Source: an uncultured Clostridia bacterium
Lineage (GTDB): Bacteria; Bacillota; Clostridia; Christensenellales; Borkfalkiaceae
Reading direction: 5' to 3'
Length of the DNA: 64,000 nucleotides
Assembly: GCA_944368065.1 (NCBI GenBank)
Contig: CALVWV010000043.1
Coordinates: forward strand, 37,427-101,426
Shown here one piece after another: positions 1 to 64,000 of the stretch. A program made the translations under genes and the position numbers. Below the pieces are notes generated by a model. That model was not told the origin of the DNA. It was given only the letters and a program-made list of their open reading frames with translations, and ran no database searches. Numbering within the stretch: the first letter of the stretch is position 1; each line of letters opens with the position of its first letter.

Positions 1-2
1 AA

Positions 3-656
3 AGCGGCACATGCCGTCAGAAATTTGATGCAGGTTATCTTACGCTTTCAGAAGGTGAGATGTGCCTCATTCCGCCCGATGTCGCACATTCGATAGAAAG
101 GTGCGGCAAAGACGATGTAATTTTAAAAATCATAGTGCCGAAGCCCCTGTTTTTAAAGACGGCAACTAAATATCTTTGCACTGAAATCGTACAGAAGTTC
201 AGCCTTACATCAGAAGCGGAATACATAATTTCAAAACTTGCGGCGGAAGAATTTATAAACGACGATTTGCACGCGGTCGCGACAGAAAGTTACCTCAGTC
301 TGCTTTTTACAGAAATTTCGCGCGCGGAAAACTGCGGATGCAGCAGCCTTGAGCTAAGCATACGCAAATATTCTTCCATCAACGTCAAAGATGCCTCTCT
401 TGAAGATTTTGCAAAAAAACTCGGCTACAACTGCGCGTATTTAAGCCGCCTGATAAAAAATAAGACAGGCAGAAGTTTTACAGAGCTTCTAACCGAACAG
501 AAAATCAAAGCCGCGCAGAAACTTCTTGCCGAAACAGATATGACTGTCGCCGATATTGCCGCCGAAACGGGATATGCAAACCCTTCGGGATTTTACAGAC
601 AATTTGTTTCCTGCCTTGGAATTACTCCTGCAGACTATCGCAAAACGCTCAGATAA
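3..656 (+). CDS. AraC-family transcriptional regulator, 5' end outside window
   Basis: The frame is already open at the window edge, so the start codon lies upstream; 217 codons are visible. The first part looks like the end of an AraC cupin sensor domain (SEGEMCLIPPDVAH). From about visible residue 120 to the end there is a double helix-turn-helix of the AraC type, clearest in IAAETGYANPSGFYRQF followed by GITPADYRK, the usual C-terminal signature. Proteins of this kind bind DNA and switch on nearby operons, often for sugar use, but the ligand cannot be told from this fragment. The next gene starts 99 bases downstream on the same strand and may or may not be its target. Confidence 0.85.
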   Translation, partial: SGTCRQKFDAGYLTLSEGEMCLIPPDVAHSIERCGKDDVILKIIVPKPLFLKTATKYLCTEIVQKFSLTSEAEYIISKLAAEEFINDDLHAVATESYLSLLFTEISRAENCGCSSLELSIRKYSSINVKDASLEDFAKKLGYNCAYLSRLIKNKTGRSFTELLTEQKIKAAQKLLAETDMTVADIAAETGYANPSGFYRQFVSCLGITPADYRKTLR

Positions 657-755
657 AAAGTAAAATATGTACACATTAAAGTAAGTTTACGATATGGAAA
701 AGCTTCATAATATTGATTAAAATTGCAGTAAGAACTTATTTCGAGGCGCAGGATT

Positions 756-1706
756 ATGAAAGTTGAAAGAATTTCCGCCATACCTTTTACAAAATACCAG
801 GCGGTTGAATGTGCAAAACTTGTCGCACGGGAGCAGTGGGGCGCAGATGCGGCGAAAGCCGAATATCTTGGCGGCGGCTCTTTCGGAAGAGCGGTATCTG
901 TTCAGGCAAACGGAAAAAAAGCCGTAATCAAATTTCTCCGCGCAGAGGGAATGTTGGAAAAAGAGGTAAACGACCTTGCCCTCATAAAAAATTATTGCAC
1001 GATAAAAATTCCGCGCGTTCTTTTTTCGCGCAAAGCTGACGGAAAAGTTGCGGCAGACTGCTATGCAATGGAGATGATTGAAGGTAAAAGCGCGCTGTTT
1101 GCGCTCGGAATGCTGTTTATGAGCAAAAAACGCAGGCTGGCTTTTGCGGACGAAATAACATCTGCTCTGCACAGCGTACATATGTGCACGAGCGATAAAT
1201 TCGGAGATACGATGCACCCCGACTGCGACAGCTGGACTGACTTTTACAGACCTTTCGCCGAAGCAGTTTTAGCGCAGGCGGAAAAAATGTTTGCCGAAGG
1301 ACAGCTTCCGTTAAAAGTAATATCGGCAATGCGCGCCGCCTGGGCAAAGTTCGGCATTATATTTTCTGAAAATGTAAAGGTAGCCTGCCTTATCCACGGC
1401 GACCTCAACGTAGGGAATATAATGGTGGGCAAAAGGTATAAAATCACGGGAATAATTGACCCGCTCAACTCGATGTATGCAGACAGGGAATACGACCTCT
1501 TTCAGTTCGATAATCTTACAGGCAAGCGGTTTTTCCTCAGGGAAACGTATATCAAAAAGTACGGCGCAAGCAAATACTGCATGCAGAAACTTGCCTTTTA
1601 CGGTCTGTGGAACGAAGTTTACTGCTATATAAAATCGGGCGTTTACGTGTCGCTGATTATGAATCCGCTGATAAAAAATATTTATAAAAGGCTGGCGGAA
1701 TTGTGA
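756..1706 (+). CDS. Aminoglycoside phosphotransferase (APH)-fold kinase
   Basis: A 316-residue protein with an APH/choline-kinase fold. A glycine-rich nucleotide loop (YLGGGSFGRAVSV) is followed by a likely ATP-binding Lys in KAVIKFLRAEG. The catalytic loop is LIHGDLNVGNIMV, and the metal-binding Asp is in IIDPLNSMYADREYDLF. This superfamily phosphorylates small hydroxyl substrates (aminoglycosides, choline, sugars, homoserine), and nothing here fixes the substrate, so a resistance function should not be assumed. It overlaps the downstream hydrolase by four bases (GTGA), so the two are translationally coupled and probably act in one pathway. A modest Shine-Dalgarno (GAGGCGCAGG) precedes the ATG. 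Confidence 0.8.
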   Translation: MKVERISAIPFTKYQAVECAKLVAREQWGADAAKAEYLGGGSFGRAVSVQANGKKAVIKFLRAEGMLEKEVNDLALIKNYCTIKIPRVLFSRKADGKVAADCYAMEMIEGKSALFALGMLFMSKKRRLAFADEITSALHSVHMCTSDKFGDTMHPDCDSWTDFYRPFAEAVLAQAEKMFAEGQLPLKVISAMRAAWAKFGIIFSENVKVACLIHGDLNVGNIMVGKRYKITGIIDPLNSMYADREYDLFQFDNLTGKRFFLRETYIKKYGASKYCMQKLAFYGLWNEVYCYIKSGVYVSLIMNPLIKNIYKRLAEL

Positions 1707-2611
1707 TTTCCTTTAAAGCACGCCTGATAAGGGCGTTTCTACGCCTTTACACTTACCCTTACAGAAAAAATCATAAATCGCTTTCGCGTTCTGTAAGTTT
1801 TAAAAACAAAGCATATAATCCGCCAGAAGGCTTTACTTTTGATGTGATATCGGCAGGCGGAGTAAGAACTGAAGTGCTGTACCCGAAAAATCCGGCATTT
1901 GCCTTAATCCATTTTCACGGCGGCGGACACACGATTGGAATGAACGATATGTACCGCAAGGTTGCCGAAAGGTATGCCATACTCTGCAACGCCGCGGTCT
2001 GCAGCATAGACTATGATACGGGCAAAGACCTCGTTTATCCTTCTTTGCACGACCAGACTTTTTCGGCATATTCTTGCCTTGCACGCAATCTGAAAATGCC
2101 GTTTGCCGCCGCAGGCGACAGTTTCGGCGCAGACCTTATGCTTTCGGCATTAATCAGGGCGCGCGAAGAAAAACAGCCTTTGCCGCGGGCAATTTTATGC
2201 GTATCGCCGTTTGCCGATATGGCTGCTTCGGGCGATTCTTACAAAGCAAACTGCCATAAAGATCCGTTGTACGGGCTGCCTTTAAGTCAGTCGTTTGAAA
2301 AGCATGAACAGCATGTAAGAAGAATTTCGCCGTACTGCGGCAGTACTCCGCTCAGAGATAAATTTCTTTCCCCCGCATATGCTGAGCTGCACAGTTTTTC
2401 CGATATGCTTATAATCTGCGGAAGCCTGGAAACGTCTGCAAGCGACGGCGCAATGATTTATAAAAATGCCGTCGGAGCGGGCGTAAAGGCAAAGCTTCAT
2501 TCATACGACGGGATGTGGCACGATTTTTTATATCTGTTTCCTGACCTTAAAGAAAGCAAAGAAGCGTGGGGGGAAATATGCCGCTTTTTCAAATCAGCCC
2601 TTAAATATTGA
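1703..2611 (+). CDS. Alpha/beta hydrolase, hormone-sensitive-lipase-like esterase
   Basis: A 302-residue alpha/beta hydrolase. It has the oxyanion-hole motif HFHGGGH near residue 72, a nucleophile elbow GDSFG (the HSL-family GDSAG variant), and a late catalytic His in GMWHDFLY. These features fit an HSL/acetyl-esterase enzyme acting on short acyl esters; the true substrate is unknown. The start is a GTG that overlaps the stop codon of the preceding kinase gene, preceded by GGCGGA. No signal peptide is evident, so a cytoplasmic location is likely. The pair ends at a strong bidirectional terminator shared with the convergent degV gene. Confidence 0.8.
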   Translation: MISFKARLIRAFLRLYTYPYRKNHKSLSRSVSFKNKAYNPPEGFTFDVISAGGVRTEVLYPKNPAFALIHFHGGGHTIGMNDMYRKVAERYAILCNAAVCSIDYDTGKDLVYPSLHDQTFSAYSCLARNLKMPFAAAGDSFGADLMLSALIRAREEKQPLPRAILCVSPFADMAASGDSYKANCHKDPLYGLPLSQSFEKHEQHVRRISPYCGSTPLRDKFLSPAYAELHSFSDMLIICGSLETSASDGAMIYKNAVGAGVKAKLHSYDGMWHDFLYLFPDLKESKEAWGEICRFFKSALKY

Positions 2612-2680
2612 ATTCATAAGTCATTTCATTTCCGTTTGCCGTTCGGCAATACCTATTAGTGTAGCTGAACGCATAAAAAG

Positions 2681-2706
2681 AGTCCGCAAAAATGCGGACT
2701 ATTTTT
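2681..2706. terminator. Bidirectional intrinsic terminator
   Basis: A perfect 8-bp stem (AGTCCGCA / TGCGGACT) with an AAAA loop is flanked by ATTTTTT on one side and AAAAAG on the other. It can stop both the hydrolase transcript and the convergent degV transcript. Confidence 0.9.
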
Positions 2707-2719
2707 TATGATATTGATT

Positions 2720-3580
2720 TTACCTTTCAGAGCAATGGAATATAAGTCCTACCGTACCGGGACCGCAGTGCGCGCCTATTACAGGACCTACAGTCTGAAC
2801 TACGACTTCCGCACCAAACTGCGTGCGGATTTTTTCCGCGAACTCGCCGGCAAGCTTTTCGCAATCAGCCTGAAGAACGAAAACCTTGTATTTATCGAGT
2901 TCGCTTCCCTTTTCCTGCAAGTAACCCATAAGCTTTGAGAGCGCGTTTCTGAAGCCTTTGGCTTTTGCAATGCTTACGATCTTACCTTCTTCGTCAAAGT
3001 AAAGTATAGGCTTTATGCCGAGAAGTCCGCCAACAACTTTGGTAGCGCCCGAAATTCTGCCGCCGCGGTGAAGGTATGTAAGGTCTTCTACGGCAAAATA
3101 CGTGGCGGTGTGGGGGATAAGTTCGTCGAGGTAGGCGTCAAGCTCGTCCATTGTAGCTCCGTCGCGCCATTTGAGTGCGGCATAGTATGTTACAAAACCG
3201 CTGCCGAGCGATATCGTTTTGGAATCCTTTGTTACAATGCGCCTTTCGGGATACTTTTCCTTAAGCTTGGCGATGGCGGCGTCCATGGCGTTAAAAGTTG
3301 CGCTCATTTTATGCGAGAATGTCACGTAGTATATATCCTCGCCGCGGGCGAGAACGGGTTCAAAGTATTCGGTATAAGCATACTCGTTGAGCGCAGAAGT
3401 CTTGGGAACTGCGCCGCCGCGCATCGCGTCGAAAAATGCCTTGAAATCGGTCTTTTCGCCCATATCGTAAAAATATTCTTTATCGCCTAAAGTATAGGGC
3501 ATTCGTATTACATTGAGCCCGAGTTCTGCAACTGTTGTGTACCACAGTTCGCAGTTTGAATCACAGAATAACTGGTACAT
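2720..3580 (-). CDS. DegV family fatty-acid-binding protein
   Basis: A 286-residue DegV (FakB-type) protein. Hallmarks are TFSHKMSATFNAM in the N-terminal half, DLTYLHRGGRISGA, the GLLGIKPIL lid region and the C-terminal GPVIGAHCGPGTVGL. DegV/FakB proteins hold a fatty acid so that the kinase FakA can phosphorylate it for phospholipid synthesis. The ATG is preceded by AAGGAG at a good distance. It is the last gene of a fabK-fabZ-degV group, with 44 bases between fabZ and degV, and this supports a lipid role. A fakA gene is not in the window. Confidence 0.92.
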   Translation of the reverse strand: MYQLFCDSNCELWYTTVAELGLNVIRMPYTLGDKEYFYDMGEKTDFKAFFDAMRGGAVPKTSALNEYAYTEYFEPVLARGEDIYYVTFSHKMSATFNAMDAAIAKLKEKYPERRIVTKDSKTISLGSGFVTYYAALKWRDGATMDELDAYLDELIPHTATYFAVEDLTYLHRGGRISGATKVVGGLLGIKPILYFDEEGKIVSIAKAKGFRNALSKLMGYLQEKGSELDKYKVFVLQADCEKLAGEFAEKIRTQFGAEVVVQTVGPVIGAHCGPGTVGLIFHCSER

Positions 3581-3624
3581 TTGAATCTCCTTAATTAATA
3601 AATTTTATTGCTCCGAATTGAAAA

Positions 3625-4059
3625 TCAGACGGAGCCGAGCGACTCTTTAGCTACAAAAAAGAATGTAAATTCGCCGCTCACGCAGAGCTTTCCGCCGACA
3701 GAGCCTTCAGCTTTGATTATAAAGCAGGAAGCCATTTTGCGCTTGAGTTCGCATACAAATTCTATTGTATCGCCGGGGCGTACGGGGGTTTTGAAACGTA
3801 CGTTGTTCATTCCGGCAAAAAGCGGAAGTTTGCCGTTCAGCTGGTCAGCCATCATCGAGCACGCCGACTGCGACGCCATTTCGCACAGTATAACTCCAGG
3901 TACAACGGGCGTTCCGGGGAAATGCCCCTGAAGGAAAAATTCATCGCCGCGCACTGTGTAACTTCCGTGAGATTTGCCTTCCTCATCGAGGTAAGATTCA
4001 TCCACGAGAAGCATTGGTTCCCTGTGGGGAAGTATTTCTTTTATTTGCTCTCTGTTCAT
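3625..4059 (-). CDS. fabZ: 3-hydroxyacyl-ACP dehydratase FabZ
   Basis: A 144-residue hot-dog-fold dehydratase of the normal FabZ length. It catalyses dehydration of 3-hydroxyacyl-ACP in the type II fatty acid elongation cycle. IKEILPHREPMLLVD opens the protein, and the active-site His lies in GHFPGTPVVPGV, with the catalytic Glu following in LCEMASQS. A GGGAG Shine-Dalgarno precedes the ATG. The gene sits 24 bases downstream of fabK, so the dehydratase and the next enzyme of the cycle are co-transcribed. Confidence 0.95.
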   Translation of the reverse strand: MNREQIKEILPHREPMLLVDESYLDEEGKSHGSYTVRGDEFFLQGHFPGTPVVPGVILCEMASQSACSMMADQLNGKLPLFAGMNNVRFKTPVRPGDTIEFVCELKRKMASCFIIKAEGSVGGKLCVSGEFTFFFVAKESLGSV

Positions 4060-4083
4060 AATATTTTCTCCCTTAAGTAAAAA

Positions 4084-5031
4084 TCAAGATAAAAATTCTG
4101 ACGCGCCGCCAAGAATTTTTTCAGCCTGAGCGGTTATTTCTTCAAGAATTTCCGCGCACGTCTGTTCCTTATTTACAAGTCCCGCAACCTGACCGCAGAG
4201 GAACGCGCCGCCTTCGTCGTCGCCCTCCCTGACAGCCTTTCTGAGCGCGCCCGTTCCGAATGCGCTGAGCTCCTCGTCGGAAATGGAAGTGTCCTTTTCA
4301 AGCTCCAGAAACTTCCTTGAAAAAGGCGTCTTTAACGAACGGACGGGATGTCCTAAGCGCCTGCCGCTGACAATGGTGGAAGTATCGCCAGCTTTAAGCA
4401 CTTTGGCTTTGAAATTGGGATGAACGTTGCATTCTTTTGCAACGAGAAACCTCGTGCCCATCTGAATGCCTTCCGCGCCGAGCATAAGAGCGGCGGCATA
4501 ACCTCTGCCGTCTGCAATACCGCCGGCAGCAATTACGGGAATATCTACGCCGTCAACAACCTGCGGCACAAGTGCCATCGTGTTGGCTTCGCCTATATGT
4601 CCGCCTGACTCGCCGCCTTCGGCAACTACCGCAGCAGCTCCGCGCTTTGCAACCATCTGCGCAAGGGCAACGGAAGCAACAACGGGAATTACTTTTACGC
4701 CTGCGGCTATCCATTTTTTCATGAATACCAAAGGATTACCTGCGCCTGTAGTAACAACGGGAACTTTCTCTTCGATTATAACATCGGAAACTTCAGCCGC
4801 ATAAGGGCTCATAAGCATTACGTTCACACCGAAAGGTTTGTCGCACTTTTCGCGCAGCTTGCGTATTTCGGCGCGAAGCTGTTCGCCGTTGCTGTTCATG
4901 CCTGCAATTATGCCGAGACCGCCCGCGTTTGAAACGGCGGCGGCAAGGTCAGCATCTGCAACCCATGCCATTCCGCCCTGAAAAATGGGGTAGCGGATGC
5001 CCAGCATTTCACAAATTCTGCTTTTAATCAA
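4084..5031 (-). CDS. fabK: Enoyl-ACP reductase II FabK (FMN-dependent)
   Basis: A 315-residue TIM-barrel flavoprotein of the nitronate monooxygenase/FabK group. Visible motifs are RYPIFQGGMAWVADADLAAA at the N-terminus, AEGGESGGHIGE, PVIAAGGIADGRG and LGAEGIQMGTRF for FMN and phosphate binding. It carries out the last step of the fatty acid elongation cycle, reducing enoyl-ACP. The start is a TTG preceded by AAGGAG. It is the first gene of fabK-fabZ-degV, with its own promoter and a hairpin in the leader. The use of FabK in place of FabI is typical of several Firmicutes. Confidence 0.93.
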   Translation of the reverse strand: MIKSRICEMLGIRYPIFQGGMAWVADADLAAAVSNAGGLGIIAGMNSNGEQLRAEIRKLREKCDKPFGVNVMLMSPYAAEVSDVIIEEKVPVVTTGAGNPLVFMKKWIAAGVKVIPVVASVALAQMVAKRGAAAVVAEGGESGGHIGEANTMALVPQVVDGVDIPVIAAGGIADGRGYAAALMLGAEGIQMGTRFLVAKECNVHPNFKAKVLKAGDTSTIVSGRRLGHPVRSLKTPFSRKFLELEKDTSISDEELSAFGTGALRKAVREGDDEGGAFLCGQVAGLVNKEQTCAEILEEITAQAEKILGGASEFLS

Positions 5032-5096
5032 AATAATTACTCCTTAAGTTCAAATAAGCGCTCAATGTCATTTTTATTTAACAGAAAACGCTAAAA

Positions 5097-5127
5097 GGAC
5101 GCAGAAAATTATATTTTCAAGGCGTCC
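5097..5127 (-). promoter_or_regulatory. Hairpin in the fabK leader (possible attenuator or operator)
   Basis: The arms GGACGC/GCGTCC and GAAAAT/ATTTTC are separated by a small internal loop and a TAT loop, giving about 12 paired bases. Read toward fabK it is followed by TTTTAGCGTTTT, so it could act as a weak terminator in the leader. An operator for a lipid regulator is the alternative. Confidence 0.5.
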
Positions 5128-5148
5128 CCGGAAAAAACATCCATAAAA

Positions 5149-5177
5149 ATAATAATACAAATAAACTTTCAAGTCAA
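5149..5177 (-). promoter_or_regulatory. Promoter of the fabK-fabZ-degV operon
   Basis: Read on the reverse strand: TTGACT, a 17-base spacer and TATTAT. Transcription would start near 5142, giving a leader of about 110 bases that contains the hairpin at 5097-5127. Confidence 0.6.
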
Positions 5178-5428
5178 GGAAGCAAAGCTCAAAATAAAGC
5201 TTATATGTTAAATTCTGCCATTATATATCATAAAATAACAAAATAAGGAGCAGTTTGCGTCGCTTCCCGAAAGATTTTATAAACAGATACTTATGGTATG
5301 TTTTGCGGTATTTTATTGGTAGGTGCGTGAGTAGGTGAACGTATAATACTATGAGAGCATAAGCTGTTACTTTGGTATTTAATATATAAATTGAGTTGCG
5401 GATTTAATATTTAATTATAAGTTTTAGC
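5178..5428. other. AT-rich intergenic stretch without recognised feature
   Basis: Between the fabK promoter and the tRNA promoter I see only AT-rich sequence with stop codons in all frames and no convincing hairpin, gene or repeat. Confidence 0.6.
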
Positions 5429-5457
5429 TTGACTTTGAAGCGGTGTTCAATTATAAT
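5429..5457 (+). promoter_or_regulatory. Promoter of tRNA-Leu(CAG)
   Basis: TTGACT, a 17-base spacer and a perfect TATAAT, with the predicted start about 7 bases before the mature tRNA 5' end. Confidence 0.8.
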
Positions 5458-5470
5458 ATGTAATGTTTTT

Positions 5471-5553
5471 GCGGATATGGCGGAATTGGCAGACGCGCAG
5501 GTTTCAGGTTCCTGTGGGCGACCGTGCAGGTTCAACTCCTGTTATCCGCACCA
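5471..5553 (+). tRNA. tRNA-Leu (anticodon CAG)
   Basis: A class II tRNA with encoded CCA. The acceptor arms GCGGATA/TATCCGC pair perfectly. The D-arm is TGGCGGAATTGGCAGAC, as in bacterial leucine tRNAs, with a long variable arm and T-loop TTCAACT. The anticodon loop is TTCAGGT, so it reads CUG codons. The last 21 bases, starting at C56, are repeated exactly at 5691-5711. Confidence 0.95.
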
Positions 5554-5590
5554 AAAACAAAGCACAGACTTTTGTCTGTGCTTTGTTTTT
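5554..5590 (+). terminator. Intrinsic terminator after tRNA-Leu(CAG)
   Basis: A long stem built around AAGCACAGAC / GTCTGTGCTT with a TTTT loop and a run of T. It belongs to the repeat: nearly the same terminator follows tRNA-Leu(AAG). Confidence 0.9.
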
Positions 5591-5711
5591 TGTACCGAAA
5601 ATACAGGAGTTGAGGGGAGGGAAGTCGGCGAAATCTATCGCCGACAAAACAGCGGACACCCGCTGTTTTCCGTGCGCCGCGCTCAAGCGGCAACTCCTGT
5701 TATCCGCACCA
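5554..5711 (+). repeat. tRNA-3'-end repeat element A (158 bp)
   Basis: The unit runs from just after the tRNA CCA to a second CCA. In order it holds: the terminator; a left arm ACAGGAGTTG (5603-5612) that is the reverse complement of the host tRNA T-arm 3' strand; a 7-bp hairpin (GTCGGCG/CGCCGAC); a 10-bp hairpin (AAAACAGCGG-ACAC-CCGCTGTTTT); a short CCGC/GCGG hairpin; and the right arm CAACTCCTGT. The right arm runs into an exact 21-base copy of the tRNA 3' end (5691-5711). The outer arms pair, so the whole unit folds as a closed multi-branch structure with a CCA tail. Bases 5596-5701 are identical to 33931-34036. No protein-coding frame is convincing. How it moved is inferred, not seen. Confidence 0.85.
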
Positions 5712-5751
5712 ACAAAAAAGAGGGCAGTTCTTACTGTCCTCTTTTTTGTTG
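5710..5751 (+). terminator. Second terminator, downstream of element A
   Basis: A stem of about 18 bp (AACAAAAAAGAGG / CCTCTTTTTTGTT plus inner pairs) immediately follows the duplicated CCA. It is probably the original terminator of the tRNA gene, displaced by the element. Confidence 0.85.
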
Positions 5752-5800
5752 CGTTATAAATTCGGTTATATAACAAATACAGCTAACATTAAAACTTAAG

Positions 5801-5829
5801 TTGACATTTTTTACAATTTATGTTATGAG
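5801..5829 (+). promoter_or_regulatory. Promoter of the orphan gene after element A
   Basis: Consensus TTGACA, a 17-base spacer and TATGAG. The predicted transcript starts near 5836, after the first in-frame ATG (5833), which argues for a later start codon. Confidence 0.6.
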
Positions 5830-5859
5830 TATATGTTAGCTTGTTACAGGGAAATGATT

Positions 5860-6174
5860 ATGATGAAAAACAGTTTTGATAAGCAGAACTTTATTCACAA
5901 TTTGAATCTTATGGTTAATTATGGCTGGGAACCTGAAATTGACTTGGAATGTAAAGATGGTAAAGTACGCGGAATCGTTGCGTACCGCGATTGGATTGAT
6001 GTTTATGATGAAAACTATAATCATATTAAAAAAATAAAAGAGACAGCTGAGTTGTTCGATATTATTCCGGCTGAAACTATTATATCCGCCATAGATAATT
6101 TTGGATTAGATTATTCTGAAGATTTAAGCGATACATTGATTATTGAAGACGGAGAACTGCATATTAAGGTCTGA
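5860..6174 (+). CDS. Small acidic hypothetical protein downstream of a tRNA-linked repeat
   Basis: About 104 residues, not recognised. An upstream in-frame ATG at 5833 lies before the predicted transcription start, whereas ACAGGGAA sits correctly ahead of the ATGs at 5860 and 5863, so I place the start there. The protein is acidic and has no signal peptide, membrane segment or Cys motif. It opens with a polar stretch (NSFDKQNFIHNLNLMVNYG) and later has repeated Asp/Glu-rich turns. The DNA is clearly richer in A and T than the flanking adhE and fab genes. With its own promoter and terminator next to a tRNA-linked repeat, it looks like a recently acquired single-gene cargo. Function unknown. 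Confidence 0.65.
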   Translation: MMKNSFDKQNFIHNLNLMVNYGWEPEIDLECKDGKVRGIVAYRDWIDVYDENYNHIKKIKETAELFDIIPAETIISAIDNFGLDYSEDLSDTLIIEDGELHIKV

Positions 6175-6241
6175 AATCGTTAAGTCCGTATTACAGCAGC
6201 CGTATAATTTCAGACAGATAATAACTTCAACATACAACGCA

Positions 6242-6279
6242 AACATAGCTCAGACTTTTTCCCGAGCTATGTTTTTTAT
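6242..6279 (+). terminator. Intrinsic terminator
   Basis: A perfect 10-bp stem AACATAGCTC / GAGCTATGTT followed by TTTTATT closes the orphan gene unit. Confidence 0.85.
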
Positions 6280-6406
6280 TATTGTCGAGCAATGAAACAA
6301 CTTTATCTGCTTTTTGCCCGGCATATAATTAACCGATGTTCCTTTTTAACTGTTTTTTAAAATACATAACAAAATGCGCCGTTTTAAAAATTTTATGTTC
6401 GTACAC

Positions 6407-6435
6407 TTGCCCTGAAGCGCTTCATTTGATAAAAT
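6407..6435 (+). promoter_or_regulatory. adhE promoter with a 12-bp palindrome in the spacer
   Basis: TTGCCC, a 17-base spacer and TAAAAT. The spacer starts with the perfect palindrome TGAAGCGCTTCA (6413-6424), whose centre AAGCGCTT resembles LacI/CcpA-family operators. A repressor bound there would block polymerase. The remaining bases between the orphan gene terminator (6279) and this promoter show nothing else. Confidence 0.6.
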
Positions 6436-6500
6436 TTAATCGATAAAAAAATTACGATTAATTTTTCACAATCGTTCAAAATTATCTTGAGGAGGTCGTT

Positions 6501-9110
6501 ATGGATTTTAAATTCACATACGATATCTGCGACAGCGTTGAAAAGCTGGAAGAGCAGATTAAAAGAGTAAGGGAAGCTCAGAAGATATTTTCTACCTATA
6601 CACAGGAACAGGTAGATAAAATCTTTTTGGCGTGCGCAATAGCTGCGAACAAAGCAAGAATCCCGCTTGCAAAACTTGCCGTAGAAGAAACAGGCATGGG
6701 CGTAGTCGAAGACAAGGTGATAAAGAACAACTATGCCGCCGAATACATCTACAATAAATACAAGTTCACCAAAACCTGCGGCGTTATAGAGGAAGATAAG
6801 GCTTACGGCTTCAAAAAGATAGCTGAACCTATCGGTCTTATTTCCGCAGTCATTCCTACGACCAACCCCACATCCACGGCAATATTCAAAACGCTTATCT
6901 GCCTTAAAACGCGCAACGGCGTTATCATAAGCCCGCACCCCCGCGCAAAAAAGAGCACGATTGCCGCAGCAAAAATAGTTTACGAAGCAGCTGTTGAAGC
7001 AGGCGCTCCCGAAGGCATTATCGGCTGGATAGACAGCCCTTCGCTTGAAATGACAAACCTGCTTATGACCGAATCAGACACAATACTTGCAACGGGCGGT
7101 CCCGGCATGGTTAAGGCCGCTTACTCCAGCGGCAAGCCCGCGCTCGGCGTAGGCGCAGGCAATACCCCCGCGATTATCGACGAATCGGCAGACATACTGC
7201 TTGCTGTCAGCTCCATAATTCATTCCAAGACGTTTGATAACGGCATGATATGCGCATCAGAACAGTCGGTTATCGTTGCGGATAAAATTTACGACAAGGT
7301 AAAGAAAGAGTTTGCATACCGCGGTTGCTATTTCCTCAACCCCGAAGAAACCGAAAAAGTAAGAAAGACCATAATCATAAACGGCGCGCTTAACGCAAAA
7401 ATAGTTGGTCAGAGCGCATACAAAATCGCCGCGCTTGCTGGCGTTAAAGTTCCCGAAAGCACCAAAATAATAATCGGTGAAGTCGAATCCGTAGATATAT
7501 CCGAAGAATTCGCTCACGAAAAGCTTTCACCCGTGCTTGCAATGTACAGGGCAAAGGACTTCGACGACGCGCTCAATAAAGCCGAAAAGCTTATAGCCGA
7601 CGGCGGTTTCGGCCATACTTCCTCGATTTACCTCAATGAAAACATTGCAAAAGACAGGCTCGACAAATTCTGCGAACGCATGAAGACCTGCCGCGTACTT
7701 GTAAATACACCTTCCTCGCACGGCGGCATCGGCGATTTGTACAACTTCAAACTTGCGCCTTCATTAACGCTCGGTTGCGGCACGTGGGGCGGCAACTCTG
7801 TATCCGAAAACGTCGGCGTAAAACATCTTCTGAATATAAAATCAGTAGCCGAAAGGAGGGAAAACATGCTTTGGTTCAGAGCACCGCAGAAGGTATACAT
7901 CAAAAAAGGCTGCCTGCCCGTAGCTTTAGACGAGCTTAAAACGGTAATGGGCAAGAAAAAGGCGTTCATCGTAACGGACAGCTTCCTTTACAAGAGCGGA
8001 TTTACAAAATGCATTACCGACAAGCTCGACGAAATGGGCATAGCGCACGATACGTTCTTCAACGTTGCTCCCGACCCTACGCTGGCTTGCGCGCTTGAAG
8101 GCGTTGCTCAGATGCGCAACTTCGAGCCCGATACGATAATCGCGCTCGGCGGCGGCAGCGCTATGGACGCAGGTAAAATTATGTGGGTGCTTTACGAACA
8201 TCCCGAAGCCGACTTCCTCGATATGGCAATGCGCTTTATCGATATCCGCAAGAGGGTTTATACCTTCCCCAAGATGGGCGAAAAAGCATACTTCATCGCA
8301 ATACCCACTTCGGCGGGCACAGGCTCCGAAGTTACGCCTTTCGCGGTTATCACCGACGAAAAGACGGGCGTTAAATATCCCCTTGCAGACTACGAGCTCA
8401 TGCCCAACATGGCGATAGTAGATACCGATCTGCATATGTCCGCGCCCAAGGGACTTACCTCGGCTTCCGGCATAGACGCCGTGACCCACGCGCTTGAAGC
8501 TTACGCTTCCGTAATGGCTACCGATTACACCGACGGACTTGCAATACAGGCGCTCAAAGTTATATTCAAATATCTGCCCCGCGCATACGAAAACGGTCAG
8601 ACGGACGTTGAAGCGAGGGAGAAGATGGCTAACGCCGCAACCATGGCTGGCATGGCTTTCGCCAACGCATTCCTCGGCGTATGCCACTCCATGGCGCACA
8701 AGCTCGGCGCTTTCCATCACCTGCCTCACGGCATAGCCAACGCGCTTATGATAGACGAAGTTCTCCGCTTCAATGCTGCAGAAGCGCCCGCTAAAATGGG
8801 CACGTTCAGCCAGTACGACCATCCCAAGACTTTAAGGCGCTACGCAGAAGTTGCCGAAGCTCTGGGTCTCGGCGGCAAGAACGATAAGGAAAAGCTTGAA
8901 AACCTTATCAAAGCCATAGACGAGCTCAAGGCAAAGATAGGCATAAAGAAGACGATAAAGGATTACGGCATAGACGAAAACGACTTCCTTGCAAGGCTCG
9001 ACGAAATGGTTGAACAGGCATTCGACGACCAGTGCACGGGCGCAAATCCCCGCTATCCTTTAATGAGCGAAATCAAGCAGATGTATCTCAATGCTTACTA
9101 CGGCAAATAA
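6501..9110 (+). CDS. adhE: Bifunctional acetaldehyde-CoA/alcohol dehydrogenase AdhE
   Basis: An 869-residue fusion of the normal AdhE length. Residues 1 to about 440 are a CoA-acylating aldehyde dehydrogenase with catalytic Cys251 in GMICASEQ. The C-terminal part is an iron-dependent alcohol dehydrogenase with GGGSAMDAGK (NAD binding), IPTSAGTGSEVTPF and the metal-ligand His cluster in HSMAHKLGAFHHLPHG. It converts acetyl-CoA to ethanol with oxidation of two NADH, regenerating NAD in fermentation; AdhE proteins commonly form long spirosome filaments. A strong GAGGAGG precedes the ATG. A second kinase gene follows after nine bases and is probably co-transcribed. Confidence 0.97.
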   Translation: MDFKFTYDICDSVEKLEEQIKRVREAQKIFSTYTQEQVDKIFLACAIAANKARIPLAKLAVEETGMGVVEDKVIKNNYAAEYIYNKYKFTKTCGVIEEDKAYGFKKIAEPIGLISAVIPTTNPTSTAIFKTLICLKTRNGVIISPHPRAKKSTIAAAKIVYEAAVEAGAPEGIIGWIDSPSLEMTNLLMTESDTILATGGPGMVKAAYSSGKPALGVGAGNTPAIIDESADILLAVSSIIHSKTFDNGMICASEQSVIVADKIYDKVKKEFAYRGCYFLNPEETEKVRKTIIINGALNAKIVGQSAYKIAALAGVKVPESTKIIIGEVESVDISEEFAHEKLSPVLAMYRAKDFDDALNKAEKLIADGGFGHTSSIYLNENIAKDRLDKFCERMKTCRVLVNTPSSHGGIGDLYNFKLAPSLTLGCGTWGGNSVSENVGVKHLLNIKSVAERRENMLWFRAPQKVYIKKGCLPVALDELKTVMGKKKAFIVTDSFLYKSGFTKCITDKLDEMGIAHDTFFNVAPDPTLACALEGVAQMRNFEPDTIIALGGGSAMDAGKIMWVLYEHPEADFLDMAMRFIDIRKRVYTFPKMGEKAYFIAIPTSAGTGSEVTPFAVITDEKTGVKYPLADYELMPNMAIVDTDLHMSAPKGLTSASGIDAVTHALEAYASVMATDYTDGLAIQALKVIFKYLPRAYENGQTDVEAREKMANAATMAGMAFANAFLGVCHSMAHKLGAFHHLPHGIANALMIDEVLRFNAAEAPAKMGTFSQYDHPKTLRRYAEVAEALGLGGKNDKEKLENLIKAIDELKAKIGIKKTIKDYGIDENDFLARLDEMVEQAFDDQCTGANPRYPLMSEIKQMYLNAYYGK

Positions 9111-9125
9111 GAGGAGGAAATGATA

Positions 9126-9875
9126 ATGAAAGACGAAAAAATAATCTTCGAAGCACCCGGCAAAAAGATTTACAGGGACGGCGACAAGCTTGTAAAGCTC
9201 TTCGATAAGGGCTATTCCAAGGCAGATATCCTCAACGAGGCGCTCAATCAGGCGCGCGTTGAGGAAACTGACCTCAACATACCTAAAATTCAGGCTGTTT
9301 CGGTAGTAGACGGCTGCTGGTCAATAACCATGGACTACATAGAGGGAACTACGCTTGAACAGCTTATGAACGACAACCCCGAAAAGCTGGACGAATACCT
9401 CAATATGTTTGTGGATATTCAGCTGAGCGTTCACTCCAAGCGCGTGCCACTTCTCAATATGCTCATCGAAAAGATGAACAGAAAGATAAGCGCTGCAGAC
9501 CTCGACGCAACAACGCGTTACGACCTGCACACCCGCCTCAACGGCATGAAGAGGCATGTCAAACTCTGCCACGGCGATTTCAACCCCAGCAACATAATAA
9601 TAACGGCAGACGGCACGCCCTTCATAATAGACTGGGCACACGCTACCCAGGGCAATGCCGCGGCCGACGTCGCGCGCACTTACCTTCTGTTCTACCTGCA
9701 GGGCAAGGAAGAAGTGGCGGAAAAATACCTCAAACTTTTCTGCAAGAAAGCGGATACAGCCATACAGTACGTTCAGAAATGGATTCCCATAGTTGCCGCT
9801 TCGCGCCTTGTAAAAGCGCCCGAAGATGAAAAGGCATTCCTTATGCGCTGGATAGACGTCGTAGAATATGAATAA
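9126..9875 (+). CDS. APH-fold kinase co-transcribed with adhE
   Basis: About 249 residues of the aminoglycoside-phosphotransferase fold. The catalytic loop is LCHGDFNPSNIII and the metal site is FIIDWAHA; a hydrophobic ITMDYIEGTTLEQL precedes them, as in many small APH-like kinases of gut anaerobes. AGGAGG at 9112-9117 is eight bases from the ATG at 9126 but only two from the upstream ATG at 9120, so I choose 9126. The substrate is unknown. The gene directly follows adhE and ends at an intrinsic terminator. It is a different subgroup from the kinase at 756-1706. Confidence 0.8.
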   Translation: MKDEKIIFEAPGKKIYRDGDKLVKLFDKGYSKADILNEALNQARVEETDLNIPKIQAVSVVDGCWSITMDYIEGTTLEQLMNDNPEKLDEYLNMFVDIQLSVHSKRVPLLNMLIEKMNRKISAADLDATTRYDLHTRLNGMKRHVKLCHGDFNPSNIIITADGTPFIIDWAHATQGNAAADVARTYLLFYLQGKEEVAEKYLKLFCKKADTAIQYVQKWIPIVAASRLVKAPEDEKAFLMRWIDVVEYE

Positions 9876-9900
9876 TTATGCAGTTTAAATAAATTTTTAT

Positions 9901-9930
9901 AAGGTCTGCCCTAAAAAGCAGGCCTTATTT
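9901..9930 (+). terminator. Intrinsic terminator of the adhE unit
   Basis: AAGGTCTGC / GCAGGCCTT (one G-T pair) with a short loop, followed by ATTTTGTTGTT. Confidence 0.85.
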
Positions 9931-9932
9931 TG

Positions 9933-9962
9933 TTGTTAATTGCGATAATGTTGTGATATAAT
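9933..9962 (+). promoter_or_regulatory. Promoter of nfnA-nfnB
   Basis: TTGTTA, an 18-base spacer and TATAAT. The predicted start is about 3-4 bases before the ATG at 9973, so that start would be essentially leaderless. Confidence 0.65.
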
Positions 9963-9972
9963 ATTTCGTATA

Positions 9973-11070
9973 ATGAAAAGTCTGATGTATTTTGCCGCAG
10001 TTGAATTTCCCGACGACCCGAACGTAGCGGGAAGAAAATATTGGTACGGTTGCCCGTTTGAGGACGCCGAACCGGGAGATGAAGTGCTGGCGCCGCTCGG
10101 CAGGCACAACAACCTGCAGAGGGGAGTCATACGGGAAGTGCGCTTTTCCAAAGATTACGAAGCGCCTTATCCCGTGTACATAATAAAATACATAAAAGAT
10201 ATAGTAAAAAAGCAAGGAGCTTGCAGCATGTATAAAATTATAGAAAAGAGAGAGCTGAACCCTACGGTTACAATGATGGATATTTATGCGCCGCTTGTGG
10301 CCAGAAAGGCAGAGCCCGGACAGTTTATCATCCTTAGGGTTGACGACGAAGGAGAAAGAATTCCGCTTACAGTAGCCGGTTATAACAGAAAGGCAGGCAC
10401 CGTTAAGATAATTTTTCAGGTAGTGGGAGCGACTACCATGAAACTCAACGAGAAAAATGAAGGCGACTGCATAGCCGATTTTTGCGGACCGCTCGGTTGC
10501 GCTACCGAGACAGAAGGACTTAAAAAAGTATGCATAGTCGGCGGCGGCGTAGGCTGCGCCATTGCCCTGCCCGTTGCGCAGAAACTGCACGAGCTCGGCT
10601 GTGAGGTGCACTCGGTAATTGGTTTCAGAAACAAGGACCTCGTAATTCTGGAAGACGAGTTCGCCGCATGCTCGGACAAACTCACCATTATGACAGACGA
10701 CGGAAGTTACGGCAGAGGCGGCGTTGTCACCGAACCTTTGAAAGAAGCGCTCGCAAGCGGCGAAGCTTACGATAAAATAATTGCAATCGGTCCGCTTGTG
10801 ATGATGAAGTTCGTCGTTGCTACGGCAAAGCCTTTCGGCGTGCCTGTAACCGTTTCCATGAACCCCATAATGATAGACGGCACGGGCATGTGCGGCGGTT
10901 GCAGACTTACCGTAGGAGGCAAAACAAAATTTGCCTGCGTTGACGGACCCGACTTTGACGGATACGAGGTTGACTTCGACGAAGCAATGGAAAGGGGCAG
11001 GATGTATTCCGCATTTGAATCGCATGCGCGCGAAGAGGAATGCAACCTTTTCAAAAAGGAGGTAAAGTAA
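9973..11070 (+). CDS. nfnA: NfnA/SudB-type FAD/NAD-binding oxidoreductase subunit with extra N-terminal domain
   Basis: From residue 86 (ATG at 10228) the protein is a standard 280-residue ferredoxin-NADP reductase-like subunit. It has an N-terminal FAD barrel, the nucleotide-binding VCIVGGGVGCAIALPV, and a C-terminal iron-sulfur motif GMCGGCR with a later Cys in KFACVDGPD. Paired with the next gene it would form NfnAB, which couples NADH and ferredoxin to NADP, or a related glutamate-synthase-like complex. The first 85 residues (VEFPDDPNVAGRKYWYGC and following) form an unusual added domain that slightly resembles the small N-terminal domain of PriA. AGGAG stands seven bases before the ATG at 10228, so a second, shorter product from an internal start is likely. 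Confidence 0.85.
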   Translation: MKSLMYFAAVEFPDDPNVAGRKYWYGCPFEDAEPGDEVLAPLGRHNNLQRGVIREVRFSKDYEAPYPVYIIKYIKDIVKKQGACSMYKIIEKRELNPTVTMMDIYAPLVARKAEPGQFIILRVDDEGERIPLTVAGYNRKAGTVKIIFQVVGATTMKLNEKNEGDCIADFCGPLGCATETEGLKKVCIVGGGVGCAIALPVAQKLHELGCEVHSVIGFRNKDLVILEDEFAACSDKLTIMTDDGSYGRGGVVTEPLKEALASGEAYDKIIAIGPLVMMKFVVATAKPFGVPVTVSMNPIMIDGTGMCGGCRLTVGGKTKFACVDGPDFDGYEVDFDEAMERGRMYSAFESHAREEECNLFKKEVK

Positions 11071-11071
11071 A

Positions 11072-12484
11072 ATGGCGATAGAACCCAAAAAACATCCCAT
11101 GCCCGTACAGGACCCGAAAGTACGCGCTCATAATTTTGACGAAGTCGCGTTGGGCTACGACGAAAAGACGGCGGTGGCAGAGGCGTTAAGATGCCTTAAC
11201 TGCAAAAACAAGCCGTGCGTACAGGGTTGCCCGGTAAATATCGACATTCCCGACTTTATTTCCAAAGTCAAGGAGAGCAAGTTTGAAGAAGCTTACGAAA
11301 TAATATCAAAAAGTTCATCGCTCCCCGCGGTCTGCGGCAGAGTGTGCCCTCAGGAAACGCAGTGCGAACAAAAGTGCACTTTAGGCATAAAGTTTGAACC
11401 TGTCGGCATCGGCAGACTCGAACGCTTCGTCGCCGATTATCACAATACATATTTCAAGGGCATTACCGCCGTACCCGTTTCAAACGGACATAAAGTTGCC
11501 GTCGTGGGTTCGGGTCCTTCAGGACTTACCTGCGCGGGCGACCTCGCCAAAAAAGGATACCGCGTAACAGTTTTCGAAGCTCTGCACCTTGCGGGCGGTG
11601 TGCTCGTTTACGGCATCCCCGAATTCAGACTGCCCAAATCAATAGTAAAAAAAGAGACAGACGCTTTGAAAGAGTACGGCGTGGATATTCAGACGGACGT
11701 CGTAATAGGTAAAACGCTTACCGTTGACGAACTTTTTGAAATGGGCTATGAAGCCGTATTCATAGGCTCTGGCGCAGGACTTCCGAAATTTATGGGAATT
11801 CCCGGCGAAAGTCTTAAGGGCGTTTATTCGGCAAACGAATTTCTGACGCGCAACAACCTTATGAAGGCTTACCGCAACGACTCGGCAACGCCCATAATGC
11901 ACGCAAAGCGCGTCGCCGTTGTAGGCGGCGGCAACGTTGCGATGGACGCCGCGCGCACCGCTTTAAGACTGGGTGCTGAAAGCGTGCATATTATTTACAG
12001 GCGCTCCATGGAGGAGATTCCCGCCCGCCGCGAAGAAGTTGAACACGCCGAAGAGGAAGGAATTATATTCGATATCCTGCGCAATCCCGTGGAAATTCTC
12101 GGTTACCACAACCCTGAAAACAAACGCGACGAGAAAAACGGTTTCGTTACGGGCATTAAAGTAATTAAATGCGAGCTCGGCGAACCCGACGAACAGGGAA
12201 GGCGCCGCCCCGTGGAAATACCCGGAAGCGAGTACGTAATCGATGTGGACTGCGTCATAATGTCTATAGGCACGAGTCCCAACCCGCTCATCAAGAGCAC
12301 AACGAAAGGTCTTGAAGTAAACCGCCGCGGCGGAATTATTGTCGAGGAACAGACAGGCAAAACGAGCAAAGACGGAGTTTATGCGGGCGGCGACGCAGTT
12401 ACAGGCGCAGCTACCGTAATACTCGCCATGGGCGCGGGCAAAACTGCCGCAAAAGCGATAGACGAATATATAATGTCCAGATAA
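11072..12484 (+). CDS. nfnB: NfnB/GltA-type NADPH-dependent flavoprotein (glutamate synthase small-subunit family)
   Basis: A 470-residue protein of the GltD/NfnB family. The N-terminal region holds two Cys clusters for [4Fe-4S] centres (CLNCKNKPCVQGCP and VCGRVCPQETQCEQKC). Two Rossmann motifs follow: VAVVGSGPSGLTCAGDL for FAD and VAVVGGGNVAMDAARTA for NADPH. The C-terminal GGDAVTGAATVILAMGAG is the usual FAD-binding end. GGAGG near the end of nfnA serves as its ribosome site and the genes are one base apart, so the two subunits are made together. Annotation as GltA is equally common for this family. Confidence 0.93.
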   Translation: MAIEPKKHPMPVQDPKVRAHNFDEVALGYDEKTAVAEALRCLNCKNKPCVQGCPVNIDIPDFISKVKESKFEEAYEIISKSSSLPAVCGRVCPQETQCEQKCTLGIKFEPVGIGRLERFVADYHNTYFKGITAVPVSNGHKVAVVGSGPSGLTCAGDLAKKGYRVTVFEALHLAGGVLVYGIPEFRLPKSIVKKETDALKEYGVDIQTDVVIGKTLTVDELFEMGYEAVFIGSGAGLPKFMGIPGESLKGVYSANEFLTRNNLMKAYRNDSATPIMHAKRVAVVGGGNVAMDAARTALRLGAESVHIIYRRSMEEIPARREEVEHAEEEGIIFDILRNPVEILGYHNPENKRDEKNGFVTGIKVIKCELGEPDEQGRRRPVEIPGSEYVIDVDCVIMSIGTSPNPLIKSTTKGLEVNRRGGIIVEEQTGKTSKDGVYAGGDAVTGAATVILAMGAGKTAAKAIDEYIMSR

Positions 12485-12506
12485 GCCATACTGATAATAA
12501 ATTAAC

Positions 12507-12532
12507 GCGCCCGCAGCTTAAGCTGCGGGCGC
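12507..12532 (+). promoter_or_regulatory. Perfect 26-base GC-rich palindrome before a hypothetical gene
   Basis: GCGCCCGCAGCTT and its exact reverse complement meet without a gap. There is no T-run, so it is not a classical terminator. It stops 11 bases before GAGGTGAAG, the ribosome site of the next gene, and may act as a 3' stabiliser of the nfnB mRNA or a translational control hairpin. Confidence 0.6.
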
Positions 12533-12551
12533 TTGAACGAGGTGAAGTTTT

Positions 12552-12950
12552 ATGCAACTGCAGCAAGTATTTTCACAGGCGGAGGAAATTTCCGTATATA
12601 AAAACGGAGCGGGCGAAACATATGCGTGCGGAACGGAGAAATTTGAAGAGATAACCGCCGCATGGAATGGAATGCTGAAAGATTCGCACGTTATGCCGGC
12701 ATTCGGCGTAAGCTTGGACGAATACACCGTAAACGCAATGAAAAACGGAGTGTGGGTGGAGTTCTGCTTCGGCGAAGAAAAGGTAATCGACGAATTGCCT
12801 TTTGAAAAACTCCTCGTTGAGGTCAGACCGGATTACAATGGTTTCAACGTAACGCGGTATATGAAAGATTGCGGTTACAGCGGCAGATGTTTTTATATTG
12901 ACCTTAACAGCGGCGATATGAGCGCGCTTTACGACTATCTTACAAAGTAA
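12552..12950 (+). CDS. Hypothetical protein, 132 residues
   Basis: Not recognised. A soluble alpha/beta-looking protein with no signal peptide or membrane segment. It starts with a helix (MQLQQVFSQAEEISVYK) and has a central LDEYTVNAMKNGVWVEFCF stretch. GAGGTG precedes the ATG. It lies downstream of the nfnB palindrome and ends at a bidirectional terminator. Codon use is like that of its neighbours, which argues for a resident gene rather than a recent arrival. Confidence 0.7.
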   Translation: MQLQQVFSQAEEISVYKNGAGETYACGTEKFEEITAAWNGMLKDSHVMPAFGVSLDEYTVNAMKNGVWVEFCFGEEKVIDELPFEKLLVEVRPDYNGFNVTRYMKDCGYSGRCFYIDLNSGDMSALYDYLTK

Positions 12951-13032
12951 TTCAGCCGTTACCGTTTAGTCGGCACAAACAAGATTTGCCATATTAAAGA
13001 ATACAAACCGGATTTGCAAAATCATTATCAAA

Positions 13033-13063
13033 AAGCCTCCGCAGCATTGCGGAGGCTTAATTT
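13033..13063. terminator. Bidirectional intrinsic terminator
   Basis: An 11-bp stem AAGCCTCCGCA / TGCGGAGGCTT with GCAT loop, T-rich on the right and A-rich on the left. It serves the convergent genes on both sides. Confidence 0.9.
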
Positions 13064-13096
13064 TAACTATCTGAATAGTACTATGTCAGGCATTTT

Positions 13097-13351
13097 TTAC
13101 TGTTTTACCGACTGTTTATAGGCTTCTATGGCCTTGCTGAGCTGGTCGGGGCAAGAAGTACCGTTGCGGCAGAGCACGCCTTTGAGAATATTTTCAACTT
13201 CGTCTATATCCCTGCCTTCGGCAAGGCGGGCAACGCCCTGCGTGTTGCCCGTGCAACCGCCGGCAAATTTTATGTTGCGGATTTTGTTATTTTCGTCAAC
13301 GTCAAAAGTTATCGCGCGGGAGCAGGTCCCGTGAGTGCGGTATGTGAACAT
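13097..13351 (-). CDS. TIGR03905-type TSCPD-domain protein
   Basis: An 84-residue protein ending in the TSCPD motif that names the domain (CRNGTSCPDQL). Other conserved parts are HGTCSRAITFDVD and FAGGCTGNTQGVARLAEG. The TSCPD domain also occurs at the end of some ribonucleotide reductases; free-standing copies are common in Clostridia and lack an assigned function, though the Cys pattern suggests metal binding. The open frame extends upstream to 13453, but homologous proteins begin at MFTYRTHGTC, so I place the start at 13351. It begins one base after the stop of the gene upstream and is translationally coupled to it. Confidence 0.88.
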   Translation of the reverse strand: MFTYRTHGTCSRAITFDVDENNKIRNIKFAGGCTGNTQGVARLAEGRDIDEVENILKGVLCRNGTSCPDQLSKAIEAYKQSVKQ

Positions 13352-13352
13352 A

Positions 13353-13877
13353 TCAGTCTGAAAGGTTCTCGTATATGACAGAATATACGTCGGAAGCCTT
13401 TTCCTCCCATTTTTTATATATTTTGTTCGCCGTCTTCCTGTCAGGAACCACAAATTTGAGCTCTAAAATAGGCTGGACGGGCGCAAGAATTTTAAGGTAA
13501 ACGGTATAGGTGCCGTCTTTGTTCTGGTAGTAGTCGGAGCGGCATTCCTGCCTGTTGCGGTAGCGCGAACTGTTCTTTTTGACGAACTGGGAAATTTCCT
13601 CCCGTACGCTCTTGGGAATTTTTATATAAAAGTTCGCAAGCGTTTCGCGGCCGTCGGGAGTTATAGTATAAAGAGTGTCTTCATCTTCGTTTACGATGCA
13701 TATGAAGTTATCGTCGAGGAGCTTATGAATTACGTTGACGCAGTCCATGTAGCCCATCCAGTCGTTAGATGAGGAGCACATGTCGACGATTGTCCTTTCT
13801 GATATGGCGCTCTCCATTTTATCGAACACGAAAAGAATTATTAATTTGTTTATTGATGTTTCTCCGGTGTTCAACAT
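13353..13877 (-). CDS. DUF4364 family protein (winged-helix-like)
   Basis: About 174 residues matching the DUF4364 family of Clostridia, which begins MLNTGETSINKLIILFVFDK. The N-terminal half looks like a PadR-style winged helix (ISERTIVDMCSSS, then YTITPDGRETLANF), and the C-terminal half is a beta-rich domain. A DNA-binding regulatory role is likely but not shown. The frame is open upstream to 13943; the family start favours 13877, with AGAGGA upstream and a TATAAT further up on the reverse strand. It is followed directly by the TSCPD gene. Confidence 0.85.
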   Translation of the reverse strand: MLNTGETSINKLIILFVFDKMESAISERTIVDMCSSSNDWMGYMDCVNVIHKLLDDNFICIVNEDEDTLYTITPDGRETLANFYIKIPKSVREEISQFVKKNSSRYRNRQECRSDYYQNKDGTYTVYLKILAPVQPILELKFVVPDRKTANKIYKKWEEKASDVYSVIYENLSD

Positions 13878-13984
13878 AACGCCGCTTATCCTCTTAGTGC
13901 AAAAAAGTGATATCATTATACATAATTTATGTTTTAAAAGCAACTAAATACTTAAAATTTTATGTGATTTTAAAAAAGTTGTGG

Positions 13985-13990
13985 TATAAT
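13985..13990 (+). promoter_or_regulatory. Extended -10 promoter element
   Basis: TGG then TATAAT forms an extended -10 (TGnTATAAT) with only a weak -35 (TGTGAT). It serves the gene starting at 14020. Confidence 0.6.
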
Positions 13991-14019
13991 CAGTAAAAAG
14001 AGTTTTTAAGGTAGAAGTT

Positions 14020-14790
14020 ATGAAAGGTACAAAGGAAGAAGTTCTGGATTTTCTTGATAAATGCGAACTTTTGCGCAAAAGCAAATTCATTATGGCCACA
14101 ACGCGCATTAAAGACGTTTTAAAAAGCATTGTAAACAGCGCCGCTCTTTACGAGCTTTTTCACGCCGTGACTGCAAATTTTGACTATGTTTCCGCAAAGC
14201 GCAAGTACCTTATAACCACGCACGACGGTCTGTTGAGCCGCAGCCGCATGGTGCTTCCCGATTCTCCTGCGGACAGGCTGGCATTCATTTTTTGCCTGCT
14301 CGTTGAATTTGACCATAATTCAATAAACTTCAACGAGTTTCTGCAGCAATTTTTTGCCGAGGACGGCAGCTATTTTTCAAGCTTCCACAGCTTCTGCGAC
14401 AAAGTAGTTGTATCCCTTGAAAGCATAGTAGGGGAAGTTTTTGCGGACGAACTTGACGAAAACAAAGGGGAGGCTGCCCGGCAAAACGGTGACGCCGCTT
14501 CCCGCGAAGGCGCAAACGGCGCTTCTTACGCGCCAAATCCCGCTGCTGCGGAAAAACTTTCGGCTGTATCACTTCTTATTGCGCGCGAAAAGAATATAAT
14601 ATCTTGTTCGGCAATGCCCGAAGCTGACAAGCAGGACGGGATTTCAATGCTCTGCGAACTTGAAAGCGCCGTGCGCGAAGGTCGGGCGCAGTCGGTGGAC
14701 GCCATACTTCGCGGTTATGAGTATTACTCTGCCTGCCATAACGGGTTTTCCCAGCTGATAAACCTTTTAAGCGCGGCAATGGAGGCATAA
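14020..14790 (+). CDS. Hypothetical protein, 256 residues
   Basis: Not recognised. The N-terminal 140 residues are predicted helical and hydrophilic (KEEVLDFLDKCELLRKSKF opens it). A low-complexity Ala/Gly/Asn linker at about 147-175 (GEAARQNGDAASREGANG) separates it from a helical C-terminal part. No membrane segment or signal peptide. It is the first gene of a two-gene unit: GGAGG at its 3' end is the ribosome site of the Nudix gene two bases downstream. AAGGTAG precedes its ATG. Confidence 0.7.
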   Translation: MKGTKEEVLDFLDKCELLRKSKFIMATTRIKDVLKSIVNSAALYELFHAVTANFDYVSAKRKYLITTHDGLLSRSRMVLPDSPADRLAFIFCLLVEFDHNSINFNEFLQQFFAEDGSYFSSFHSFCDKVVVSLESIVGEVFADELDENKGEAARQNGDAASREGANGASYAPNPAAAEKLSAVSLLIAREKNIISCSAMPEADKQDGISMLCELESAVREGRAQSVDAILRGYEYYSACHNGFSQLINLLSAAMEA

Positions 14791-14792
14791 AA

Positions 14793-15326
14793 ATGAAGCT
14801 TGAAGAAAAAACTCTTTCCACAAAAACTATTTTTACGGGCAAAATCATCACGCTCGAACACTCGGAAGTAGAACTTCCCAACGGCAACAACGCCATGCGC
14901 GAAGTCGTGCGTCATCCGGGCGGCGCGGCGGTACTGCTCGTAAAAGACGGAAAAATACTTCTCGAACGTCAGTTCCGCTTTCCTTATAATAAAGTAATAT
15001 GGGAAATACCCGCGGGAAAACTCAATAAGGGCGAAAATCCCGAACATGCCGCGCGAAGAGAACTCGAGGAAGAAACGGGTTACCGCGCGGAAAGGCTTGA
15101 AAGACTGGTGGAAGTTTATCCGTCGCCCGGATATACCGACGAAATCATATACGTATTTTATGCCTTTGCCGCAAGTCTTGAAAAACAGCACCTCGACGAC
15201 GATGAATTCGTAAACGCCGAGTTTGTGGAAATACCGCGCATAGAGGCAATGATTGAAAGCGGCGAGATATGCGACGCCAAGACAATTGCGGCAGTCTACA
15301 AATATCTGCACGATAAAATTATTTAA
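14793..15326 (+). CDS. nudF: Nudix hydrolase, ADP-ribose pyrophosphatase type
   Basis: A 177-residue Nudix enzyme with a complete Nudix box running from GKLNKGENPEHAARR into ELEEETGY, which positions the catalytic Glu and Mg2+ ligands. The upstream ERQFRFPYNKVIWEIPAG and downstream VYPSPGYTDE are typical of ADP-sugar pyrophosphatases (NudF/YqkG type), which split ADP-ribose to AMP and ribose 5-phosphate. Exact substrate is inferred. It is coupled to the preceding hypothetical gene. Confidence 0.9.
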   Translation: MKLEEKTLSTKTIFTGKIITLEHSEVELPNGNNAMREVVRHPGGAAVLLVKDGKILLERQFRFPYNKVIWEIPAGKLNKGENPEHAARRELEEETGYRAERLERLVEVYPSPGYTDEIIYVFYAFAASLEKQHLDDDEFVNAEFVEIPRIEAMIESGEICDAKTIAAVYKYLHDKII

Positions 15327-15421
15327 TGACGGCTACACAACGAGGCAATTAAAATAATATTAATATCGTCAGTTGAATCTGCATTTGCAACATAGGCAGT
15401 AAATTCTACAAAAAAAGATAA

Positions 15422-15451
15422 AAGGGGCTGTTTCCAGCCCCTTGTTTTTTT
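15422..15451 (+). terminator. Intrinsic terminator of the Nudix unit
   Basis: AAGGGGCTG-TTTC-CAGCCCCTT followed by GTTTTTTT. Confidence 0.92.
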
Positions 15452-15538
15452 ACCGCCCGATACTTTGCCTCGGCGGCATACAAATTTTATTCTTCGCAGT
15501 TTATATTCACGTGCGGCATTGAGCCGCGACGGAACTGA

Positions 15539-15754
15539 TTAATTGCAACCGCAGGAATTGCACGAACCGCAGAAAATGTTCGAGAGCGTGCCGTTTTTCC
15601 ACATAGCGTATACGAGAGCTATGAGAACGGGCGTGCAACTGCCGCTTAAAACAGAGTCAAGTCCGTTTCCGCTGCAGCTTGCAGCTATAAGCAGAAGAAT
15701 AAGTATCCAGAGACAGCTGTTGGTCCCGCAGCCGCAGTTAGAGAAGATGTTCAT
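15539..15754 (-). CDS. Small Cys-rich single-membrane-span protein
   Basis: 71 residues. A Cys/Gly N-terminus (MNIFSNCGCGTNSC) is followed by a hydrophobic span LWILILLLIAA, a second weaker span and a Cys-rich tail CGSCNSCGCN, for ten Cys in all. A strong AGGAGG sits seven bases before the ATG. Similar tiny Cys-rich proteins with a CLWI-type span occur in Clostridia, some annotated as chorion-class high-Cys proteins; a role in the cell or spore envelope is a guess. Confidence 0.7.
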   Translation of the reverse strand: MNIFSNCGCGTNSCLWILILLLIAASCSGNGLDSVLSGSCTPVLIALVYAMWKNGTLSNIFCGSCNSCGCN

Positions 15755-15872
15755 ATGTTCCTCCTTGATTTAAAGTCGCAAGGCGGTATGTAAAAGCGCT
15801 TGCCTTGCCGTTTATACTTATAGTAAATAATATTTAATTTCCGCCAAAAATGTTACTGTATGCTTCATTTGC

Positions 15873-15901
15873 TTGCATTGCGGCGGCTTAAATGTTATAA
15901 T
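15873..15901 (+). promoter_or_regulatory. Promoter of the ECF S-component/coaX unit
   Basis: TTGCAT, a 17-base spacer and a perfect TATAAT. Confidence 0.75.
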
Positions 15902-15907
15902 GTATAA

Positions 15908-16062
15908 ACTTTACAAGGTACTTCCGGCGGACATTTTATGCAAAAAGTTCGACCGTTTATGCCACAAACGCACTTAAAACTACCATTCTGAAGGCGTACA
16001 GGCAGGGGTATAAAATATTTTTTTCTGCGGATATTCTTTATGAAATCCGATGGAGGTTTTTT
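15908..16062 (+). promoter_or_regulatory. 155-base leader upstream of the ECF S-component gene
   Basis: The stretch from the predicted transcription start to the ATG is longer than needed for translation. I find no match to a known riboswitch consensus. A 17-codon frame begins at the ATG near 15938, but it has no ribosome site. Vitamin-transporter leaders are often regulatory, so it deserves structural analysis. Confidence 0.35.
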
Positions 16063-16734
16063 ATGGAAAAGGTAAAAAAGACCTTTTTTAGCGCGCGCAA
16101 TATCGCCACGCTCGGCATTCTGCTTGCACTCGTAATAATTCTGCAGGCATTCGGCGGCTCGTTTTCTATCGGGCTTGTAACTCTTAACTTTTCGCTCATA
16201 CCCATAGTGCTCGGCGCACTTGTTTTGGGTCCTGCGGCGGGAGCGCTGCTCGGACTTGCGAACGGTATAGTTGTGCTTGTGCAGGTAATCATAGCCCCCG
16301 CAGGTTTCTATTTCTTTATCTGGACTTACAGCCCTGCGGTAACAACGCTTATCTGCCTTCTTAAGACAACCGTCGCAGGCTTTGCCGGAGGTTTGATTTT
16401 CCGGCTTGTATCGCGCAAAAATACTTACGCGGCAACATTTGTTGCATCAGCTTCCGTACCCGTAATAAACACCGCGCTCTTCGTACTCGGTTGCCTTTGC
16501 ATGCCGGGAACGATTAATGCTTTCCAGGACAGCATAGGCGGATACAACGGAATGAATATTTTCGTGTTCATATGCGTGGTTCTCGTTACGTTCAATTTCT
16601 TTATTGAACTTGCAATAAATCTCATCGTCTCGCCCGCGCTGCACACCGTTTACCGCGTAGTGGAAAAACAGTTTGCAGTCAAAACGAAAAAGAAACCAAC
16701 CCATCCAGAGGAAAATGATGATACTTTGTCTTGA
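16063..16734 (+). CDS. ECF transporter S-component, probably for pantothenate
   Basis: A 223-residue, very hydrophobic protein with about six membrane spans and the ECF S-component start (SARNIATLGILLALVIILQ). S-components bind a vitamin and use a shared energising module (EcfAAT), which is not in this window. The 3' end overlaps coaX, whose product phosphorylates pantothenate, so pantothenate uptake (PanT-like) is the best inference. GGAGG precedes the ATG. The basic C-terminal tail (KTKKKPTHPEENDD) is likely cytoplasmic. Confidence 0.85.
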   Translation: MEKVKKTFFSARNIATLGILLALVIILQAFGGSFSIGLVTLNFSLIPIVLGALVLGPAAGALLGLANGIVVLVQVIIAPAGFYFFIWTYSPAVTTLICLLKTTVAGFAGGLIFRLVSRKNTYAATFVASASVPVINTALFVLGCLCMPGTINAFQDSIGGYNGMNIFVFICVVLVTFNFFIELAINLIVSPALHTVYRVVEKQFAVKTKKKPTHPEENDDTLS

Positions 16735-17494
16735 CGTAGGAAACACGAATATCAAATATGCCGTCTTCAACGGAGACGAGCTCGTCATAAGTTTCCGCGT
16801 CGCCACCGACCTTAAAAAGACTTCGGACGAATACGGCGGACAACTTTTAACCATACTTTCAAATAACGGCGTTAATCCCTCAGATTTAAAAGGCGGCATA
16901 ATTTCTTCCGTAGTTCCTCAGATGGACTACACGCTTGAAAGGATGCTTGCGACTTACCTTAAAATAAAGCCGCTCACGCTGGCGCCCGGACTGAAAACGG
17001 GGCTCAACATAAAGGTTGACAATGCGCGCGAAGTAGGCGCGGACAGGGTCGTAAACAACGTCGCAGGGCTTAAAAAATACGGCGCGCCGCTCATTATTAT
17101 AGATTTCGGAACGGCGACCACGTTCAATATTCTCGACGAAAACGGGGTATTCATCGGCGGCGTCATAGCCCCCGGCATAAAAGGTTCATTAGACAGCCTT
17201 GTAAACGGCACGGCCAAGCTTCCGAGGGTGGAAATAGAAAGGCCGTCTTCGATAATCGCAAAAAATACCGTCACCAACATGCAGGCGGGCATAGTTTTCG
17301 GCTTTGCAGGACTTGTAGGATATATAGTAAAGAAAATAAAAAAAGAGCTCAAAGCTCCCGACATAAAGACGGTTGCAACGGGCGGTTTTGCCGAAGTTAT
17401 AGCAAAAGAAATAGACTGCATAGACTGCGTGGATAAATTCCTCACGCTGGACGGTCTTAAATACCTTTATTATCTGAACAGCTCAGAAGTTTAA
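16718..17494 (+). CDS. coaX: Type III pantothenate kinase CoaX
   Basis: About 258 residues. The first step of coenzyme A synthesis, pantothenate to 4'-phosphopantothenate. Motifs: phosphate loop LDVGNTNIKYAVF at the N-terminus, GADRVVNNVAG, and IIDFGTATTFNI of the ASKHA fold. The open frame begins at 16673, but AGAGG at 16707-16711 fits the ATGs at 16715 or 16718 and the protein should begin MILCLDVGNT. The start lies inside the last codons of the transporter gene, so the two are coupled and form a vitamin uptake and activation pair. coaE, the last step of the pathway, is at 33159. Confidence 0.95.
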   Translation: MILCLDVGNTNIKYAVFNGDELVISFRVATDLKKTSDEYGGQLLTILSNNGVNPSDLKGGIISSVVPQMDYTLERMLATYLKIKPLTLAPGLKTGLNIKVDNAREVGADRVVNNVAGLKKYGAPLIIIDFGTATTFNILDENGVFIGGVIAPGIKGSLDSLVNGTAKLPRVEIERPSSIIAKNTVTNMQAGIVFGFAGLVGYIVKKIKKELKAPDIKTVATGGFAEVIAKEIDCIDCVDKFLTLDGLKYLYYLNSSEV

Positions 17495-17560
17495 ATTTAA
17501 GGCGCCTCGTAATTTTACGCAGACGTTTAACCCATATCAAGCGGAGGTCAATTCGTAAAA

Positions 17561-18847
17561 ATGAGAAAGGTCGGAGTTGCCATACTCGGTCTCGGAGTAG
17601 TGGGCGGAGGAACTTACAAAATGCTTACCGAGCACAGGGAATTTTATCAGAAGACCCAGGGGATAGACATCGTCATTGAAAACGTGCTCGAACGCAATAA
17701 AGAAAAGGCGCTTGCCCTCGGCGTACAGGAAAACAAGATTGCCGCAAACATCGCCGAAATATGCTCCAATCCCGATGTGGATATAGTTATTGAAGTCATG
17801 GGCGGAGTAGAACCCGCAAAAACATTCGTGCTTTCCGCACTCAACGCAGGCAAATCTGTGGTTACTTCCAACAAGGAACTTTTCTGCAAATACAGCTACG
17901 AACTTGAAAAAGCCGCAAAAAAGAACAACTGCGGTCTGTTTTTCGAAGCAAGCTGCGTAGGCGGCGTGCCCGTAATACGCGCGCTTTTAGATAACCTGCA
18001 GGGCAATAAAGTGCTCTCCATGATGGGCATCATCAACGGCACGACCAACTATATTTTGACAAAAATGACGGACGAAGGCGCCTCTTACGAAGAAGTTCTC
18101 AAAGAAGCGCAGAGGCTCGGTTACGCCGAAGCAAATCCCACCGCAGACGTGGAAGGATACGATGCGGCTTACAAGCTCTCGATACTTTCAAGTCTCGCTT
18201 TCCATACAAAAATTCCTTTTTCCAGGATTTACAGGGAAGGCATCACGAACATCACCGCCGAAGATATTCAGTACGGCAAACAGCTCGGCTATACGCTCAA
18301 GCTGCTGGCTATAGGCAAGAATACCGATGACGGAATCGAAGTGCGCGTTCATCCCACTTATATTAAGTCGGGTCACCCGCTCGCCAGCGTAAAGGACAGC
18401 TATAACGCCGTATATATTACGGGCGACTGCGTGGAAGACGTAATGCTTTACGGCAGAGGCGCCGGCGCCATGCCCACGGCAAGCGCGATTGTAGGCGACG
18501 TTATTTACTGCGCGACGCATCCCACGTTCAGGTATTCTACATTCAAAAACACCGAGGACGCCGACCCCTCGACGAAGTTTATTGATAACTTCAAGAGCGC
18601 GTACTACTTAAGGCTCAACGCGCACGATAAGGCGGGCGTTCTTGCAAAGGTATCTTCCATATTCTCGCGTCACAACATTTCCGTAGCGCAGATGATTCAG
18701 GAGGACGACGGCGCCGCCGACGGCCGCGTGCCCCTCGTATTCATAACGCACCAGACCAAAGAAAAGAGCATTCTTAAGGCGGTTGAGGACATCAAAGAGA
18801 CCAACGAAATTGCAGACGTTATATCTGTAATCAGGGTAGTATCTTAA
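17561..18847 (+). CDS. hom: Homoserine dehydrogenase
   Basis: A 428-residue enzyme with an N-terminal Rossmann motif (ILGLGVVGGGTY), catalytic-domain signatures GIINGTTNYILTKM and AEANPTADVEGYDAAYKL, and a C-terminal ACT domain (YLRLNAHDKAGVLAKVSSIF) typical of feedback regulation by threonine. It reduces aspartate semialdehyde to homoserine on the way to threonine and methionine. A GGAGG-type site precedes the ATG. It ends at an intrinsic terminator that abuts the next gene. Confidence 0.96.
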   Translation: MRKVGVAILGLGVVGGGTYKMLTEHREFYQKTQGIDIVIENVLERNKEKALALGVQENKIAANIAEICSNPDVDIVIEVMGGVEPAKTFVLSALNAGKSVVTSNKELFCKYSYELEKAAKKNNCGLFFEASCVGGVPVIRALLDNLQGNKVLSMMGIINGTTNYILTKMTDEGASYEEVLKEAQRLGYAEANPTADVEGYDAAYKLSILSSLAFHTKIPFSRIYREGITNITAEDIQYGKQLGYTLKLLAIGKNTDDGIEVRVHPTYIKSGHPLASVKDSYNAVYITGDCVEDVMLYGRGAGAMPTASAIVGDVIYCATHPTFRYSTFKNTEDADPSTKFIDNFKSAYYLRLNAHDKAGVLAKVSSIFSRHNISVAQMIQEDDGAADGRVPLVFITHQTKEKSILKAVEDIKETNEIADVISVIRVVS

Positions 18848-18853
18848 AATTTC

Positions 18854-18883
18854 GGGCGGAGCAAATTGCTCTGCCCTTTGTTT
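18854..18883 (+). terminator. Intrinsic terminator of hom, abutting the next start codon
   Basis: GGGCGGAGCA-AAT-TGCTCTGCCC (one G-T pair) followed by TTTGTTTTG. It ends three bases before the ATG of the ATP-grasp gene. Confidence 0.85.
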
Positions 18884-18886
18884 TGT

Positions 18887-19744
18887 ATGAAAATAAACAT
18901 AATCTTAAACGCTTCCGCAAGAAATCCAGCGCACGCATACAAAGCCCGAAGAATAAAAGAGGAGATAGAAATGCTCGGGGCAAATGCGGAAATTATCAAA
19001 AACATAAATCTTGCATTTTTAAAAGAAAACAAAGCTCTGGCGGCAATCGGCGGCAAGTGCGTTTACCTTGACAAAGATAAAGCTGCAGCTTATCTTCTGG
19101 AAAAAGCGGGATGCAGACTTTATAACCGCGCGAAGGCGATAGAGCTGTGCGATGATAAAATGCTCACCCATGCAGCGCTCTGCGTAAGCGGAGTAAATAT
19201 GCCCGTTACAGTTCCGGCGCCGCTTTGCTATTACGCCGATTCTCCCATAACGGAAGAATTCGTAAGCTGTACCGAAGAGCGGCTTGGCTACCCGTTTGTA
19301 GTCAAACAGAACCGCGGCTCTTTCGGAGCCGAAGTGGAGCTAATTAAAAACAGGGAAGAATTTTTGCTGGCTGAAAATAAGCTCAGACTTACTCCGCATT
19401 TTTATCAGCAGTTCATCGCCCCGGGCGGGGAAGATGTGCGCTGCATCGTAATCGGCGGCAAATTTGTATGCGCAATGAAGAGAAAGAGTACGGGCGACTT
19501 CCGTGCAAATATAGAGCTCGGAGGCAGAGGAGAAAGGTTTGAAGCTGACGAAGAACTAGTTGAAATGTGCGAACTTGCAGCAAAAACTTTAGGCCTTGAT
19601 TATTGCGGGGTCGACGTGCTTTTATCGCGCGACGACAAGAAATACCTTTGCGAAGTCAACTCAAACGCTTTGTTTTCTGAGGCTGAGCGGGTCTGCGCGG
19701 TAAATATAGCAAAAAAATTTGCAGAATTAATTATTTCAGAATAA
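18887..19744 (+). CDS. RimK-like ATP-grasp ligase
   Basis: About 285 residues of the ATP-grasp superfamily, RimK/LysX-like. The N-terminal MKINIILNASARNPAHAYKA fits the family's first Rossmann-like strand. ATP-grasp parts are YPFVVKQNRGSFGAEVEL, EDVRCIVIGGKFVCAMKR and the metal-binding CEVNSNALF near the end. Such enzymes add an amino acid to a carboxylate of a peptide or protein; the substrate is unknown. The start at 18887 is supported by the fold but has no Shine-Dalgarno and follows the hom terminator directly. A later ATG at 18971 has a good GAGGAG but would cut the first strand. Confidence 0.85.
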   Translation: MKINIILNASARNPAHAYKARRIKEEIEMLGANAEIIKNINLAFLKENKALAAIGGKCVYLDKDKAAAYLLEKAGCRLYNRAKAIELCDDKMLTHAALCVSGVNMPVTVPAPLCYYADSPITEEFVSCTEERLGYPFVVKQNRGSFGAEVELIKNREEFLLAENKLRLTPHFYQQFIAPGGEDVRCIVIGGKFVCAMKRKSTGDFRANIELGGRGERFEADEELVEMCELAAKTLGLDYCGVDVLLSRDDKKYLCEVNSNALFSEAERVCAVNIAKKFAELIISE

Positions 19745-19751
19745 AAAACGC

Positions 19752-19780
19752 TTGCTTTTTTTCCGTGAATTTAATATGAT
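19752..19780 (+). promoter_or_regulatory. Promoter of tRNA-Ser(GGA)
   Basis: TTGCTT, a 17-base spacer and TATGAT, about 35 bases before the mature 5' end. Confidence 0.65.
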
Positions 19781-19815
19781 AGTAATGCTCGGCTGCAAGA
19801 GTGCCGAGCGGCGAT

Positions 19816-19905
19816 GCGGAGATGGCTGAGCGGTTTAAGGCGCACGATTGGAAATCGTGTTACGGTTAACCCCGTACGGAGGTTCAAATCCTCTTCTCCG
19901 CGCCA
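19816..19905 (+). tRNA. tRNA-Ser (anticodon GGA)
   Basis: A class II tRNA with encoded CCA. Acceptor GCGGAGA/TCTCCGC, anticodon stem CACGA/TCGTG with loop TTGGAAA, long variable arm (TACGGTTAACCCCGTA) and T-loop TTCAAAT. It reads UCC/UCU codons. Its last 21 bases, from C56, are repeated exactly at 20090-20110. Confidence 0.95.
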
Positions 19906-20110
19906 AAAAAGGTCAGGTAATTTTTGTTACCTGACCTTTTTTTGATGCTAAGAAAAAGAAGAGGATTTGAGGGTGGGAGGTGCGAGCGGGAGCGAGCAGT
20001 TTGCGCATATTTGCAGGCAACCGGTATTTAAGTCACGCAAACCGAACAGCGGTTACCCGCTGTTCGCCGGGGCGTCTCCGCTAAAGGAACAAATCCTCTT
20101 CTCCGCGCCA
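19906..20110 (+). repeat. tRNA-3'-end repeat element C (205 bp)
   Basis: It has the same design as elements A and B. It begins after the tRNA CCA with a terminator (AAGGTCAGGTAA / TTACCTGACCTT plus T-run). The left arm at 19957-19969 is the reverse complement of the tRNA-Ser T-arm/acceptor strand. A body related to element B2 follows, with the 10-bp hairpin CGAACAGCGG-TTAC-CCGCTGTTCG at 20043-20066. The right arm (20090-20102) pairs with the left over 13 bases and continues into an exact 21-base copy of the tRNA-Ser 3' end with CCA. Here the arms match serine, not leucine, tRNA. No convincing coding frame. Confidence 0.85.
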
Positions 20111-20120
20111 AACGAGTATA

Positions 20121-20170
20121 CCGAACCTCAAACGCTTTTAGTCGGCGTAGCGTTCGGATTATTTGTTTTT
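20121..20170 (+). terminator. Probable terminator downstream of element C
   Basis: CCGAAC / GTTCGG with inner ACGC / GCGT pairs, then ATTATTTGTTTTT. It is likely the displaced original terminator of the tRNA-Ser gene. Confidence 0.6.
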
Positions 20171-20184
20171 ATATAAACATACAG

Positions 20185-20213
20185 ATGACTTAATAGTTTG
20201 GCTATGATATAAT
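20185..20213 (+). promoter_or_regulatory. Promoter of the CPBP protease gene (leaderless geometry)
   Basis: ATGACT, a 17-base spacer and an extended -10 TGATATAAT. Only six bases separate the -10 from the ATG. Confidence 0.65.
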
Positions 20214-20219
20214 ATTTAT

Positions 20220-21005
20220 ATGAATATCAAGACTGTAACGAAATATCTTATCATTACATTCGCCATAACTTATGCATGTTGGTGGTGCGTGGCAATACTT
20301 GTTGCTTACACCGATTTTGTATACGGAGACATATTACCTACTATAATCTACATTATCGGCAACTTTGGTCCCGCTATTGCCGCTTTATTCTGCATTGATA
20401 AAAAAGATTATTTACATCTATTAAAAGAGTTTTTGTTTTCATATAAAAAACACGGAATATGGTTTTTTCTTTTATTCGTTGCTCTGATTAGTCTTACCGT
20501 CGGTCTTTCTTCCATGGAATGGAATCCTCAAATGACTGCATTGAATTTTTTTATTAACTTGCTATGCTCCACATTCATTTATGGCGGAGAAGAAGAACTT
20601 GGTTGGAGAGGTATATTGCAACCCACATTGTCAAAGAAAATTACATTTCCGCTCGCAGCGCTCATATGCGGCGCAATATGGGCATTATGGCATTTACCTC
20701 TTTGGTTTATAGAAGGACACCCCAACCAGTCTATGCCTTTTTGGGTACAGGCGACACTTGGAATATTTCTTTGCTTTTGGCTCGGAATAATTTACGAGCG
20801 GTCTAAATGCCTGCCGCTGTGCATGCTTTTCCACGGTTTTGTCAATGTGATGCTATCGTCGTTTGTGTTAAAGTTGAATTGGGTCTTGATTGCGGGTATC
20901 GTGCTGACAACAGCCGTAGCAATCGTTCTTTGGCTGCTTGATATAAAGCAAACTAAGACAGCCAAAAATCAGTTAGCTAACAATGATTTAGATGTCAATC
21001 TTTAA
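20220..21005 (+). CDS. CPBP-family intramembrane metalloprotease (Abi-like)
   Basis: A 261-residue multi-span membrane protein with the CPBP motifs: EEELGWR (Glu125, Glu126, Arg130), the His of WALWHLP (His158) and HGFVN (His205, Asn209). Relatives include CAAX-prenyl processing enzymes and bacterial bacteriocin-immunity or abortive-infection proteins; the substrate is unknown. No Shine-Dalgarno is present, and the promoter position implies a leaderless mRNA. The gene is richer in A and T than its neighbours and lies between tRNA-Ser repeat C and a degraded repeat end at 21141-21209, so it looks like transferred cargo. Confidence 0.88.
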   Translation: MNIKTVTKYLIITFAITYACWWCVAILVAYTDFVYGDILPTIIYIIGNFGPAIAALFCIDKKDYLHLLKEFLFSYKKHGIWFFLLFVALISLTVGLSSMEWNPQMTALNFFINLLCSTFIYGGEEELGWRGILQPTLSKKITFPLAALICGAIWALWHLPLWFIEGHPNQSMPFWVQATLGIFLCFWLGIIYERSKCLPLCMLFHGFVNVMLSSFVLKLNWVLIAGIVLTTAVAIVLWLLDIKQTKTAKNQLANNDLDVNL

Positions 21006-21140
21006 TTAAGCATAACCCACGATACTCCGCAAGCAAAGTCGCGGACTAATAAAAAGGCTTTAATCAACCCAAGAGAAAAGTATTTCAATGGAAATCTCCC
21101 TGTCAGACTCAGGATTCGGAATTCGATTTGAACTCAATGA

Positions 21141-21209
21141 CCAAAATGTCAGGTAACTTTTGTTATCTGACATTTTTTGTGTGCAATATTAGAAGAGGAT
21201 TTGAACCTC
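21141..21209 (+). repeat. Degraded tRNA-Ser-type repeat end
   Basis: A CCA is followed by a 15-bp terminator hairpin (AAAATGTCAGGTAAC / GTTATCTGACATTTT) closely like that of element C. At 21191-21209 there is a perfect 19-base reverse complement of the tRNA-Ser T-arm. No tRNA gene precedes it, so it is a remnant of a second element, now separated from the tRNA by the CPBP gene. Confidence 0.7.
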
Positions 21210-21275
21210 TTCACTTATTGCATTTAAAACTTTTCGGGCAAAGAGTGTTGCGCACCAACTGGCAAGGTCAGCCGT

Positions 21276-21304
21276 TTGACTTATTCTTCCGCAGGTGTTA
21301 TAAT
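21276..21304 (+). promoter_or_regulatory. Promoter of the aminopeptidase gene
   Basis: TTGACT, a 17-base spacer and a perfect TATAAT. A short GGCGC-TGG-GCGCC hairpin with a T-run (21321-21340) lies between promoter and gene and could attenuate. Confidence 0.75.
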
Positions 21305-21356
21305 GCTTTGCGTAAATAAAGGCGCTGGGCGCCGTTTTTTCTTAAGAGAGGTATTT

Positions 21357-22583
21357 ATGGACAAAAAAAGATTACAAAAATATGCCGAACTTTTAGTAAA
21401 GTGCGGCCTCAATGTCCAGAAAGGACAGGAGGTTATAGTACGCTGCGACCTTGACCAGCCCGAATTCGTAGCTATGGTCGTTGAAGAGTGCTACAAGGTC
21501 GGCGCGGAGCGCGTCACCGTAGAATGGAGCTATATGCCCATAACAAAAATCAATTATATTTATCGTTCGGAGGAATCCCTTGCCGAATTTAATGCGGAGG
21601 ATAAAGCTAAACTTGACCGCAGACTGGAAAAACTTCCCTGCCTTTTATGGCTCGATTCCGACGACCCCGACGGACTCAAAGGTACAGACCACGAAAAGAT
21701 TGCAAGGGCAAAGATGAAGCGCTATCCTTTTGTAAAACCCTACAACTATGCGCTTGAAAACAAATATCAGTGGTGCATAGCTTCCGTTCCCGGAAAAGCC
21801 TGGGCGCACAAAGTGTTCCCCGACCTTTCCGAAGAAGAAGCCGTAGAAAAGCTGTGGGAGGCGATTTTATATACGTCCCGCGTTGACGACGACCCCATAG
21901 CCGCCTGGGCTGAGCACAACAGAATTCTTGAAGAACGCTGCAAATTCCTCAATTCCTATAAATTTGACCGCCTCGAATACAAGAGTTCCAACGGCACCGA
22001 TTTTACTGTGGGACTCATCGACAAAGGCATATTCATGGGCGGCGGTGAAACTACGCTCGGCAAGAACATATACTTCAATGCAAACATACCCAGCGAAGAG
22101 GTGTTCACTTCACCCAAGCGCGGCAGAGCGGACGGCAAAGTCGTTTCAACAAAACCCCTTTCTTATCAGGGCAAACTGATTGAAAATTTCTGGGTTGAAT
22201 TCAAGGACGGCAAAGTAGTAAAAACTTACGCAGAAAAGAACGGCGACCTGCTTGAACAGATGGTTAAAATGGACGAAGGCGCCGCTTACCTCGGCGAATG
22301 CGCGCTCATTGCGTATGATTCGCCCATAAACAATACAGGCATTCTTTTCTATAACACGCTTTTCGACGAAAACGCAAGCTGCCATCTGGCACTCGGCAGA
22401 GGTTTCAACAACTGCCTTGAAGACTACGATAAATACTCGTTCGAAGAGTGCAAAGAGATAGGAATTAACGATTCCATGATTCACGTTGACTTTATGATAG
22501 GCAGCAAGGACCTTTCCATTGTCGGCGTAACCAAGGACGGCAAACGCGTTCAGATTTTCAAAGACGGAAACTGGGCTATATAA
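21357..22583 (+). CDS. M29 family aminopeptidase (AmpS/aminopeptidase T)
   Basis: A 408-residue M29 metallopeptidase, a cytoplasmic enzyme releasing N-terminal amino acids. It starts MDKKRLQKYAELLVKCGLN, includes VRCDLDQPEFVAMVVEECYK, the GLIDKGIFMGGGETTLGKN core and the metal-ligand region YLGECALIAYDSPINNTG, then NASCHLALGRGF and IHVDFMIGS near the end. An open frame extends upstream through the promoter to 21276, but AGAGAGG fits the ATG at 21357. It is a single-gene unit ending at a terminator. Confidence 0.93.
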   Translation: MDKKRLQKYAELLVKCGLNVQKGQEVIVRCDLDQPEFVAMVVEECYKVGAERVTVEWSYMPITKINYIYRSEESLAEFNAEDKAKLDRRLEKLPCLLWLDSDDPDGLKGTDHEKIARAKMKRYPFVKPYNYALENKYQWCIASVPGKAWAHKVFPDLSEEEAVEKLWEAILYTSRVDDDPIAAWAEHNRILEERCKFLNSYKFDRLEYKSSNGTDFTVGLIDKGIFMGGGETTLGKNIYFNANIPSEEVFTSPKRGRADGKVVSTKPLSYQGKLIENFWVEFKDGKVVKTYAEKNGDLLEQMVKMDEGAAYLGECALIAYDSPINNTGILFYNTLFDENASCHLALGRGFNNCLEDYDKYSFEECKEIGINDSMIHVDFMIGSKDLSIVGVTKDGKRVQIFKDGNWAI

Positions 22584-22613
22584 TAAGTTCAGATCAAAAT
22601 AAAGCAATGTAAA

Positions 22614-22641
22614 AATATGGCGCACATCTGTGCGCCATATT
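22614..22641. terminator. Intrinsic terminator
   Basis: A perfect 12-bp stem AATATGGCGCAC-ATCT-GTGCGCCATATT, followed by AATATTTT. Confidence 0.85.
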
Positions 22642-22649
22642 AATATTTT

Positions 22650-22688
22650 AAATCGCGCCGCGCGGCAGAAAGCCGCGCGGCGCGATTT
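22650..22688. terminator. Very GC-rich 17-bp hairpin between convergent genes
   Basis: AAATCGCGCCGCGCGGC and its exact complement enclose AGAAA. On the reverse strand the hairpin is followed by TTTAAAATATT, so it probably ends the rlmI-like transcript. It stacks next to the terminator at 22614-22641. Confidence 0.7.
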
Positions 22689-22711
22689 GATTGCATTTTA
22701 AGTATTTTACA

Positions 22712-23878
22712 TCAGACAATATGAAGCACATAAAATTTAAGGTAATGCGTTTCGTCGGCGCAAAGAAGGGAAGGGTGGTCGGGCGCCTGGGTCTTGACTT
22801 CCACGCTGCGCACAGTGCGGCCGCTTTCCTTGGCGGCTTCGGTAAGCATGCGCTCGAACAAAGTCTGCGTCATGTAGTGGGAGCACGAGCAGGTTATTAA
22901 AAAGCCGCCGCTTTTTACAAGTTTCATACCCTGAATATTTATGTCTTTATATCCGCGGTAAGCATCTTTTACTTCGTCGGCAGTTTTGCAGAAAGCGGGG
23001 GGGTCGAGTATTACGAGGTCGAAAGTTCTGCCCTGTTTTCTGAAATCGCGCAAAAGCGCGAAAGCGTCGCCGCATACCGTACTTATATTTTTCAGTCCGT
23101 TGATTTCTGCGTTTTTCATAACGCTGTCGAGCGCAGGCTGCGATACGTCGCACGCTGTTACGCTTTTTGCCACCGTTGCACAGTTTACGGTAAATCCGCC
23201 GCTGTTGCAGAAGCAGTCCAGAACGTCGCCGCCGGCCGCATAACGGCGCGCGGCAAACCTGTTTTCCTTCTGGTCGAGGAAATAGCCCGTCTTCTGACCG
23301 TTCTTGACGTCGACAAGCATTTTAAGCCCGTTTTCTTCTATTTCCACAAGTTCTGGCACCTCGCCGTACAGAACGCCTTTTACTTCCTGTAAGCCTTCTT
23401 TTTTTCTCAGAGCCACGTCGCTGCGCTCAAAAATGCCCTTGGGCGAAAAAATTTCCGCAAGGCATTCGGTTATAAGATTTTTGCGCATGTCAACGCCGAG
23501 CGACAAAAACTGAACGGCAAGATAATCGCCGTATTTATCTACGATGAGAGCGGGGAGGTTGTCTGCCTCGGCAAACACAACCCGGCAACAATTATCGTAG
23601 CCGAGCTTTCTGCGGTACTGCCAGGCATCGCCGAGGCGCTTTAAATAAAAGGCTTTATCGTCAGTTTCGTTTCCGCGTATGAATATCCTCACAAGTATCT
23701 TGGAAGCGTGGTTTATGTAACCCTTTCCTATGAACTTGCCGTCGTTTGAAAATACAGAGGCTAAAGAACCGTTCTTGTCTTTGCCTTCAATGCGGGCGAC
23801 TTCGTTGGCGTAAACCCAGCTGTGACCCGCAACAATTCTTTTTTCTTCATTCTTTTTAAGATATAATTCGTAAGCCAT
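22712..23878 (-). CDS. Class I SAM-dependent rRNA methyltransferase, RlmI-like
   Basis: A 388-residue protein with an N-terminal PUA domain (RIVAGHSWVYANEVARIEG) and a C-terminal Rossmann methyltransferase. The SAM site is VLDCFCNSGGFTVNCA, and the catalytic-loop region is LVILDPPAFCKT. It is the RlmI/YccW family, which methylates C5 of a 23S rRNA cytosine; the exact target base here is inferred from the family. It is divergent from the ABC exporter genes, with 91 bases between the two start codons. Confidence 0.9.
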   Translation of the reverse strand: MAYELYLKKNEEKRIVAGHSWVYANEVARIEGKDKNGSLASVFSNDGKFIGKGYINHASKILVRIFIRGNETDDKAFYLKRLGDAWQYRRKLGYDNCCRVVFAEADNLPALIVDKYGDYLAVQFLSLGVDMRKNLITECLAEIFSPKGIFERSDVALRKKEGLQEVKGVLYGEVPELVEIEENGLKMLVDVKNGQKTGYFLDQKENRFAARRYAAGGDVLDCFCNSGGFTVNCATVAKSVTACDVSQPALDSVMKNAEINGLKNISTVCGDAFALLRDFRKQGRTFDLVILDPPAFCKTADEVKDAYRGYKDINIQGMKLVKSGGFLITCSCSHYMTQTLFERMLTEAAKESGRTVRSVEVKTQAPDHPSLLCADETHYLKFYVLHIV

Positions 23879-23931
23879 AGTTTAAGTTTATCAAAGGTTG
23901 CCAATAAAAGCAATTATAAAATCAAATATAA

Positions 23932-23960
23932 TTGCTTTTTAAAGTCAAAAATGTTAAACT
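23932..23960 (+). promoter_or_regulatory. Promoter of the ABC exporter operon (leaderless geometry)
   Basis: TTGCTT, a 17-base spacer and TAAACT. Nine bases later comes the ATG at 23970, with no Shine-Dalgarno. Confidence 0.5.
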
Positions 23961-23969
23961 TTATTCGGT

Positions 23970-25697
23970 ATGAGAAAATTACTTAAATATCTTGTAAGCT
24001 ACAAGAGAGAGAGCGTGCTCGCGCCGCTGTTCAAATTCCTTGAAGCGTGCTTCGAGCTGATAGTTCCGCTTGTCGTTTCAGCCATAATAGATAACGGCAT
24101 AACGGGCGGAAAGGGCACAACATACATAATAGAAATGTGCCTGATTTTAGTCGCTCTCGGAGCTGTAGGTCTGGTCTGCGCTGTGTTTGCGCAGTACTTT
24201 GCCGCAAAGGCAGCCGCAGGTTTCGCAAAATACTTAAGGCGCGACCTGTTCAACAAAATGCAGTCGCTTTCCTATTCGGAGATAGACGGCCTGGGCACTT
24301 CGCGCATGATAACCAGAATGACGAGCGACGTAAACCAGGTACAGAGCGGCGTAAATATGGTTCTGCGCCTTTTCATGCGCTCGCCCGTAATAGTATTCGG
24401 CGCGATGATATGCGCGTTCCTCATTGACGCTCTTGCGGGCGGAATATTCGCCATAGCGATAGCCGTGCTCTGTATAATAGTTTTCAGCATACTTTTGGTT
24501 ACGATACCTCTTTACAGGCGCGTTCAGGGCAACCTTGACGGTATAACGACTTATACCCGCGAATCGCTCACGGGCGCGAGAGTCATACGCGCATTCTGCA
24601 ACGAGGACAAGGAAATTGCCGCATACAACAAGCAGAATGCCGCGCTCAGACATTCGCAGACTTTTGCGGGCTGGGTTTCGGCGCTTATGAATCCGCTCAC
24701 ATATGCGGTGATAAACATAGGCGTAATTGCGCTTTTATACACGGGAGCGCTTAAGGTTGACGCCGGCACGCTTTCCACAGGCGACGTGGTGGCGCTTTAC
24801 AACTATATTTCGCAGATTCTGGTAGAGCTTATCAAGCTTGCCAATCTTATAATTACGGTAACGAAATCGTTTGCCTGCGCGGGCAGATTAAGCGAAGTGC
24901 TTTCCATGCAGTCCTCGCTTAAGCACGGCGAAAAGATAAAGGCGGAGGGAATGCCCTACATCAGCTTTGACGGCGTGTGCATGAAGTACGCGCCCGACGC
25001 CGGCAACGCCTTAACCGACGTAAGCTTCACCGCCGAACGCGGCGATACTATAGGCATTATAGGCGGCACGGGTTCTGGCAAAACTACGCTTGTCAATCTT
25101 ATTCCGCACTTTTACGACGCAAGTTCGGGCACTGTAAGCATAGACGGCATAAACGTTAACGGCTACACGGACGAGGAAATACGCTCAAAGTGCGGCATTG
25201 TTCCGCAGAAAGCCGTGCTGTTCAACGGTACGATAGCCGAAAATCTGCGCTGGGGCAAACCTGACGCTACCGAAGACGAGCTGATGCAAGCGGTGGAAAC
25301 GGCGCAGGCTGCCGACGTTATCAGGGCTAAAAAATACGGACTCAATGAAAAAGTTGAACAGGGCGGACTGAACTTTTCGGGCGGACAGAGGCAGAGGCTT
25401 ACCATTGCCCGCGCGCTTGTAAGAAAGCCTGAAATACTCATACTCGACGACAGCGCGTCTGCGCTCGACTATGCGACGGATGCAAGACTCAGGCAGTCGC
25501 TTAAATCGCTCGATTACAAGCCTACGGTATTCATTGTTTCGCAGCGCACATCATCAATACGCAACGCAGATAAAATAATAGTTCTCGACCACGGCGCGGT
25601 TGCGGGAATAGGCACTCACGAAGAACTGCTTGAAAACTGCCCGCTTTACAGGGAAATACATTATTCGCAATACGAGAAGAAGGAGGAAGCCTTATAA
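23970..25697 (+). CDS. ABC exporter subunit with degenerate ATP site (heterodimer partner 1)
   Basis: A 575-residue type IV ABC exporter half: six membrane spans, then a nucleotide-binding domain. Walker A is GGTGSGKTTL and the signature is LNFSGGQRQR. Two catalytic residues are changed: Walker B reads LILDDSASALD, with Asp494 where the catalytic Glu should be, and the switch His is Gln525 (IVSQRTSS). This is the pattern of the degenerate subunit in heterodimeric exporters such as TM287 and BmrC. The stop codon overlaps the start of the partner gene. Substrate unknown; drug or lipid export is usual. Confidence 0.93.
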   Translation: MRKLLKYLVSYKRESVLAPLFKFLEACFELIVPLVVSAIIDNGITGGKGTTYIIEMCLILVALGAVGLVCAVFAQYFAAKAAAGFAKYLRRDLFNKMQSLSYSEIDGLGTSRMITRMTSDVNQVQSGVNMVLRLFMRSPVIVFGAMICAFLIDALAGGIFAIAIAVLCIIVFSILLVTIPLYRRVQGNLDGITTYTRESLTGARVIRAFCNEDKEIAAYNKQNAALRHSQTFAGWVSALMNPLTYAVINIGVIALLYTGALKVDAGTLSTGDVVALYNYISQILVELIKLANLIITVTKSFACAGRLSEVLSMQSSLKHGEKIKAEGMPYISFDGVCMKYAPDAGNALTDVSFTAERGDTIGIIGGTGSGKTTLVNLIPHFYDASSGTVSIDGINVNGYTDEEIRSKCGIVPQKAVLFNGTIAENLRWGKPDATEDELMQAVETAQAADVIRAKKYGLNEKVEQGGLNFSGGQRQRLTIARALVRKPEILILDDSASALDYATDARLRQSLKSLDYKPTVFIVSQRTSSIRNADKIIVLDHGAVAGIGTHEELLENCPLYREIHYSQYEKKEEAL

Positions 25698-27454
25698 TGC
25701 GTCCTCTCAACCAGAAACAGACGGTAAAACGAATATTCAGACAGCTCAGAGGCTATACATTTTATATAATACTGTCAGTGCTTATGGCAGTTATAACAGT
25801 AGCCGGCAACCTTGTCGTGCCCATATTCTTCGGCGACGCCATTAACTACATGATAAAGGGCGGCACGAACTGGGAGGGTATTTTCTTCTATTTTACCCTG
25901 ATAGGCGTATCGATAGTGGTGACGTGCCTGTCGCAGTGGCTTCTGAACATCATCAACAACAAAATAACTTACTCGGTTACACAGGACATAAGGAGGGAAG
26001 CTTTCGAACATATTCAGAAGCTGCCTTTAAAGTACCTCGACGCACACCCCTACGGTGACCTTGTAAGCAGAAACATAGCCGACGTCGACCAGTTTGCCGA
26101 CGGACTTTTGATGGGCTTCACGCAGTTCTTTACGGGCATACTTACGATAATAAGCACGCTCGTGCTTATGTTTGTGCTCAACTGGATAATAGCGCTCGCC
26201 GTGTTCGTGCTTACGCCGCTTTCGCTTTTTATCGCCAAATTCGTTTCGACGAGAACATACAAACTGTTCAGAAAGAACTCCCGCATAAGGGGCGAACAGA
26301 CAGCTTTCATAGATGAAATGGTGGGCAACTTAAAGGTAGTTCAGGCATTTTCGCACGAGGACGAAAACTCCGAAAAGTTTGACGAGATAAACGAACGCCT
26401 TACAAAAGCTTCTCAGGACGCAACTTTCTTTTCATCTCTGCCCAATCCCACTACAAGGTTTGTAAACTCGCTTGTGTATGCCGCGGTGGCGCTCGCAGGC
26501 GCGCTTACGATAATTTACCCTTCCGTTCTGCCTGTAGCGTTCAACGTGGGCAAGCTGAGCACTCTGTTAAGCTATGCAAACCAGTACACCAAGCCTTTCA
26601 ACGAAATAACGGGCGTAATTACCGAACTACAGAACGCCATTGCGTGCGCGGGCAGAATTTACGAGCTTATAGACGAGCCCTTGCAAATTCCAGACGCACC
26701 CGACGCAAAAGAACTTGAAAACGTCAGAGGCGAAGTGGAGTTCAAAGACGTATGCTTTTCCTATTCTCAGGAACGCAAACTCATAGAAAATCTTAACGTT
26801 TCCGTAAAAGCAGGTCAGAGAATTGCCATTGTCGGTCCTACGGGCTGCGGCAAAACAACGCTGATAAACCTTTTAATGCGCTTCTACGATGTGGACGAAG
26901 GCTCTATTTCCGTGGACGGAAACGATATAAGGGACGTCACGCGCTCGTCTCTGCGCCGCAACTACGGCATGGTGCTCCAGGATACCTGGCTTAAAAACGG
27001 AACCATAAAGCAGAACATAAAGCTGGGTAAGCCCGACGCTACCGACGAAGAAGTTATAGAAGCCGCTAAAAATGCGCACGCGCATAAATTCATAGTTCAG
27101 CTAGAAAACGGGTACGATACAGTAATTTCCGAAGACGGCGGAAACCTTTCTCAGGGTCAGAAACAGCTTCTTTGCATAACGCGAATCATGCTCTCGCTGC
27201 CGCCGATGCTCATTCTGGACGAGGCGACATCCTCGATAGATACCCGCACGGAAATGCAGATACAGCACGCATTTGCAAAAATGATGGAGGGCAGAACGAG
27301 CTTTATAGTCGCACACAGGCTTTCCACGGTAAAGAATGCTGACCTCATTCTGGTTATGAAGGACGGCAAAATTATAGAGCAGGGCAACCACGAACAGCTT
27401 ATTGCGCTCGGCGGATTTTATAATAAACTTTACAACAGCCAGTTCGCAGTTTGA
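25697..27454 (+). CDS. ABC exporter subunit with canonical ATP site (heterodimer partner 2)
   Basis: A 585-residue membrane exporter half with six spans and a canonical nucleotide-binding domain: GPTGCGKTTL (Walker A), LSQGQKQLLCI (signature, Gln in place of the second Gly), LILDEATSSID (Walker B with catalytic Glu) and IVAHRLSTV (switch His). Its ATG overlaps the TAA of the preceding gene by one base, so the two are made in equal amounts. Together they form an asymmetric exporter with one active and one degenerate ATP site. Confidence 0.93.
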   Translation: MRPLNQKQTVKRIFRQLRGYTFYIILSVLMAVITVAGNLVVPIFFGDAINYMIKGGTNWEGIFFYFTLIGVSIVVTCLSQWLLNIINNKITYSVTQDIRREAFEHIQKLPLKYLDAHPYGDLVSRNIADVDQFADGLLMGFTQFFTGILTIISTLVLMFVLNWIIALAVFVLTPLSLFIAKFVSTRTYKLFRKNSRIRGEQTAFIDEMVGNLKVVQAFSHEDENSEKFDEINERLTKASQDATFFSSLPNPTTRFVNSLVYAAVALAGALTIIYPSVLPVAFNVGKLSTLLSYANQYTKPFNEITGVITELQNAIACAGRIYELIDEPLQIPDAPDAKELENVRGEVEFKDVCFSYSQERKLIENLNVSVKAGQRIAIVGPTGCGKTTLINLLMRFYDVDEGSISVDGNDIRDVTRSSLRRNYGMVLQDTWLKNGTIKQNIKLGKPDATDEEVIEAAKNAHAHKFIVQLENGYDTVISEDGGNLSQGQKQLLCITRIMLSLPPMLILDEATSSIDTRTEMQIQHAFAKMMEGRTSFIVAHRLSTVKNADLILVMKDGKIIEQGNHEQLIALGGFYNKLYNSQFAV

Positions 27455-27554
27455 CGAACGCCCGCAAAGTATGTATAATATTAAAGGTGCGCCGCATGCG
27501 CGCATAAAAACCAACATTCAATAAAAACCTTGCTTTACGCAAGCGGAGAGATAA

Positions 27555-29132
27555 ATGCTTCAGGTAAACAACGTATCGCTGCAGTACGGCAGCAAAAAAC
27601 TTTTCGAGGATGTAAACCTCAAATTCACTAAGGGCAACTGCTACGGAATAATCGGAGCGAACGGCGCGGGCAAATCTACCTTTTTAAAGATTTTAAGCGG
27701 CGAAATTGAGCCCAACAAGGGCGAAGTTACGCTCGACAAAACCGAGCGCATGTCCGTTTTGCAGCAGAACCAGAATGCGTTCGATAACGTAACCGTTCTG
27801 CGCGCGGTAATGCTCGGACACAAGCGCCTCGTCCGCATAATGGACGAAAAAGACGCGCTTTACGCCAAAGCTGACTTTTCCGAAGAGGACGGCGTCCGCG
27901 CCAGCGAACTCGAGGCTGAATTTGCCGAGCTCGGCGGCTGGGACGCTGAATACGAAGCCCAGACGCTTTTGAACGAGCTTAACATAGGCGAAGAATACCA
28001 CAACACGCTTATGGCAGACCTCGACGCAAAGAGGAAGGTGAAGGTGCTGCTTGCGCAGGCCCTTTTCGGCAACCCCGATGTACTTCTTCTGGACGAGCCG
28101 ACCAACAACCTCGACATAAAGACTGTGCGCTGGCTTGAAAATTATCTTCTTGACTTCGAAAACACTATTATAATAGTTTCGCATAACAGGCACTTTTTGA
28201 ACAAAGTGTGCACGCATATCTGCGACGTGGACTACGGCAAAATCAATATGATGCTCGGCAACTACGATTTCTGGTACGAAACCAGCCAGTTGCTTGCCCG
28301 CCAGCAGAAAGACCAGAACAAGAAGAACGAACAGAGGGCAAAGGAGTTGCAGGACTTCATTGCGCGCTTCGCAGCTAACGCTTCCAAGTCCAGGCAGGCT
28401 ACATCGAGAAAGAAAGAGCTTGAAAAACTCACCATATCAGACTTCAAACCCTCGCTCAGAAAGTACCCTTACATCGATTTCAAATCTGAAAAAGAGCTCG
28501 GCAACGACATTCTGATGGTGGAAAACCTCACAAAAAAAGGTTACTTTGAAAATGTTTCGTTCACCGTGCAGAAGGGCGATAAAATAGGCATCGTATCGGA
28601 CAAAAGTACCACAATTTCCATGCTCTACGATATCCTTATGGGCAAAGCCCAGCCCGATTCAGGCACAGTAAAGTGGGGCAAGACGGTAACGGCTTCCTAC
28701 TTCCCCGAAAACAACAACGAATATTTCCAGAACTGCGAACTTACGCTCGTCCAGTGGCTCAGCCAGTTCTCCAAAGACCACTACGAAGAGTACCTGCGCG
28801 GCTGGCTTGGAAGGATGCTCTTTTCCGGCGAAGAGGCGTTAAAGCAGGCAAAGGTGCTTTCCGGCGGCGAAAAAGTAAGGTGCATGCTTGCAAAAATGAT
28901 GCTCGAAGGCGGAAACTTCCTCATATTTGACGAGCCTACAAACCACCTCGACCTCGAAAGCATAACGGCGCTCAACAACGGCATGAAGAACTTCAAGGGC
29001 TGCATGCTGTTCACCTCGCACGACCAGGAACTCATGAATACCGTCGGCAACAGGATAATCGAAATCAACGGCACAAAGACGTTCGATAAAAATATTACCT
29101 ACGACGAGTACATCGACCTTCTTTCCGAATAA
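27555..29132 (+). CDS. ABC-F family ATPase, YbiT/YkpA-like, with degenerate second Walker A
   Basis: A 525-residue soluble twin ABC protein without membrane spans, close to YbiT/YkpA; ABC-F proteins act on the ribosome. Site 1 has GANGAGKST and LLLDEPTNNLD but no LSGGQ-like signature (MADLDAKRKVKV), which is normal for this subfamily. The linker has the shared RFSANASKSRQATSR-like stretch (here RFAANASKSRQATS). Site 2 has LSGGEKVR and FDEPTNHLD, but its Walker A is eroded to GIVSDKST (residues 345-352), two residues short. GGAGAG precedes the ATG. A strong terminator follows. Confidence 0.92.
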   Translation: MLQVNNVSLQYGSKKLFEDVNLKFTKGNCYGIIGANGAGKSTFLKILSGEIEPNKGEVTLDKTERMSVLQQNQNAFDNVTVLRAVMLGHKRLVRIMDEKDALYAKADFSEEDGVRASELEAEFAELGGWDAEYEAQTLLNELNIGEEYHNTLMADLDAKRKVKVLLAQALFGNPDVLLLDEPTNNLDIKTVRWLENYLLDFENTIIIVSHNRHFLNKVCTHICDVDYGKINMMLGNYDFWYETSQLLARQQKDQNKKNEQRAKELQDFIARFAANASKSRQATSRKKELEKLTISDFKPSLRKYPYIDFKSEKELGNDILMVENLTKKGYFENVSFTVQKGDKIGIVSDKSTTISMLYDILMGKAQPDSGTVKWGKTVTASYFPENNNEYFQNCELTLVQWLSQFSKDHYEEYLRGWLGRMLFSGEEALKQAKVLSGGEKVRCMLAKMMLEGGNFLIFDEPTNHLDLESITALNNGMKNFKGCMLFTSHDQELMNTVGNRIIEINGTKTFDKNITYDEYIDLLSE

Positions 29133-29138
29133 CGTCAA

Positions 29139-29172
29139 ACACCCCTGCGGCTCTTCGCAGGGGTGTTTTTTC
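29139..29172 (+). terminator. Intrinsic terminator of the ABC-F gene
   Basis: An 11-bp stem ACACCCCTGCG / CGCAGGGGTGT with GCTCTT loop and TTTTTT. Confidence 0.92.
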
Positions 29173-29361
29173 TTTGCATAAACTGCGACAAAGGGAGTAC
29201 GCAGGTTTTATTAATTTTAAAATTATCCCGCAAGCAAATTCACTGAAGCAAGTAAACAAAATAAAATTTTTGTCGCAAATGCATTGAAACAAGGTCCGAA
29301 CGCCCGCTTGCGACAGCATTTTACATTTACCCGCTCTGCCTTGACCGATTATTTTACAATA

Positions 29362-29368
29362 TTCGACA
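29362..29368 (-). promoter_or_regulatory. Candidate 0A box upstream of the spo0A homologue
   Basis: On the reverse strand it reads TGTCGAA, the Spo0A-binding consensus TGNCGAA. It lies about 60 bases upstream of the -35. A weaker TGTCGCA occurs near 29270. The rest of 29173-29428 is AT-rich without other recognisable features. Confidence 0.45.
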
Positions 29369-29428
29369 AATAATAGTAAATTATTGTAATAATTTTAAAT
29401 AATATTATTGATTATTTTACAAAAATAC

Positions 29429-29457
29429 TTTACATATGCCATTTTCCATAGTATAAT
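29429..29457 (+). promoter_or_regulatory. Promoter of the spo0A homologue
   Basis: TTTACA, a 17-base spacer and a perfect TATAAT. It has the vegetative sigma-A form; no sigma-H-like promoter is obvious. Confidence 0.75.
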
Positions 29458-29495
29458 CGTACTTGTCAAACATAAAAAGCCTTTCGGAGGGGATT

Positions 29496-30266
29496 ATGAA
29501 AACGGCGAATATTGTAATACTTGAAAGCAGCGAAGAGTTTCTTGAAGAACTGAAAAATTACTTTGACGGCAAAGAAGAATTCAATGTATGCGCGGTCACG
29601 GGCAGCGGCAATGCGGGCGTTGAGTACATAAACCAGTATAAGCCCGACGTGGTTATACTTAACCTTGTTTTAAGCGGGCGCGACGGATTTGCCGTGCTCG
29701 ATTACATAAAAAACAACTGTCCGGAATGCCGCTCGATAGTTGTTTCAAACTTCTCTAACGAAAAAATTGTAAATTCTGCGATTGCGCACGGCGCGAGGTA
29801 TTACTTTGTAAAACCCGTAGACCCGCAGAGCGTTGCCGAGCGGGTAAAAGAAATACTCAACGAGCAGACCACGGAATACAAAGTTTCCGCCGAAGTCCGT
29901 GCAAAGCGAAGGGTAGCTTCCATAGACGAGAAAATAAGCAACATATTTATTTCCATAGGAATACCGCCGCACATAAAAGGTTACGTATACCTGCGCGAAG
30001 GAATAAAGATGGCTATAGAAAATCCGTCTATCATAAATAATGTAACAAAGGAGCTGTACCCGAGCATAGGCAAAAAGTTCGACACGACGGCGAGCAAAGT
30101 CGAAAGGGCCATACGCCACGCCATAGAAGTTGCGTGGAACCGCGGCAGAGTGGATGCCATCAACGCCATATTCGGAGTAAGAGTGTATATCGGCAGCGAA
30201 CGCCCCACGAACAGCGAATTTATAGCGCTTGTTGCAGATAAGCTTATACTTGAAGAACTCTTATAA
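29496..30266 (+). CDS. spo0A: Spo0A-family regulator with a non-phosphorylatable receiver
   Basis: 256 residues, the normal Spo0A length. The C-terminal half is a clear Spo0A DNA-binding domain: HIKGYVYLREGIKMAIENP, TASKVERAIRHAIEVAWNRG and RPTNSEFIALVADKL. The N-terminal half is a CheY-like receiver, but its acidic pair is replaced (VILESSEEF) and the phosphoacceptor position is Asn56 (VVILNLVLSGRDG) instead of Asp. Only the conserved Lys106 (FVKPVD) remains. It therefore should not accept phosphate in the normal way. GGAGGGG precedes the ATG at 29496; an upstream in-frame start at 29463 is unlikely. It is a single-gene unit, away from spoIVB, which is its usual neighbour. Confidence 0.88.
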   Translation: MKTANIVILESSEEFLEELKNYFDGKEEFNVCAVTGSGNAGVEYINQYKPDVVILNLVLSGRDGFAVLDYIKNNCPECRSIVVSNFSNEKIVNSAIAHGARYYFVKPVDPQSVAERVKEILNEQTTEYKVSAEVRAKRRVASIDEKISNIFISIGIPPHIKGYVYLREGIKMAIENPSIINNVTKELYPSIGKKFDTTASKVERAIRHAIEVAWNRGRVDAINAIFGVRVYIGSERPTNSEFIALVADKLILEELL

Positions 30267-30279
30267 TTTAATTCCAGTT

Positions 30280-30310
30280 AAAGCGGCGCGCCTTTGCGGC
30301 GCGCCGCTTT
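30280..30310 (+). terminator. Terminator-like hairpin after the spo0A homologue
   Basis: A 13-bp stem AAAGCGGCGCGCC / GGCGCGCCGCTTT with TTTGC loop; the T-tail is short. Confidence 0.8.
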
Positions 30311-30353
30311 ATCATAAAGGTAAATCCGCCGCGTTTTAGCGAGCGCAAAACGC

Positions 30354-30382
30354 TTGATTTTTTGCGCGCATTATTATATAAT
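30354..30382 (+). promoter_or_regulatory. Promoter of tRNA-Leu(CAA)
   Basis: TTGATT, a 17-base spacer and a perfect TATAAT, 11 bases before the mature tRNA. Confidence 0.75.
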
Positions 30383-30393
30383 TTATTAAGCTT

Positions 30394-30480
30394 GCCGCTG
30401 TGGTGGAATTGGCAGACGCGCTGGACTCAAAATCCTGTGGTAGCGATACCGTATCGGTTCGACCCCGATCAGCGGCACCA
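30394..30480 (+). tRNA. tRNA-Leu (anticodon CAA)
   Basis: A class II tRNA with encoded CCA, acceptor GCCGCTG/CAGCGGC, anticodon loop CTCAAAA (reads UUG), long variable arm and T-loop TTCGACC. It is the only tRNA gene here without a tRNA-3'-end repeat behind it. Confidence 0.95.
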
Positions 30481-30481
30481 G

Positions 30482-30513
30482 ACCTCCGCACCGAATTATC
30501 GGTGCGGAGGTTT
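30482..30513 (+). terminator. Intrinsic terminator of tRNA-Leu(CAA)
   Basis: A 13-bp stem ACCTCCGCACCGA / TCGGTGCGGAGGT followed by TTTTT. Confidence 0.93.
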
Positions 30514-30587
30514 TTTCGTGCATAAAAAATCAAATTGAGGCTTATATAAAAGTAAAAGGCTTTTATGCTTTAATTGCAACTTTTTTA

Positions 30588-30616
30588 TTGCTTTTAACGG
30601 CATTAAATGTTAAAAT
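30588..30616 (+). promoter_or_regulatory. Promoter of polA-coaE (leaderless geometry)
   Basis: TTGCTT, a 17-base spacer and TAAAAT. The ATG of polA is six bases after the -10, with no Shine-Dalgarno. Confidence 0.6.
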
Positions 30617-30622
30617 TCAGTT

Positions 30623-33172
30623 ATGGAAAAACTTGTTCTAATAGACGGCAACAGCCTTCTTAACCGCGCATTTTATGCGACGCCCGTCTTCACGACCAAA
30701 GACGGACAGCCTACAAACGCCATTTTCGGCTTTACAAAACTGCTTTTGAAAATTCTTACAGACGTAAAGCCCGAGTATATCATAGTTGCGTTCGATTTAA
30801 AAGCGCCCACATTCAGGCACAAAATGTATGACGGGTACAAAGCTTCAAGGAAAGGCATGCCCGATGAGCTCGCCGCCCAGGTAGAGCCGCTCAAATGTCT
30901 GCTTGCAGAAATGAAGGTTGCAACCTGTTCCGAAGAAGGATTGGAAGCCGACGACATCATAGGCACGCTGTCAAACAACTCCGCCGTACATTCGTACATC
31001 TATACGGGCGACAGGGACAGCTATCAGCTCGTAGACGAAAACACCGACGTATATTTCACAAAGCGCGGCGTTTCGGATCTCCTGAAGCTGAATATATCCA
31101 ATTTCAAAGAGCAAACGGGGCTCGAGCCCGCACAGATTATCGACCTGAAGTCGCTTATGGGCGATAAATCGGACGATATTCCCGGCGTTGCGGGAGTAGG
31201 CGAAAAAACTGCGCGCACGCTTATTGAAAAATACGGAAGTCTTGACGGCGTTTACGCAAATATAGAAGAGATAAAGGGCGCGTTGAAGGACAAGCTTATC
31301 AGCGGTAAGGATATGGCTTACCTTTCATATACCCTCGCCAAAATAAACAGGAACAGCGGCGTTTCGGTTGACCTAAGCGAATGCCGCGCGCCTTCAAAAT
31401 TCTCCGAAGGCGTAAAGAAGATGTTTTCCGAATTTGAATTCAGAAGCCTTATACGGGAAGACCTGTTCGAAGAAAGCGAGCAAGCAGAAACGGCCGCGCA
31501 AACCGATTATCCGGAACTTGTAACTTGCGATAATCTTGAAAAGTTCAGCGCGGCTGCGGAAAACTGCAAAAAATTTGCTGTCGTGCTTGAAGAAAACTCC
31601 TTGCACGTGTATTTCGGCAATACCGAGCACGCCCTCATATGCGGCGAAGGTTTCTTTAACGAACATCTTAGCCACGATGATTTTATTTCTGCTTTAAAAG
31701 TTATATTTTCAGAAAAAAGCAACACAGTTATAATGTATGACTGCAAGTCGGCTATGCACGCGCTGAGAAAGCTCGGCGTAAAGTGCAGCTGCTCGTTCGA
31801 AGACCTTTCGCTTGCCGTTTATCTGTGCGGCGAGGCGGGCGGCGAAAAGCTTGATGAACTGCTTGCAAACCACACGTTAAAAGCTGATTATTCGGCTTTC
31901 GGCGTAAACAGCTTATTCGATGAATACAGCAAAAAGCTCGTTCAGACTGACTGCCTTAAGCTTTATGAAGATATTGAAAAACCGCTCATAGCCGTGCTTT
32001 ACGATATGGAAGAACAGGGAGTTGCCGTAAGCCGCGACGAACTTTCCTCTCTCGGAATGCAGTACAAAAAGACGGCGGACAATCTCGCCGAAGAAATCTT
32101 CAGCGACTGCGGCTGCACATTCAACTTAAACTCGCCCTCGCAGCTCGGCAGCGTACTTTTTGAAAAGCTCGGGCTGAAATCGGGCAAAAAAAGCAAGACG
32201 GGCAAATATTCCACGAACGCGGACGTACTTGAAAAGCTGGCCGAAGAAAACCCGGTCGCCGGCAAAGTTTTAAAATACAGATTTTACCAGAAATTGCTTT
32301 CTACCTATATAGAAGGGCTCAAACCTTTTATTGACAACAAAAATTTTGTACACACAACTTACAACCAGACCATAACGGCGACGGGCAGACTTTCAAGCAC
32401 AAACCCCAACCTGCAGAATATTCCCATACGCGAAGAGGAAGGCAGGGAGCTGAGAAAAATGTTCGTCCCCAGACCCGGAAACGTGTTCATCGACGCCGAC
32501 TACTCTCAGATAGAATTAAGGCTGCTGGCTCATTTTTCGGGCTGCAAGGAGCTTATTGAAGCTTACAACAGCGGCAAGGACATTCACGCGCTTACAGCCT
32601 CGCAGGTGTTCGGGGTAACAACAGATCAGGTTACGCCGAAAATGCGCAGAGAAGCCAAAGCCGTCAACTTCGGAATCATATACGGCATAAGCGAATACGG
32701 ACTTGCCCGCAACCTCGGCATACCGTTCGGCACTGCCAAAAATTATATAGAAAAATATTTCGAAACATACAGCGCCGTAAAAGAATACATGAACTCAAAC
32801 GTAGAATTTGCACGCGCAAACGGATATGTTTCCACGCTTACGGGAAGGCGACGCTTTATTCCCGAAATCAAGTCCTCAAACGCCAACATAAGGCAGTTCG
32901 GCGAGCGCGCCGCAATGAATATGCCTCTTCAGGGCTCAAGCGCCGACATAATCAAAATTGCAATGATAAACGTGTACAAGCGCCTTGAAAGGGAGGGGCT
33001 TAAAGCTAAGCTTATACTTCAGGTTCACGACGAGCTCGTGCTCGACTGCCCCGAAGAAGAAGAGCAGAAGGCTGCGGAAATTCTTAAGTACGAAATGGAA
33101 AACGCCGTAAACTTAAGCGTTCCGCTCACGGTGGAAGTACACAGCGGCAAAGACTGGTATGATGCAAAATAA
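30623..33172 (+). CDS. polA: DNA polymerase I, proofreading domain degenerate
   Basis: 849 residues. Residues 1 to about 290 are the 5' nuclease (LIDGNSLLNRAFYA, IIGTLSNN, GDKSDDIPGVAGVGEKTA). The middle part corresponds to the 3'-5' exonuclease fold, but the Asp-x-Glu metal motif is missing (FAVVLEENSL), so proofreading is probably lost, as in several Gram-positive PolA enzymes. The polymerase has motif A DYSQIELRLLAHF (near residue 625), motif B RREAKAVNFGIIYGIS and motif C QVHDELVLD (residues 800-808). It fills gaps in repair and removes Okazaki primers. The 3' end overlaps coaE by 14 bases. Confidence 0.96.
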   Translation: MEKLVLIDGNSLLNRAFYATPVFTTKDGQPTNAIFGFTKLLLKILTDVKPEYIIVAFDLKAPTFRHKMYDGYKASRKGMPDELAAQVEPLKCLLAEMKVATCSEEGLEADDIIGTLSNNSAVHSYIYTGDRDSYQLVDENTDVYFTKRGVSDLLKLNISNFKEQTGLEPAQIIDLKSLMGDKSDDIPGVAGVGEKTARTLIEKYGSLDGVYANIEEIKGALKDKLISGKDMAYLSYTLAKINRNSGVSVDLSECRAPSKFSEGVKKMFSEFEFRSLIREDLFEESEQAETAAQTDYPELVTCDNLEKFSAAAENCKKFAVVLEENSLHVYFGNTEHALICGEGFFNEHLSHDDFISALKVIFSEKSNTVIMYDCKSAMHALRKLGVKCSCSFEDLSLAVYLCGEAGGEKLDELLANHTLKADYSAFGVNSLFDEYSKKLVQTDCLKLYEDIEKPLIAVLYDMEEQGVAVSRDELSSLGMQYKKTADNLAEEIFSDCGCTFNLNSPSQLGSVLFEKLGLKSGKKSKTGKYSTNADVLEKLAEENPVAGKVLKYRFYQKLLSTYIEGLKPFIDNKNFVHTTYNQTITATGRLSSTNPNLQNIPIREEEGRELRKMFVPRPGNVFIDADYSQIELRLLAHFSGCKELIEAYNSGKDIHALTASQVFGVTTDQVTPKMRREAKAVNFGIIYGISEYGLARNLGIPFGTAKNYIEKYFETYSAVKEYMNSNVEFARANGYVSTLTGRRRFIPEIKSSNANIRQFGERAAMNMPLQGSSADIIKIAMINVYKRLEREGLKAKLILQVHDELVLDCPEEEEQKAAEILKYEMENAVNLSVPLTVEVHSGKDWYDAK

Positions 33173-33755
33173 ACGTATTTATGCCATCACCGGCGGCATA
33201 GGCTGCGGAAAGACGGCTGTATCAGACATAATTATGCAGGAAGGATACCCTGTATTTTCCTGCGACAGAATATATGCGGAACTTACGCGCGGCGGTGCGC
33301 TTGTTGAAGAGATTGAAAAGGCATTTTCGGGCGTAACTGCCGCCGACGGCTCGCTTGACCGCGCGGCGCTGTCTGCGCGCGTTTTTTCTGACAAGGTAAA
33401 GCTTGAAAAACTTAATAAGATAACGCATCCCGCAATAATGAAGGAGCTTTTAAACCGCGCGGCAAATGCGCAGAGCCAGGTTGTATTCTGCGAAGTTCCG
33501 CTTCTTTTTGAAAACGGCTTTGAAAAACTTTTTGACGGCGTGATAGTAGTTACCAGACCGCTCGAAAAGCGGATAGAAGCGGTGAAAAAGCGCAGCAGTC
33601 TTACGCGCGAAGAAGTGCTCGCAAGGATAAAAGCGCAGTACAATTATGAGAAAAACGACCTTTCTGGATACTACGCAGTGGATAATGACGGCTCGATAGA
33701 AGATTTGCAGGAAAAAATTAAAAAAATTCTTAAAAACATAACAAAATTGACTTGA
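33159..33755 (+). CDS. coaE: Dephospho-CoA kinase CoaE
   Basis: A 198-residue P-loop kinase for the last step of coenzyme A synthesis. Walker A is TGGIGCGKTAVS; conserved YPVFSCDRI, LNKITHPAI and VVFCEVPLLFE follow. It starts inside the end of polA (either of two adjacent ATGs at 33159 or 33162), a polA-coaE arrangement also seen in other Firmicutes. Its stop codon overlaps the -35 box of the tRNA-Leu(AAG) promoter. Confidence 0.95.
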   Translation: MMQNKRIYAITGGIGCGKTAVSDIIMQEGYPVFSCDRIYAELTRGGALVEEIEKAFSGVTAADGSLDRAALSARVFSDKVKLEKLNKITHPAIMKELLNRAANAQSQVVFCEVPLLFENGFEKLFDGVIVVTRPLEKRIEAVKKRSSLTREEVLARIKAQYNYEKNDLSGYYAVDNDGSIEDLQEKIKKILKNITKLT

Positions 33756-33780
33756 CATAATCAGCTATTTATTATAGAAT
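33752..33780 (+). promoter_or_regulatory. Promoter of tRNA-Leu(AAG)
   Basis: Consensus TTGACA, a 17-base spacer and TAGAAT; the -35 overlaps the coaE stop codon. Confidence 0.75.
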
Positions 33781-33803
33781 AATTCTCGCTTGTGAGCGAA
33801 AGC

Positions 33804-33888
33804 GCACTCATGGCGGAATTGGCAGACGCGCAAGACTAAGGATCTTGTGGAGCGATCCATGCAGGTTCAACTCCTGTTGAGTGCACCA
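33804..33888 (+). tRNA. tRNA-Leu (anticodon AAG)
   Basis: A class II tRNA with encoded CCA, acceptor GCACTCA/TGAGTGC, a perfect anticodon stem CAAGA/TCTTG and loop CTAAGGA. The anticodon is therefore AAG with A at position 34, rare in bacteria, where A34 (edited to inosine) is usually limited to arginine tRNA. D-arm and T-arm are as in the other leucine tRNAs here. Its last 21 bases are copied exactly at 34026-34046 and again at 34229-34249. Confidence 0.93.
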
Positions 33889-34046
33889 AAAATAAGCACA
33901 GACTTTTGTCTGTGCTATATTTTTTATATACGAAAATACAGGAGTTGAGGGGAGGGAAGTCGGCGAAATCTATCGCCGACAAAACAGCGGACACCCGCTG
34001 TTTTCCGTGCGCCGCGCTCAAGCGGCAACTCCTGTTGAGTGCACCA
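33889..34046 (+). repeat. tRNA-3'-end repeat element B1 (158 bp)
   Basis: It has the same length and plan as element A: a terminator (core GCACAGAC-TTTT-GTCTGTGC); the left arm ACAGGAGTTG; the 7-bp and 10-bp hairpins (33981-34004 for the latter); and the right arm with an exact 21-base copy of tRNA-Leu(AAG) 3' end. Bases 33931-34036 are identical to element A, yet the final acceptor-strand bases are those of the local tRNA, not of tRNA-Leu(CAG). Confidence 0.87.
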
Positions 34047-34249
34047 AAAACAGCAGATGAACAATTATGTTCATCTGCTGTTTTTTTGTCTTGAATAACA
34101 ACAGGAGTTGAGGGTGGAGGCGTGAGCGGAAGCGAACGGTTTGCACGCGGACATAATACCAAAGAGAGAAAAATAGGCAAACTGAACAGCGGACACCCGC
34201 TGTTCACCGGGGCGCGCCGCCAAAGGCGCAACTCCTGTTGAGTGCACCA
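34047..34249 (+). repeat. tRNA-3'-end repeat element B2 (203 bp)
   Basis: A second, different unit in tandem. It starts with a terminator (AAAACAGCAGATGAA / TTCATCTGCTGTTTT plus T-run). The left arm ACAGGAGTTG is at 34101-34110, the hairpin TGAACAGCGG-ACAC-CCGCTGTTCA at 34183-34206, the right arm at 34229-34238, and a third copy of the tRNA 3' 21 bases with CCA ends it. The body is related to element C (shared GAGGGTGGAGG-like start, GAGCGG-AGCGA, and CCGGGGCG after the hairpin). Confidence 0.85.
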
Positions 34250-34312
34250 AAAATACAGGAGTTGAGGGACGAGCACAGATTTCTAAAAACAACGGATGCC
34301 CGTTGTTTTTTT
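34250..34312 (+). repeat. Truncated repeat B3 ending in a terminator
   Basis: A third left arm (ATACAGGAGTTGAGGG) starts right after the B2 CCA, but the body is cut short. It ends at an 11-bp hairpin AAAAACAACGG-ATGC-CCGTTGTTTTT with a T-run. That hairpin looks like a mutated form of the core hairpin now serving as the terminator. Confidence 0.7.
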
Positions 34313-34362
34313 ATGCTCACTTATTTGACCCGAAGAAAAACCAACTAAAATCTAATTGAATC

Positions 34363-34391
34363 TTGAAAATAAACTTTGTGTCTGTTATACT
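34363..34391 (+). promoter_or_regulatory. Promoter of the orphan gene after array B (leaderless geometry)
   Basis: TTGAAA, a 17-base spacer and TATACT, then six bases to the ATG at 34398. Confidence 0.65.
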
Positions 34392-34397
34392 GCTTCT

Positions 34398-35747
34398 ATG
34401 GGTAAGGTTATGAATATACTGCAATTTAAACGAGCGATGTGCTGCGGCTTAGGCAAATGCATTACTGAGTTGTCTGCTACCGTGGATATTATCAGATACA
34501 AAAATATTGTGTTGTGGGGATGTTTACACAACTTGTCTTACGATGTGTTGTTTGAAGGTACGCGGGCTTATTATGTCTATCAGTTGACCGAATTCTTTAA
34601 TGACGAAATGTACTTTTTGCAACCGTTATCAAAAAAGTTTTCTGAACTTTTGTTTGTTGCCGATTCGGGGACTTTTGCTCATTGTTGCGAACTTCTGTGT
34701 CAATTTGCAAAAAACGGAAACGTTCTCGCCGATAGTGTTCTCAATGAGAAGTATGATGCTTTGTTATCTTTTTTGCTGAAAGTTTCTGATAAGAAAGCGC
34801 GGAAAAAAGCTTCCGCAAATTTTGAGACTATAAGTATATCATTAAACTCGCTGCATGGATTTGCTTTCTTCTGCAAATCTTGCAAAGATATTGGTAGTTT
34901 GCTTCTGCGCAATAAAGATGCAGATTTTACCTGGTTTTTATGCAATGGCGAAAGCAAGTTCGGCAAAAAGCGGATAGAAAAATTCTTGAAACAAAAGAGC
35001 ACTGAAGGGGAAGAATACGACATCTTTTATAAAATTATGCTCACGAAAGGCGACAAAACAAAACCCGCAGAAAAAGAAAGGACAGCGGCAAAACTTATAA
35101 AAAAATTAGAAAAAGGAACAGACGGCTTTATTGACAGGTTCCATCTCCGTTACACAATAAATGAAGAACAAAGCAAGCTTATAGCCGATATGTTAAAACA
35201 CACTCGCGGTGAAAAGCGAACAGCTCAGTTATTGCAATGTTTCAGCGGAGATTGTCCTTTAAAAAGTGAAGTACTGATTGACTTTTATGAAAAAGGCGGT
35301 GCAGTATTGAAGAATGCGACCCTGCGGATTTTAAGCGAGCGGAAAGAAACCGGACTTCGTGAATTTGCTCTGAAACTTCTTACGGAGGATAAAGTCAACG
35401 GAAAAGCTGTGCAACTAATGCTGAGCAACTGTTTGCCGGGTGATGAGAAAATTTTGCTTTCAGTCCTTAAAAAACTTAAAATTGATTATAAAAACAGCGA
35501 AAACTGGCATTCAGCCTTTACCGCCGTGCTGGCAGCGGCTTCACAAAAAATAAAGATATCAGAAGATGTTTTGTTATATATTTATGAAAACTCTCTTTGT
35601 TCATTATGCCGTGCGGATACACTGCGCTTGCTTGCCAAAAGAAGATGGCTATCAGAAGATATTTTGAACGAATGCCTGCATGACTCCGATTGCAATATTC
35701 GGCTGTGGGCGGAAAAGGAAACAGTCAAAAGAGGAAAAACTGTATGA
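34398..35747 (+). CDS. Hypothetical helical-repeat protein downstream of tRNA-linked repeats
   Basis: About 449 residues, no assigned function. The N-terminal part (FKRAMCCGLGKC, then NIVLWGCLHNLSYDVLFEGTR) resembles uncharacterised HEAT-like proteins that I recall from gut Clostridia. The C-terminal 200 residues are successive amphipathic helices of HEAT type (for example VLKNATLRILSERKETGLRE and CRADTLRLLAKRRWLSE). It is predicted cytoplasmic, with no catalytic motif seen. The frame is open upstream to 34356, but the promoter places the transcript start at the ATG at 34398. The DNA is AT-richer than polA or glgC. It probably entered with, or next to, the repeat array. Confidence 0.75.
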   Translation: MGKVMNILQFKRAMCCGLGKCITELSATVDIIRYKNIVLWGCLHNLSYDVLFEGTRAYYVYQLTEFFNDEMYFLQPLSKKFSELLFVADSGTFAHCCELLCQFAKNGNVLADSVLNEKYDALLSFLLKVSDKKARKKASANFETISISLNSLHGFAFFCKSCKDIGSLLLRNKDADFTWFLCNGESKFGKKRIEKFLKQKSTEGEEYDIFYKIMLTKGDKTKPAEKERTAAKLIKKLEKGTDGFIDRFHLRYTINEEQSKLIADMLKHTRGEKRTAQLLQCFSGDCPLKSEVLIDFYEKGGAVLKNATLRILSERKETGLREFALKLLTEDKVNGKAVQLMLSNCLPGDEKILLSVLKKLKIDYKNSENWHSAFTAVLAAASQKIKISEDVLLYIYENSLCSLCRADTLRLLAKRRWLSEDILNECLHDSDCNIRLWAEKETVKRGKTV

Positions 35748-35855
35748 ATAAAAGATTTTTATAATCATAAAAACTTTCCGATTAAAAGCGCAGCTAATTA
35801 AATTGAACAACGCCAAAAAAATTGATAGCGGAAAAATTTAAAGTTAACAAAAAAT

Positions 35856-35884
35856 AAGCGGTGCGGAAATTTTCCGCACCGCTT
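35856..35884. terminator. Bidirectional intrinsic terminator
   Basis: A 13-bp stem AAGCGGTGCGGAA / TTCCGCACCGCTT between convergent genes, flanked by A-rich and T-rich runs. Confidence 0.9.
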
Positions 35885-35899
35885 AAAATTTAAATTTCC

Positions 35900-36055
35900 T
35901 TACTGCTTAGAGAACTGGTCTTTACCAACGCCGCAAAGAGGGCATACGAAATCAGCGGGCACATCTTCCCACTTGGTTCCGGGAGCTATGCCATATTCGG
36001 GCGCGCCTTCTTCTTCGTTGTATTCCCAACCGCATACGTCGCATACATACGTCAT
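35900..36055 (-). CDS. Rubredoxin
   Basis: 51 residues with the two rubredoxin Cys knuckles YVCDVCGW and [13 protein letters not shown] that hold one iron, and the conserved [11 protein letters not shown] between them. It is a small electron carrier, often passing electrons to rubrerythrin or superoxide reductase in anaerobes, though no partner is adjacent. AGGAG precedes the ATG at 36055; an upstream in-frame extension to 36094 is not expected for this family. Confidence 0.95.
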
Positions 36056-36428
36056 ACAAATTTTCTCCTGAATTTTTAATTTATATCTTAACAAGATACA
36101 TTCTTATTATATAGCATTTAACTGTTATTGTCAAGGGTATAAATAAAATTTTCAGTCGGCCGACATTCTTCATCTTGCTATGCTGAGCGGACGGAACTTT
36201 TCGGAATCCTGATTATATCAGGTTATGCCGTTTCTGGCACGAAATGCAGTTTTTTTTTACGAAATTGTTACAAAAATTTGCAATTGAGTCTTGAAATATT
36301 TTAACAAATATGGTAAAATAAATTAGGTAATCAGGTAAATAAAGCCTTATGGGCAAGGCGGCGCTTTTAAAAGCGCGCTTTGTATAAAAATATATTACGT
36401 CAAATAAATTTTTTGGGGGACATAAGTT
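36056..36428. other. Intergenic region between rubredoxin and glgC
   Basis: A 373-base gap. The left part holds the rubredoxin ribosome site and AT-rich sequence. The right part holds the glgC promoter (36291-36319) and a leader of about 100 bases with the palindrome GCGCTTTTAAAAGCGC near 36362. I see no gene in it. Confidence 0.6.
36291..36319 (+). promoter_or_regulatory. Promoter of the glgC-glgD-glgA operon
   Basis: TTGAAA, a 17-base spacer and TAAAAT. Confidence 0.65.
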
Positions 36429-37631
36429 ATGCTAAGAAAGAAAGAGTGTGTAGCAATGTTGCTTGCCGGCGGGCAGGGCAGCCGTCTTTACGCGCTTACC
36501 AGCAACATAGCAAAGCCTGCCGTATCTTTCGGCGCGAAGTACAGAATCATAGACTTTCCTCTGTCTAACTGTATAAATTCGGGCATAGATACCGTCGGCG
36601 TTCTTACACAGTACCAGCCGCTCATATTGAACGAATATGTGGGCAACGGACAGCCTTGGGATTTGGACAGAACATTCGGCGGCGTTCATATCCTTTCGCC
36701 TTACGAGGCCAAGCAGTCCACGTCGTGGTATAAAGGCACGGCAAACGCTATCTATCAGAACATCAGATTCATGAAGATGTACGACCCCGATTACGTTCTT
36801 ATACTTTCGGGCGACCACATCTACAAAATGGATTACGACAAAATGCTCAAGGCGCATAAGGAAGCAGGCGCTGCGTGCACCATTGCATGCATGGAAGTGC
36901 CCTTAAAGGAAGCTTCCAGATTCGGTATACTCAATACCAATCCCGACGGCAGCATTTACGAATTCGAAGAAAAACCCGCAAAACCCAAGAGCAACCTCGC
37001 ATCTATGGGCATATACATTTTCAGCGCGGACAAACTTTTCAAGTACCTCGAACTCGACGAAAAAGATCCCAAGTCTGAAAACGACTTCGGCAAGAACGTG
37101 CTTCCCGCAATGCTCAACGCAGGCGAAAAGATGTTCTCTTACCGCTTCGACGGCTACTGGAAAGACGTAGGCACTATAAGCTCGCTCCTCGAAGCAAACA
37201 TGGACCTTTTAGGCGTGACCCCCAAATTCGACCTGGACGACCAGGATTTCGTTATACATTCCAGAAGCCCGCTTTCGCCCCCCGCATATGTAGAAGGAGA
37301 TGTTAAAAACAGCATAGTTGCAAACGGTTGCGACATAGAAGGCGACATCATAAACTCCGTGATTGGCACCAACTGCATAGTTGAAGCTGGAGCCACCGTA
37401 AAAGACAGCGTTCTTATGGGCAACATAACGGTAAAGAAAGGCGCAATGGTTAACTACTCCATAATAGACGAAGAAGTAACCATAGGCGAAAATGCGGTTA
37501 TAGGCGCAGTGAAGGAAGAGGCCTGCAAGGTTGAATCCAAGACCGCAGGCATAACCGTTCTCGGCAGAGGCATTACCGTTAAAAAGGGCGGAAAAGTTTC
37601 CGCCGGCGAAATTGTGGATAAGGACGTATAA
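36429..37631 (+). CDS. glgC: Glucose-1-phosphate adenylyltransferase, catalytic subunit GlgC
   Basis: A 400-residue enzyme making ADP-glucose, the committed step of glycogen synthesis. The pyrophosphorylase signature [15 protein letters not shown] is followed by [35 protein letters not shown] and the substrate site [21 protein letters not shown] left-handed beta-helix of hexapeptide repeats closes the protein ([20 protein letters not shown]). A polypurine GGGGGAC precedes the ATG. It is followed after 14 bases by glgD; in Firmicutes the two commonly form a GlgC/GlgD enzyme. Confidence 0.96.
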
Positions 37632-37645
37632 GGGAGGAAAAAACA

Positions 37646-38752
37646 ATGGCTTCTACTGTCGGAGTTATATTTTCAAGCATAAATGACGAAAACGTACCTG
37701 AGCTCACCAGAGTAAGATCGATGGGTTCGGTGCCCTACGGCGGAAGGTACCGCCTTATAGACTTTGCGCTCTCCAATATGGTTAACTCAGGAATAACCAC
37801 TGTAGGCGTAATAACCAAACAGAATTATCAGTCGCTCATGGACCATCTCGGCACAGGCAAAGACTGGGACCTTGCAAGAAAGGAAGGAGGACTTATTCTG
37901 CTTCCCCCGTACAGCGACGAATCGGAAACGCTTTATAAAGGCAGGCTTGAAGCGCTTAAAGGCGCTACGTCCTTCCTTAAAAAGTGCAAGCAGGATTACG
38001 TAGTTCTTTCGGACAGCGATTCCGTTTATAAACTTGATTACAGCGACGTTATAAAATTCCACGAAGAAAAGAATGCTGACATTACGCTTGTTTATCACGA
38101 GCATCAGGTTTCCAAATCGCGCTATTATGTAACGTTTGAAACGGCAAACGACGGAAGAATTACCGACCTTTGCATAAATCCCATCGCAAAGGGCGTAAAA
38201 AAGAATTACATAAACGTAATGGTTGCCAGAACGTCTTTCCTTCTCAACCTCATTCAGGACGCCATTCAGCACGGCTACAACAGCTTCGGCAGGGATATAC
38301 TTGTTCCCGGCGTAAAGAACATGAGGCTCTTCGGCTACAAGATGAACGGCTATTACGCAAACATCGATTCGCTCGTCGCTTACTTCAATTCGAATATGGA
38401 TCTTCTCAAAAAGGATATCCGCTACGAAGTATTCGGCAACAGAGACGTTTATACGAAAGTCAACGACAGCGCTCCCGCAAAATTCACGGACGGAGCAGTT
38501 GTCAAAAATTCGCTCATATCTGACGGATGCCTCATCGAAGGCACAGTTGAAAACTGCATACTTTTCCGCGGCGTAAAAATCGGCAAGGGTGCTGTAGTTA
38601 AAAACTGCATTCTCATGACCGATAACTATGTCGGACACGACTGCAACCTCTCTTACGTGGTAAGCGACAAGAACACTATAATAAGGGACAACAGAGTGCT
38701 TGCAGGATGTGAATTGCAGCCCTACTTCATAGGAAAAGGCTCGCTTATTTAA
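37646..38752 (+). CDS. glgD: GlgD subunit of ADP-glucose pyrophosphorylase
   Basis: A 368-residue paralogue of GlgC that has lost the catalytic N-terminal loop: where GlgC has [10 protein letters not shown] it reads GVIFSSINDENVPELTRVRS. It keeps the fold (GGRYRLIDFALSNMVNSGI, YVVLSDSDSVYKLDY) and the C-terminal beta-helix. GlgD subunits raise the activity of GlgC but are not catalytic alone. AGGGAGG precedes the ATG. Confidence 0.95.
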   Translation: MASTVGVIFSSINDENVPELTRVRSMGSVPYGGRYRLIDFALSNMVNSGITTVGVITKQNYQSLMDHLGTGKDWDLARKEGGLILLPPYSDESETLYKGRLEALKGATSFLKKCKQDYVVLSDSDSVYKLDYSDVIKFHEEKNADITLVYHEHQVSKSRYYVTFETANDGRITDLCINPIAKGVKKNYINVMVARTSFLLNLIQDAIQHGYNSFGRDILVPGVKNMRLFGYKMNGYYANIDSLVAYFNSNMDLLKKDIRYEVFGNRDVYTKVNDSAPAKFTDGAVVKNSLISDGCLIEGTVENCILFRGVKIGKGAVVKNCILMTDNYVGHDCNLSYVVSDKNTIIRDNRVLAGCELQPYFIGKGSLI

Positions 38753-38777
38753 AAAACAAACGCGAGGTGATTTACCG

Positions 38778-40355
38778 ATGGCTGAAAATATCACAAATAA
38801 CAATAATGTTGCCGCGGAGAAAAAGAAGGTAGGCGTTCGCATTGCGTCTGCAACCCACATCCGCCGCAGAGTAACCGCAGCAAAAGCGGTAAAGGAGGCT
38901 GAAGTGCCAGTTCAGACAGAACCCGTCGCAATGAGCGACAAAAAGAAAATTTTATTTGTAGCTTCTGAATGCACGCCTTTCATTCAGACAGGCGGTCTTG
39001 CAGAAGTCGTCGGTTCGCTTTCAAAAGCGCTCGCCGCTACCGGAAAATTTGACGTCCGCGTAGTAGTTCCCATGTATTCAGATATAAAGTGGGAATTCAA
39101 ACAGCAGTTCAATTACATAGGAAATATTTACGTCCCCCTTGCCTGGAGAAACCAGTACTGCGGTATCTTCACTTATGAAAAAGACGGCGTTACGTTCTAT
39201 TTCCTCGATAATGAGTTCTATTTCAAACGCCCCGGCTGCTACGGTTATTTCGACGACGGCGAAAGATTTGCGTTCTTCTCGCGCAGCGTTCTCGAAATAA
39301 TGCCTTTCATCAATTTTTATCCCGACATAATGCACTGCCACGACTGGCAGGCGGCGCTTGCAGCCATTTACCTTAAAACCAACTACTGCTTCAGGCAGGA
39401 ATATCAGTTTATAAGGGCGCTGTTCACAATCCATAACATCGAATATCAGGGCATTTACTCAATGGATATCCTGAGCGATTTGTTCGATATTTACGGAACT
39501 TATGCGGGACTTGTTGAATATAATAACTGCATAAACCTTATGAAGGGCGCAATAGAATGCTGCGAAAGATTCTCTACCGTAAGCCCTACATATGCAGAAG
39601 AAATCAAGAATCCTTATTTTGCGCACGGTCTTGACCCCATTATACGCAAAAACGAGTTCAAACTCACAGGCATTCTCAACGGCATAGACGATATGGGGTA
39701 CAATCCCAAGTACGACAAGCATCTTTTCGCGCCCTATTCGCCCGAAGATTTTGCCGGAAAGAAGGTCTGCAAGTCAGAACTTCAGCGTATGCTCGGACTT
39801 AACGACAGCGCAGATACGCCCATCATAGCCATGATTTCGCGCCTTGCGGCTCACAAGGGTCTTGACCTTGTAACTACCGTTATAGACGAAATTCTGCAGG
39901 ACGACGTACAGTTCGTGCTTCTCGGCACAGGCGAATCTCACTTCGAAGGCTGGTTCTCGGATCTTGCAAGGCGCTATCCCGGAAAGGTAAGCGCAAACAT
40001 CATGTTCAACGGCGACCTTTCGAGGAAAATTTATTCTGGTTCGGATATTTTCCTTATGCCTTCCAAGTCTGAACCCTGCGGACTTTCCCAGATGATAGCC
40101 TGCCGCTATGGCACAATTCCCGTTGTAAGGGAGACGGGCGGACTTAAAGACAGCATTAAACCGCTTGAAAACGGCTTTACATTCACAAATTACAACGCAC
40201 ACGATATGATGTACGTAGTGCGCGAAGCTATTGCCGCTTATAAAAACAAAGAAGAGTGGGCAAAACTTATGTACAGAGCCGCAACGACTGACTTCAGCTG
40301 GAACCAGTCGGCAAAGCAGTACGAATCACTTTATTACGATATGCTCAAATATTGA
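38778..40355 (+). CDS. glgA: Glycogen synthase GlgA with an N-terminal extension
   Basis: A 525-residue GT5 glucosyltransferase using ADP-glucose. Residues 53 to 525 form the usual two Rossmann domains: ILFVASECTPFI, MHCHDWQAALAAIYLK, TIHNIEYQGIYSMD, then ISRLAAHKGLDLV and the acceptor/phosphate loop SKSEPCGLSQMIACRYG. The family motif KTGGL reads QTGGL (Gln70). The first 52 residues are an extra polar, basic tail (HIRRRVTAAKAVKEAEV) not found in E. coli GlgA. GAGGTG eight bases ahead of the ATG supports this early start. It is the third gene of glgC-glgD-glgA. Confidence 0.95.
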   Translation: MAENITNNNNVAAEKKKVGVRIASATHIRRRVTAAKAVKEAEVPVQTEPVAMSDKKKILFVASECTPFIQTGGLAEVVGSLSKALAATGKFDVRVVVPMYSDIKWEFKQQFNYIGNIYVPLAWRNQYCGIFTYEKDGVTFYFLDNEFYFKRPGCYGYFDDGERFAFFSRSVLEIMPFINFYPDIMHCHDWQAALAAIYLKTNYCFRQEYQFIRALFTIHNIEYQGIYSMDILSDLFDIYGTYAGLVEYNNCINLMKGAIECCERFSTVSPTYAEEIKNPYFAHGLDPIIRKNEFKLTGILNGIDDMGYNPKYDKHLFAPYSPEDFAGKKVCKSELQRMLGLNDSADTPIIAMISRLAAHKGLDLVTTVIDEILQDDVQFVLLGTGESHFEGWFSDLARRYPGKVSANIMFNGDLSRKIYSGSDIFLMPSKSEPCGLSQMIACRYGTIPVVRETGGLKDSIKPLENGFTFTNYNAHDMMYVVREAIAAYKNKEEWAKLMYRAATTDFSWNQSAKQYESLYYDMLKY

Positions 40356-40356
40356 G

Positions 40357-40385
40357 TTGCGTATTTTGTAAAATTCTGCTATAAT
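40357..40385 (+). promoter_or_regulatory. Promoter of glgP
   Basis: TTGCGT, a 17-base spacer and a perfect TATAAT, directly after the glgA stop codon. Confidence 0.7.
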
Positions 40386-40404
40386 TCAATAGTAAAACAA
40401 ATGT

Positions 40405-40434
40405 TAAAGACCTTTCTTTTTAAGAAAGGTCTTT
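40405..40434 (+). promoter_or_regulatory. Hairpin in the glgP leader
   Basis: AAAGACCTTTC and GAAAGGTCTTT enclose a short T/A loop, about 20 bases after the predicted glgP transcript start. No T-run follows it, so it may be a leader structure or the remains of a glgA terminator. Confidence 0.55.
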
Positions 40435-40489
40435 GCATGGTAGATATTGTTGATTTTATTTACTGGACAAAGGAGAATAAGGTTAAAGA

Positions 40490-42928
40490 ATGAGCACAGC
40501 TATTACCGAAAAGGAAGTAAAAGAGGCCATTAAAGGCAAACTTTCGCGTTATTTCGGCGTAAGCCCTACCGAGGCTACCGAAGAGCAGATGTATAAAGCT
40601 GTAGTAATGAGCGTCAGAGATATTCTGCTTGAAAAGAGGCAGCAGTTCCACAAAAAAGTAAAGGCAAAGCGCGCAAAACGCGTTTATTACCTCTGCATGG
40701 AATTCCTTCTCGGCAGATCGCTTAAAAACAGCATTTATAATTTAAGCGCTACAGACGTATATAAAAAAGTCGTATCTTCATACGGCTTCGACCTTGAAAA
40801 TCTTTACGAGCTCGAGCCCGATGCAGGTCTCGGCAACGGCGGTCTCGGCAGACTTGCCGCTTGCTTTATGGACGCGCTCGCTACAGGCAATTACCCCGCA
40901 ATGGGCTATTCGCTCCGCTATGAATACGGTCTGTTCAAGCAGAAGATAGTGGACGGCTGGCAGATAGAATTGCCCGATGTATGGCTTCCCGGCGGCGAAG
41001 TATGGCTTACCAACAGAAGCGATAAATCTTTCGTTGTAAAATTCGACGGTCAGGTTCAGGAGAAGTGGACCAAATACGGAATGCAGACCGAATACGTCAA
41101 CTGCACAGAAATCGAAGCTACGGCTTACGATATGATGATTTCCGGCAAAGACAGCGAAGCTGTATCCGTTTTAAGGCTGTGGAAAGCTAAGCCCGTTCAG
41201 GACTTCAACATGAAGTTGTTCTCTCAGGGCGAATATTATCAGGCGATGAGCGAAGACAACGACGCCGACCTTATAACAAAAGTTCTTTACCCTGCCGACA
41301 ACCACGAAGGCGGCAAGTCGTTAAGGCTCAAGCAGCAGTATTTCCTTTGCTCGGCATCTATTCAGAACATAGTAGCTGACCACAAGCACCGCTACGGCGA
41401 CCTCAGAGATCTTCCCAAAATGGCGGCTATCCATCTGAACGACACTCACCCCGCAATGGCAATTCCCGAACTTATGCGTATCCTCATCGACGAAAATTTC
41501 TTCAGCTGGGAAGACGCATGGGCAATTACCACCGCAACGTGCGCATATACAAACCATACAGTCCTTTCAGAAGCGCTTGAAACCTGGTCGGAAGATTTGG
41601 TACGCAGAAAGGTTCCCAGAATTTATTCCATAATTCAGGAAATAAACAGGCGCATGTGCGAAGATTTGTGGAAAAAATATCCCGGCGAGTGGAGTAAGAT
41701 TTCACGCATGGCCATACTCGAATACGATAAAGTCAAGATGGCAAACCTCTCCGTATATGGCGGTCACAAGGTAAACGGCGTTTCCGCACTTCACAGCGAA
41801 ATAATCAAAAAGTCAATTTTCAAAGATTTCTACGATTACACGCCCGAAAAGTTCACCAACGTTACCAACGGCATTGCGCACAGAAGATGGCTCTGCCAGT
41901 CCAACCCCGAACTTTGCGAACTTCTTAACGAATGTATAGGCGACGGCTACGTGCTTAATGCGGCTGTACTTGCCGACTTCAAGAAGTTCCAGAACGATGC
42001 ATCGGTATTAAAGCGCCTCGGTGAAATAAAAGCTATCAAAAAACAGCAGTTTGCCGAGTATGCGTTCAAAAAGCAGGGAGCGCTCATCAATCCTGAAACC
42101 CTCTTCGATGTTCAGGCAAAGCGCCTTCATGAGTATAAGCGCCAGCTTTTAAATGTTCTCAATATAATCGATACCTATCTCGACCTCAAGGAAAATCCCG
42201 AGCTTGAAATTCAGCCCAAGACTTATATCTTCGGTGCAAAGGCTGCTCAGGGCTACCAGATGGCTAAAAACATCATTAAGCTTATCAATTTCCTTGCAGA
42301 AGATATCAAGAAGAATAAAAAGGTAAACGAAAAGCTCAACGTCGTTTACATGGAAGATTACAACGTTACTATGTCTGAAAAGCTTATGCCCGCTTCGGAA
42401 ATCTCTGAACAGATTTCACTTGCAGGCAAAGAAGCGAGTGGCACGGGTAACATGAAGTTCATGATTAACGGCGCACTTACGATTGGCACGCTCGACGGCG
42501 CAAACGTTGAAATGTCTGAAGCTGTCGGCGATGACAACATCTTTATATTCGGTCTTAAATCAAACGAAGTTGACGATATCTGGAAGTCTGGCTACAGCTC
42601 GAACAAATATTACAACGACTCTCCCAAACTTCGCAGAATAATCGAAGCGCTTATTGTAGGATTCAACGGCCAGTCTTTCTCCGACATCGCTGCATATCTT
42701 ACGACAGGCACTGTAGGCGCGCCCATAGCTGACCCTTACATGTGCATGGCAGACTTCGAATCCTACAGGCAGACGCAGAAAGATATTTCCAAGCTCTACA
42801 CGACGGATAAGAAGAAGTGGAACAAGATGTCGCTTATCAATATTGCATCTTCAGGTATATTTGCAGCAGACAGAAGCATTAAAGAATATGCCGAAAACAT
42901 CTGGAATCTTAAATCACTCAAGGGTTAA
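40490..42928 (+). CDS. glgP: Glycogen phosphorylase
   Basis: An 812-residue GT35 enzyme releasing glucose 1-phosphate from glycogen with pyridoxal phosphate. The N-terminal half holds YLCMEFLLGRSLKNSIYNL and DAGLGNGGLGRLAACFMDAL; the central IHLNDTHPAMAIPELMRIL follows. The cofactor site is EASGTGNMKFMINGALTIGT, containing the Lys that binds it. With GlgC, GlgD and GlgA it completes a cluster that both builds and degrades glycogen. A branching or debranching enzyme is not in the window. AAGGAG stands ahead of the ATG at a slightly long spacing. Confidence 0.97.
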   Translation: MSTAITEKEVKEAIKGKLSRYFGVSPTEATEEQMYKAVVMSVRDILLEKRQQFHKKVKAKRAKRVYYLCMEFLLGRSLKNSIYNLSATDVYKKVVSSYGFDLENLYELEPDAGLGNGGLGRLAACFMDALATGNYPAMGYSLRYEYGLFKQKIVDGWQIELPDVWLPGGEVWLTNRSDKSFVVKFDGQVQEKWTKYGMQTEYVNCTEIEATAYDMMISGKDSEAVSVLRLWKAKPVQDFNMKLFSQGEYYQAMSEDNDADLITKVLYPADNHEGGKSLRLKQQYFLCSASIQNIVADHKHRYGDLRDLPKMAAIHLNDTHPAMAIPELMRILIDENFFSWEDAWAITTATCAYTNHTVLSEALETWSEDLVRRKVPRIYSIIQEINRRMCEDLWKKYPGEWSKISRMAILEYDKVKMANLSVYGGHKVNGVSALHSEIIKKSIFKDFYDYTPEKFTNVTNGIAHRRWLCQSNPELCELLNECIGDGYVLNAAVLADFKKFQNDASVLKRLGEIKAIKKQQFAEYAFKKQGALINPETLFDVQAKRLHEYKRQLLNVLNIIDTYLDLKENPELEIQPKTYIFGAKAAQGYQMAKNIIKLINFLAEDIKKNKKVNEKLNVVYMEDYNVTMSEKLMPASEISEQISLAGKEASGTGNMKFMINGALTIGTLDGANVEMSEAVGDDNIFIFGLKSNEVDDIWKSGYSSNKYYNDSPKLRRIIEALIVGFNGQSFSDIAAYLTTGTVGAPIADPYMCMADFESYRQTQKDISKLYTTDKKKWNKMSLINIASSGIFAADRSIKEYAENIWNLKSLKG

Positions 42929-43031
42929 TCCGATTAAAAGATTTTCCACCCGAAAGTTTAAGATTATTTAATTAATAATTTTTGAATTTTAATTGTACCT
43001 TGGTTCAATTTAAGATTTAACTAACTCAAGC

Positions 43032-43070
43032 AGTAGCGGGAGCTGGTAAACCAGTTCCCGCTACTTTTTA
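43032..43070 (+). terminator. Intrinsic terminator of glgP
   Basis: A 15-bp stem starting AGTAGCGGGAGCTGG, one G-T pair, TAAA loop, then TTTTTATT. Confidence 0.9.
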
Positions 43071-43494
43071 TTAATAATTCAGTAAAATACGATGTACTAT
43101 GCCAGACATAATATACTTATTCAATACGAATCAAAATAAAAATTTATGAAAAAGCCGTAAAAAGAAAGTTAAGATAAAAATAAAAGCTAAAATTCGATAG
43201 ACATAGATTACTGAATTAGAATGCGGTAGGTAACCCTGCAACGGCGTTTGTGCGGAAAATTGCGTAAAACCCCATAGCAGACCCATAACAGACAATTTAC
43301 AATTTTGCAGACAAACCTGACTAAAATTACTGACTGAACTGAAGCGATGTCTCAGTCATACGGGATTTAAGAAAACATAAAAAGTCTCAGCATAGCTCAA
43401 TAGCTCAAAAACGGCCTCAGAAGTCATAAACCAACCAGACGAAGCTTCAGACAACTCAAACTGACTGGTTCCATTCCAATGGCTTTTTTTGCGC

Positions 43495-43530
43495 TAACAC
43501 TTCGTAAAAGCTGTGTTTTACGAAGTGTTA
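43495..43530. repeat. Perfect 15-bp inverted repeat
   Basis: TAACACTTCGTAAAA and its exact complement enclose GCTGTG. It has no T-run and no gene close by, so it could be the end of a decayed element or a structured RNA. Confidence 0.6.
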
Positions 43531-44260
43531 AATGTATTCCCTTTAAGCTGATTTTTTACTTATTTTAGAACTTTTATGTATGGTAATGCTTGTCGCTGTT
43601 ATGCGCTTTACTGTCATTATTGAGCTGGCTGCGTTAATACAGTTAAGCTTTTCTAATGCTCAGCGCTATGGCGTACGTTTAACTTATACTCTTAGATGTT
43701 ACTTTCTGTACTGTACAGCTTGTAACTTGCTGTATTATTTGCAACTTGAATCTGTCCTGAAAGACCATTCCTCCGCAAAAGAAACCAAACGCATACCAAA
43801 CAAACGCATCCAGTTTACTCTGGCCTCTCGTACAAGGCTTACCCAAAATTTCTGCCGTAACTTTTTAAGTCCTCAGATTATTCTACAGAAACGAGCCTAC
43901 CTGCACAGGTTGTCATAGTCAAACTGATACCCCTTAAGTTATCTGTCGCAAAATCACAATTCTAACATCTTTACACAAAAAATCTGCCCTGTTTTAATAA
44001 AATATTTTCTTGTCTTTAAGCATTTCAGGGCATTATGGCTAACCTCTTTATGTAAATAAGATCGCAAATTTTCAGTAAACGTTGCGCCTTACAAAATTGT
44101 TGCGACTTGCATTTTCCCTTACTCAGATTTTATATTCGTTATCTCAAATTTTAATTAAGTTTCAGCTTATAAATAAATGTTCTGCCCGATTTTGCTTACT
44201 TATCTCCCATTAACAACGCCTGTTCCGAGTTAAAAATAAAGTCAACTATTCGTAAAATAT

Positions 44261-44289
44261 TTGACTTTACTGCTGTTGCGGCGTATAAT
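44261..44289 (+). promoter_or_regulatory. Promoter of the recombinase-hflX unit (leaderless geometry)
   Basis: TTGACT, a 17-base spacer and a perfect TATAAT, with seven bases to the ATG at 44297. Confidence 0.75.
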
Positions 44290-44296
44290 TTTTTAT

Positions 44297-45358
44297 ATGA
44301 AAAATTCGAATTACTACATTCAGCGAAACAATAAAAATATTGAAACAATCGAACGGCTTCTGAATGAAGAGCTTCCCGCTTTCTGCTTCGATTATTTTGT
44401 GGCAATAGAAAACCAGACGAGCTCGCTTACGCGACTCAACTACGCTCACGACCTTAAAATTTTCTTTTATTATATGCAGGAGCGCGTTTTTCGCGGCAAA
44501 AAGCTTATAAAAGACTTTACTCTGAATGACCTGGAAAGCGTTACCAATACTGATATAGAGTATTTTTTAGGCTTTCTTACACACTATAAATACGGCGAAC
44601 GCGAACATTACTGCAACGAACGGGCAAAAGCCAGAAAACTTTCTTCTGTGAGAGCCATGTTCAAGCATTTTTTCAATAAAGGGCTGATTTCGGTAGATAA
44701 TTCTGCCAAGGTTGCCACCCCTAAGCTCCACGAAAAACCTATTATACGCCTTGAGCAGAACGAAGTTTACGGCATTATTGACGCGGCTGAAAACGGCAGC
44801 GGACTCACAGCGCACCAGATGGCTTATCATGAAAAGAATAAAGTGCGAGACTGCGCTATTTTAATGCTTTTTCTCGGCACGGGAATACGTATAAGCGAGC
44901 TTGTAGGACTCAACAACGAAGATCTGAATTTTGACAATAACTCGTTCATAGTAACCAGAAAAGGCGGCGGAAAATCGATTTTATACTTTGATGCAGACGT
45001 TGCTGCTGCGCTGATGCGCTATCTCGACCAGAAAGAAGAACAGAAACAGCTAAGCCTTGAAGATTCGAATGCCCTCTTCCTCTCCAACAAAAACAGGCGC
45101 ATTACCGTGCGCGCCGTTGAAAATCTGGTGCAGAAATACGCTAAAATAGTTTCTCCGCTCAAAAAAATTTCGCCTCATAAGCTGAGAAGCACTTACGGCA
45201 CACAGCTTTATAAAGCCACGGGCGATATCTACATAGTAGCCGATATCTTAGGGCATAAAGACGTAAACACGACGCGCAAGCATTACGCCGCAATCAGCGA
45301 CGACAACAGGCGTTCGGTTGTGGGAAAAGTAAAACTTGTACGCCCCGAAGACGAATAA
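44297..45358 (+). CDS. Tyrosine recombinase, XerC/XerD-like
   Basis: A 353-residue site-specific recombinase. The N-terminal SAM-like core-binding domain is followed by the catalytic domain with all key residues: Arg198 in GTGIRISEL, the beta-hairpin Lys in RKGGGK, His294 and Arg297 in SPHKLRSTYG, the His of LGHKDVNTT and the nucleophile Tyr330 in KHYAAIS. The length and lack of an arm-binding domain fit Xer proteins that resolve chromosome dimers. The frame reaches upstream to 44261, but that would include the promoter. hflX starts three bases downstream. Whether it also acts on the tRNA-linked repeats is unknown. Confidence 0.9.
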   Translation: MKNSNYYIQRNNKNIETIERLLNEELPAFCFDYFVAIENQTSSLTRLNYAHDLKIFFYYMQERVFRGKKLIKDFTLNDLESVTNTDIEYFLGFLTHYKYGEREHYCNERAKARKLSSVRAMFKHFFNKGLISVDNSAKVATPKLHEKPIIRLEQNEVYGIIDAAENGSGLTAHQMAYHEKNKVRDCAILMLFLGTGIRISELVGLNNEDLNFDNNSFIVTRKGGGKSILYFDADVAAALMRYLDQKEEQKQLSLEDSNALFLSNKNRRITVRAVENLVQKYAKIVSPLKKISPHKLRSTYGTQLYKATGDIYIVADILGHKDVNTTRKHYAAISDDNRRSVVGKVKLVRPEDE

Positions 45359-45361
45359 ATT

Positions 45362-46579
45362 ATGGAAAACATCGAAAAAGTATATATAATTCAGCCAAGA
45401 CTGGACGAAAATTGCCGCGTTCTGCACGATGAGGCCGTAGCGCTAATAGAGAGCGCCGGCGCGGCATACTGCGGCACGACTTATCAGACGATAAAAAAAG
45501 TTAATCCCGCAACTTACTTAGGCTCAGGAAAACTTGCACACATACGCGAGCTTTTAAGCGGTCTTGAAGACATAACGATACTGTTCAACGGCTCGCTTTC
45601 GCCGTCGCAGACACTTAACATATCTGCCGCTCTGGACGACAGAAAAGTAATAGACCGCACCACTCTCATTCTGGATATCTTTGCAAGCAGGGCTACTTCG
45701 AGCGAGGGCAAGCTTCAGGTTGAGCTTGCTCAGCTTAAATATATTTATCCAAGATTAAAAGGCAAAGGCGCAGCGCTTTCAAGACTGGGCGGCGGCATAG
45801 GCTCGCGCGGACCTGGCGAAACTCAGCTTGAAACTGACAGGCGACACATAAGACTGCGCATAAAATATCTGGAAGAGAGGCTTGAAGAAACCGAACAGCG
45901 CCGCGCGCTTACAGTTAAAAGGCGCGCAAAAGAAAATGTAAAGACAATCGCGCTGGTAGGCTATACAAATACAGGCAAATCCACACTTTTGAATAAGCTT
46001 ACGGGCGCAGGCGTACTTGAAAAGGACGCGCTGTTCGCCACGCTCGACCCTACGGCGCGCAAAGTAAACATTCACGGACTGGAGTTTCTTTTAGTGGATA
46101 CAGTCGGTTTTTTACAGGATTTGCCGCACGACCTTGTCGAGGCGTTCAAGTCCACCCTGGAAAGCGCGCTCAACTGCGACCTTGCGCTTATCGTCTGCGA
46201 CGCGGCGGGCGATTACGACATGCAGTTCAGAACCACCATGCAGGTATTAGGCGAACTCGGGTTTGACAGACCATATCTGAAAGTGCTAAACAAATGCGAT
46301 AAAATCGATGACTGCACGCCTTTTTCAGACTTTGTATGCATTTCCGCAAAGAGCGGCGACGGAACAGAAAACCTTGAAGACGAAATTTATAAAAGATTCC
46401 GCGAAAGTTTCAAAGAGTGCAGTCTTATAATTCCCTACAATGAAATTTCCGCCTATTCCTCAATCGCTGAATTTTTAACGGAAAAATCGCGCAGTTTCGA
46501 TGAAAACGGGCTCAACATAGAATGCACGATAGAGAACATATACCTCAATAAATTTGAAAAGTATATAAAAAAAGCGTAA
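45362..46579 (+). CDS. hflX: GTPase HflX
   Basis: A 405-residue ribosome-associated GTPase. The N-terminal HflX domain has NPATYLGSGKLAHIREL, and a Gly-rich linker GGGIGSRGPGETQLETDRR precedes the G domain: GYTNTGKST (G1, near residue 199), DTVGFLQDLP (G3) and NKCD (G4). HflX splits stalled or hibernating ribosomes after stress. It is coupled to the recombinase gene. Its stop codon lies inside a terminator hairpin shared with the convergent small gene. Confidence 0.96.
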   Translation: MENIEKVYIIQPRLDENCRVLHDEAVALIESAGAAYCGTTYQTIKKVNPATYLGSGKLAHIRELLSGLEDITILFNGSLSPSQTLNISAALDDRKVIDRTTLILDIFASRATSSEGKLQVELAQLKYIYPRLKGKGAALSRLGGGIGSRGPGETQLETDRRHIRLRIKYLEERLEETEQRRALTVKRRAKENVKTIALVGYTNTGKSTLLNKLTGAGVLEKDALFATLDPTARKVNIHGLEFLLVDTVGFLQDLPHDLVEAFKSTLESALNCDLALIVCDAAGDYDMQFRTTMQVLGELGFDRPYLKVLNKCDKIDDCTPFSDFVCISAKSGDGTENLEDEIYKRFRESFKECSLIIPYNEISAYSSIAEFLTEKSRSFDENGLNIECTIENIYLNKFEKYIKKA

Positions 46580-46597
46580 CTTTCAGTTACGCTTTTT
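46569..46597. terminator. Terminator hairpin spanning two convergent stop codons
   Basis: A 12-bp stem AAAAAGCGTAAC / GTTACGCTTTTT with TTTCA loop. It contains the TAA of hflX and the TGA of the reverse-strand gene and has A- and T-runs usable in both directions. Confidence 0.9.
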
Positions 46598-46780
46598 CTT
46601 ATCGTCAAGACCTATTATTCCGTCAATTTTTATTGTGGCAAACTCCTTTATATCAAGGCACTTGCCGCAGTTATCGCATACTTTGTTCGGGTCGAGGTCG
46701 CACATCTCGCACTCCATGCAGCCGATGCATTCCCTGTCGTACAGAACGCATTCCTGCCTGTACTTCTTTTCTTCAGCCAT
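46583..46780 (-). CDS. Small Cys-rich protein, possible metal-binding
   Basis: 65 residues with eight Cys, arranged as CVLYDRECIGCMECEMC then CDNCGKC. The spacing recalls ferredoxin or zinc-ribbon knuckles but matches neither exactly. It is highly charged, with no signal peptide or membrane span. GGAGG (cctcc on the plus strand at 46786) precedes the ATG. Similar small Cys-rich proteins near lexA and hflX are known to me only as hypothetical. Confidence 0.75.
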   Translation of the reverse strand: MAEEKKYRQECVLYDRECIGCMECEMCDLDPNKVCDNCGKCLDIKEFATIKIDGIIGLDDKKKRN

Positions 46781-46838
46781 ACTTTACCTCCGTTTTTATA
46801 TTATACACTAAAATTTTTAAAATTCAAGCAAAAAAGTA

Positions 46839-46852
46839 AGAACGTTTGTTTG
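46839..46852 (+). promoter_or_regulatory. Candidate LexA box (SOS operator)
   Basis: AGAACGTTTGTTTG matches the Gram-positive LexA consensus CGAACnnnnGTTCG at most key bases. It overlaps the -35 of the lexA promoter, as expected for autoregulation. Confidence 0.7.
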
Positions 46853-46878
46853 CATTTTTAAAAACAATGTGTTACAAT
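46850..46878 (+). promoter_or_regulatory. lexA promoter
   Basis: TTGCAT, a 17-base spacer and TACAAT; the -35 overlaps the LexA box. Confidence 0.75.
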
Positions 46879-46898
46879 ATATTCAGGAGATAAAAATT

Positions 46899-47489
46899 AT
46901 GAAATCGAACGAAAAATATCAGGTCGTTTACGACTTCATCAGGAAGTACATATCTGAAAACGGTTTTTCGCCCTCCGTGCGCGAAATCTGCGCCAACTGC
47001 GGCATAAAATCCACGGCGACGGCTTACCAGTACATAAACCGTCTGAACGAACAGGGGCTTATAAACAAAGCCGGCAACAAGAAACGCGCGGTTTCGTTAA
47101 AGAGCAATGTAGCCGGCAGCGTCAACGTTCCGCTTATAGGTACGGTAGCCGCAGGTCAGCCCATCTTTGCCGAACAGAATTATGAGGGGATTTACGCCCT
47201 TCCCTCCGACTTTTTCGGCAACGACGAAATGTTCATGCTGACAGTCAAAGGCGATTCCATGATTAAAATAGGCATGTTTGACGGCGATAAAATAATCGTC
47301 AAAAAGCAAGACACCGCCGACAACGGCGATATCGTTGTTGCGCTCGTGGACGACAGTGCAACCGTCAAACGCTTTTTCAGGCGCAACGGAAAATACATTC
47401 TTCACCCCGAAAACGACGACATGAGCGATTTCGTTTTCGATAATGTATCCGTGCTCGGAAAAGTTGTAGGACTTATGAGAAATATTTAA
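46899..47489 (+). CDS. lexA: LexA repressor
   Basis: About 196 residues. The N-terminal winged helix is NGFSPSVREICANCGIKSTA. The self-cleavage site is Ala85-Gly86 in GTVAAGQPIF, with catalytic Ser120 (GDSMIKIGMFDGD) and Lys157 (DDSATVKRF). It represses SOS genes until RecA filaments trigger cleavage. AGGAG fits the ATG at 46899; the longer frame from 46869 would start near the promoter. A candidate LexA box overlaps its own promoter. Confidence 0.96.
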   Translation: MKSNEKYQVVYDFIRKYISENGFSPSVREICANCGIKSTATAYQYINRLNEQGLINKAGNKKRAVSLKSNVAGSVNVPLIGTVAAGQPIFAEQNYEGIYALPSDFFGNDEMFMLTVKGDSMIKIGMFDGDKIIVKKQDTADNGDIVVALVDDSATVKRFFRRNGKYILHPENDDMSDFVFDNVSVLGKVVGLMRNI

Positions 47490-47508
47490 ATTGGTTTTAC
47501 AGATTTTG

Positions 47509-47552
47509 AAAGCGTACGGCGCAAACTTTTAAGTTTGCGCCGTACGCTTTTA
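47509..47552. terminator. Long terminator hairpin after lexA
   Basis: A perfect 19-bp stem beginning AAAGCGTACGGCGCAAACT with TTTA loop. It also serves the convergent rluB gene. Confidence 0.9.
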
Positions 47553-47584
47553 TATTCAGGATTTAAAATGTTCGGATGTTAAGA

Positions 47585-48286
47585 TTAAAGCGACTTGAGG
47601 TAATTAACTTCGGCAGGGGTAAGCTTTCTGAACGCGCCTCTTTCAAGCCCGCGCAGAGAAAGTTCGCCCACCTTGGTTCTCTTTAAAAGCGTCACCTCTC
47701 TGCCAATCGCCGCGAACATTTTACGTATTTCACGGTTTTTTCCCTCGCGCAGAGTAAGTTCTACCCTTGTAAATTCCTTATTTGTCTCTATAATATGCGC
47801 TCTGCACTTTTTGGTAACATAACCGCCCTCTATCTCTATTCCGCTGCGGATAGGATTGAGGTCGCTTTCCGTCAGTCTGCCCTCAACCTTTACCGTATAC
47901 GTTTTGGGCACTTCGTTGGAAGGATGGGTAAGGTGCTGCGCAAGCTCGCCGTCCGTTGTCAGTATCAGAAGACCTTCACTGTCGTAGTCAAGTCTGCCTA
48001 CAGGGTAAACCCTGCCTACTCCGCTCCCGAGTATGTCCATAACGGTTTTTCTGCCCTTGTCGTCAGATACGGTACTTATATACCCCTTTGGTTTGTGCAG
48101 AATATAATATTCATTTTTCTTTACAGAAACAGTCTTGCCGTCCACGCTTACGCTGTCGCCTTCCGTGACTTCCATTCCGAGGTCGGCTGTCTTTCCGTTT
48201 ACGGTTACGCGGCCCTCCGATACAAGTTTATCGCAGGCTCTCCTGCCCGCAACGCCGCACTGTGCCAAAAATTTATTTATTCTCAT
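47585..48286 (-). CDS. rluB: Pseudouridine synthase, RluB/RsuA family
   Basis: 233 residues. N-terminal S4 RNA-binding domain (MRINKFLAQCGVAGRRACDK), then the pseudouridine synthase core with catalytic Asp in GRLDYDSEGLLILT and conserved GKNREIRKMFAAIG. RluB modifies a 23S rRNA uridine near the peptidyl-transferase centre; which family member this is (RluB or RsuA) is inferred from the common Firmicute context next to scpAB and spore genes. Confidence 0.93.
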   Translation of the reverse strand: MRINKFLAQCGVAGRRACDKLVSEGRVTVNGKTADLGMEVTEGDSVSVDGKTVSVKKNEYYILHKPKGYISTVSDDKGRKTVMDILGSGVGRVYPVGRLDYDSEGLLILTTDGELAQHLTHPSNEVPKTYTVKVEGRLTESDLNPIRSGIEIEGGYVTKKCRAHIIETNKEFTRVELTLREGKNREIRKMFAAIGREVTLLKRTKVGELSLRGLERGAFRKLTPAEVNYLKSL

Positions 48287-48308
48287 AGTATAAGCCTTTA
48301 AATGTTCT

Positions 48309-49340
48309 TTAGACTATACTATATAAATTTGCGCTAAAAATCAAGTCATTTTCCCTGTAAATTTTTAATTGACCTGCAGGACAATTATCCTGTGTAAAAT
48401 CTGAGCCGTAAGGCACGCAACAATAATTGATTTGTCCGCCGCGCCCGGCTACGAAAGTTGCGTCGCTTTCAATCCTGCACGGCACGCCTTTACACATGAA
48501 CACTTTTTCATGCGGAACTTTATATAAGGCGTAACACGAAAAACAACTGTCTAAAAGCTGCGCGCTCTTTGCGTACATATCGTATTCGTTCAGCACAACG
48601 CATACAAGCTCCATGCCGTCGCGCTCAGCGGAAGAGACGAGGCATCTGCCAGCCTTTGTTGTGTAGCCTGTCTTTACCCCTGTCGCCCCCTCATAGTTAT
48701 ACAGCATTTTATTTTTGTTGGAGTAGCTTCTGAACTTGCCCTGCCAGCTCTTTGTGCCGACAACCTTTCTGAACAGAGCATTTTTCATGGCGGCGCAAGT
48801 TATAGCGCAAAGGTCGTGCGATGTGGTATAGTGATTATCATCGTGCAGCCCGTTAGGATTGCAGAAATGAGTATTTGTCGCACCTATCTCCTCCGCACGC
48901 TCGTTCATTCTTCTGACAAATGCCTGCACGCTTCCGCTGTGTATTATGGCGAGAGCCACCGCGCTGTCGTTGCCCGAGCGGAGCATAAGCCCGTACAGCA
49001 AATCGCGCACGTCTATTTCTTCGCCCTTTTTCAGATAAATGCTGGAGCCTTCCACTCCTGCAGCCTCCTGAGGCACGGTTACTATGCGGTCAAGGTCGCA
49101 GTCCTCGCATATAAGGAGCGCGGTCATAATTTTTGTAGTGCTCGCCATAGGCAGTTTTGCGCCGGGGTTATTTTCCGAAAGAGTCGTGCCGGTAGAAAGC
49201 TCCATCACGGAATAAGACGAATAAGCTCCCGCGGCAACCGCAGGCAGACTTGCCGCGCAGGATAATGCACACGCAAAAAGTACGGCGGCGGCAAATGCAA
49301 GCGCGCAAACGCGGCGCAATCTCAGTCCGGATTTAAACAT
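48309..49340 (-). CDS. D-alanyl-D-alanine carboxypeptidase (PBP5-like)
   Basis: About 343 residues with an N-terminal signal peptide (LRRVCALAFAAAVLFACA). Active-site triad of class C-type penicillin-binding proteins: S67-T-T-K70 (ASTTKIM), S122-G-N124 (RSGNDS) and K223-T-G (VKTGYT). It trims D-Ala from peptidoglycan stem peptides outside the membrane. A TTG start at 49361 is possible because GGGGGA lies just ahead of it; I prefer the ATG at 49340. Either start overlaps the 3' end of gerW, so the two are coupled, which hints at a spore-cortex role. Confidence 0.92.
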   Translation of the reverse strand: MFKSGLRLRRVCALAFAAAVLFACALSCAASLPAVAAGAYSSYSVMELSTGTTLSENNPGAKLPMASTTKIMTALLICEDCDLDRIVTVPQEAAGVEGSSIYLKKGEEIDVRDLLYGLMLRSGNDSAVALAIIHSGSVQAFVRRMNERAEEIGATNTHFCNPNGLHDDNHYTTSHDLCAITCAAMKNALFRKVVGTKSWQGKFRSYSNKNKMLYNYEGATGVKTGYTTKAGRCLVSSAERDGMELVCVVLNEYDMYAKSAQLLDSCFSCYALYKVPHEKVFMCKGVPCRIESDATFVAGRGGQINYCCVPYGSDFTQDNCPAGQLKIYRENDLIFSANLYSIV

Positions 49341-49704
49341 TGTCCTGTATGGTGTGAACAAGGTCCCCCGTCTTTTCTATCAGCGCGTCTATGGCACCGT
49401 CGTTCATCTTAAGAAGCCTGCAGCCCTTGCCGTCGTCAATAAGAAAGCCGCTCGGCTTAACCGAAATAACCGTGCCGTTGCCGCCTGCGATTTTAAAGCC
49501 GTCTGCCTGCTTGTAAGTTTTGATATCGCCGTATTCGCCTCCGCCGCTTAAATTCACTACGGTTACGGAAGAAAGCGGTATCACCTGCGTACCGCTTACC
49601 GTAACGATAGGTTCGCCTATAACCGTGTTGGCGTCCGCAACTTTTTCAAGCGCCTTGGGCGGCTGGTCAAAATTATTATCCCTCAATCTTTCTTTAATTT
49701 TCAT
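49333..49704 (-). CDS. gerW: GerW/YtfJ family sporulation protein
   Basis: 123 residues matching the GerW (YtfJ) family: TVIGEPIVTVSGTQVIPLSS at residues 27-46, a Gly-rich middle and KPSGFLIDDGKGCRLLKM near the end. YtfJ is made in the forespore and is needed for normal spore germination in Bacillus. The context (rluB, ytfJ, DUF2953 gene, scpB, scpA) is shared with other Firmicutes. It overlaps the genes on both sides. Confidence 0.88.
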   Translation of the reverse strand: MKIKERLRDNNFDQPPKALEKVADANTVIGEPIVTVSGTQVIPLSSVTVVNLSGGGEYGDIKTYKQADGFKIAGGNGTVISVKPSGFLIDDGKGCRLLKMNDGAIDALIEKTGDLVHTIQDNV

Positions 49705-50245
49705 TTATCCTCTCCAATAAAAGTATAAACAATATTTTAAGCGCCGTTATGAGGTTTATTACGCTCACTACTTTAGCGCTGTACATTATGTCGCCGTGTT
49801 CTTCGTTTAAAATTACGTAATTTTTAAGCTTGCACGCGCTCCCCTTCTTTGAAATATAGCTGTAAACAGGGAAAGTGGCCGCACTCTGCAAAAGCGCCGC
49901 GTACGCGACTGAATCCGATTTCAGTCCGAAATCCGAAAGCTGAATTACTTTGAACACGCAAAGATTATCGAATACTATTTTTCCGTCTTTTATAGCCTCC
50001 GCGGGATTAAATCCTGCGACTTTGCCGTTTATTCTCAGCTTTCCGCCGTCGTCCGTATCCACGCTCAGAAAACGGAAAATGCGGTAAAGACAGAAATTCG
50101 CCGAAGCGTATTTTCTGCTGCTGTCAGCATAGGCGTAAACGCTTACATATACGGGCAGCACGCTGAAAAAGTAAAGCGAACAAACTCCGTAAACTATAAA
50201 ATTTTCCACAACGTTATTATCGGCAATAACTGCGCAATTATGCAA
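49694..50245 (-). CDS. DUF2953-like membrane-associated protein
   Basis: Up to 183 residues, start uncertain: the frame opens with TTG at 50245, and a GTG 12 codons later gives a product beginning VENFIVYGVCSLYFF with an N-terminal hydrophobic segment. The C-terminus has another hydrophobic stretch (VVSVINLITALKILFILLL). Position between gerW and scpB is that of the DUF2953 gene (ytfI) in Bacillus and Clostridia, and the helix-rich end is compatible, so I assign it there mainly by context. It overlaps gerW by 11 bases. Confidence 0.65.
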   Translation of the reverse strand: MHNCAVIADNNVVENFIVYGVCSLYFFSVLPVYVSVYAYADSSRKYASANFCLYRIFRFLSVDTDDGGKLRINGKVAGFNPAEAIKDGKIVFDNLCVFKVIQLSDFGLKSDSVAYAALLQSAATFPVYSYISKKGSACKLKNYVILNEEHGDIMYSAKVVSVINLITALKILFILLLERINEN

Positions 50246-50360
50246 AAATATACTTTCAAAGAGTTATATTTTTTAATTGCTTTTCGCCGAATCGCTTAAA
50301 ACTTACCGTAAGCGGCATCGGTTATACAGGCAAACGCCGTATACATAAAAAAGCAAAAGG

Positions 50361-50397
50361 CATAAAAAAAGCGGCGCCGTCCGCACCGCTTTTTTAT
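50361..50397 (-). terminator. Intrinsic terminator of the scpA-scpB operon
   Basis: On the reverse strand, AAAAAAGCGG / CCGCTTTTTT closes a GC-rich loop and is followed by a run of T. Confidence 0.8.
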
Positions 50398-50403
50398 ATT
50401 AAG

Positions 50404-51129
50404 TCAATCGTCGTCTTTAATCTTTATAACGTCGTCATCCTCGCCGAGGAAATCGGGAAGCTCGAAGCCGTCCTCAACAACGGGAGCTTTTGCCTCGTCC
50501 TTTTTCTTGGCCTCTGGAGCCGCCTCGCTGTCCTCTTCGGGGTTATAAACATCTTTTTTATAGAGATAATTGGAATCTTCCTCGTCGTCGCTGAACGCCA
50601 TGCTGTTGAGTTCTGCAATCTGCGCCATCAGCTCGTCGTAATCGGGAAGCTCGTCTATGGAATTGAGTTTGAAGCGCTTAAGAAAATTATCCGTAGTGGC
50701 GTAAAGTATGGGCTTGCCCACCGTATCTTTTCTTCCGCAAGGATAAATCATGCCGAGGTCCAGAAGGGTATGAACGGCATAATCGCAGCTTACCTGCCTT
50801 ATGTCTTCAAGCTCGGACCTGGTTATAGGCTGTTTGTAAGCTATTATTGCGGCGCATTCCAGAATAGTGCGGGTAAACTCCTTTTCCTTTATGGGCGTTA
50901 TCACCGCCTGCACCTGCTCCTTGTATTCGGGGTTCGATGCAAACTGAAGTTTGCCGTTGAATGCAAGAATATGTATGCCGCTCTCGCCTGAATATCTCTC
51001 TTTAAGCTCGTCAACGCTGGCGTTGACCTCTTTTAAAGAACAGCCAACTTTTTCAACAATATACTTGACGGGCACAGGCTCGCCCGAGGCAAAAACTATA
51101 GCCTCAATTATATTCGTCAAACGTTTCAC
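50404..51129 (-). CDS. scpB: Segregation and condensation protein B
   Basis: 241 residues. Residues 1 to about 175 are the ScpB double winged helix (IVFASGEPVPVKYIVEKVG, AIIAYKQPITRSELEDIRQV). The remaining ~65 residues are an acidic, disordered tail (KKKDEAKAPVVEDGFELPDF) that is longer than in Bacillus. ScpB dimers bind ScpA and SMC to form the condensin that arranges and separates chromosomes. Its start lies 26 bases inside the end of scpA. Confidence 0.95.
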   Translation of the reverse strand: MKRLTNIIEAIVFASGEPVPVKYIVEKVGCSLKEVNASVDELKERYSGESGIHILAFNGKLQFASNPEYKEQVQAVITPIKEKEFTRTILECAAIIAYKQPITRSELEDIRQVSCDYAVHTLLDLGMIYPCGRKDTVGKPILYATTDNFLKRFKLNSIDELPDYDELMAQIAELNSMAFSDDEEDSNYLYKKDVYNPEEDSEAAPEAKKKDEAKAPVVEDGFELPDFLGEDDDVIKIKDDD

Positions 51130-52045
51130 TTGAATCGTCCTTTAAATCCCACTCGGGATTGAGTTTGATATCTATTTCGCCGAAAACGCCCGTCTGTTCA
51201 ACCATTATGAACTGGTGCTTGAGCATTTCCAGCATGGCCTGGAAAGTAGTTATGACTTCGCTCCTTGAATAAGTCGTGAACAGTTCTTCAAACTTCACTG
51301 CGCCGCGGCTTACAAGCGTATCCTTTATGAAGGTAACTTTTTCTTCAACGGTAAAGGTATCTTTCGGAATTTCGCGGATGTTCGTCTTTTCGCGGGCAAG
51401 GCTCTCGTTTTTGAGCATGAGCTTTGCAAACGCTTCCAGCAGAGCGCTTACCGTGAAGTCCTTATAAATTATTTTTACTTTGCTGAACTCCTTATCCAGC
51501 CCCTTGTAATAATAACCTACGGTCTCCAGCTCTTTAAGTTTCGGAGTTTCTTCCTTTATAAGCTCATATTCGCGCTGTTTGAGCTGTTCAATGAATGCCT
51601 GCTGTTCGGCAAGAAGGTCGTTATCCTCTTCTTCAGGCATATCGACAGGCGGCAGCATGCTCTTTGACTTTATATAAATAATCTGCGCCGCTATCTGAAG
51701 ATACTCACTCTCTTTATCCACGTCGCGCGACGGCTGAGTCTTCATATACTCTATGTAGTCGAGGAACTGCTCGGTCACTTTGGACACGAACACGTCCTCG
51801 ATATTTATCTGCGCAATGTTTATAAGGTGCAGAAGAAGGTCGAGCGGGCCTTCAAAATCGTCAAGCACCGTTGTGTAATCTACGTCCGATTCAAAGTCGC
51901 CGTACTTTTCAGCCTTGTTTTCCCTGACTTTCCCGCCTGCGGCTACTGCCGCGTCGCTTTCTGCAGAAACAGGCTGTACGCTTTCCCCGTCTTCCGTACC
52001 GCCGCTCTCTGCGGGGGCGGCGTTCATATTCTCATCATCTATCAT
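51104..52045 (-). CDS. scpA: Segregation and condensation protein A
   Basis: About 313 residues. The kleisin core begins at FEGPLDLLLHLINIAQINIED and includes AAQIIYIKSKSMLPP. The C-terminal winged helix is near FEELFTTYSRSEVITTFQAM. The first ~55 residues are an acidic low-complexity extension. ATG at 52045 overlaps the TGA of the upstream protease gene (ATGA); a GTG at 52058-52060 is also in frame. It bridges the SMC heads. Confidence 0.95.
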   Translation of the reverse strand: MIDDENMNAAPAESGGTEDGESVQPVSAESDAAVAAGGKVRENKAEKYGDFESDVDYTTVLDDFEGPLDLLLHLINIAQINIEDVFVSKVTEQFLDYIEYMKTQPSRDVDKESEYLQIAAQIIYIKSKSMLPPVDMPEEEDNDLLAEQQAFIEQLKQREYELIKEETPKLKELETVGYYYKGLDKEFSKVKIIYKDFTVSALLEAFAKLMLKNESLAREKTNIREIPKDTFTVEEKVTFIKDTLVSRGAVKFEELFTTYSRSEVITTFQAMLEMLKHQFIMVEQTGVFGEIDIKLNPEWDLKDDSSETFDEYN

Positions 52046-52719
52046 AAAATCAATCCCCACAGCGCCTTGATAGGCCAGCCTATTATATCGGTCGCAAAAC
52101 GCATCACGTATCCGAGCAGGTCAAAGTATGCAAGCGCGGGCAACAGGTTTGACCCCGCGCGGCACACAAAGCTTTCCAGAATCAGCACGAGAAGTATCGT
52201 CTGACCGTAATTGCCGAGAAACTGCCTCACCTTGTTCCACGGCTTTGTAAGCGATTCAAGCACTCTGAATCCGTCCAGCGGAAAAAGCGGCAAAAGGTTG
52301 AAAACCGCAATGCTCAGGTTATAACTGAAGACAAGCAGAAAAAACTGTTTGAGGAAATACGAACCTATATCGTTGCCGAGATATATTTCGCACAACCTGA
52401 GCAGCGGATAAAAAACAAACGCCAGTATATAATTTGCCGTAACTCCCGCAATGACCGTAGTGAACAGCCCGAGCTTATAATTTTTAAAATTGCGTGAATC
52501 CACAGGCACGGGGCGCGCCCAACCGAAACCGACGAGCGCGCACATCACAAAACCTATCGGGTCGAAGTGCTTCATCGGGTTAAGGGTTAGCCTTCCGTTT
52601 ATTTTCGGCGTAGGGTCGCCGTTTTTATACGCCACGAAAGCGTGCGCAAACTCGTGCGGAACAAGCACGAAAATAAGCGCAAGCACAGACGCGACATAAA
52701 AGAGCACAGTTGCTATCAT
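52042..52719 (-). CDS. Site-2 protease family (M50) membrane metalloprotease
   Basis: 225 residues with about five membrane spans. Zinc site HEFAHA at residues 22-27 and the second ligand region LLPLFPLDGFRV are in their usual order. It belongs to the YwhC-type S2P group without a PDZ domain; the substrate is unknown. In many Firmicutes the same gene lies just upstream of scpA. Its start overlaps the lysA stop by one base and its stop overlaps scpA. Confidence 0.92.
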   Translation of the reverse strand: MIATVLFYVASVLALIFVLVPHEFAHAFVAYKNGDPTPKINGRLTLNPMKHFDPIGFVMCALVGFGWARPVPVDSRNFKNYKLGLFTTVIAGVTANYILAFVFYPLLRLCEIYLGNDIGSYFLKQFFLLVFSYNLSIAVFNLLPLFPLDGFRVLESLTKPWNKVRQFLGNYGQTILLVLILESFVCRAGSNLLPALAYFDLLGYVMRFATDIIGWPIKALWGLIL

Positions 52720-54044
52720 TATTTGAGATAATCGGGCAGAACGTCGTTGCGGACAATGTCCTCATACGTCTGCGGTTTTATTATGTAATCCGCCCTGCCG
52801 TCTTTTACAAGCACTGCGGGGGGTATAAAATTACGGTTGTAGTTGCTTGCCATCGAATAGTTATATGCGCCCGTCGAAAGAACGGCGGCAATGTCGCCCC
52901 TCTTTGCTTCGGGAAGAGGAACGTCGACTGCGATAATATCGCCGCTTTCACAGCACTTGCCGGCAATCGTAACCTTCTCCGTGCACGGTTCAGCCGCGCG
53001 GTTTGCAAGGAGCACCGTATATTTGGACTGGTAAAGCGCATACCTGGGATTATCGAACATGCCTCCGTCTATTGCGACGTACTTCTTTATGCCGGGTATA
53101 TCTTTTATTGCGCCTACCGTGTAAAGGGTCACGCCGGCTTCGCCTACAATAGACCTGCCGGGCTCTATCACAAGGAAAGGCTTGCCAAGGCCGAGCTCTT
53201 CCGCCTTATTCTTTACAGCCGAAATAAGCGCCTCGAGGTATGCCGCATAACCGCTGACGTCTATCTTCGCGTCTTCGTCCGTATACCATATGCCGAAGCC
53301 GCCGCCGATGTTGAGCGTCTCTGCCTCAAAGCCCGTATCTTTCTTTATCTTTGCGATAAAGTCCATGGCTTTTTCCGCCGCCAGCACGAACGACTGCTTT
53401 TCAAAAATCTGCGAGCCGATATGGCAGTGATAGCCTTTAAGATTTAAATTGGACTTTTTGAGAATGTACGACGTTATTTTTTCGGCAGTGCCGTCGGATA
53501 CGGAAAAACCGAACTTGCTGTCCGTGCGGGCAGTCTGAACAAACGCGTGGGTATGAGCTTCCACGCCGGGATTAATCCTTATAAGCACATCCTGCTTTCT
53601 GCCAGCTTTTTTGCAGAGCTCGTCGAGCATGTCTGCTTCATCGTAAGCGTCCACTACAATAGTGCCTACGCCGCTTTCAACCGCAAGCTCAAGCTCGCGC
53701 ACGAGTTTGTTGTTGCCGTGCATATAAATTTTATCGGCAGGGAAACCCGCCTTTAACGCAGTATAAAGCTCGCCGCCCGAAACCACGTCGACGCCTATAT
53801 TTTCCTGAGCGGCAATCTTATACATTGCAACGCAGGAAAAGGCTTTGGAGGCGTACAGTACAAGCCCGTGTCCGCCGTATTCCTTTCCGATAGTATCGCG
53901 GTAAACGCGCATCATTGCGCGGATATAGTTTTCATCGAATACATAAAGAGGCGTCCCGAAATTCTTTGCAAGGTCGACCGCGTCGCACCCGCCTATTTCA
54001 AGATGCCCCTTTTTATTGATTTTTAGCGTTTCTCTCTGGTTCAT
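52719..54044 (-). CDS. lysA: Diaminopimelate decarboxylase
   Basis: A 441-residue fold III pyridoxal enzyme, last step of lysine synthesis. Lys67 in VLYASKAFS forms the Schiff base. Conserved LNIGGGFGIWY, FLVIEPGRSIVGEAG and the catalytic Cys loop CCESGD follow. It is the first gene of lysA, M50 protease, scpA, scpB, read as one operon. The gene indicates the meso-diaminopimelate route to lysine, as in hom at 17561. Confidence 0.96.
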   Translation of the reverse strand: MNQRETLKINKKGHLEIGGCDAVDLAKNFGTPLYVFDENYIRAMMRVYRDTIGKEYGGHGLVLYASKAFSCVAMYKIAAQENIGVDVVSGGELYTALKAGFPADKIYMHGNNKLVRELELAVESGVGTIVVDAYDEADMLDELCKKAGRKQDVLIRINPGVEAHTHAFVQTARTDSKFGFSVSDGTAEKITSYILKKSNLNLKGYHCHIGSQIFEKQSFVLAAEKAMDFIAKIKKDTGFEAETLNIGGGFGIWYTDEDAKIDVSGYAAYLEALISAVKNKAEELGLGKPFLVIEPGRSIVGEAGVTLYTVGAIKDIPGIKKYVAIDGGMFDNPRYALYQSKYTVLLANRAAEPCTEKVTIAGKCCESGDIIAVDVPLPEAKRGDIAAVLSTGAYNYSMASNYNRNFIPPAVLVKDGRADYIIKPQTYEDIVRNDVLPDYLK

Positions 54045-54173
54045 CTGACAACCCGCCGAAATAAAAATTATATTTTTATTTTACCAAAATACGGCTTAAT
54101 AGTCAAATAAAAGTTCGGTTATAATTTTGTGTCGGTTTTATAAACTACGCTTAACTTATAAACTACGCCACTT

Positions 54174-55355
54174 TTATAAACTCCATCCGTCGGCAACCGC
54201 TTTAAGTCTGTCTGCGTATGAAGCTTTTTTAACATCTTCGGCAGAAACCACGTTTACGCTTTTATAAAGAACGCCCTCCCTGTAAACGTCTATTCTGCCA
54301 ACTACCTGCCCCTTGGATACAGGCGCTTTTACCTTATTATCTGTGACTTCGAACGTTACCTCGGACTCGTCGCCCTTGCGGCAGAACAGATAGCAGTCGT
54401 CTTCCGGCATTACCGAATATGCCGCTTTTTTGCCGCCGTTGAGTTCAAAATCATCGTTTAAAGTTACGGTTTTATCAAGAATAATCTTATTTTTGAAATT
54501 GTTGAAACCGTAATCGAACATGCTTACGGCGCTTTTGAACCGGTTATCGCTCGTATCCGCGCCGAGCACAACGGAAACCAACCTTAAATTTTCCCTTTTA
54601 GCCGTAGTGGCAAGACAGTAGCCCGCTTCGTTAGTGAAGCCCGTTTTGCCGCCGTCGCAACCGTTGTACCGCTTAATGAGCTTATTGGTGTTTGTCATTG
54701 AAGTGACTCTGCCGTTGCCGTGCGCAAAATCTTCCTGCCATACGCGGCTGAAACTGAAGTATTCGCTGTGCCTTATGAGGTTGGAAAACATAACAGCCAC
54801 GTCCGCCGCGCACGAATACTGCGTTTCTTTGGGCAGTCCGGTGCAGTTTGCAAAAACCGTATTTGAAAGCCCGAGTTCCGCCGCTTTTTTGTTCATGTCC
54901 GCCACGAACTGCTCTTCGCTGCCCGAAACCCTTTCGGCAACGGCAACGCAGCTGTCGTTTGCAGAGCATACGACTATGCTTTTTACAAGTTCTGAAAGCG
55001 GATAACTGTAACCGCTTTCAAGATAAATCTGCGAACCGCCCATCCCTGCCGCATTAGCGCTGACACTGACTTTTTCGTCCATCGAAACTCTGCCTGCCGC
55101 CACCGCATCGAGGCAGAGCGTAAGCGTCATAACTTTGCAAACGCTTGCTATTGGCATTCTCTGATGCTCGTTGAGTTTATATACGCATTCACCCGAATCG
55201 GCATCCATAAGATAAGCCGCTTTACAGCCGTAAGTCAGACCTGAAGCGCTCTCCGCTGCCGCGGGCACGGCTTTCAATGCGCTGAAAACACCCGCCGCAA
55301 TCACAACCGAGCACATAACAAGACCGACTTTTTTAATTACTGATATCTTTTTCAT
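54174..55355 (-). CDS. dacF: D-alanyl-D-alanine carboxypeptidase, DacF-like
   Basis: About 393 residues with a signal peptide (KKVGLVMCSVVIAAGVFSAL). Triad: S71-V-C-K74, S131-A-N133, K237-T-G239, then a C-terminal beta domain. It removes terminal D-Ala from peptidoglycan; the DacF branch works in the spore cortex, and the nearby spoIVB supports but does not prove that. The frame is open 52 codons further upstream, but the signal peptide begins at MKKISVIKK. No Shine-Dalgarno; TTGCAT, 18 bases and GATACT end six bases before the ATG. Confidence 0.9.
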   Translation of the reverse strand: MKKISVIKKVGLVMCSVVIAAGVFSALKAVPAAAESASGLTYGCKAAYLMDADSGECVYKLNEHQRMPIASVCKVMTLTLCLDAVAAGRVSMDEKVSVSANAAGMGGSQIYLESGYSYPLSELVKSIVVCSANDSCVAVAERVSGSEEQFVADMNKKAAELGLSNTVFANCTGLPKETQYSCAADVAVMFSNLIRHSEYFSFSRVWQEDFAHGNGRVTSMTNTNKLIKRYNGCDGGKTGFTNEAGYCLATTAKRENLRLVSVVLGADTSDNRFKSAVSMFDYGFNNFKNKIILDKTVTLNDDFELNGGKKAAYSVMPEDDCYLFCRKGDESEVTFEVTDNKVKAPVSKGQVVGRIDVYREGVLYKSVNVVSAEDVKKASYADRLKAVADGWSL

Positions 55356-55593
55356 ATTATAAGTATCAGAAAAAATCGGCATATTATGCAAAATGCAGTC
55401 ATGCATTATTTTTAAGTATAAATAAAAGCAATGCAAAAGTTTACACGGCAGACCTACCACAGCGTAAATTAACAGTATATTTACGCCAAAAAATACAAAC
55501 AGCTTATTCAAGCTTTATAATTTTCTGCTTTCAAATTATACCGAAAAATTTGTTATGAAACATTAAAACATTTAAAACCACCCAAAACAAAAA

Positions 55594-56136
55594 TCATGCA
55601 ATGAGAAGAATTACCCTGAACACAACATTCAGAAGTATCGTTTCAACTAAAATTGCAACAACTGCAAAGACTGCCGGCATGAATACGGCTGCTTTTTTAT
55701 TGAAAAATCTGCACGTTTCAATTAAAAACGCATTGAGAAACACCGATACAAGCGTTACGGGAATAAATACAAATACCGCCGCAAGCGTTCCGCCGAACGC
55801 AGAAACAGATATAATCAAAACCACGTAAACGCCCGATATCATGCATTTCAGAAACAAAAGAGGCATCGAAAGCAGCCTGTAGCGGGTGCAGTACGCAATA
55901 AGAAAAAATGCATAACCGTACACGAGCTCGTAAAACAAATGCGGAAAAATAAGCGAAGCGTTGCGGAAATTGTACACGAAATACACATACTCGGAAGCGT
56001 AATTCTGCATGTATGGGTTTACTTGAGTAGTTTTACAAAGTACTATGCCACATATAATAGCTAAAATTATAGTTGAAATTAAGGCTATTACGCATCGTCT
56101 GTCTAACTTTATACGCGGAAAACTAAAAGTCCTCAT
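55594..56136 (-). CDS. Multi-span membrane protein, possibly SpoIIM-like
   Basis: 180 residues with about five predicted spans (CVIALISTIILAIICGIVLC is the first). An amphipathic loop NPYMQNYASEYVYFVYNFRN follows. Length, topology and position between dacF and spoIVB recall SpoIIM, an engulfment protein, but I do not see its conserved motifs clearly, so this is weak. The start codon sits inside a perfect 14-bp hairpin that also looks like the spoIVB terminator. Confidence 0.6.
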   Translation of the reverse strand: MRTFSFPRIKLDRRCVIALISTIILAIICGIVLCKTTQVNPYMQNYASEYVYFVYNFRNASLIFPHLFYELVYGYAFFLIAYCTRYRLLSMPLLFLKCMISGVYVVLIISVSAFGGTLAAVFVFIPVTLVSVFLNAFLIETCRFFNKKAAVFMPAVFAVVAILVETILLNVVFRVILLIA

Positions 56137-56157
56137 ATAAAATTATATGAGGACTTT
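56126..56157 (-). terminator. Hairpin covering the start of the membrane-protein gene (probable spoIVB terminator)
   Basis: A perfect 14-bp stem AAAGTCCTCATATA / TATATGAGGACTTT with a 4-base loop. On the reverse strand it follows the spoIVB stop and continues into TTTTAGTTTT. The ATG of the next gene is in its 3' arm. Confidence 0.7.
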
Positions 56158-56176
56158 ATATAAAGAAAGAACAATT

Positions 56177-57187
56177 TTAATATGCGTTCATCATATTTTC
56201 GACAGAAATTCCATAGCCGCGCGTAGGGTCGTTTATGAACACGTGAGTTACAGCCCCTATCAATTTTCCGTTCTGGACAATGGGACTTCCGCTCATGCCC
56301 TGCACTATTCCGCCCGTCTTTGAGATAAGATCGTCGTCTTCTATCTTGATAACAAAATTTCTGTTGTCTTTGTTGTTTTTATCAACTTTTACGATAGAAA
56401 TATCGTAGCATTCCGTCTTATTTGAAGCAACCGTGGAATAGATAACAGCTTTGCCGGGCGTCACACTGTCAATGTCGCCCTTTTCTATTCTGGTAAGGCC
56501 GCTCAAATCACAGTTTTCGCTTAATTTTCCAAATACCCCGCTCTTTGAATTGAGTGCGGCAGAACCGATTATTTTATTATTTTCAAACGCGCCCTTAAGC
56601 TCGCCCGGAGTGCCGCGCACCCCTTTTTTGGCGTCGTAAATTATGCAACCGTAAAGCGTGCCGCCGTTTATTCGGGTTATTTTGCCTGAAGCATCAGTCA
56701 CGGGATGACCGAGAGAGCCAAATTTATTATTTGTTTTGTCAATGTAGGTCACCGTCCCGACGCCGCTCAGACTGTCGCGAACAAGCACGCCTACGCGCAT
56801 TTTTCCCGTAGTTATATCTTTTACGGGCACGATGCTCAGAAGAATTTCTTCGCCGCCGCGCTCAACGCATACATCCGCACGCTTCAGCCCCTTGGCGGAA
56901 AGCATTTCCGTAACCTCTTCGCTCGAAGTAACTTCCTTATTATTTATCTTCTTTATTATGTCGCCGGTTTTTATGCCGCCGTCCCGCGCAGGCGATTTGA
57001 GTCCGCTCTCTGTCATCACGTCGCACATGCCAACGACTTCCACCGTGGTAGTTTCAAGAACAAAGCCTGCGGGGAAACCGCCGAGATATAACTCCTGCGG
57101 CTGAACAACCGCACTGCCAGACAGCGCAACTATACAACATAAGACGGCGCACAATGTAACAAAAAGCCTGCCGAAAATCTTTTTCAT
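56177..57187 (-). CDS. spoIVB: SpoIVB serine peptidase
   Basis: About 336 residues. N-terminal membrane anchor (LFVTLCAVLCCIVALSGSA), a PDZ domain near residues 85-150 (GIKTGDIIKKINNKEV) and a chymotrypsin-like SpoIVB domain with KFGSLGHPVTD (His) and IVQGMSGSPIVQNGKLIGAV (Ser). It is secreted from the forespore and triggers processing of pro-sigma-K. The frame opens at 57274, but the anchor starts at MKKIFGRLF (57187). Next to recN as in Bacillus; the usual spo0A neighbour is absent. Confidence 0.94.
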   Translation of the reverse strand: MKKIFGRLFVTLCAVLCCIVALSGSAVVQPQELYLGGFPAGFVLETTTVEVVGMCDVMTESGLKSPARDGGIKTGDIIKKINNKEVTSSEEVTEMLSAKGLKRADVCVERGGEEILLSIVPVKDITTGKMRVGVLVRDSLSGVGTVTYIDKTNNKFGSLGHPVTDASGKITRINGGTLYGCIIYDAKKGVRGTPGELKGAFENNKIIGSAALNSKSGVFGKLSENCDLSGLTRIEKGDIDSVTPGKAVIYSTVASNKTECYDISIVKVDKNNKDNRNFVIKIEDDDLISKTGGIVQGMSGSPIVQNGKLIGAVTHVFINDPTRGYGISVENMMNAY

Positions 57188-57248
57188 GCTCAACATAAAA
57201 ATATTTTGCGCCGCTTTGCGCATTATATGCATTAAAATTACAACAAAA

Positions 57249-57277
57249 CAGCATGCCCGCAAAATTGCAGGCATGCT
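57249..57277 (-). terminator. Intrinsic terminator of the nadK-argR-recN operon
   Basis: On the reverse strand AGCATGCC and GGCATGCT flank inner TGCAA/TTGC pairs, followed by GTTTTGTTG. It separates recN from spoIVB. Confidence 0.75.
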
Positions 57278-57371
57278 TGCAGCTTTTTTATTAAATTATG
57301 TCTCGCATAATACATTGCAAACACACTGATAATGCCATTTTTATGCCTTTTAATGGCTTTTAAGCTTGATT

Positions 57372-59048
57372 TCAGTGCTTATACTGGGCAATCAGCTCTT
57401 CCGCGTGCTGACGCGCGGCAACAGTATCGCCTCCGCCCGTAAGGCGGATAATTTCTTCAACTTTTTTGTCCCCGCTTATTTCCTTAACGCTCGTCGTGGT
57501 AACGCCGCCGTTTTCAGCTTTGGATATAAGGAAATTTTTCTGCCCCGCCGCACAAATCTGCGGAAGATGCGAAACTGCGAGAACCTGTGTGTTGCGCGCA
57601 ATGGAAATGAACTTTTCAGCCACGCTGCGCGCAGTTACGCCGCTTATTCCTGCGTCGATTTCGTCAAAAACATATGTTGAAATGCCGTTAAGGTCCTTAA
57701 GACAGGTCTTTATCGCAAGCATGAAGCGGCTGAGTTCGCCGCCGCTTATGACCTTGTTGAGCGGCTTCAGCGGTTCGCCTTTATTAGCCGAAAACATAAA
57801 CTCTATCTTATCGGAGCCGTTTGAATTTGAAAGCTCGGCAGAGTTCCTGTCGTATTCAGCAAAGGACACCTCGAACCGCGCTCCCGATATATTAAGACTT
57901 TTCAGCTCGTTTACCACATCGCCGCAGAACTTTTCAGCGCTCTTTTTGCGGATTTTGGTAAGTTCCACGCAGTCGGAATAAATTTTATCGTTCAATGACT
58001 CAATTTCAGAATTGAGCTGTTCTGCGACGCCTTCACTGTCAGAAAGCAGGTCAAATTCCTCCCCCGCTTTCTGCCTGAACGCAAGTATATCCTCCACGGT
58101 CGCGCCGTATTTTTTTTTCAGGCTTCGGATAAGATCCAGCCTGTCTTCCACTCTTCTCGCCTCTTCTTCATCAAAGTCGAGCTCGTCGGTCATATCTGAA
58201 AGCGTATCGGAAATATCCTGAAGTTCCGCAGCGACGTTGTCAAGCCTGTCGGCAACGGCTGAATAATTATCGCCGAACTCGCTTACTCCGAGCATAAGCC
58301 TGCGCGCCGCAGATACACCGTCCAGACATCCGCCGTCGCCGTTCAGAGCCGACAACGCACCGCCGACGGAAGACGCTATTTTTTCCGTATTCTCTATAAT
58401 TCTGCGCTTAGCGGTAAGCTCGTCCTCTTCGCCTGCCGTAAGTGAAGCTTCGTCGATTTCCTTAATCTGGTAGGATAAAAGGTCAAGCCGTCTTGCGCGC
58501 TCGGCGCTGTCTCCGCCAAACTTTTTTAATTTTGCAAGGCATTCGTGCTTGCGCGCGATTTTTTCGGAAAGGTCAGTTTTTACCGCTGCACCTTCGGGAC
58601 ACAGCCCGTCTATTACGGAAAGCTGGTTTCCCTCGCTTAAAAGGGCGAAGTGCTCGCTCTGCCCGTATACATCTACAAGGTGCTGAGAAACACTTTTGAG
58701 CATTCCCGCCGTCACGGTATTTCCGTTGATTTTGATGTTGCCTTTGCCGTCCGTATTGTACCTTCTGGTAATTATAAGTTCGCCGTCGCTCTCTATATCA
58801 AGTTCTTCAAGCGCTCTGGCTGCAGCCGAACCGGGAGCAACGGAAAATTCGCCGCGGACGGAAGCTTCTTCCGCACCGTAGCGAATCATGTTTTTATCCG
58901 CCTTGCTTCCGAGAACAAAGTTGAGCGAATCCAATATCACAGACTTACCCGAACCCGTTTCACCCGAGAGAATATTGAGGCCTTTGGCGAATTCTATATC
59001 CGCGCTCTCTATGAGCGCGATATTTTTTATTACCAGTCTTTCAAGCAT
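57372..59048 (-). CDS. recN: DNA repair protein RecN
   Basis: A 558-residue SMC-like ATPase. Walker A is LSGETGSGKSVILDSL at the N-terminus. A long coiled-coil middle with RRLDLLSYQIKEIDEASL follows, then the C-terminal half with signature ISGGELSRFMLAIK and Walker B TYVFDEIDAGISG. RecN gathers broken DNA ends for recombination and is an SOS gene in many species. It starts nine bases after argR in the nadK-argR-recN operon. Confidence 0.96.
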   Translation of the reverse strand: MLERLVIKNIALIESADIEFAKGLNILSGETGSGKSVILDSLNFVLGSKADKNMIRYGAEEASVRGEFSVAPGSAAARALEELDIESDGELIITRRYNTDGKGNIKINGNTVTAGMLKSVSQHLVDVYGQSEHFALLSEGNQLSVIDGLCPEGAAVKTDLSEKIARKHECLAKLKKFGGDSAERARRLDLLSYQIKEIDEASLTAGEEDELTAKRRIIENTEKIASSVGGALSALNGDGGCLDGVSAARRLMLGVSEFGDNYSAVADRLDNVAAELQDISDTLSDMTDELDFDEEEARRVEDRLDLIRSLKKKYGATVEDILAFRQKAGEEFDLLSDSEGVAEQLNSEIESLNDKIYSDCVELTKIRKKSAEKFCGDVVNELKSLNISGARFEVSFAEYDRNSAELSNSNGSDKIEFMFSANKGEPLKPLNKVISGGELSRFMLAIKTCLKDLNGISTYVFDEIDAGISGVTARSVAEKFISIARNTQVLAVSHLPQICAAGQKNFLISKAENGGVTTTSVKEISGDKKVEEIIRLTGGGDTVAARQHAEELIAQYKH

Positions 59049-59056
59049 AGTAAAAT

Positions 59057-59509
59057 TTAAAGAAGATATTCCTTCAGTTTTTCAGCGACCGCAGGCGTAT
59101 GCTCGTTGCTGTCAACGATAACAAGCACGGTATCGTCGCCCGCCACGCTGCCTATAATTTCGCCTATCTGCAGCGAATCGACGAACGAGCCGCCGCCCGC
59201 ACCGTTGCCGCGCATAGTCTTTATCACTATCAGATTGTTTGCGTAATTAATGCTTAAGACGCATTCTCTGAAAAGGTTGAGCATGCGCGGGCTGAGCTCT
59301 TCCTGCGTGCCGTCAAGGCATGCGTACCTGTACTTTTTTGAAGTGCCCGCAACTTTATAAAGCCTTAAATCCTTTATATCGCGGGAAACCGTTGCCTGAG
59401 TCACGTTGAAATTGAGCTTGTTGAGCTCTGCGCAGAGCTCTTCCTGCGTTTCGATTTCAGCTCTGTTGATGATTTCTAAAATTTTGGCCTGTCTTGCGTT
59501 TCTGTACAC
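59057..59509 (-). CDS. argR: Arginine repressor ArgR/AhrC
   Basis: A 150-residue regulator. Winged helix at residues 1-70 (ETQEELCAELNKLNFNVTQA, then TVSRDIKDLRLYK). The C-terminal hexamerisation and arginine-binding domain includes NLIVIKTMRGNGAGG and EIIGSVAGDDTVLVIV. It controls arginine synthesis and breakdown genes. It lies between nadK and recN as in Bacillus and many Clostridia; it starts directly after the nadK stop. Confidence 0.95.
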   Translation of the reverse strand: MYRNARQAKILEIINRAEIETQEELCAELNKLNFNVTQATVSRDIKDLRLYKVAGTSKKYRYACLDGTQEELSPRMLNLFRECVLSINYANNLIVIKTMRGNGAGGGSFVDSLQIGEIIGSVAGDDTVLVIVDSNEHTPAVAEKLKEYLL

Positions 59510-60322
59510 TTATCTGCTCCATTTTGTGAGTTTAGAAAGCAGCTTATCAAAGAAATTAACCTTGCCTGAGGTTATAAATTCAGTGAAATACTGCGATTTG
59601 GTAACTTTTACTTCCGTAAAACCTTCATATTCCCCGACAACTATTCCGTCAACGCAGATGTTGACAGAAGTCTTTTCCTTGTTGTAGAAGATTTTAAGCA
59701 CCGAATTGCCCGAAAATACTATCGGGCGCGAATGAAGGGAATGCGCGCAAAGCGGGGTTAAAATAAAAGCGTCTATGTCGGGCGTGAGCACCGAACCGCC
59801 TGCCGCAAGCGAATATGCCGTAGAACCCGTCGGCGTGCTTACGATAACGCCGTCAGAAAGATAATTATCGACGAGAGAGCCGTCAATAGTCGCCGTAAGA
59901 CTTATCGTATTGCTGTACTTTTTGGCGTACGTGTTGCGCTGGATTACGACATCGTTGAGCGCTATAAAGCTTTTGCCGCCTATTTCCACGTTGAGCATGC
60001 TGCGCTTTTCCGTGGCATAATTTCCGTCGCACAGAAGGGATACGGCTTCGTCAAGCTTTTCCTGCTCAAATTCGGCAAGAAAGCCCATATGGCCGTAATT
60101 AATGCCCATTATCTTTATGCCGCGGCGGGCACAGTCTGCCGCCACTGTAAGTATGGTGCCGTCTCCGCCGAGAACCATAAGCACGTCAATTCCGTCTAGT
60201 TCCACGGCAGAGCAAACGGCGCTGCAGCTTATGCCGTATTCGCTGAGCCGTTCTTTGATATAGCGAACGTACTTAAGGTTGTCCGGCAGATATTTTTTGT
60301 TACAATATATCCCCACATTCAT
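59510..60322 (-). CDS. nadK: NAD kinase
   Basis: About 270 residues, making NADP from NAD. GGDGT at residues 52-56 is the diagnostic motif (VLGGDGTILTVA). NYGHMGFLAEFE and the conserved VSTPTGSTAYSLAAGG follow. The frame opens at 60352, but that would start before the promoter; the ATG at 60322 gives the normal N-terminus MNVGIYCNKK. A promoter on the reverse strand ends nine bases before it and no Shine-Dalgarno is present. First gene of nadK-argR-recN. Confidence 0.95.
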   Translation of the reverse strand: MNVGIYCNKKYLPDNLKYVRYIKERLSEYGISCSAVCSAVELDGIDVLMVLGGDGTILTVAADCARRGIKIMGINYGHMGFLAEFEQEKLDEAVSLLCDGNYATEKRSMLNVEIGGKSFIALNDVVIQRNTYAKKYSNTISLTATIDGSLVDNYLSDGVIVSTPTGSTAYSLAAGGSVLTPDIDAFILTPLCAHSLHSRPIVFSGNSVLKIFYNKEKTSVNICVDGIVVGEYEGFTEVKVTKSQYFTEFITSGKVNFFDKLLSKLTKWSR

Positions 60323-60331
60323 AACAGTTAC

Positions 60332-60360
60332 ATTATATACCATTTTATGCAAATATGCAA
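60332..60360 (-). promoter_or_regulatory. Promoter of nadK-argR-recN (near-leaderless geometry)
   Basis: On the reverse strand: TTGCAT, a 17-base spacer and a perfect TATAAT, then nine bases to the ATG. Confidence 0.75.
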
Positions 60361-60401
60361 TAAAGTCCGCAAAATTTTTGGGATTTTTGCGGACTTTTTA
60401 T
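60361..60401. terminator. Terminator between tlyA and the nadK promoter
   Basis: TAAAGTCCGCAAAA pairs with TTTTGCGGACTTTTTA around a GGGA-containing loop. It ends the dxs-tlyA transcript and abuts the nadK -35 box. Confidence 0.85.
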
Positions 60402-60473
60402 TAAAAATATTTATACGCACGCAAATTTATGCGTAAAATTTAAGCTTCTTTACCATACTTTGCCAGAGCGCAA

Positions 60474-61229
60474 TCACAGCTCTGCGTTTTTTAAAAGCTT
60501 TTCCAAAGACGCAGCCTCACCGCCCTTTTCAAGCAGAATTACGTACTCCGTATTTTTACCCTTGACTAAAGGCGCCGTCGTAAGATTTACAGGCGCAAGA
60601 TTGCACCCGACGCTGAAATCGTAAATCTTTTTTATTATTTTTCTGTGCTTGTCTGCTCCGCGCACAATGCCGTTTTTGCCGACATTACGGCTTTCGCATT
60701 CAAATTGGGGCTTTATAAGCGCAAGGACGAATTTGCCGTCGCTCAGTACCTCGCTTACCGAACCTAAAAGGTACGTAAGCGAAATAAAGCTGACGTCCAT
60801 AGTAATGCCGTCGGGTTCTTCAGAAAACAAACCCTTATTGAGATTGCGCGCATTGAAATTATCTATGACGACAACATTTTCAGAAAGCAGACTTTTATCG
60901 AGCTGACTTTCGCCTACGTCTATGCAGTAAACTTTTTTTGCCCCCGCCTTTAAAAGGCAGTCGGTAAAGCCGCCCGTGCTCGCCCCGATATCGGCAAAAA
61001 TTTTGCCGTTTGCGCTGAAACCAAAATCATTCAGAGCTTTATAAAGCTTATAGCCGCCCGCCGAAACGAATGTCGTCTGTTCTTCAACCACCTGCACGTC
61101 GTCGCCCTCTTTGACGTTATAAGAAGCCGGTTGCGATCTGCCGTTGACTTTTACGGCGCCGCGCTCAATCGCTGCCGCCGCTTTGCTGCGCGAACCAAAT
61201 TTTTCTGAAAGGTATTTATCAAGCCTCAT
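60474..61229 (-). CDS. tlyA: TlyA family rRNA 2'-O-methyltransferase
   Basis: 251 residues. N-terminal S4 domain (MRLDKYLSEKFGSRSKAAAA) and an FtsJ-like methyltransferase with SAM motif FADIGASTGGFTDCLL and the catalytic region LALIKPQFE. TlyA methylates cytidine in rRNA in mycobacteria; in Firmicutes the yqxC gene is the equivalent and lies between dxs and the argR/recN group, as here. Its start overlaps the dxs stop (ATGA). Confidence 0.93.
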   Translation of the reverse strand: MRLDKYLSEKFGSRSKAAAAIERGAVKVNGRSQPASYNVKEGDDVQVVEEQTTFVSAGGYKLYKALNDFGFSANGKIFADIGASTGGFTDCLLKAGAKKVYCIDVGESQLDKSLLSENVVVIDNFNARNLNKGLFSEEPDGITMDVSFISLTYLLGSVSEVLSDGKFVLALIKPQFECESRNVGKNGIVRGADKHRKIIKKIYDFSVGCNLAPVNLTTAPLVKGKNTEYVILLEKGGEAASLEKLLKNAEL

Positions 61230-62956
61230 ACCGATTTTATTATGTAATCCGCAATGCTTTCCGCGCTCAGCCCGTAATCGTCCATAAGTTCGTCTATGCC
61301 GCCCTGTTCTATGAAGCTGTCTGCATAGCCGAAAACTTTCACGCGCTTTTTCGCGTCGGCAAAATATTCGGCTATAAGCGAACCGAATCCGCCTGCCGCC
61401 ATATTGTCCTCAACGGTGATTATAACGCTTTCTTTCAGTGCGTCAAGCATTTTTTTATCGAGCGGTTTTACAAACCTTGCATTGATTATGCAGACGCGAA
61501 CGCCGCTTTTTTCAGCCTTTTCCGCCGCTGTAAAGGCGCGCGCTATGGCGCGCTCACCGCAAGCAAGAATTGCTGCCCTTCCGTCGCCCTCTTTAAGAAT
61601 CTCCCACGTGCCTGCCTCCACCTTTTTTACAGGTCCGAAGCTGTGCGTGCACGCGCGAGGATACCTTATGGCAAGCGGTTTGCCGTAGTCCTTGCTGAAT
61701 TCGAGCATGGCGGCAAATTCGTCCTTATCCTTTGGCACGGCGACGGTAAGATTGGGAACAGGGGCAAGGAATGAAAGGTCAAACACGCCCTGATGCGTTT
61801 CGCCGTCCGCACCCGATATTCCCGCGCGGTCTATGCATATCGTTACGGGAAGATTCTGGCTGCAGATATCAATAATTATTTCGTCGAAAGAGCGCTGAAG
61901 AAAGGTCGAATATACGGCGTAATAAGGTTTGTACCCCTCCGCCGCCATGGACGCGCACAGAATAGTCGCGTGCTCCTCGCAGATTCCGACATCAAAAGCC
62001 CTTTCGGGATATTTTTCAAAGAAAGGATTAAGCCCGAGACTGCCTGTCATGGCAGCAGTAACGGCCACTATCTTTTCATCCTTTGCACCAAGTTCCGTAA
62101 GCTTTTCACCGAGTACGGAAGAATATTCAACCGCGGGAACGGAAGGTTTGCCCGCGCCTATGCCGTGGGTCGCTTCGGGATGTTCTTCGCAGAAGCTGTA
62201 ACCCTTGCCTTTTTTTGTGAGCACGTGCAGAATAACCGACTGCGTTTTAAGCTTTTCCCTTATTTCTTTGAGCCTTTCTATCATAACGGCGAGGTCGTTT
62301 CCGTCGTAAACCCCGTCGTATTCAAAGCCGAACTTTTCAAAAATCCCGGCGCGGCGGTTTTTATGATACTGCTCTTCCGCATCGGCGCTGAGCACTTCGA
62401 GATATTCGTGCATGCTGCCGACAGTCGGAGAAATAGACATTCCGTTATCGTTTATTATGACGAGAATATTGGTTTTAAGGGGTTTTAAGCTGTTGAAAGC
62501 CTCATAGACGAGTCCGTTGTTGAAAGAGCCGTCGCCGATGACGGCTATAACGTCGTAATCCCCGCCTGAAAGGTCGCGCGCTTTTGCTATGCCGAGAGCG
62601 GCCGATACCGAAGTGCCCGCGTGACCTGTATTATAGCAGTCAAACGCGCTCTCTTCGCGCTTGGGAAAGCCTGAAAGACCGCCGCGCTTTCTGAGCGTAG
62701 TAAAGCCGTCCTCCCTGCCTGACAACAGTTTATGAGTATAGCACTGATGTCCGACATCGAATATTATTTTATCTTTGGGAAAATCGAAGACATAATGCAG
62801 GGCGACGGTAAGTTCGACCATGCCAAGGTTGGAAGAAAGATGTCCGCCGTTCTGCACAACATATTTGATTATTTTTTTGCGAAGCTCTTCGCAAAGCGCG
62901 GTCAGCCCGCCCAGGCTCATCGATTTAAGCTGCGCACCCGTAATGTTTTCAAACAT
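61226..62956 (-). CDS. dxs: 1-deoxy-D-xylulose-5-phosphate synthase
   Basis: A 576-residue thiamine-diphosphate enzyme starting the methylerythritol phosphate route to isoprenoids; somewhat shorter than the ~620 of E. coli. GGHLSSNLGMVELTVALHYV, DVGHQCYTHKLLSG and the cofactor motif GDGSFNNGLVYEAFN through IINDN are seen; the ALTGG of most DXS enzymes is SFNNG here. The pyrimidine-binding domain has AGISGADGETHQGVFDLSFL, and the transketolase C-domain follows. Coupled to tlyA by a four-base overlap. Confidence 0.95.
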   Translation of the reverse strand: MFENITGAQLKSMSLGGLTALCEELRKKIIKYVVQNGGHLSSNLGMVELTVALHYVFDFPKDKIIFDVGHQCYTHKLLSGREDGFTTLRKRGGLSGFPKREESAFDCYNTGHAGTSVSAALGIAKARDLSGGDYDVIAVIGDGSFNNGLVYEAFNSLKPLKTNILVIINDNGMSISPTVGSMHEYLEVLSADAEEQYHKNRRAGIFEKFGFEYDGVYDGNDLAVMIERLKEIREKLKTQSVILHVLTKKGKGYSFCEEHPEATHGIGAGKPSVPAVEYSSVLGEKLTELGAKDEKIVAVTAAMTGSLGLNPFFEKYPERAFDVGICEEHATILCASMAAEGYKPYYAVYSTFLQRSFDEIIIDICSQNLPVTICIDRAGISGADGETHQGVFDLSFLAPVPNLTVAVPKDKDEFAAMLEFSKDYGKPLAIRYPRACTHSFGPVKKVEAGTWEILKEGDGRAAILACGERAIARAFTAAEKAEKSGVRVCIINARFVKPLDKKMLDALKESVIITVEDNMAAGGFGSLIAEYFADAKKRVKVFGYADSFIEQGGIDELMDDYGLSAESIADYIIKSV

Positions 62957-62974
62957 TGATTCCCCTTGAAAAAA

Positions 62975-63697
62975 TTATTTCTCCCTTACGAAAAAGGTTG
63001 TGAACTTGGCAAAACCGAAAGCAATTTTGCTGTTGTATTTCAGCGCGATAGGCTTGGCAAACGCCTTTCCGCCGACCGTAAGCGCGCTTATCACCGCGCT
63101 TATCATTATGGAAATCACTATTCCCTCGACTGAGTCATTTACGATAAAGAAGCCCGCGAGCACCGCGCCCGCAGAACCGCTCACTATACCGCATATGTCG
63201 CCTATTACGTCGGAAAAGATACTGCCTATCTTTTCGGCGTTCTTGCAGAAAGACACGGCGCGCCTGGCTCCCCTTATTTTTCTCGAAGCCATGGCATTGA
63301 AGCCGTCCACGTCGCACGAAACGACCGCGTTGGCTATTATGTCGCACCCGACGTTCAGCACGAGAAGCACCACAAGCACTATTATGCAGACGTATACGGG
63401 GCTGCCGTTTACAGATATTTCGGTAAGCAGACTGAAAAGCACGCTGAGAATAAATGAAAGTATGAGAATTGTAAGCCCCCAGCTGAGCCATACGGGTACT
63501 TTCTTTTTCTTTTTGCCTTTATGCTTTTTAAGCTCCTGTTTTTTTGAATCTTTTGGCGCCTGACTTTCCTCCTCAGCGTCAGAGACAGCAAAAGTTATGC
63601 GCTCTTCCGGCACATCATCAGGCTTTTCCGATTGTTCTTTTTTGCCGCCAGACTTTTCGTTTCCGCTGCCGGCGGCAGAATTTATTTCTTCTTCCAT
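62975..63697 (-). CDS. Hypothetical membrane protein with acidic/basic N-terminal tail
   Basis: 240 residues. Residues 1-65 are a hydrophilic, charged tail ending in a Lys-rich stretch (HKGKKKKKVP). Four hydrophobic segments follow (WGLTILILSFILSVLFSLL is the first). The middle loop DIIANAVVSCDVDGFNAMAS has no metal motif that I recognise. I recall a divergent DUF21/CorB-like protein next to dxs in some Clostridia, and this may be it, but the match is weak. It is the first gene of a likely unit with dxs (18 bases apart). Confidence 0.7.
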   Translation of the reverse strand: MEEEINSAAGSGNEKSGGKKEQSEKPDDVPEERITFAVSDAEEESQAPKDSKKQELKKHKGKKKKKVPVWLSWGLTILILSFILSVLFSLLTEISVNGSPVYVCIIVLVVLLVLNVGCDIIANAVVSCDVDGFNAMASRKIRGARRAVSFCKNAEKIGSIFSDVIGDICGIVSGSAGAVLAGFFIVNDSVEGIVISIMISAVISALTVGGKAFAKPIALKYNSKIAFGFAKFTTFFVREK

Positions 63698-63719
63698 AAA
63701 AAATTCCGATTAAATAAAA

Positions 63720-63740
63720 TACGCACAAATAATTTGTGCG
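63720..63740 (-). terminator. Probable terminator of the gene at the window edge
   Basis: A 9-bp stem TACGCACAAA-like arms ACGCACAAA / TTTGTGCGT with TAA loop; on the reverse strand the sequence after it is ATTTTATTT. Confidence 0.55.
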
Positions 63741-63824
63741 TAAAAAGTAAATATTGAAGTGGCTTATATTAAATAAACTTTGCGGCTTTAGGTTCGGTAG
63801 GATTTCCCCCGCGCTCACTTCCCG

Positions 63825-63998
63825 TCACCGAAGAAGCAGTTTCCTTTTAAGAGTGCGGTCGCACAGTTTCCTCATGCGCAACCGAATCGCCACTGAGTCC
63901 ACACCGTAATCTCTAATACGTTGACAGTCTAGAAGCTTTCCTTGACAGCTGATGCAGGGTTTATCCTCTTTTGCAAAATCAATTTCAAACAGCGATAG
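63825..63998 (-). CDS. C-terminal fragment of an unidentified gene (start beyond window)
   Basis: An open reverse-strand frame enters from the window edge and ends at TGA (63825-63827), giving 57 residues. It has CISCQ and LDCQRIRDYGVDSVAIRLR and ends in a very basic tail (KLCDRTLKRKLLLR). I do not recognise it. A terminator-like hairpin at 63720-63740 would close it. Whether it is truly coding needs the sequence beyond the edge. Confidence 0.4.
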   Translation of the reverse strand, partial: LSLFEIDFAKEDKPCISCQGKLLDCQRIRDYGVDSVAIRLRMRKLCDRTLKRKLLLR

Positions 63999-64000
63999 CT

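Follow-up and report, generated by a model that had tools for sequence, protein, structure and literature searches.

Two tRNA-Leu genes in a 64,000-nt stretch of DNA from an uncultured Clostridia bacterium (the window, by which we mean the whole stretch analysed) are each followed by the same 106 bp, and the question is what this segment is and how it came to lie behind both genes. The two copies, at 5596-5701 and 33931-34036, are identical at 106/106 bases, as the first-pass annotation had reported, and the bases that bound them differ (C or A before the repeat, A or G after it). This is the longest exact direct repeat within the window, the runner-up being 27 nt, and the eight longest listed all consist either of tRNA sequence or of the units described here. 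The folded core proposed earlier is indeed stable, with minimum free energies of -54.4 and -54.2 kcal/mol for the two copies and z scores of -4.97 and -5.08 (200 dinucleotide shuffles).

Both ends of the repeat are related to the adjoining tRNA. The left end of each Leu unit is ACAGGAGTTG, the reverse complement of tRNA positions 56-65, and the right end of the 106-bp segment is CAACTCCTGTT, which is continued at both loci by the acceptor strand of the local tRNA-Leu plus CCA, just as had been noted. The CCA tail ascribed to the core is present, but it is the end of a displaced tRNA 3' copy, the last 21 bases of each unit being a direct repeat of its own tRNA from C56 to CCA. The choice then offered between recent spread and selection on the structure was too narrow, as it missed these arms specific to each host tRNA. 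At the first locus, with all features on the plus strand, tRNA-Leu(CAG) lies at 5471-5553 (ARAGORN; Rfam RF00005), its 56-76 segment at 5533-5553, and a terminator-like hairpin (an inverted repeat) with spacer occupies 5554-5595 between the tRNA CCA and the left arm. The left arm (LEFT, 5603-5612, from sequence reading), a core of the short type A form with hairpins H2, H3 and H4 but without H1 (5613-5690, from the fold and from alignment with covariation) and the right arm (RIGHT, 5691-5711), an exact copy of the last 21 nt of the tRNA, follow in turn. A second terminator-like hairpin stands past the displaced tRNA 3' end at 5712-5751 (inverted repeat arms 5710-5728/5733-5751).

The second locus, also on the plus strand, carries an array behind tRNA-Leu(AAG) (33804-33888, ARAGORN). 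A terminator-like hairpin with spacer (33889-33930) is followed by LEFT (33938-33947), a core identical to 5613-5690 (33948-34025) and RIGHT with the Leu(AAG) acceptor strand and CCA (34026-34046). A further terminator-like hairpin at 34047-34085 (inverted repeat 34046-34063/34068-34085) separates this short type A unit from a complete unit of a second type, B, placed in tandem at 34099-34249 (LEFT 34099-34110, core, RIGHT 34229-34249; identified from repeats and a match to the covariance model R1 described below). After it comes a fragment of a third-type unit at 34255-34316, the left part of type C, with LEFT at 34255-34264, one hairpin and no RIGHT (direct repeats D2 and D3). Another complete type B unit lies on the plus strand at 19958-20110 (R1 match 19958-20103; LEFT 19958-19969, core, RIGHT 20090-20110; 23-nt repeat 19885/20090) behind tRNA-Ser(GGA) at 19816-19905 (ARAGORN), and no unit was found in the 220 bases read downstream of tRNA-Leu(CAA) at 30394. 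The ORFs listed across the two Leu loci (5429-5773 on the plus strand, 33836-34276 on the minus strand) run through the tRNA gene. Because the terminator and spacer ahead of the core are related at the two Leu loci (36/42 bases identical), the repeated part is wider than 106 bp, and because this adjoining region has already diverged, recent copying between the two loci, or gene conversion, is the best account of the identical core.

The repeat is not confined to this strain. A BLAST search found matches in 23/61 genomes, 21 of the 23 within the genus; the two outside it, and some of those inside, are short matches to the tRNA end or to a single hairpin. R1 was built from an alignment of 17 type A units, so that types B and C are under-sampled, and it matches 29/61 relatives, all 29 among the genus's 37 genomes and two of them only near E = 0.008. 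It also matches 15/297 sampled genomes of the order, all in one family and from four genera; eight further genomes of that family in the sample gave no R1 match. A pattern scan of GTDB species genomes returned 24 contigs, every one from Candidatus Coproplasma or uncultured Clostridia. The unit collection was drawn from 144 R1 matches, in 98 sources that contain part, not all, of the R1 hits from the relatives and order searches. The 121 with E up to 6.7e-6 were retained; the 23 weaker matches excluded are mostly opposite-strand overlaps, and a few may be true partial units. The 106-bp core is one of these 121 units from a bacterial family that includes Candidatus Coproplasma. The collection rules out a single segmental duplication, and the two outcomes named beforehand as telling against a repeat family, a duplication limited to one strain and copies elsewhere unlinked to tRNA genes and without compensatory changes, did not materialise, with units found beyond this strain and most copies linked to tRNA.

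At Rfam gathering scores only tRNA matches were obtained at the locus; a known RNA family is thereby ruled out as the identity of the unit, and the first-pass annotation was right that this tRNA-linked family has no named match. Elsewhere in the window, an OLE RNA match (RF01071, 177 bits) lies at 63743-64000 on the minus strand and is cut by the window end. A phage, plasmid or viral origin of the core was also set aside, one 99-nt type A core having no match among phages and plasmids, and three exact patterns (one of them for type B and none for type C) having no match among viral contigs. The literature, searched by title and the start of the abstract and with most subscription journals outside the search, gave no description of such units, and we know of no counterpart to arms suited to each host tRNA.

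The order of parts is the same over the collection: tRNA, terminator-like hairpin, LEFT, hairpin core and RIGHT, with RIGHT repeating the local tRNA from C56 to CCA and LEFT the complement of tRNA positions 56-65, extended in type A to part of the acceptor strand. Units are about 110-150 bp, longer in chimeras, and occur singly or in tandem (more than one model hit at 15/73 tRNA loci). An intact tRNA lies within 1 kb upstream of 93/121 units, at 73 loci (Ser 27, Leu 22, Pro 9, Gly 5, Arg 4, Ala 2, Lys 2, Val 1 and Gln 1), and at 66/73 the first unit begins 44-60 nt past the CCA. The right ends of 78/93 match the last 22 nt of the local tRNA at 19 or more positions. By eye, the 28 units without an intact upstream tRNA are found where contigs end, after the truncated 3' part of a tRNA or at the ends of other islands, and some are unclear. 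Ser and Leu, both tRNAs with a long variable arm, account for 49/73 loci, and a Tyr-like tRNA end missed by the tRNA finder was seen on reading the sequence at L065. The cores fall into type A (H1-H4), the short type A without H1 found in the window, type B, whose left half is different, and type C, found both at the start of chimeric units and dispersed elsewhere. The type C repeat has the form GGACGAG...AACAGCGG...CGAGATGAG...GGTGACC; it occurs away from tRNA genes at L032, L033 and L034, and as the left part of tRNA-linked chimeric units at L019/L053, L050, L178, L182 and L187.

We then asked how closely the arms follow the tRNA behind which they lie. LEFT fits positions 56-65 of the local tRNA at 10/10 in 55/82 units and at 9/10 in 19/82, with a mean fit of 9.52 for the local tRNA compared with 6.83 for other tRNA kinds; 6/82 LEFT arms fit a 10-mer of another tRNA better than the local one. 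Type A LEFT arms also fit the local acceptor strand (67 units; 0/500 permutations score as high), with about 2-5 nt bulged out where T-stem and acceptor stem meet. For type B the permutations do not single out the local acceptor strand (18 units; 161/500), although three more contiguous paired bases are present in 9/18 units. In some units LEFT reaches, by eye, into the complement of CCA, and TGG stands upstream in 13/67 type A units. Each arm was also compared with the tRNA over 780 positions in 78/121 units, excluding 28 without a tRNA, 10 with RIGHT lost and 5 in which LEFT was not found. Under an entry rule that is itself biased towards matching arms (LEFT fit of at least 7/10, RIGHT of at least 15/21), both arms equal the tRNA at 723 positions, LEFT alone is changed at 35 and RIGHT alone at 22, giving 57 one-sided changes and 0 compensated ones. 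Since the changes are one-sided and none is compensated, the fit appears to arise early in the life of each copy and to decay afterwards, and it does not look like ongoing pair-by-pair selection within single copies. Conserved tRNAs and vertical descent could be the source of part of the arm pattern.

The units might be a structured non-coding RNA family that uses the tRNA 3' end in its outer stem, perhaps as a tRNA mimic or a processing regulator, and the compensatory changes in the stems that had been predicted are present: 20/36 stem pairs are changed on both sides in the 17-unit type A alignment. This strong covariation, the conserved loop sequences and the stable fold of the sense strand are all as such an RNA would have them. 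The mismatches tell a different story. Among the consensus pairs of 70 type A units we counted 1978 Watson-Crick, 31 G-U, 23 A-C and 44 other. Scoring G-U and A-C equally, we found 1157 Watson-Crick, 9 G-U and 9 A-C pairs in the strongest internal hairpin of 117 units, compared with 33 G-U and 0 A-C in control terminators at the same loci (n = 66) and 51 G-U and 0 A-C in the acceptor and T-stems of 50 distinct tRNAs (50/51 used, one being without a CCA end). RNA-level selection, plain in the controls, is not visible in the internal hairpins of the units. The tolerance of G-U far above A-C that marks a functional RNA is thus missing from the internal and consensus stems; the sign is opposite in LEFT, where single changes favour G-T over A-C by 14:2, a hint that the outer stem is under some constraint as RNA, and a point for the RNA reading. 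Because the internal hairpins covary and yet have as many A-C as G-U pairs, they look maintained as DNA rather than RNA, and the RNA reading implied earlier is weakened to that extent. A terminator-like hairpin also stands ahead of the first unit, the extension of LEFT into the CCA complement is at odds with a tRNA mimic, which would be expected to leave the CCA free, and the arms are without compensated changes, so that we regard a non-coding RNA as quite unlikely. Of the two strands, the listed one gives the more stable fold in 108/120 units with RNA and 106/120 with DNA parameters, a bias that does not decide between DNA and RNA because both parameter sets favour the listed strand. For covarying repeats in general, the G-U versus A-C count with adjacent tRNA and terminator controls is a cheap discriminator between DNA and RNA hairpins.

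To follow the cores between loci, their arms were removed and a tree was made of 58 type A cores, one per locus. Genome labels require 38 changes on it (shuffled mean 48.1, 0/200 as low), compared with 22 for the tRNA amino-acid labels of the 40 rows that have one (shuffled 24.0, 28/200 as low). On this tree the cores cluster by genome rather than by the amino acid of the tRNA, and therefore cores have passed, by movement or gene conversion, between tRNAs of one genome whose T-arms differ. Occupancy is polymorphic. Several tRNA-Leu(CAG) loci have upstream flanks homologous to that of genome G027 (77.5-78.7% identity). The locus in G027 itself has no unit, whereas G029 carries a single type A unit, G001 three (the last without RIGHT), and G015 and G349 units whose start is type C and whose end is type A. 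A second pair shares 82% identity across the 1487 bases that lead to the tRNA; there a type B unit is present in G025 and none in G340, and the tRNA-adjacent bases are too diverged to place the junction. The flank comparison placed 23/30 tRNA-Leu loci, and among the loci compared no empty/filled pair is conserved up to both junctions; the terminators, as a lineage marker, are too diverged to inform.

Sharing of this kind could come from host-driven copying with no dedicated enzyme, and this is the main rival to the reading that we favour below. The units would spread where short tRNA homologies allow gene conversion or template switching, and polymerase template switching between inverted repeats would refit LEFT and keep the hairpins perfectly paired; homogenisation of arms through template switching has been reported in yeast (PMC8604942). 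The grouping of cores by genome, the contrast between the 106/106 core and the 36/42 terminator region next to it, the near-perfect and strand-symmetric pairing and the lack of any tested enzyme family tied to the units are all in keeping with it. However, a changed arm is not followed by its partner, as the count of one-sided changes above makes clear, and a C56 boundary held across many tRNA kinds, together with the conserved loops, points to a defined reaction. Loop inversions, the other signature of template switching, were not noticed in the H3 loops, read by eye. On balance we consider copying by the host alone rather unlikely.

The reading that we favour, tentatively and with somewhat less than even confidence, is that the units are non-autonomous, tRNA-targeted mini-islands recombined as folded single-stranded DNA by a recombinase acting in trans. 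An inserted unit would consist of the tRNA segment from C56 to CCA, a terminator, LEFT and core. Insertion at the T-loop (boundary 55|56) would give the tRNA gene a new 3' end, leaving the tRNA and its termination intact, with the original tRNA 3' end remaining downstream as RIGHT, and repeated insertion would yield tandem arrays. LEFT would pair with RIGHT on one DNA strand, so that the folded unit would present the tRNA 3' end as a duplex stem with the hairpins on top, and this folded strand would be the substrate of a trans recombinase that recognises tRNA 3' ends, much as attC is for the integron integrase. We infer a non-autonomous mini-island from the combination of a tRNA-island layout, a known attB within a T-loop and an attC-like folded strand. 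In favour of this reading stand the anatomy of the units and their linkage to tRNA genes, the match of both arms to the local tRNA, the polymorphic occupancy, the DNA-like character of the internal hairpins and the sharing of cores inside genomes; the direction of insertion, the single-stranded substrate, the recombinase and the way in which arms come to suit a new tRNA would be its conjectural parts. Against it count the want of an enzyme tied to the units, the G-T excess in LEFT, the listed-strand bias under RNA parameters as well, the six LEFT arms that suit another tRNA better, and the lack, among the loci compared, of an empty/filled pair conserved to both junctions.

These three precedents fit in part. 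Genomic islands of the Islander type at tRNA genes have a regenerated tRNA 3' end on one side and a displaced fragment on the other (PMC4383910), and phage Ms6 provides the precedent for an attB within the T-loop (PMC1762012). The units share with such islands the regenerated tRNA end and the displaced tRNA fragment (the 78/93 right ends above), but they are only about 110-150 bp, have no recognised gene, place similar cores at many tRNAs and carry an inverted arm complementary to the tRNA; a unit of this length is too short to encode an integrase. Moreover, transfer from Leu(CAG) to Leu(AAG) needs a conversion-like step, since both acceptor-strand copies are local whereas a plain island carries its own. 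The integron attC, which occurs in cassette arrays, is palindromic, and one of its strands folds into a stem that includes unpaired bases (PMC3053210). The units resemble attC cassettes in their tandem arrays and in a predicted single-strand stem with unpaired bases. No attC boxes were recognised in them by eye, and their arms carry GTTG...CAAC, of opposite polarity; they differ in having no identified integron integrase and no cargo genes, and in a stem that follows the host tRNA.

Other small elements are also related in part. In CTX-phi, the host XerC/XerD act on a double-stranded site that forms when two inverted sites pair on single-stranded DNA, and the units would be alike in the modelled pairing of two inverted sites on a single strand; the target here is a tRNA end instead of dif, and phage genes are missing. 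The bacterial palindromic repeats REP, BOX and RUP are short, hairpin-forming, non-coding and non-autonomous, as are the units, which are distinguished by tRNA linkage, tRNA-derived arms and a directly repeated tRNA 3' end. Seen as a whole, they are a new form of small palindromic repeats and tRNA islands.

A bolder proposal, somewhat doubtful in our judgement, is that of a self-retargeting DNA hairpin, in which insertion writes the 3' end of the tRNA just entered into both arms of the new copy. One core would then move among tRNAs with different T-arms and match its stem to each. Such an element would have no genes, would borrow its attachment site from the target and would depend on a host recombinase or the replication fork. 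Were the mini-island reading right, the tRNA genes of one family of gut bacteria would carry arrays of tiny mobile hairpins that resemble integron sites without an integron and have attachment arms suited to each tRNA, and they would offer a minimal system both for folded single-stranded DNA recombination at tRNA genes and for how a gene-free element gains a new target specificity.

The mini-island reading calls for an enzyme in trans, and enzyme families were searched in 41 genomes of the genus (integrase-domain, Y1) or in 21 chosen genomes (RVT_1, resolvase, IS110, Cas1, IS91). Integrase-domain proteins occur in 40/41 and serine (resolvase-domain) recombinases in 21/21, and because both are present with and without R1 hits they are neither excluded nor supported. 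By eye, tyrosine integrase counts do not track unit counts; the unit-rich genome G002, with 12 model hits, has a single phage-integrase-domain protein and no match to Y1 transposase, RVT_1 reverse transcriptase, IS110 transposase or Cas1. The genome of the window has three integrase-domain matches. The one in the window, a 365-aa ORF at 44261-45358 on the plus strand, is a tyrosine recombinase closest to XerS (180 bits, cut-off 267) that falls below all listed cut-offs, that for integron integrase included; from reading the sequence, it adjoins an HflX-like GTPase gene. RVT_1 is found in 5/21 genomes and in neither of the carriers G000 and G002, which sets the units apart from retroelements, IS110 transposase in 1/21 and Cas1 in 0/21. 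Y1 transposase is found in 10/41, including the window's own genome, and has no match in the unit-rich G002, G015, G025, G026 and G035, a distinction from IS200/IS605 and from REP elements moved by Y1. Reverse transcriptase, Y1, IS110 and Cas1, with no match in the majority of genomes searched, are rejected as universal helpers. The IS91 search was silent, but so were its 14 control genomes, and it gives no evidence of absence. None of the families searched is tied to the units, and the mobilising enzyme would presumably act in trans.

A non-autonomous transposon moved by a transposase outside the tested families, with a target duplication of about 21 bp (C56 to CCA) and the T-loop GTTC as target motif, would account for two local 21-nt copies, for the GTTC ahead of the boundary in the tRNAs read, and for tandem arrays that look like repeated insertion at one site. 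It leaves the fit of LEFT to the local tRNA unexplained, and with the distribution of Y1 and the lack of Cas1 just described we hold it very unlikely.

The same tRNA ends seem to be used by other islands, since recombinase-like genes run into tRNA-like 3' ends. At L003/L009 (contig C18 of G000), L154 and L168, a recombinase-like gene passes at its 3' end into a tRNA-like end (...GCACCA or similar) directly upstream of units; the gene in G000 has a resolvase-domain match, parts of L154 and L168 are similar by eye, and comparable recombinase/tRNA-like ends were seen by eye at L130, L152 and L166. Such insertions are what one would look for if the units served as decoys or as spare attachment sites, their copied tRNA 3' ends shielding the tRNA or offering islands extra sites. 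Yet an island end that lies upstream of a unit implies that the unit did not divert the island, and LEFT and the core would be superfluous for a decoy, which makes this role highly improbable. A stretch beginning TAATAGCTTGAACTTCTTT... just 3' of tRNA-Leu(CAG) is common to five genomes (L172, L174, L176, L181 and L189), and two contigs stop inside it; from its occurrence in five genomes and these contig ends, it may be a repeated or mobile end or a conserved terminator.
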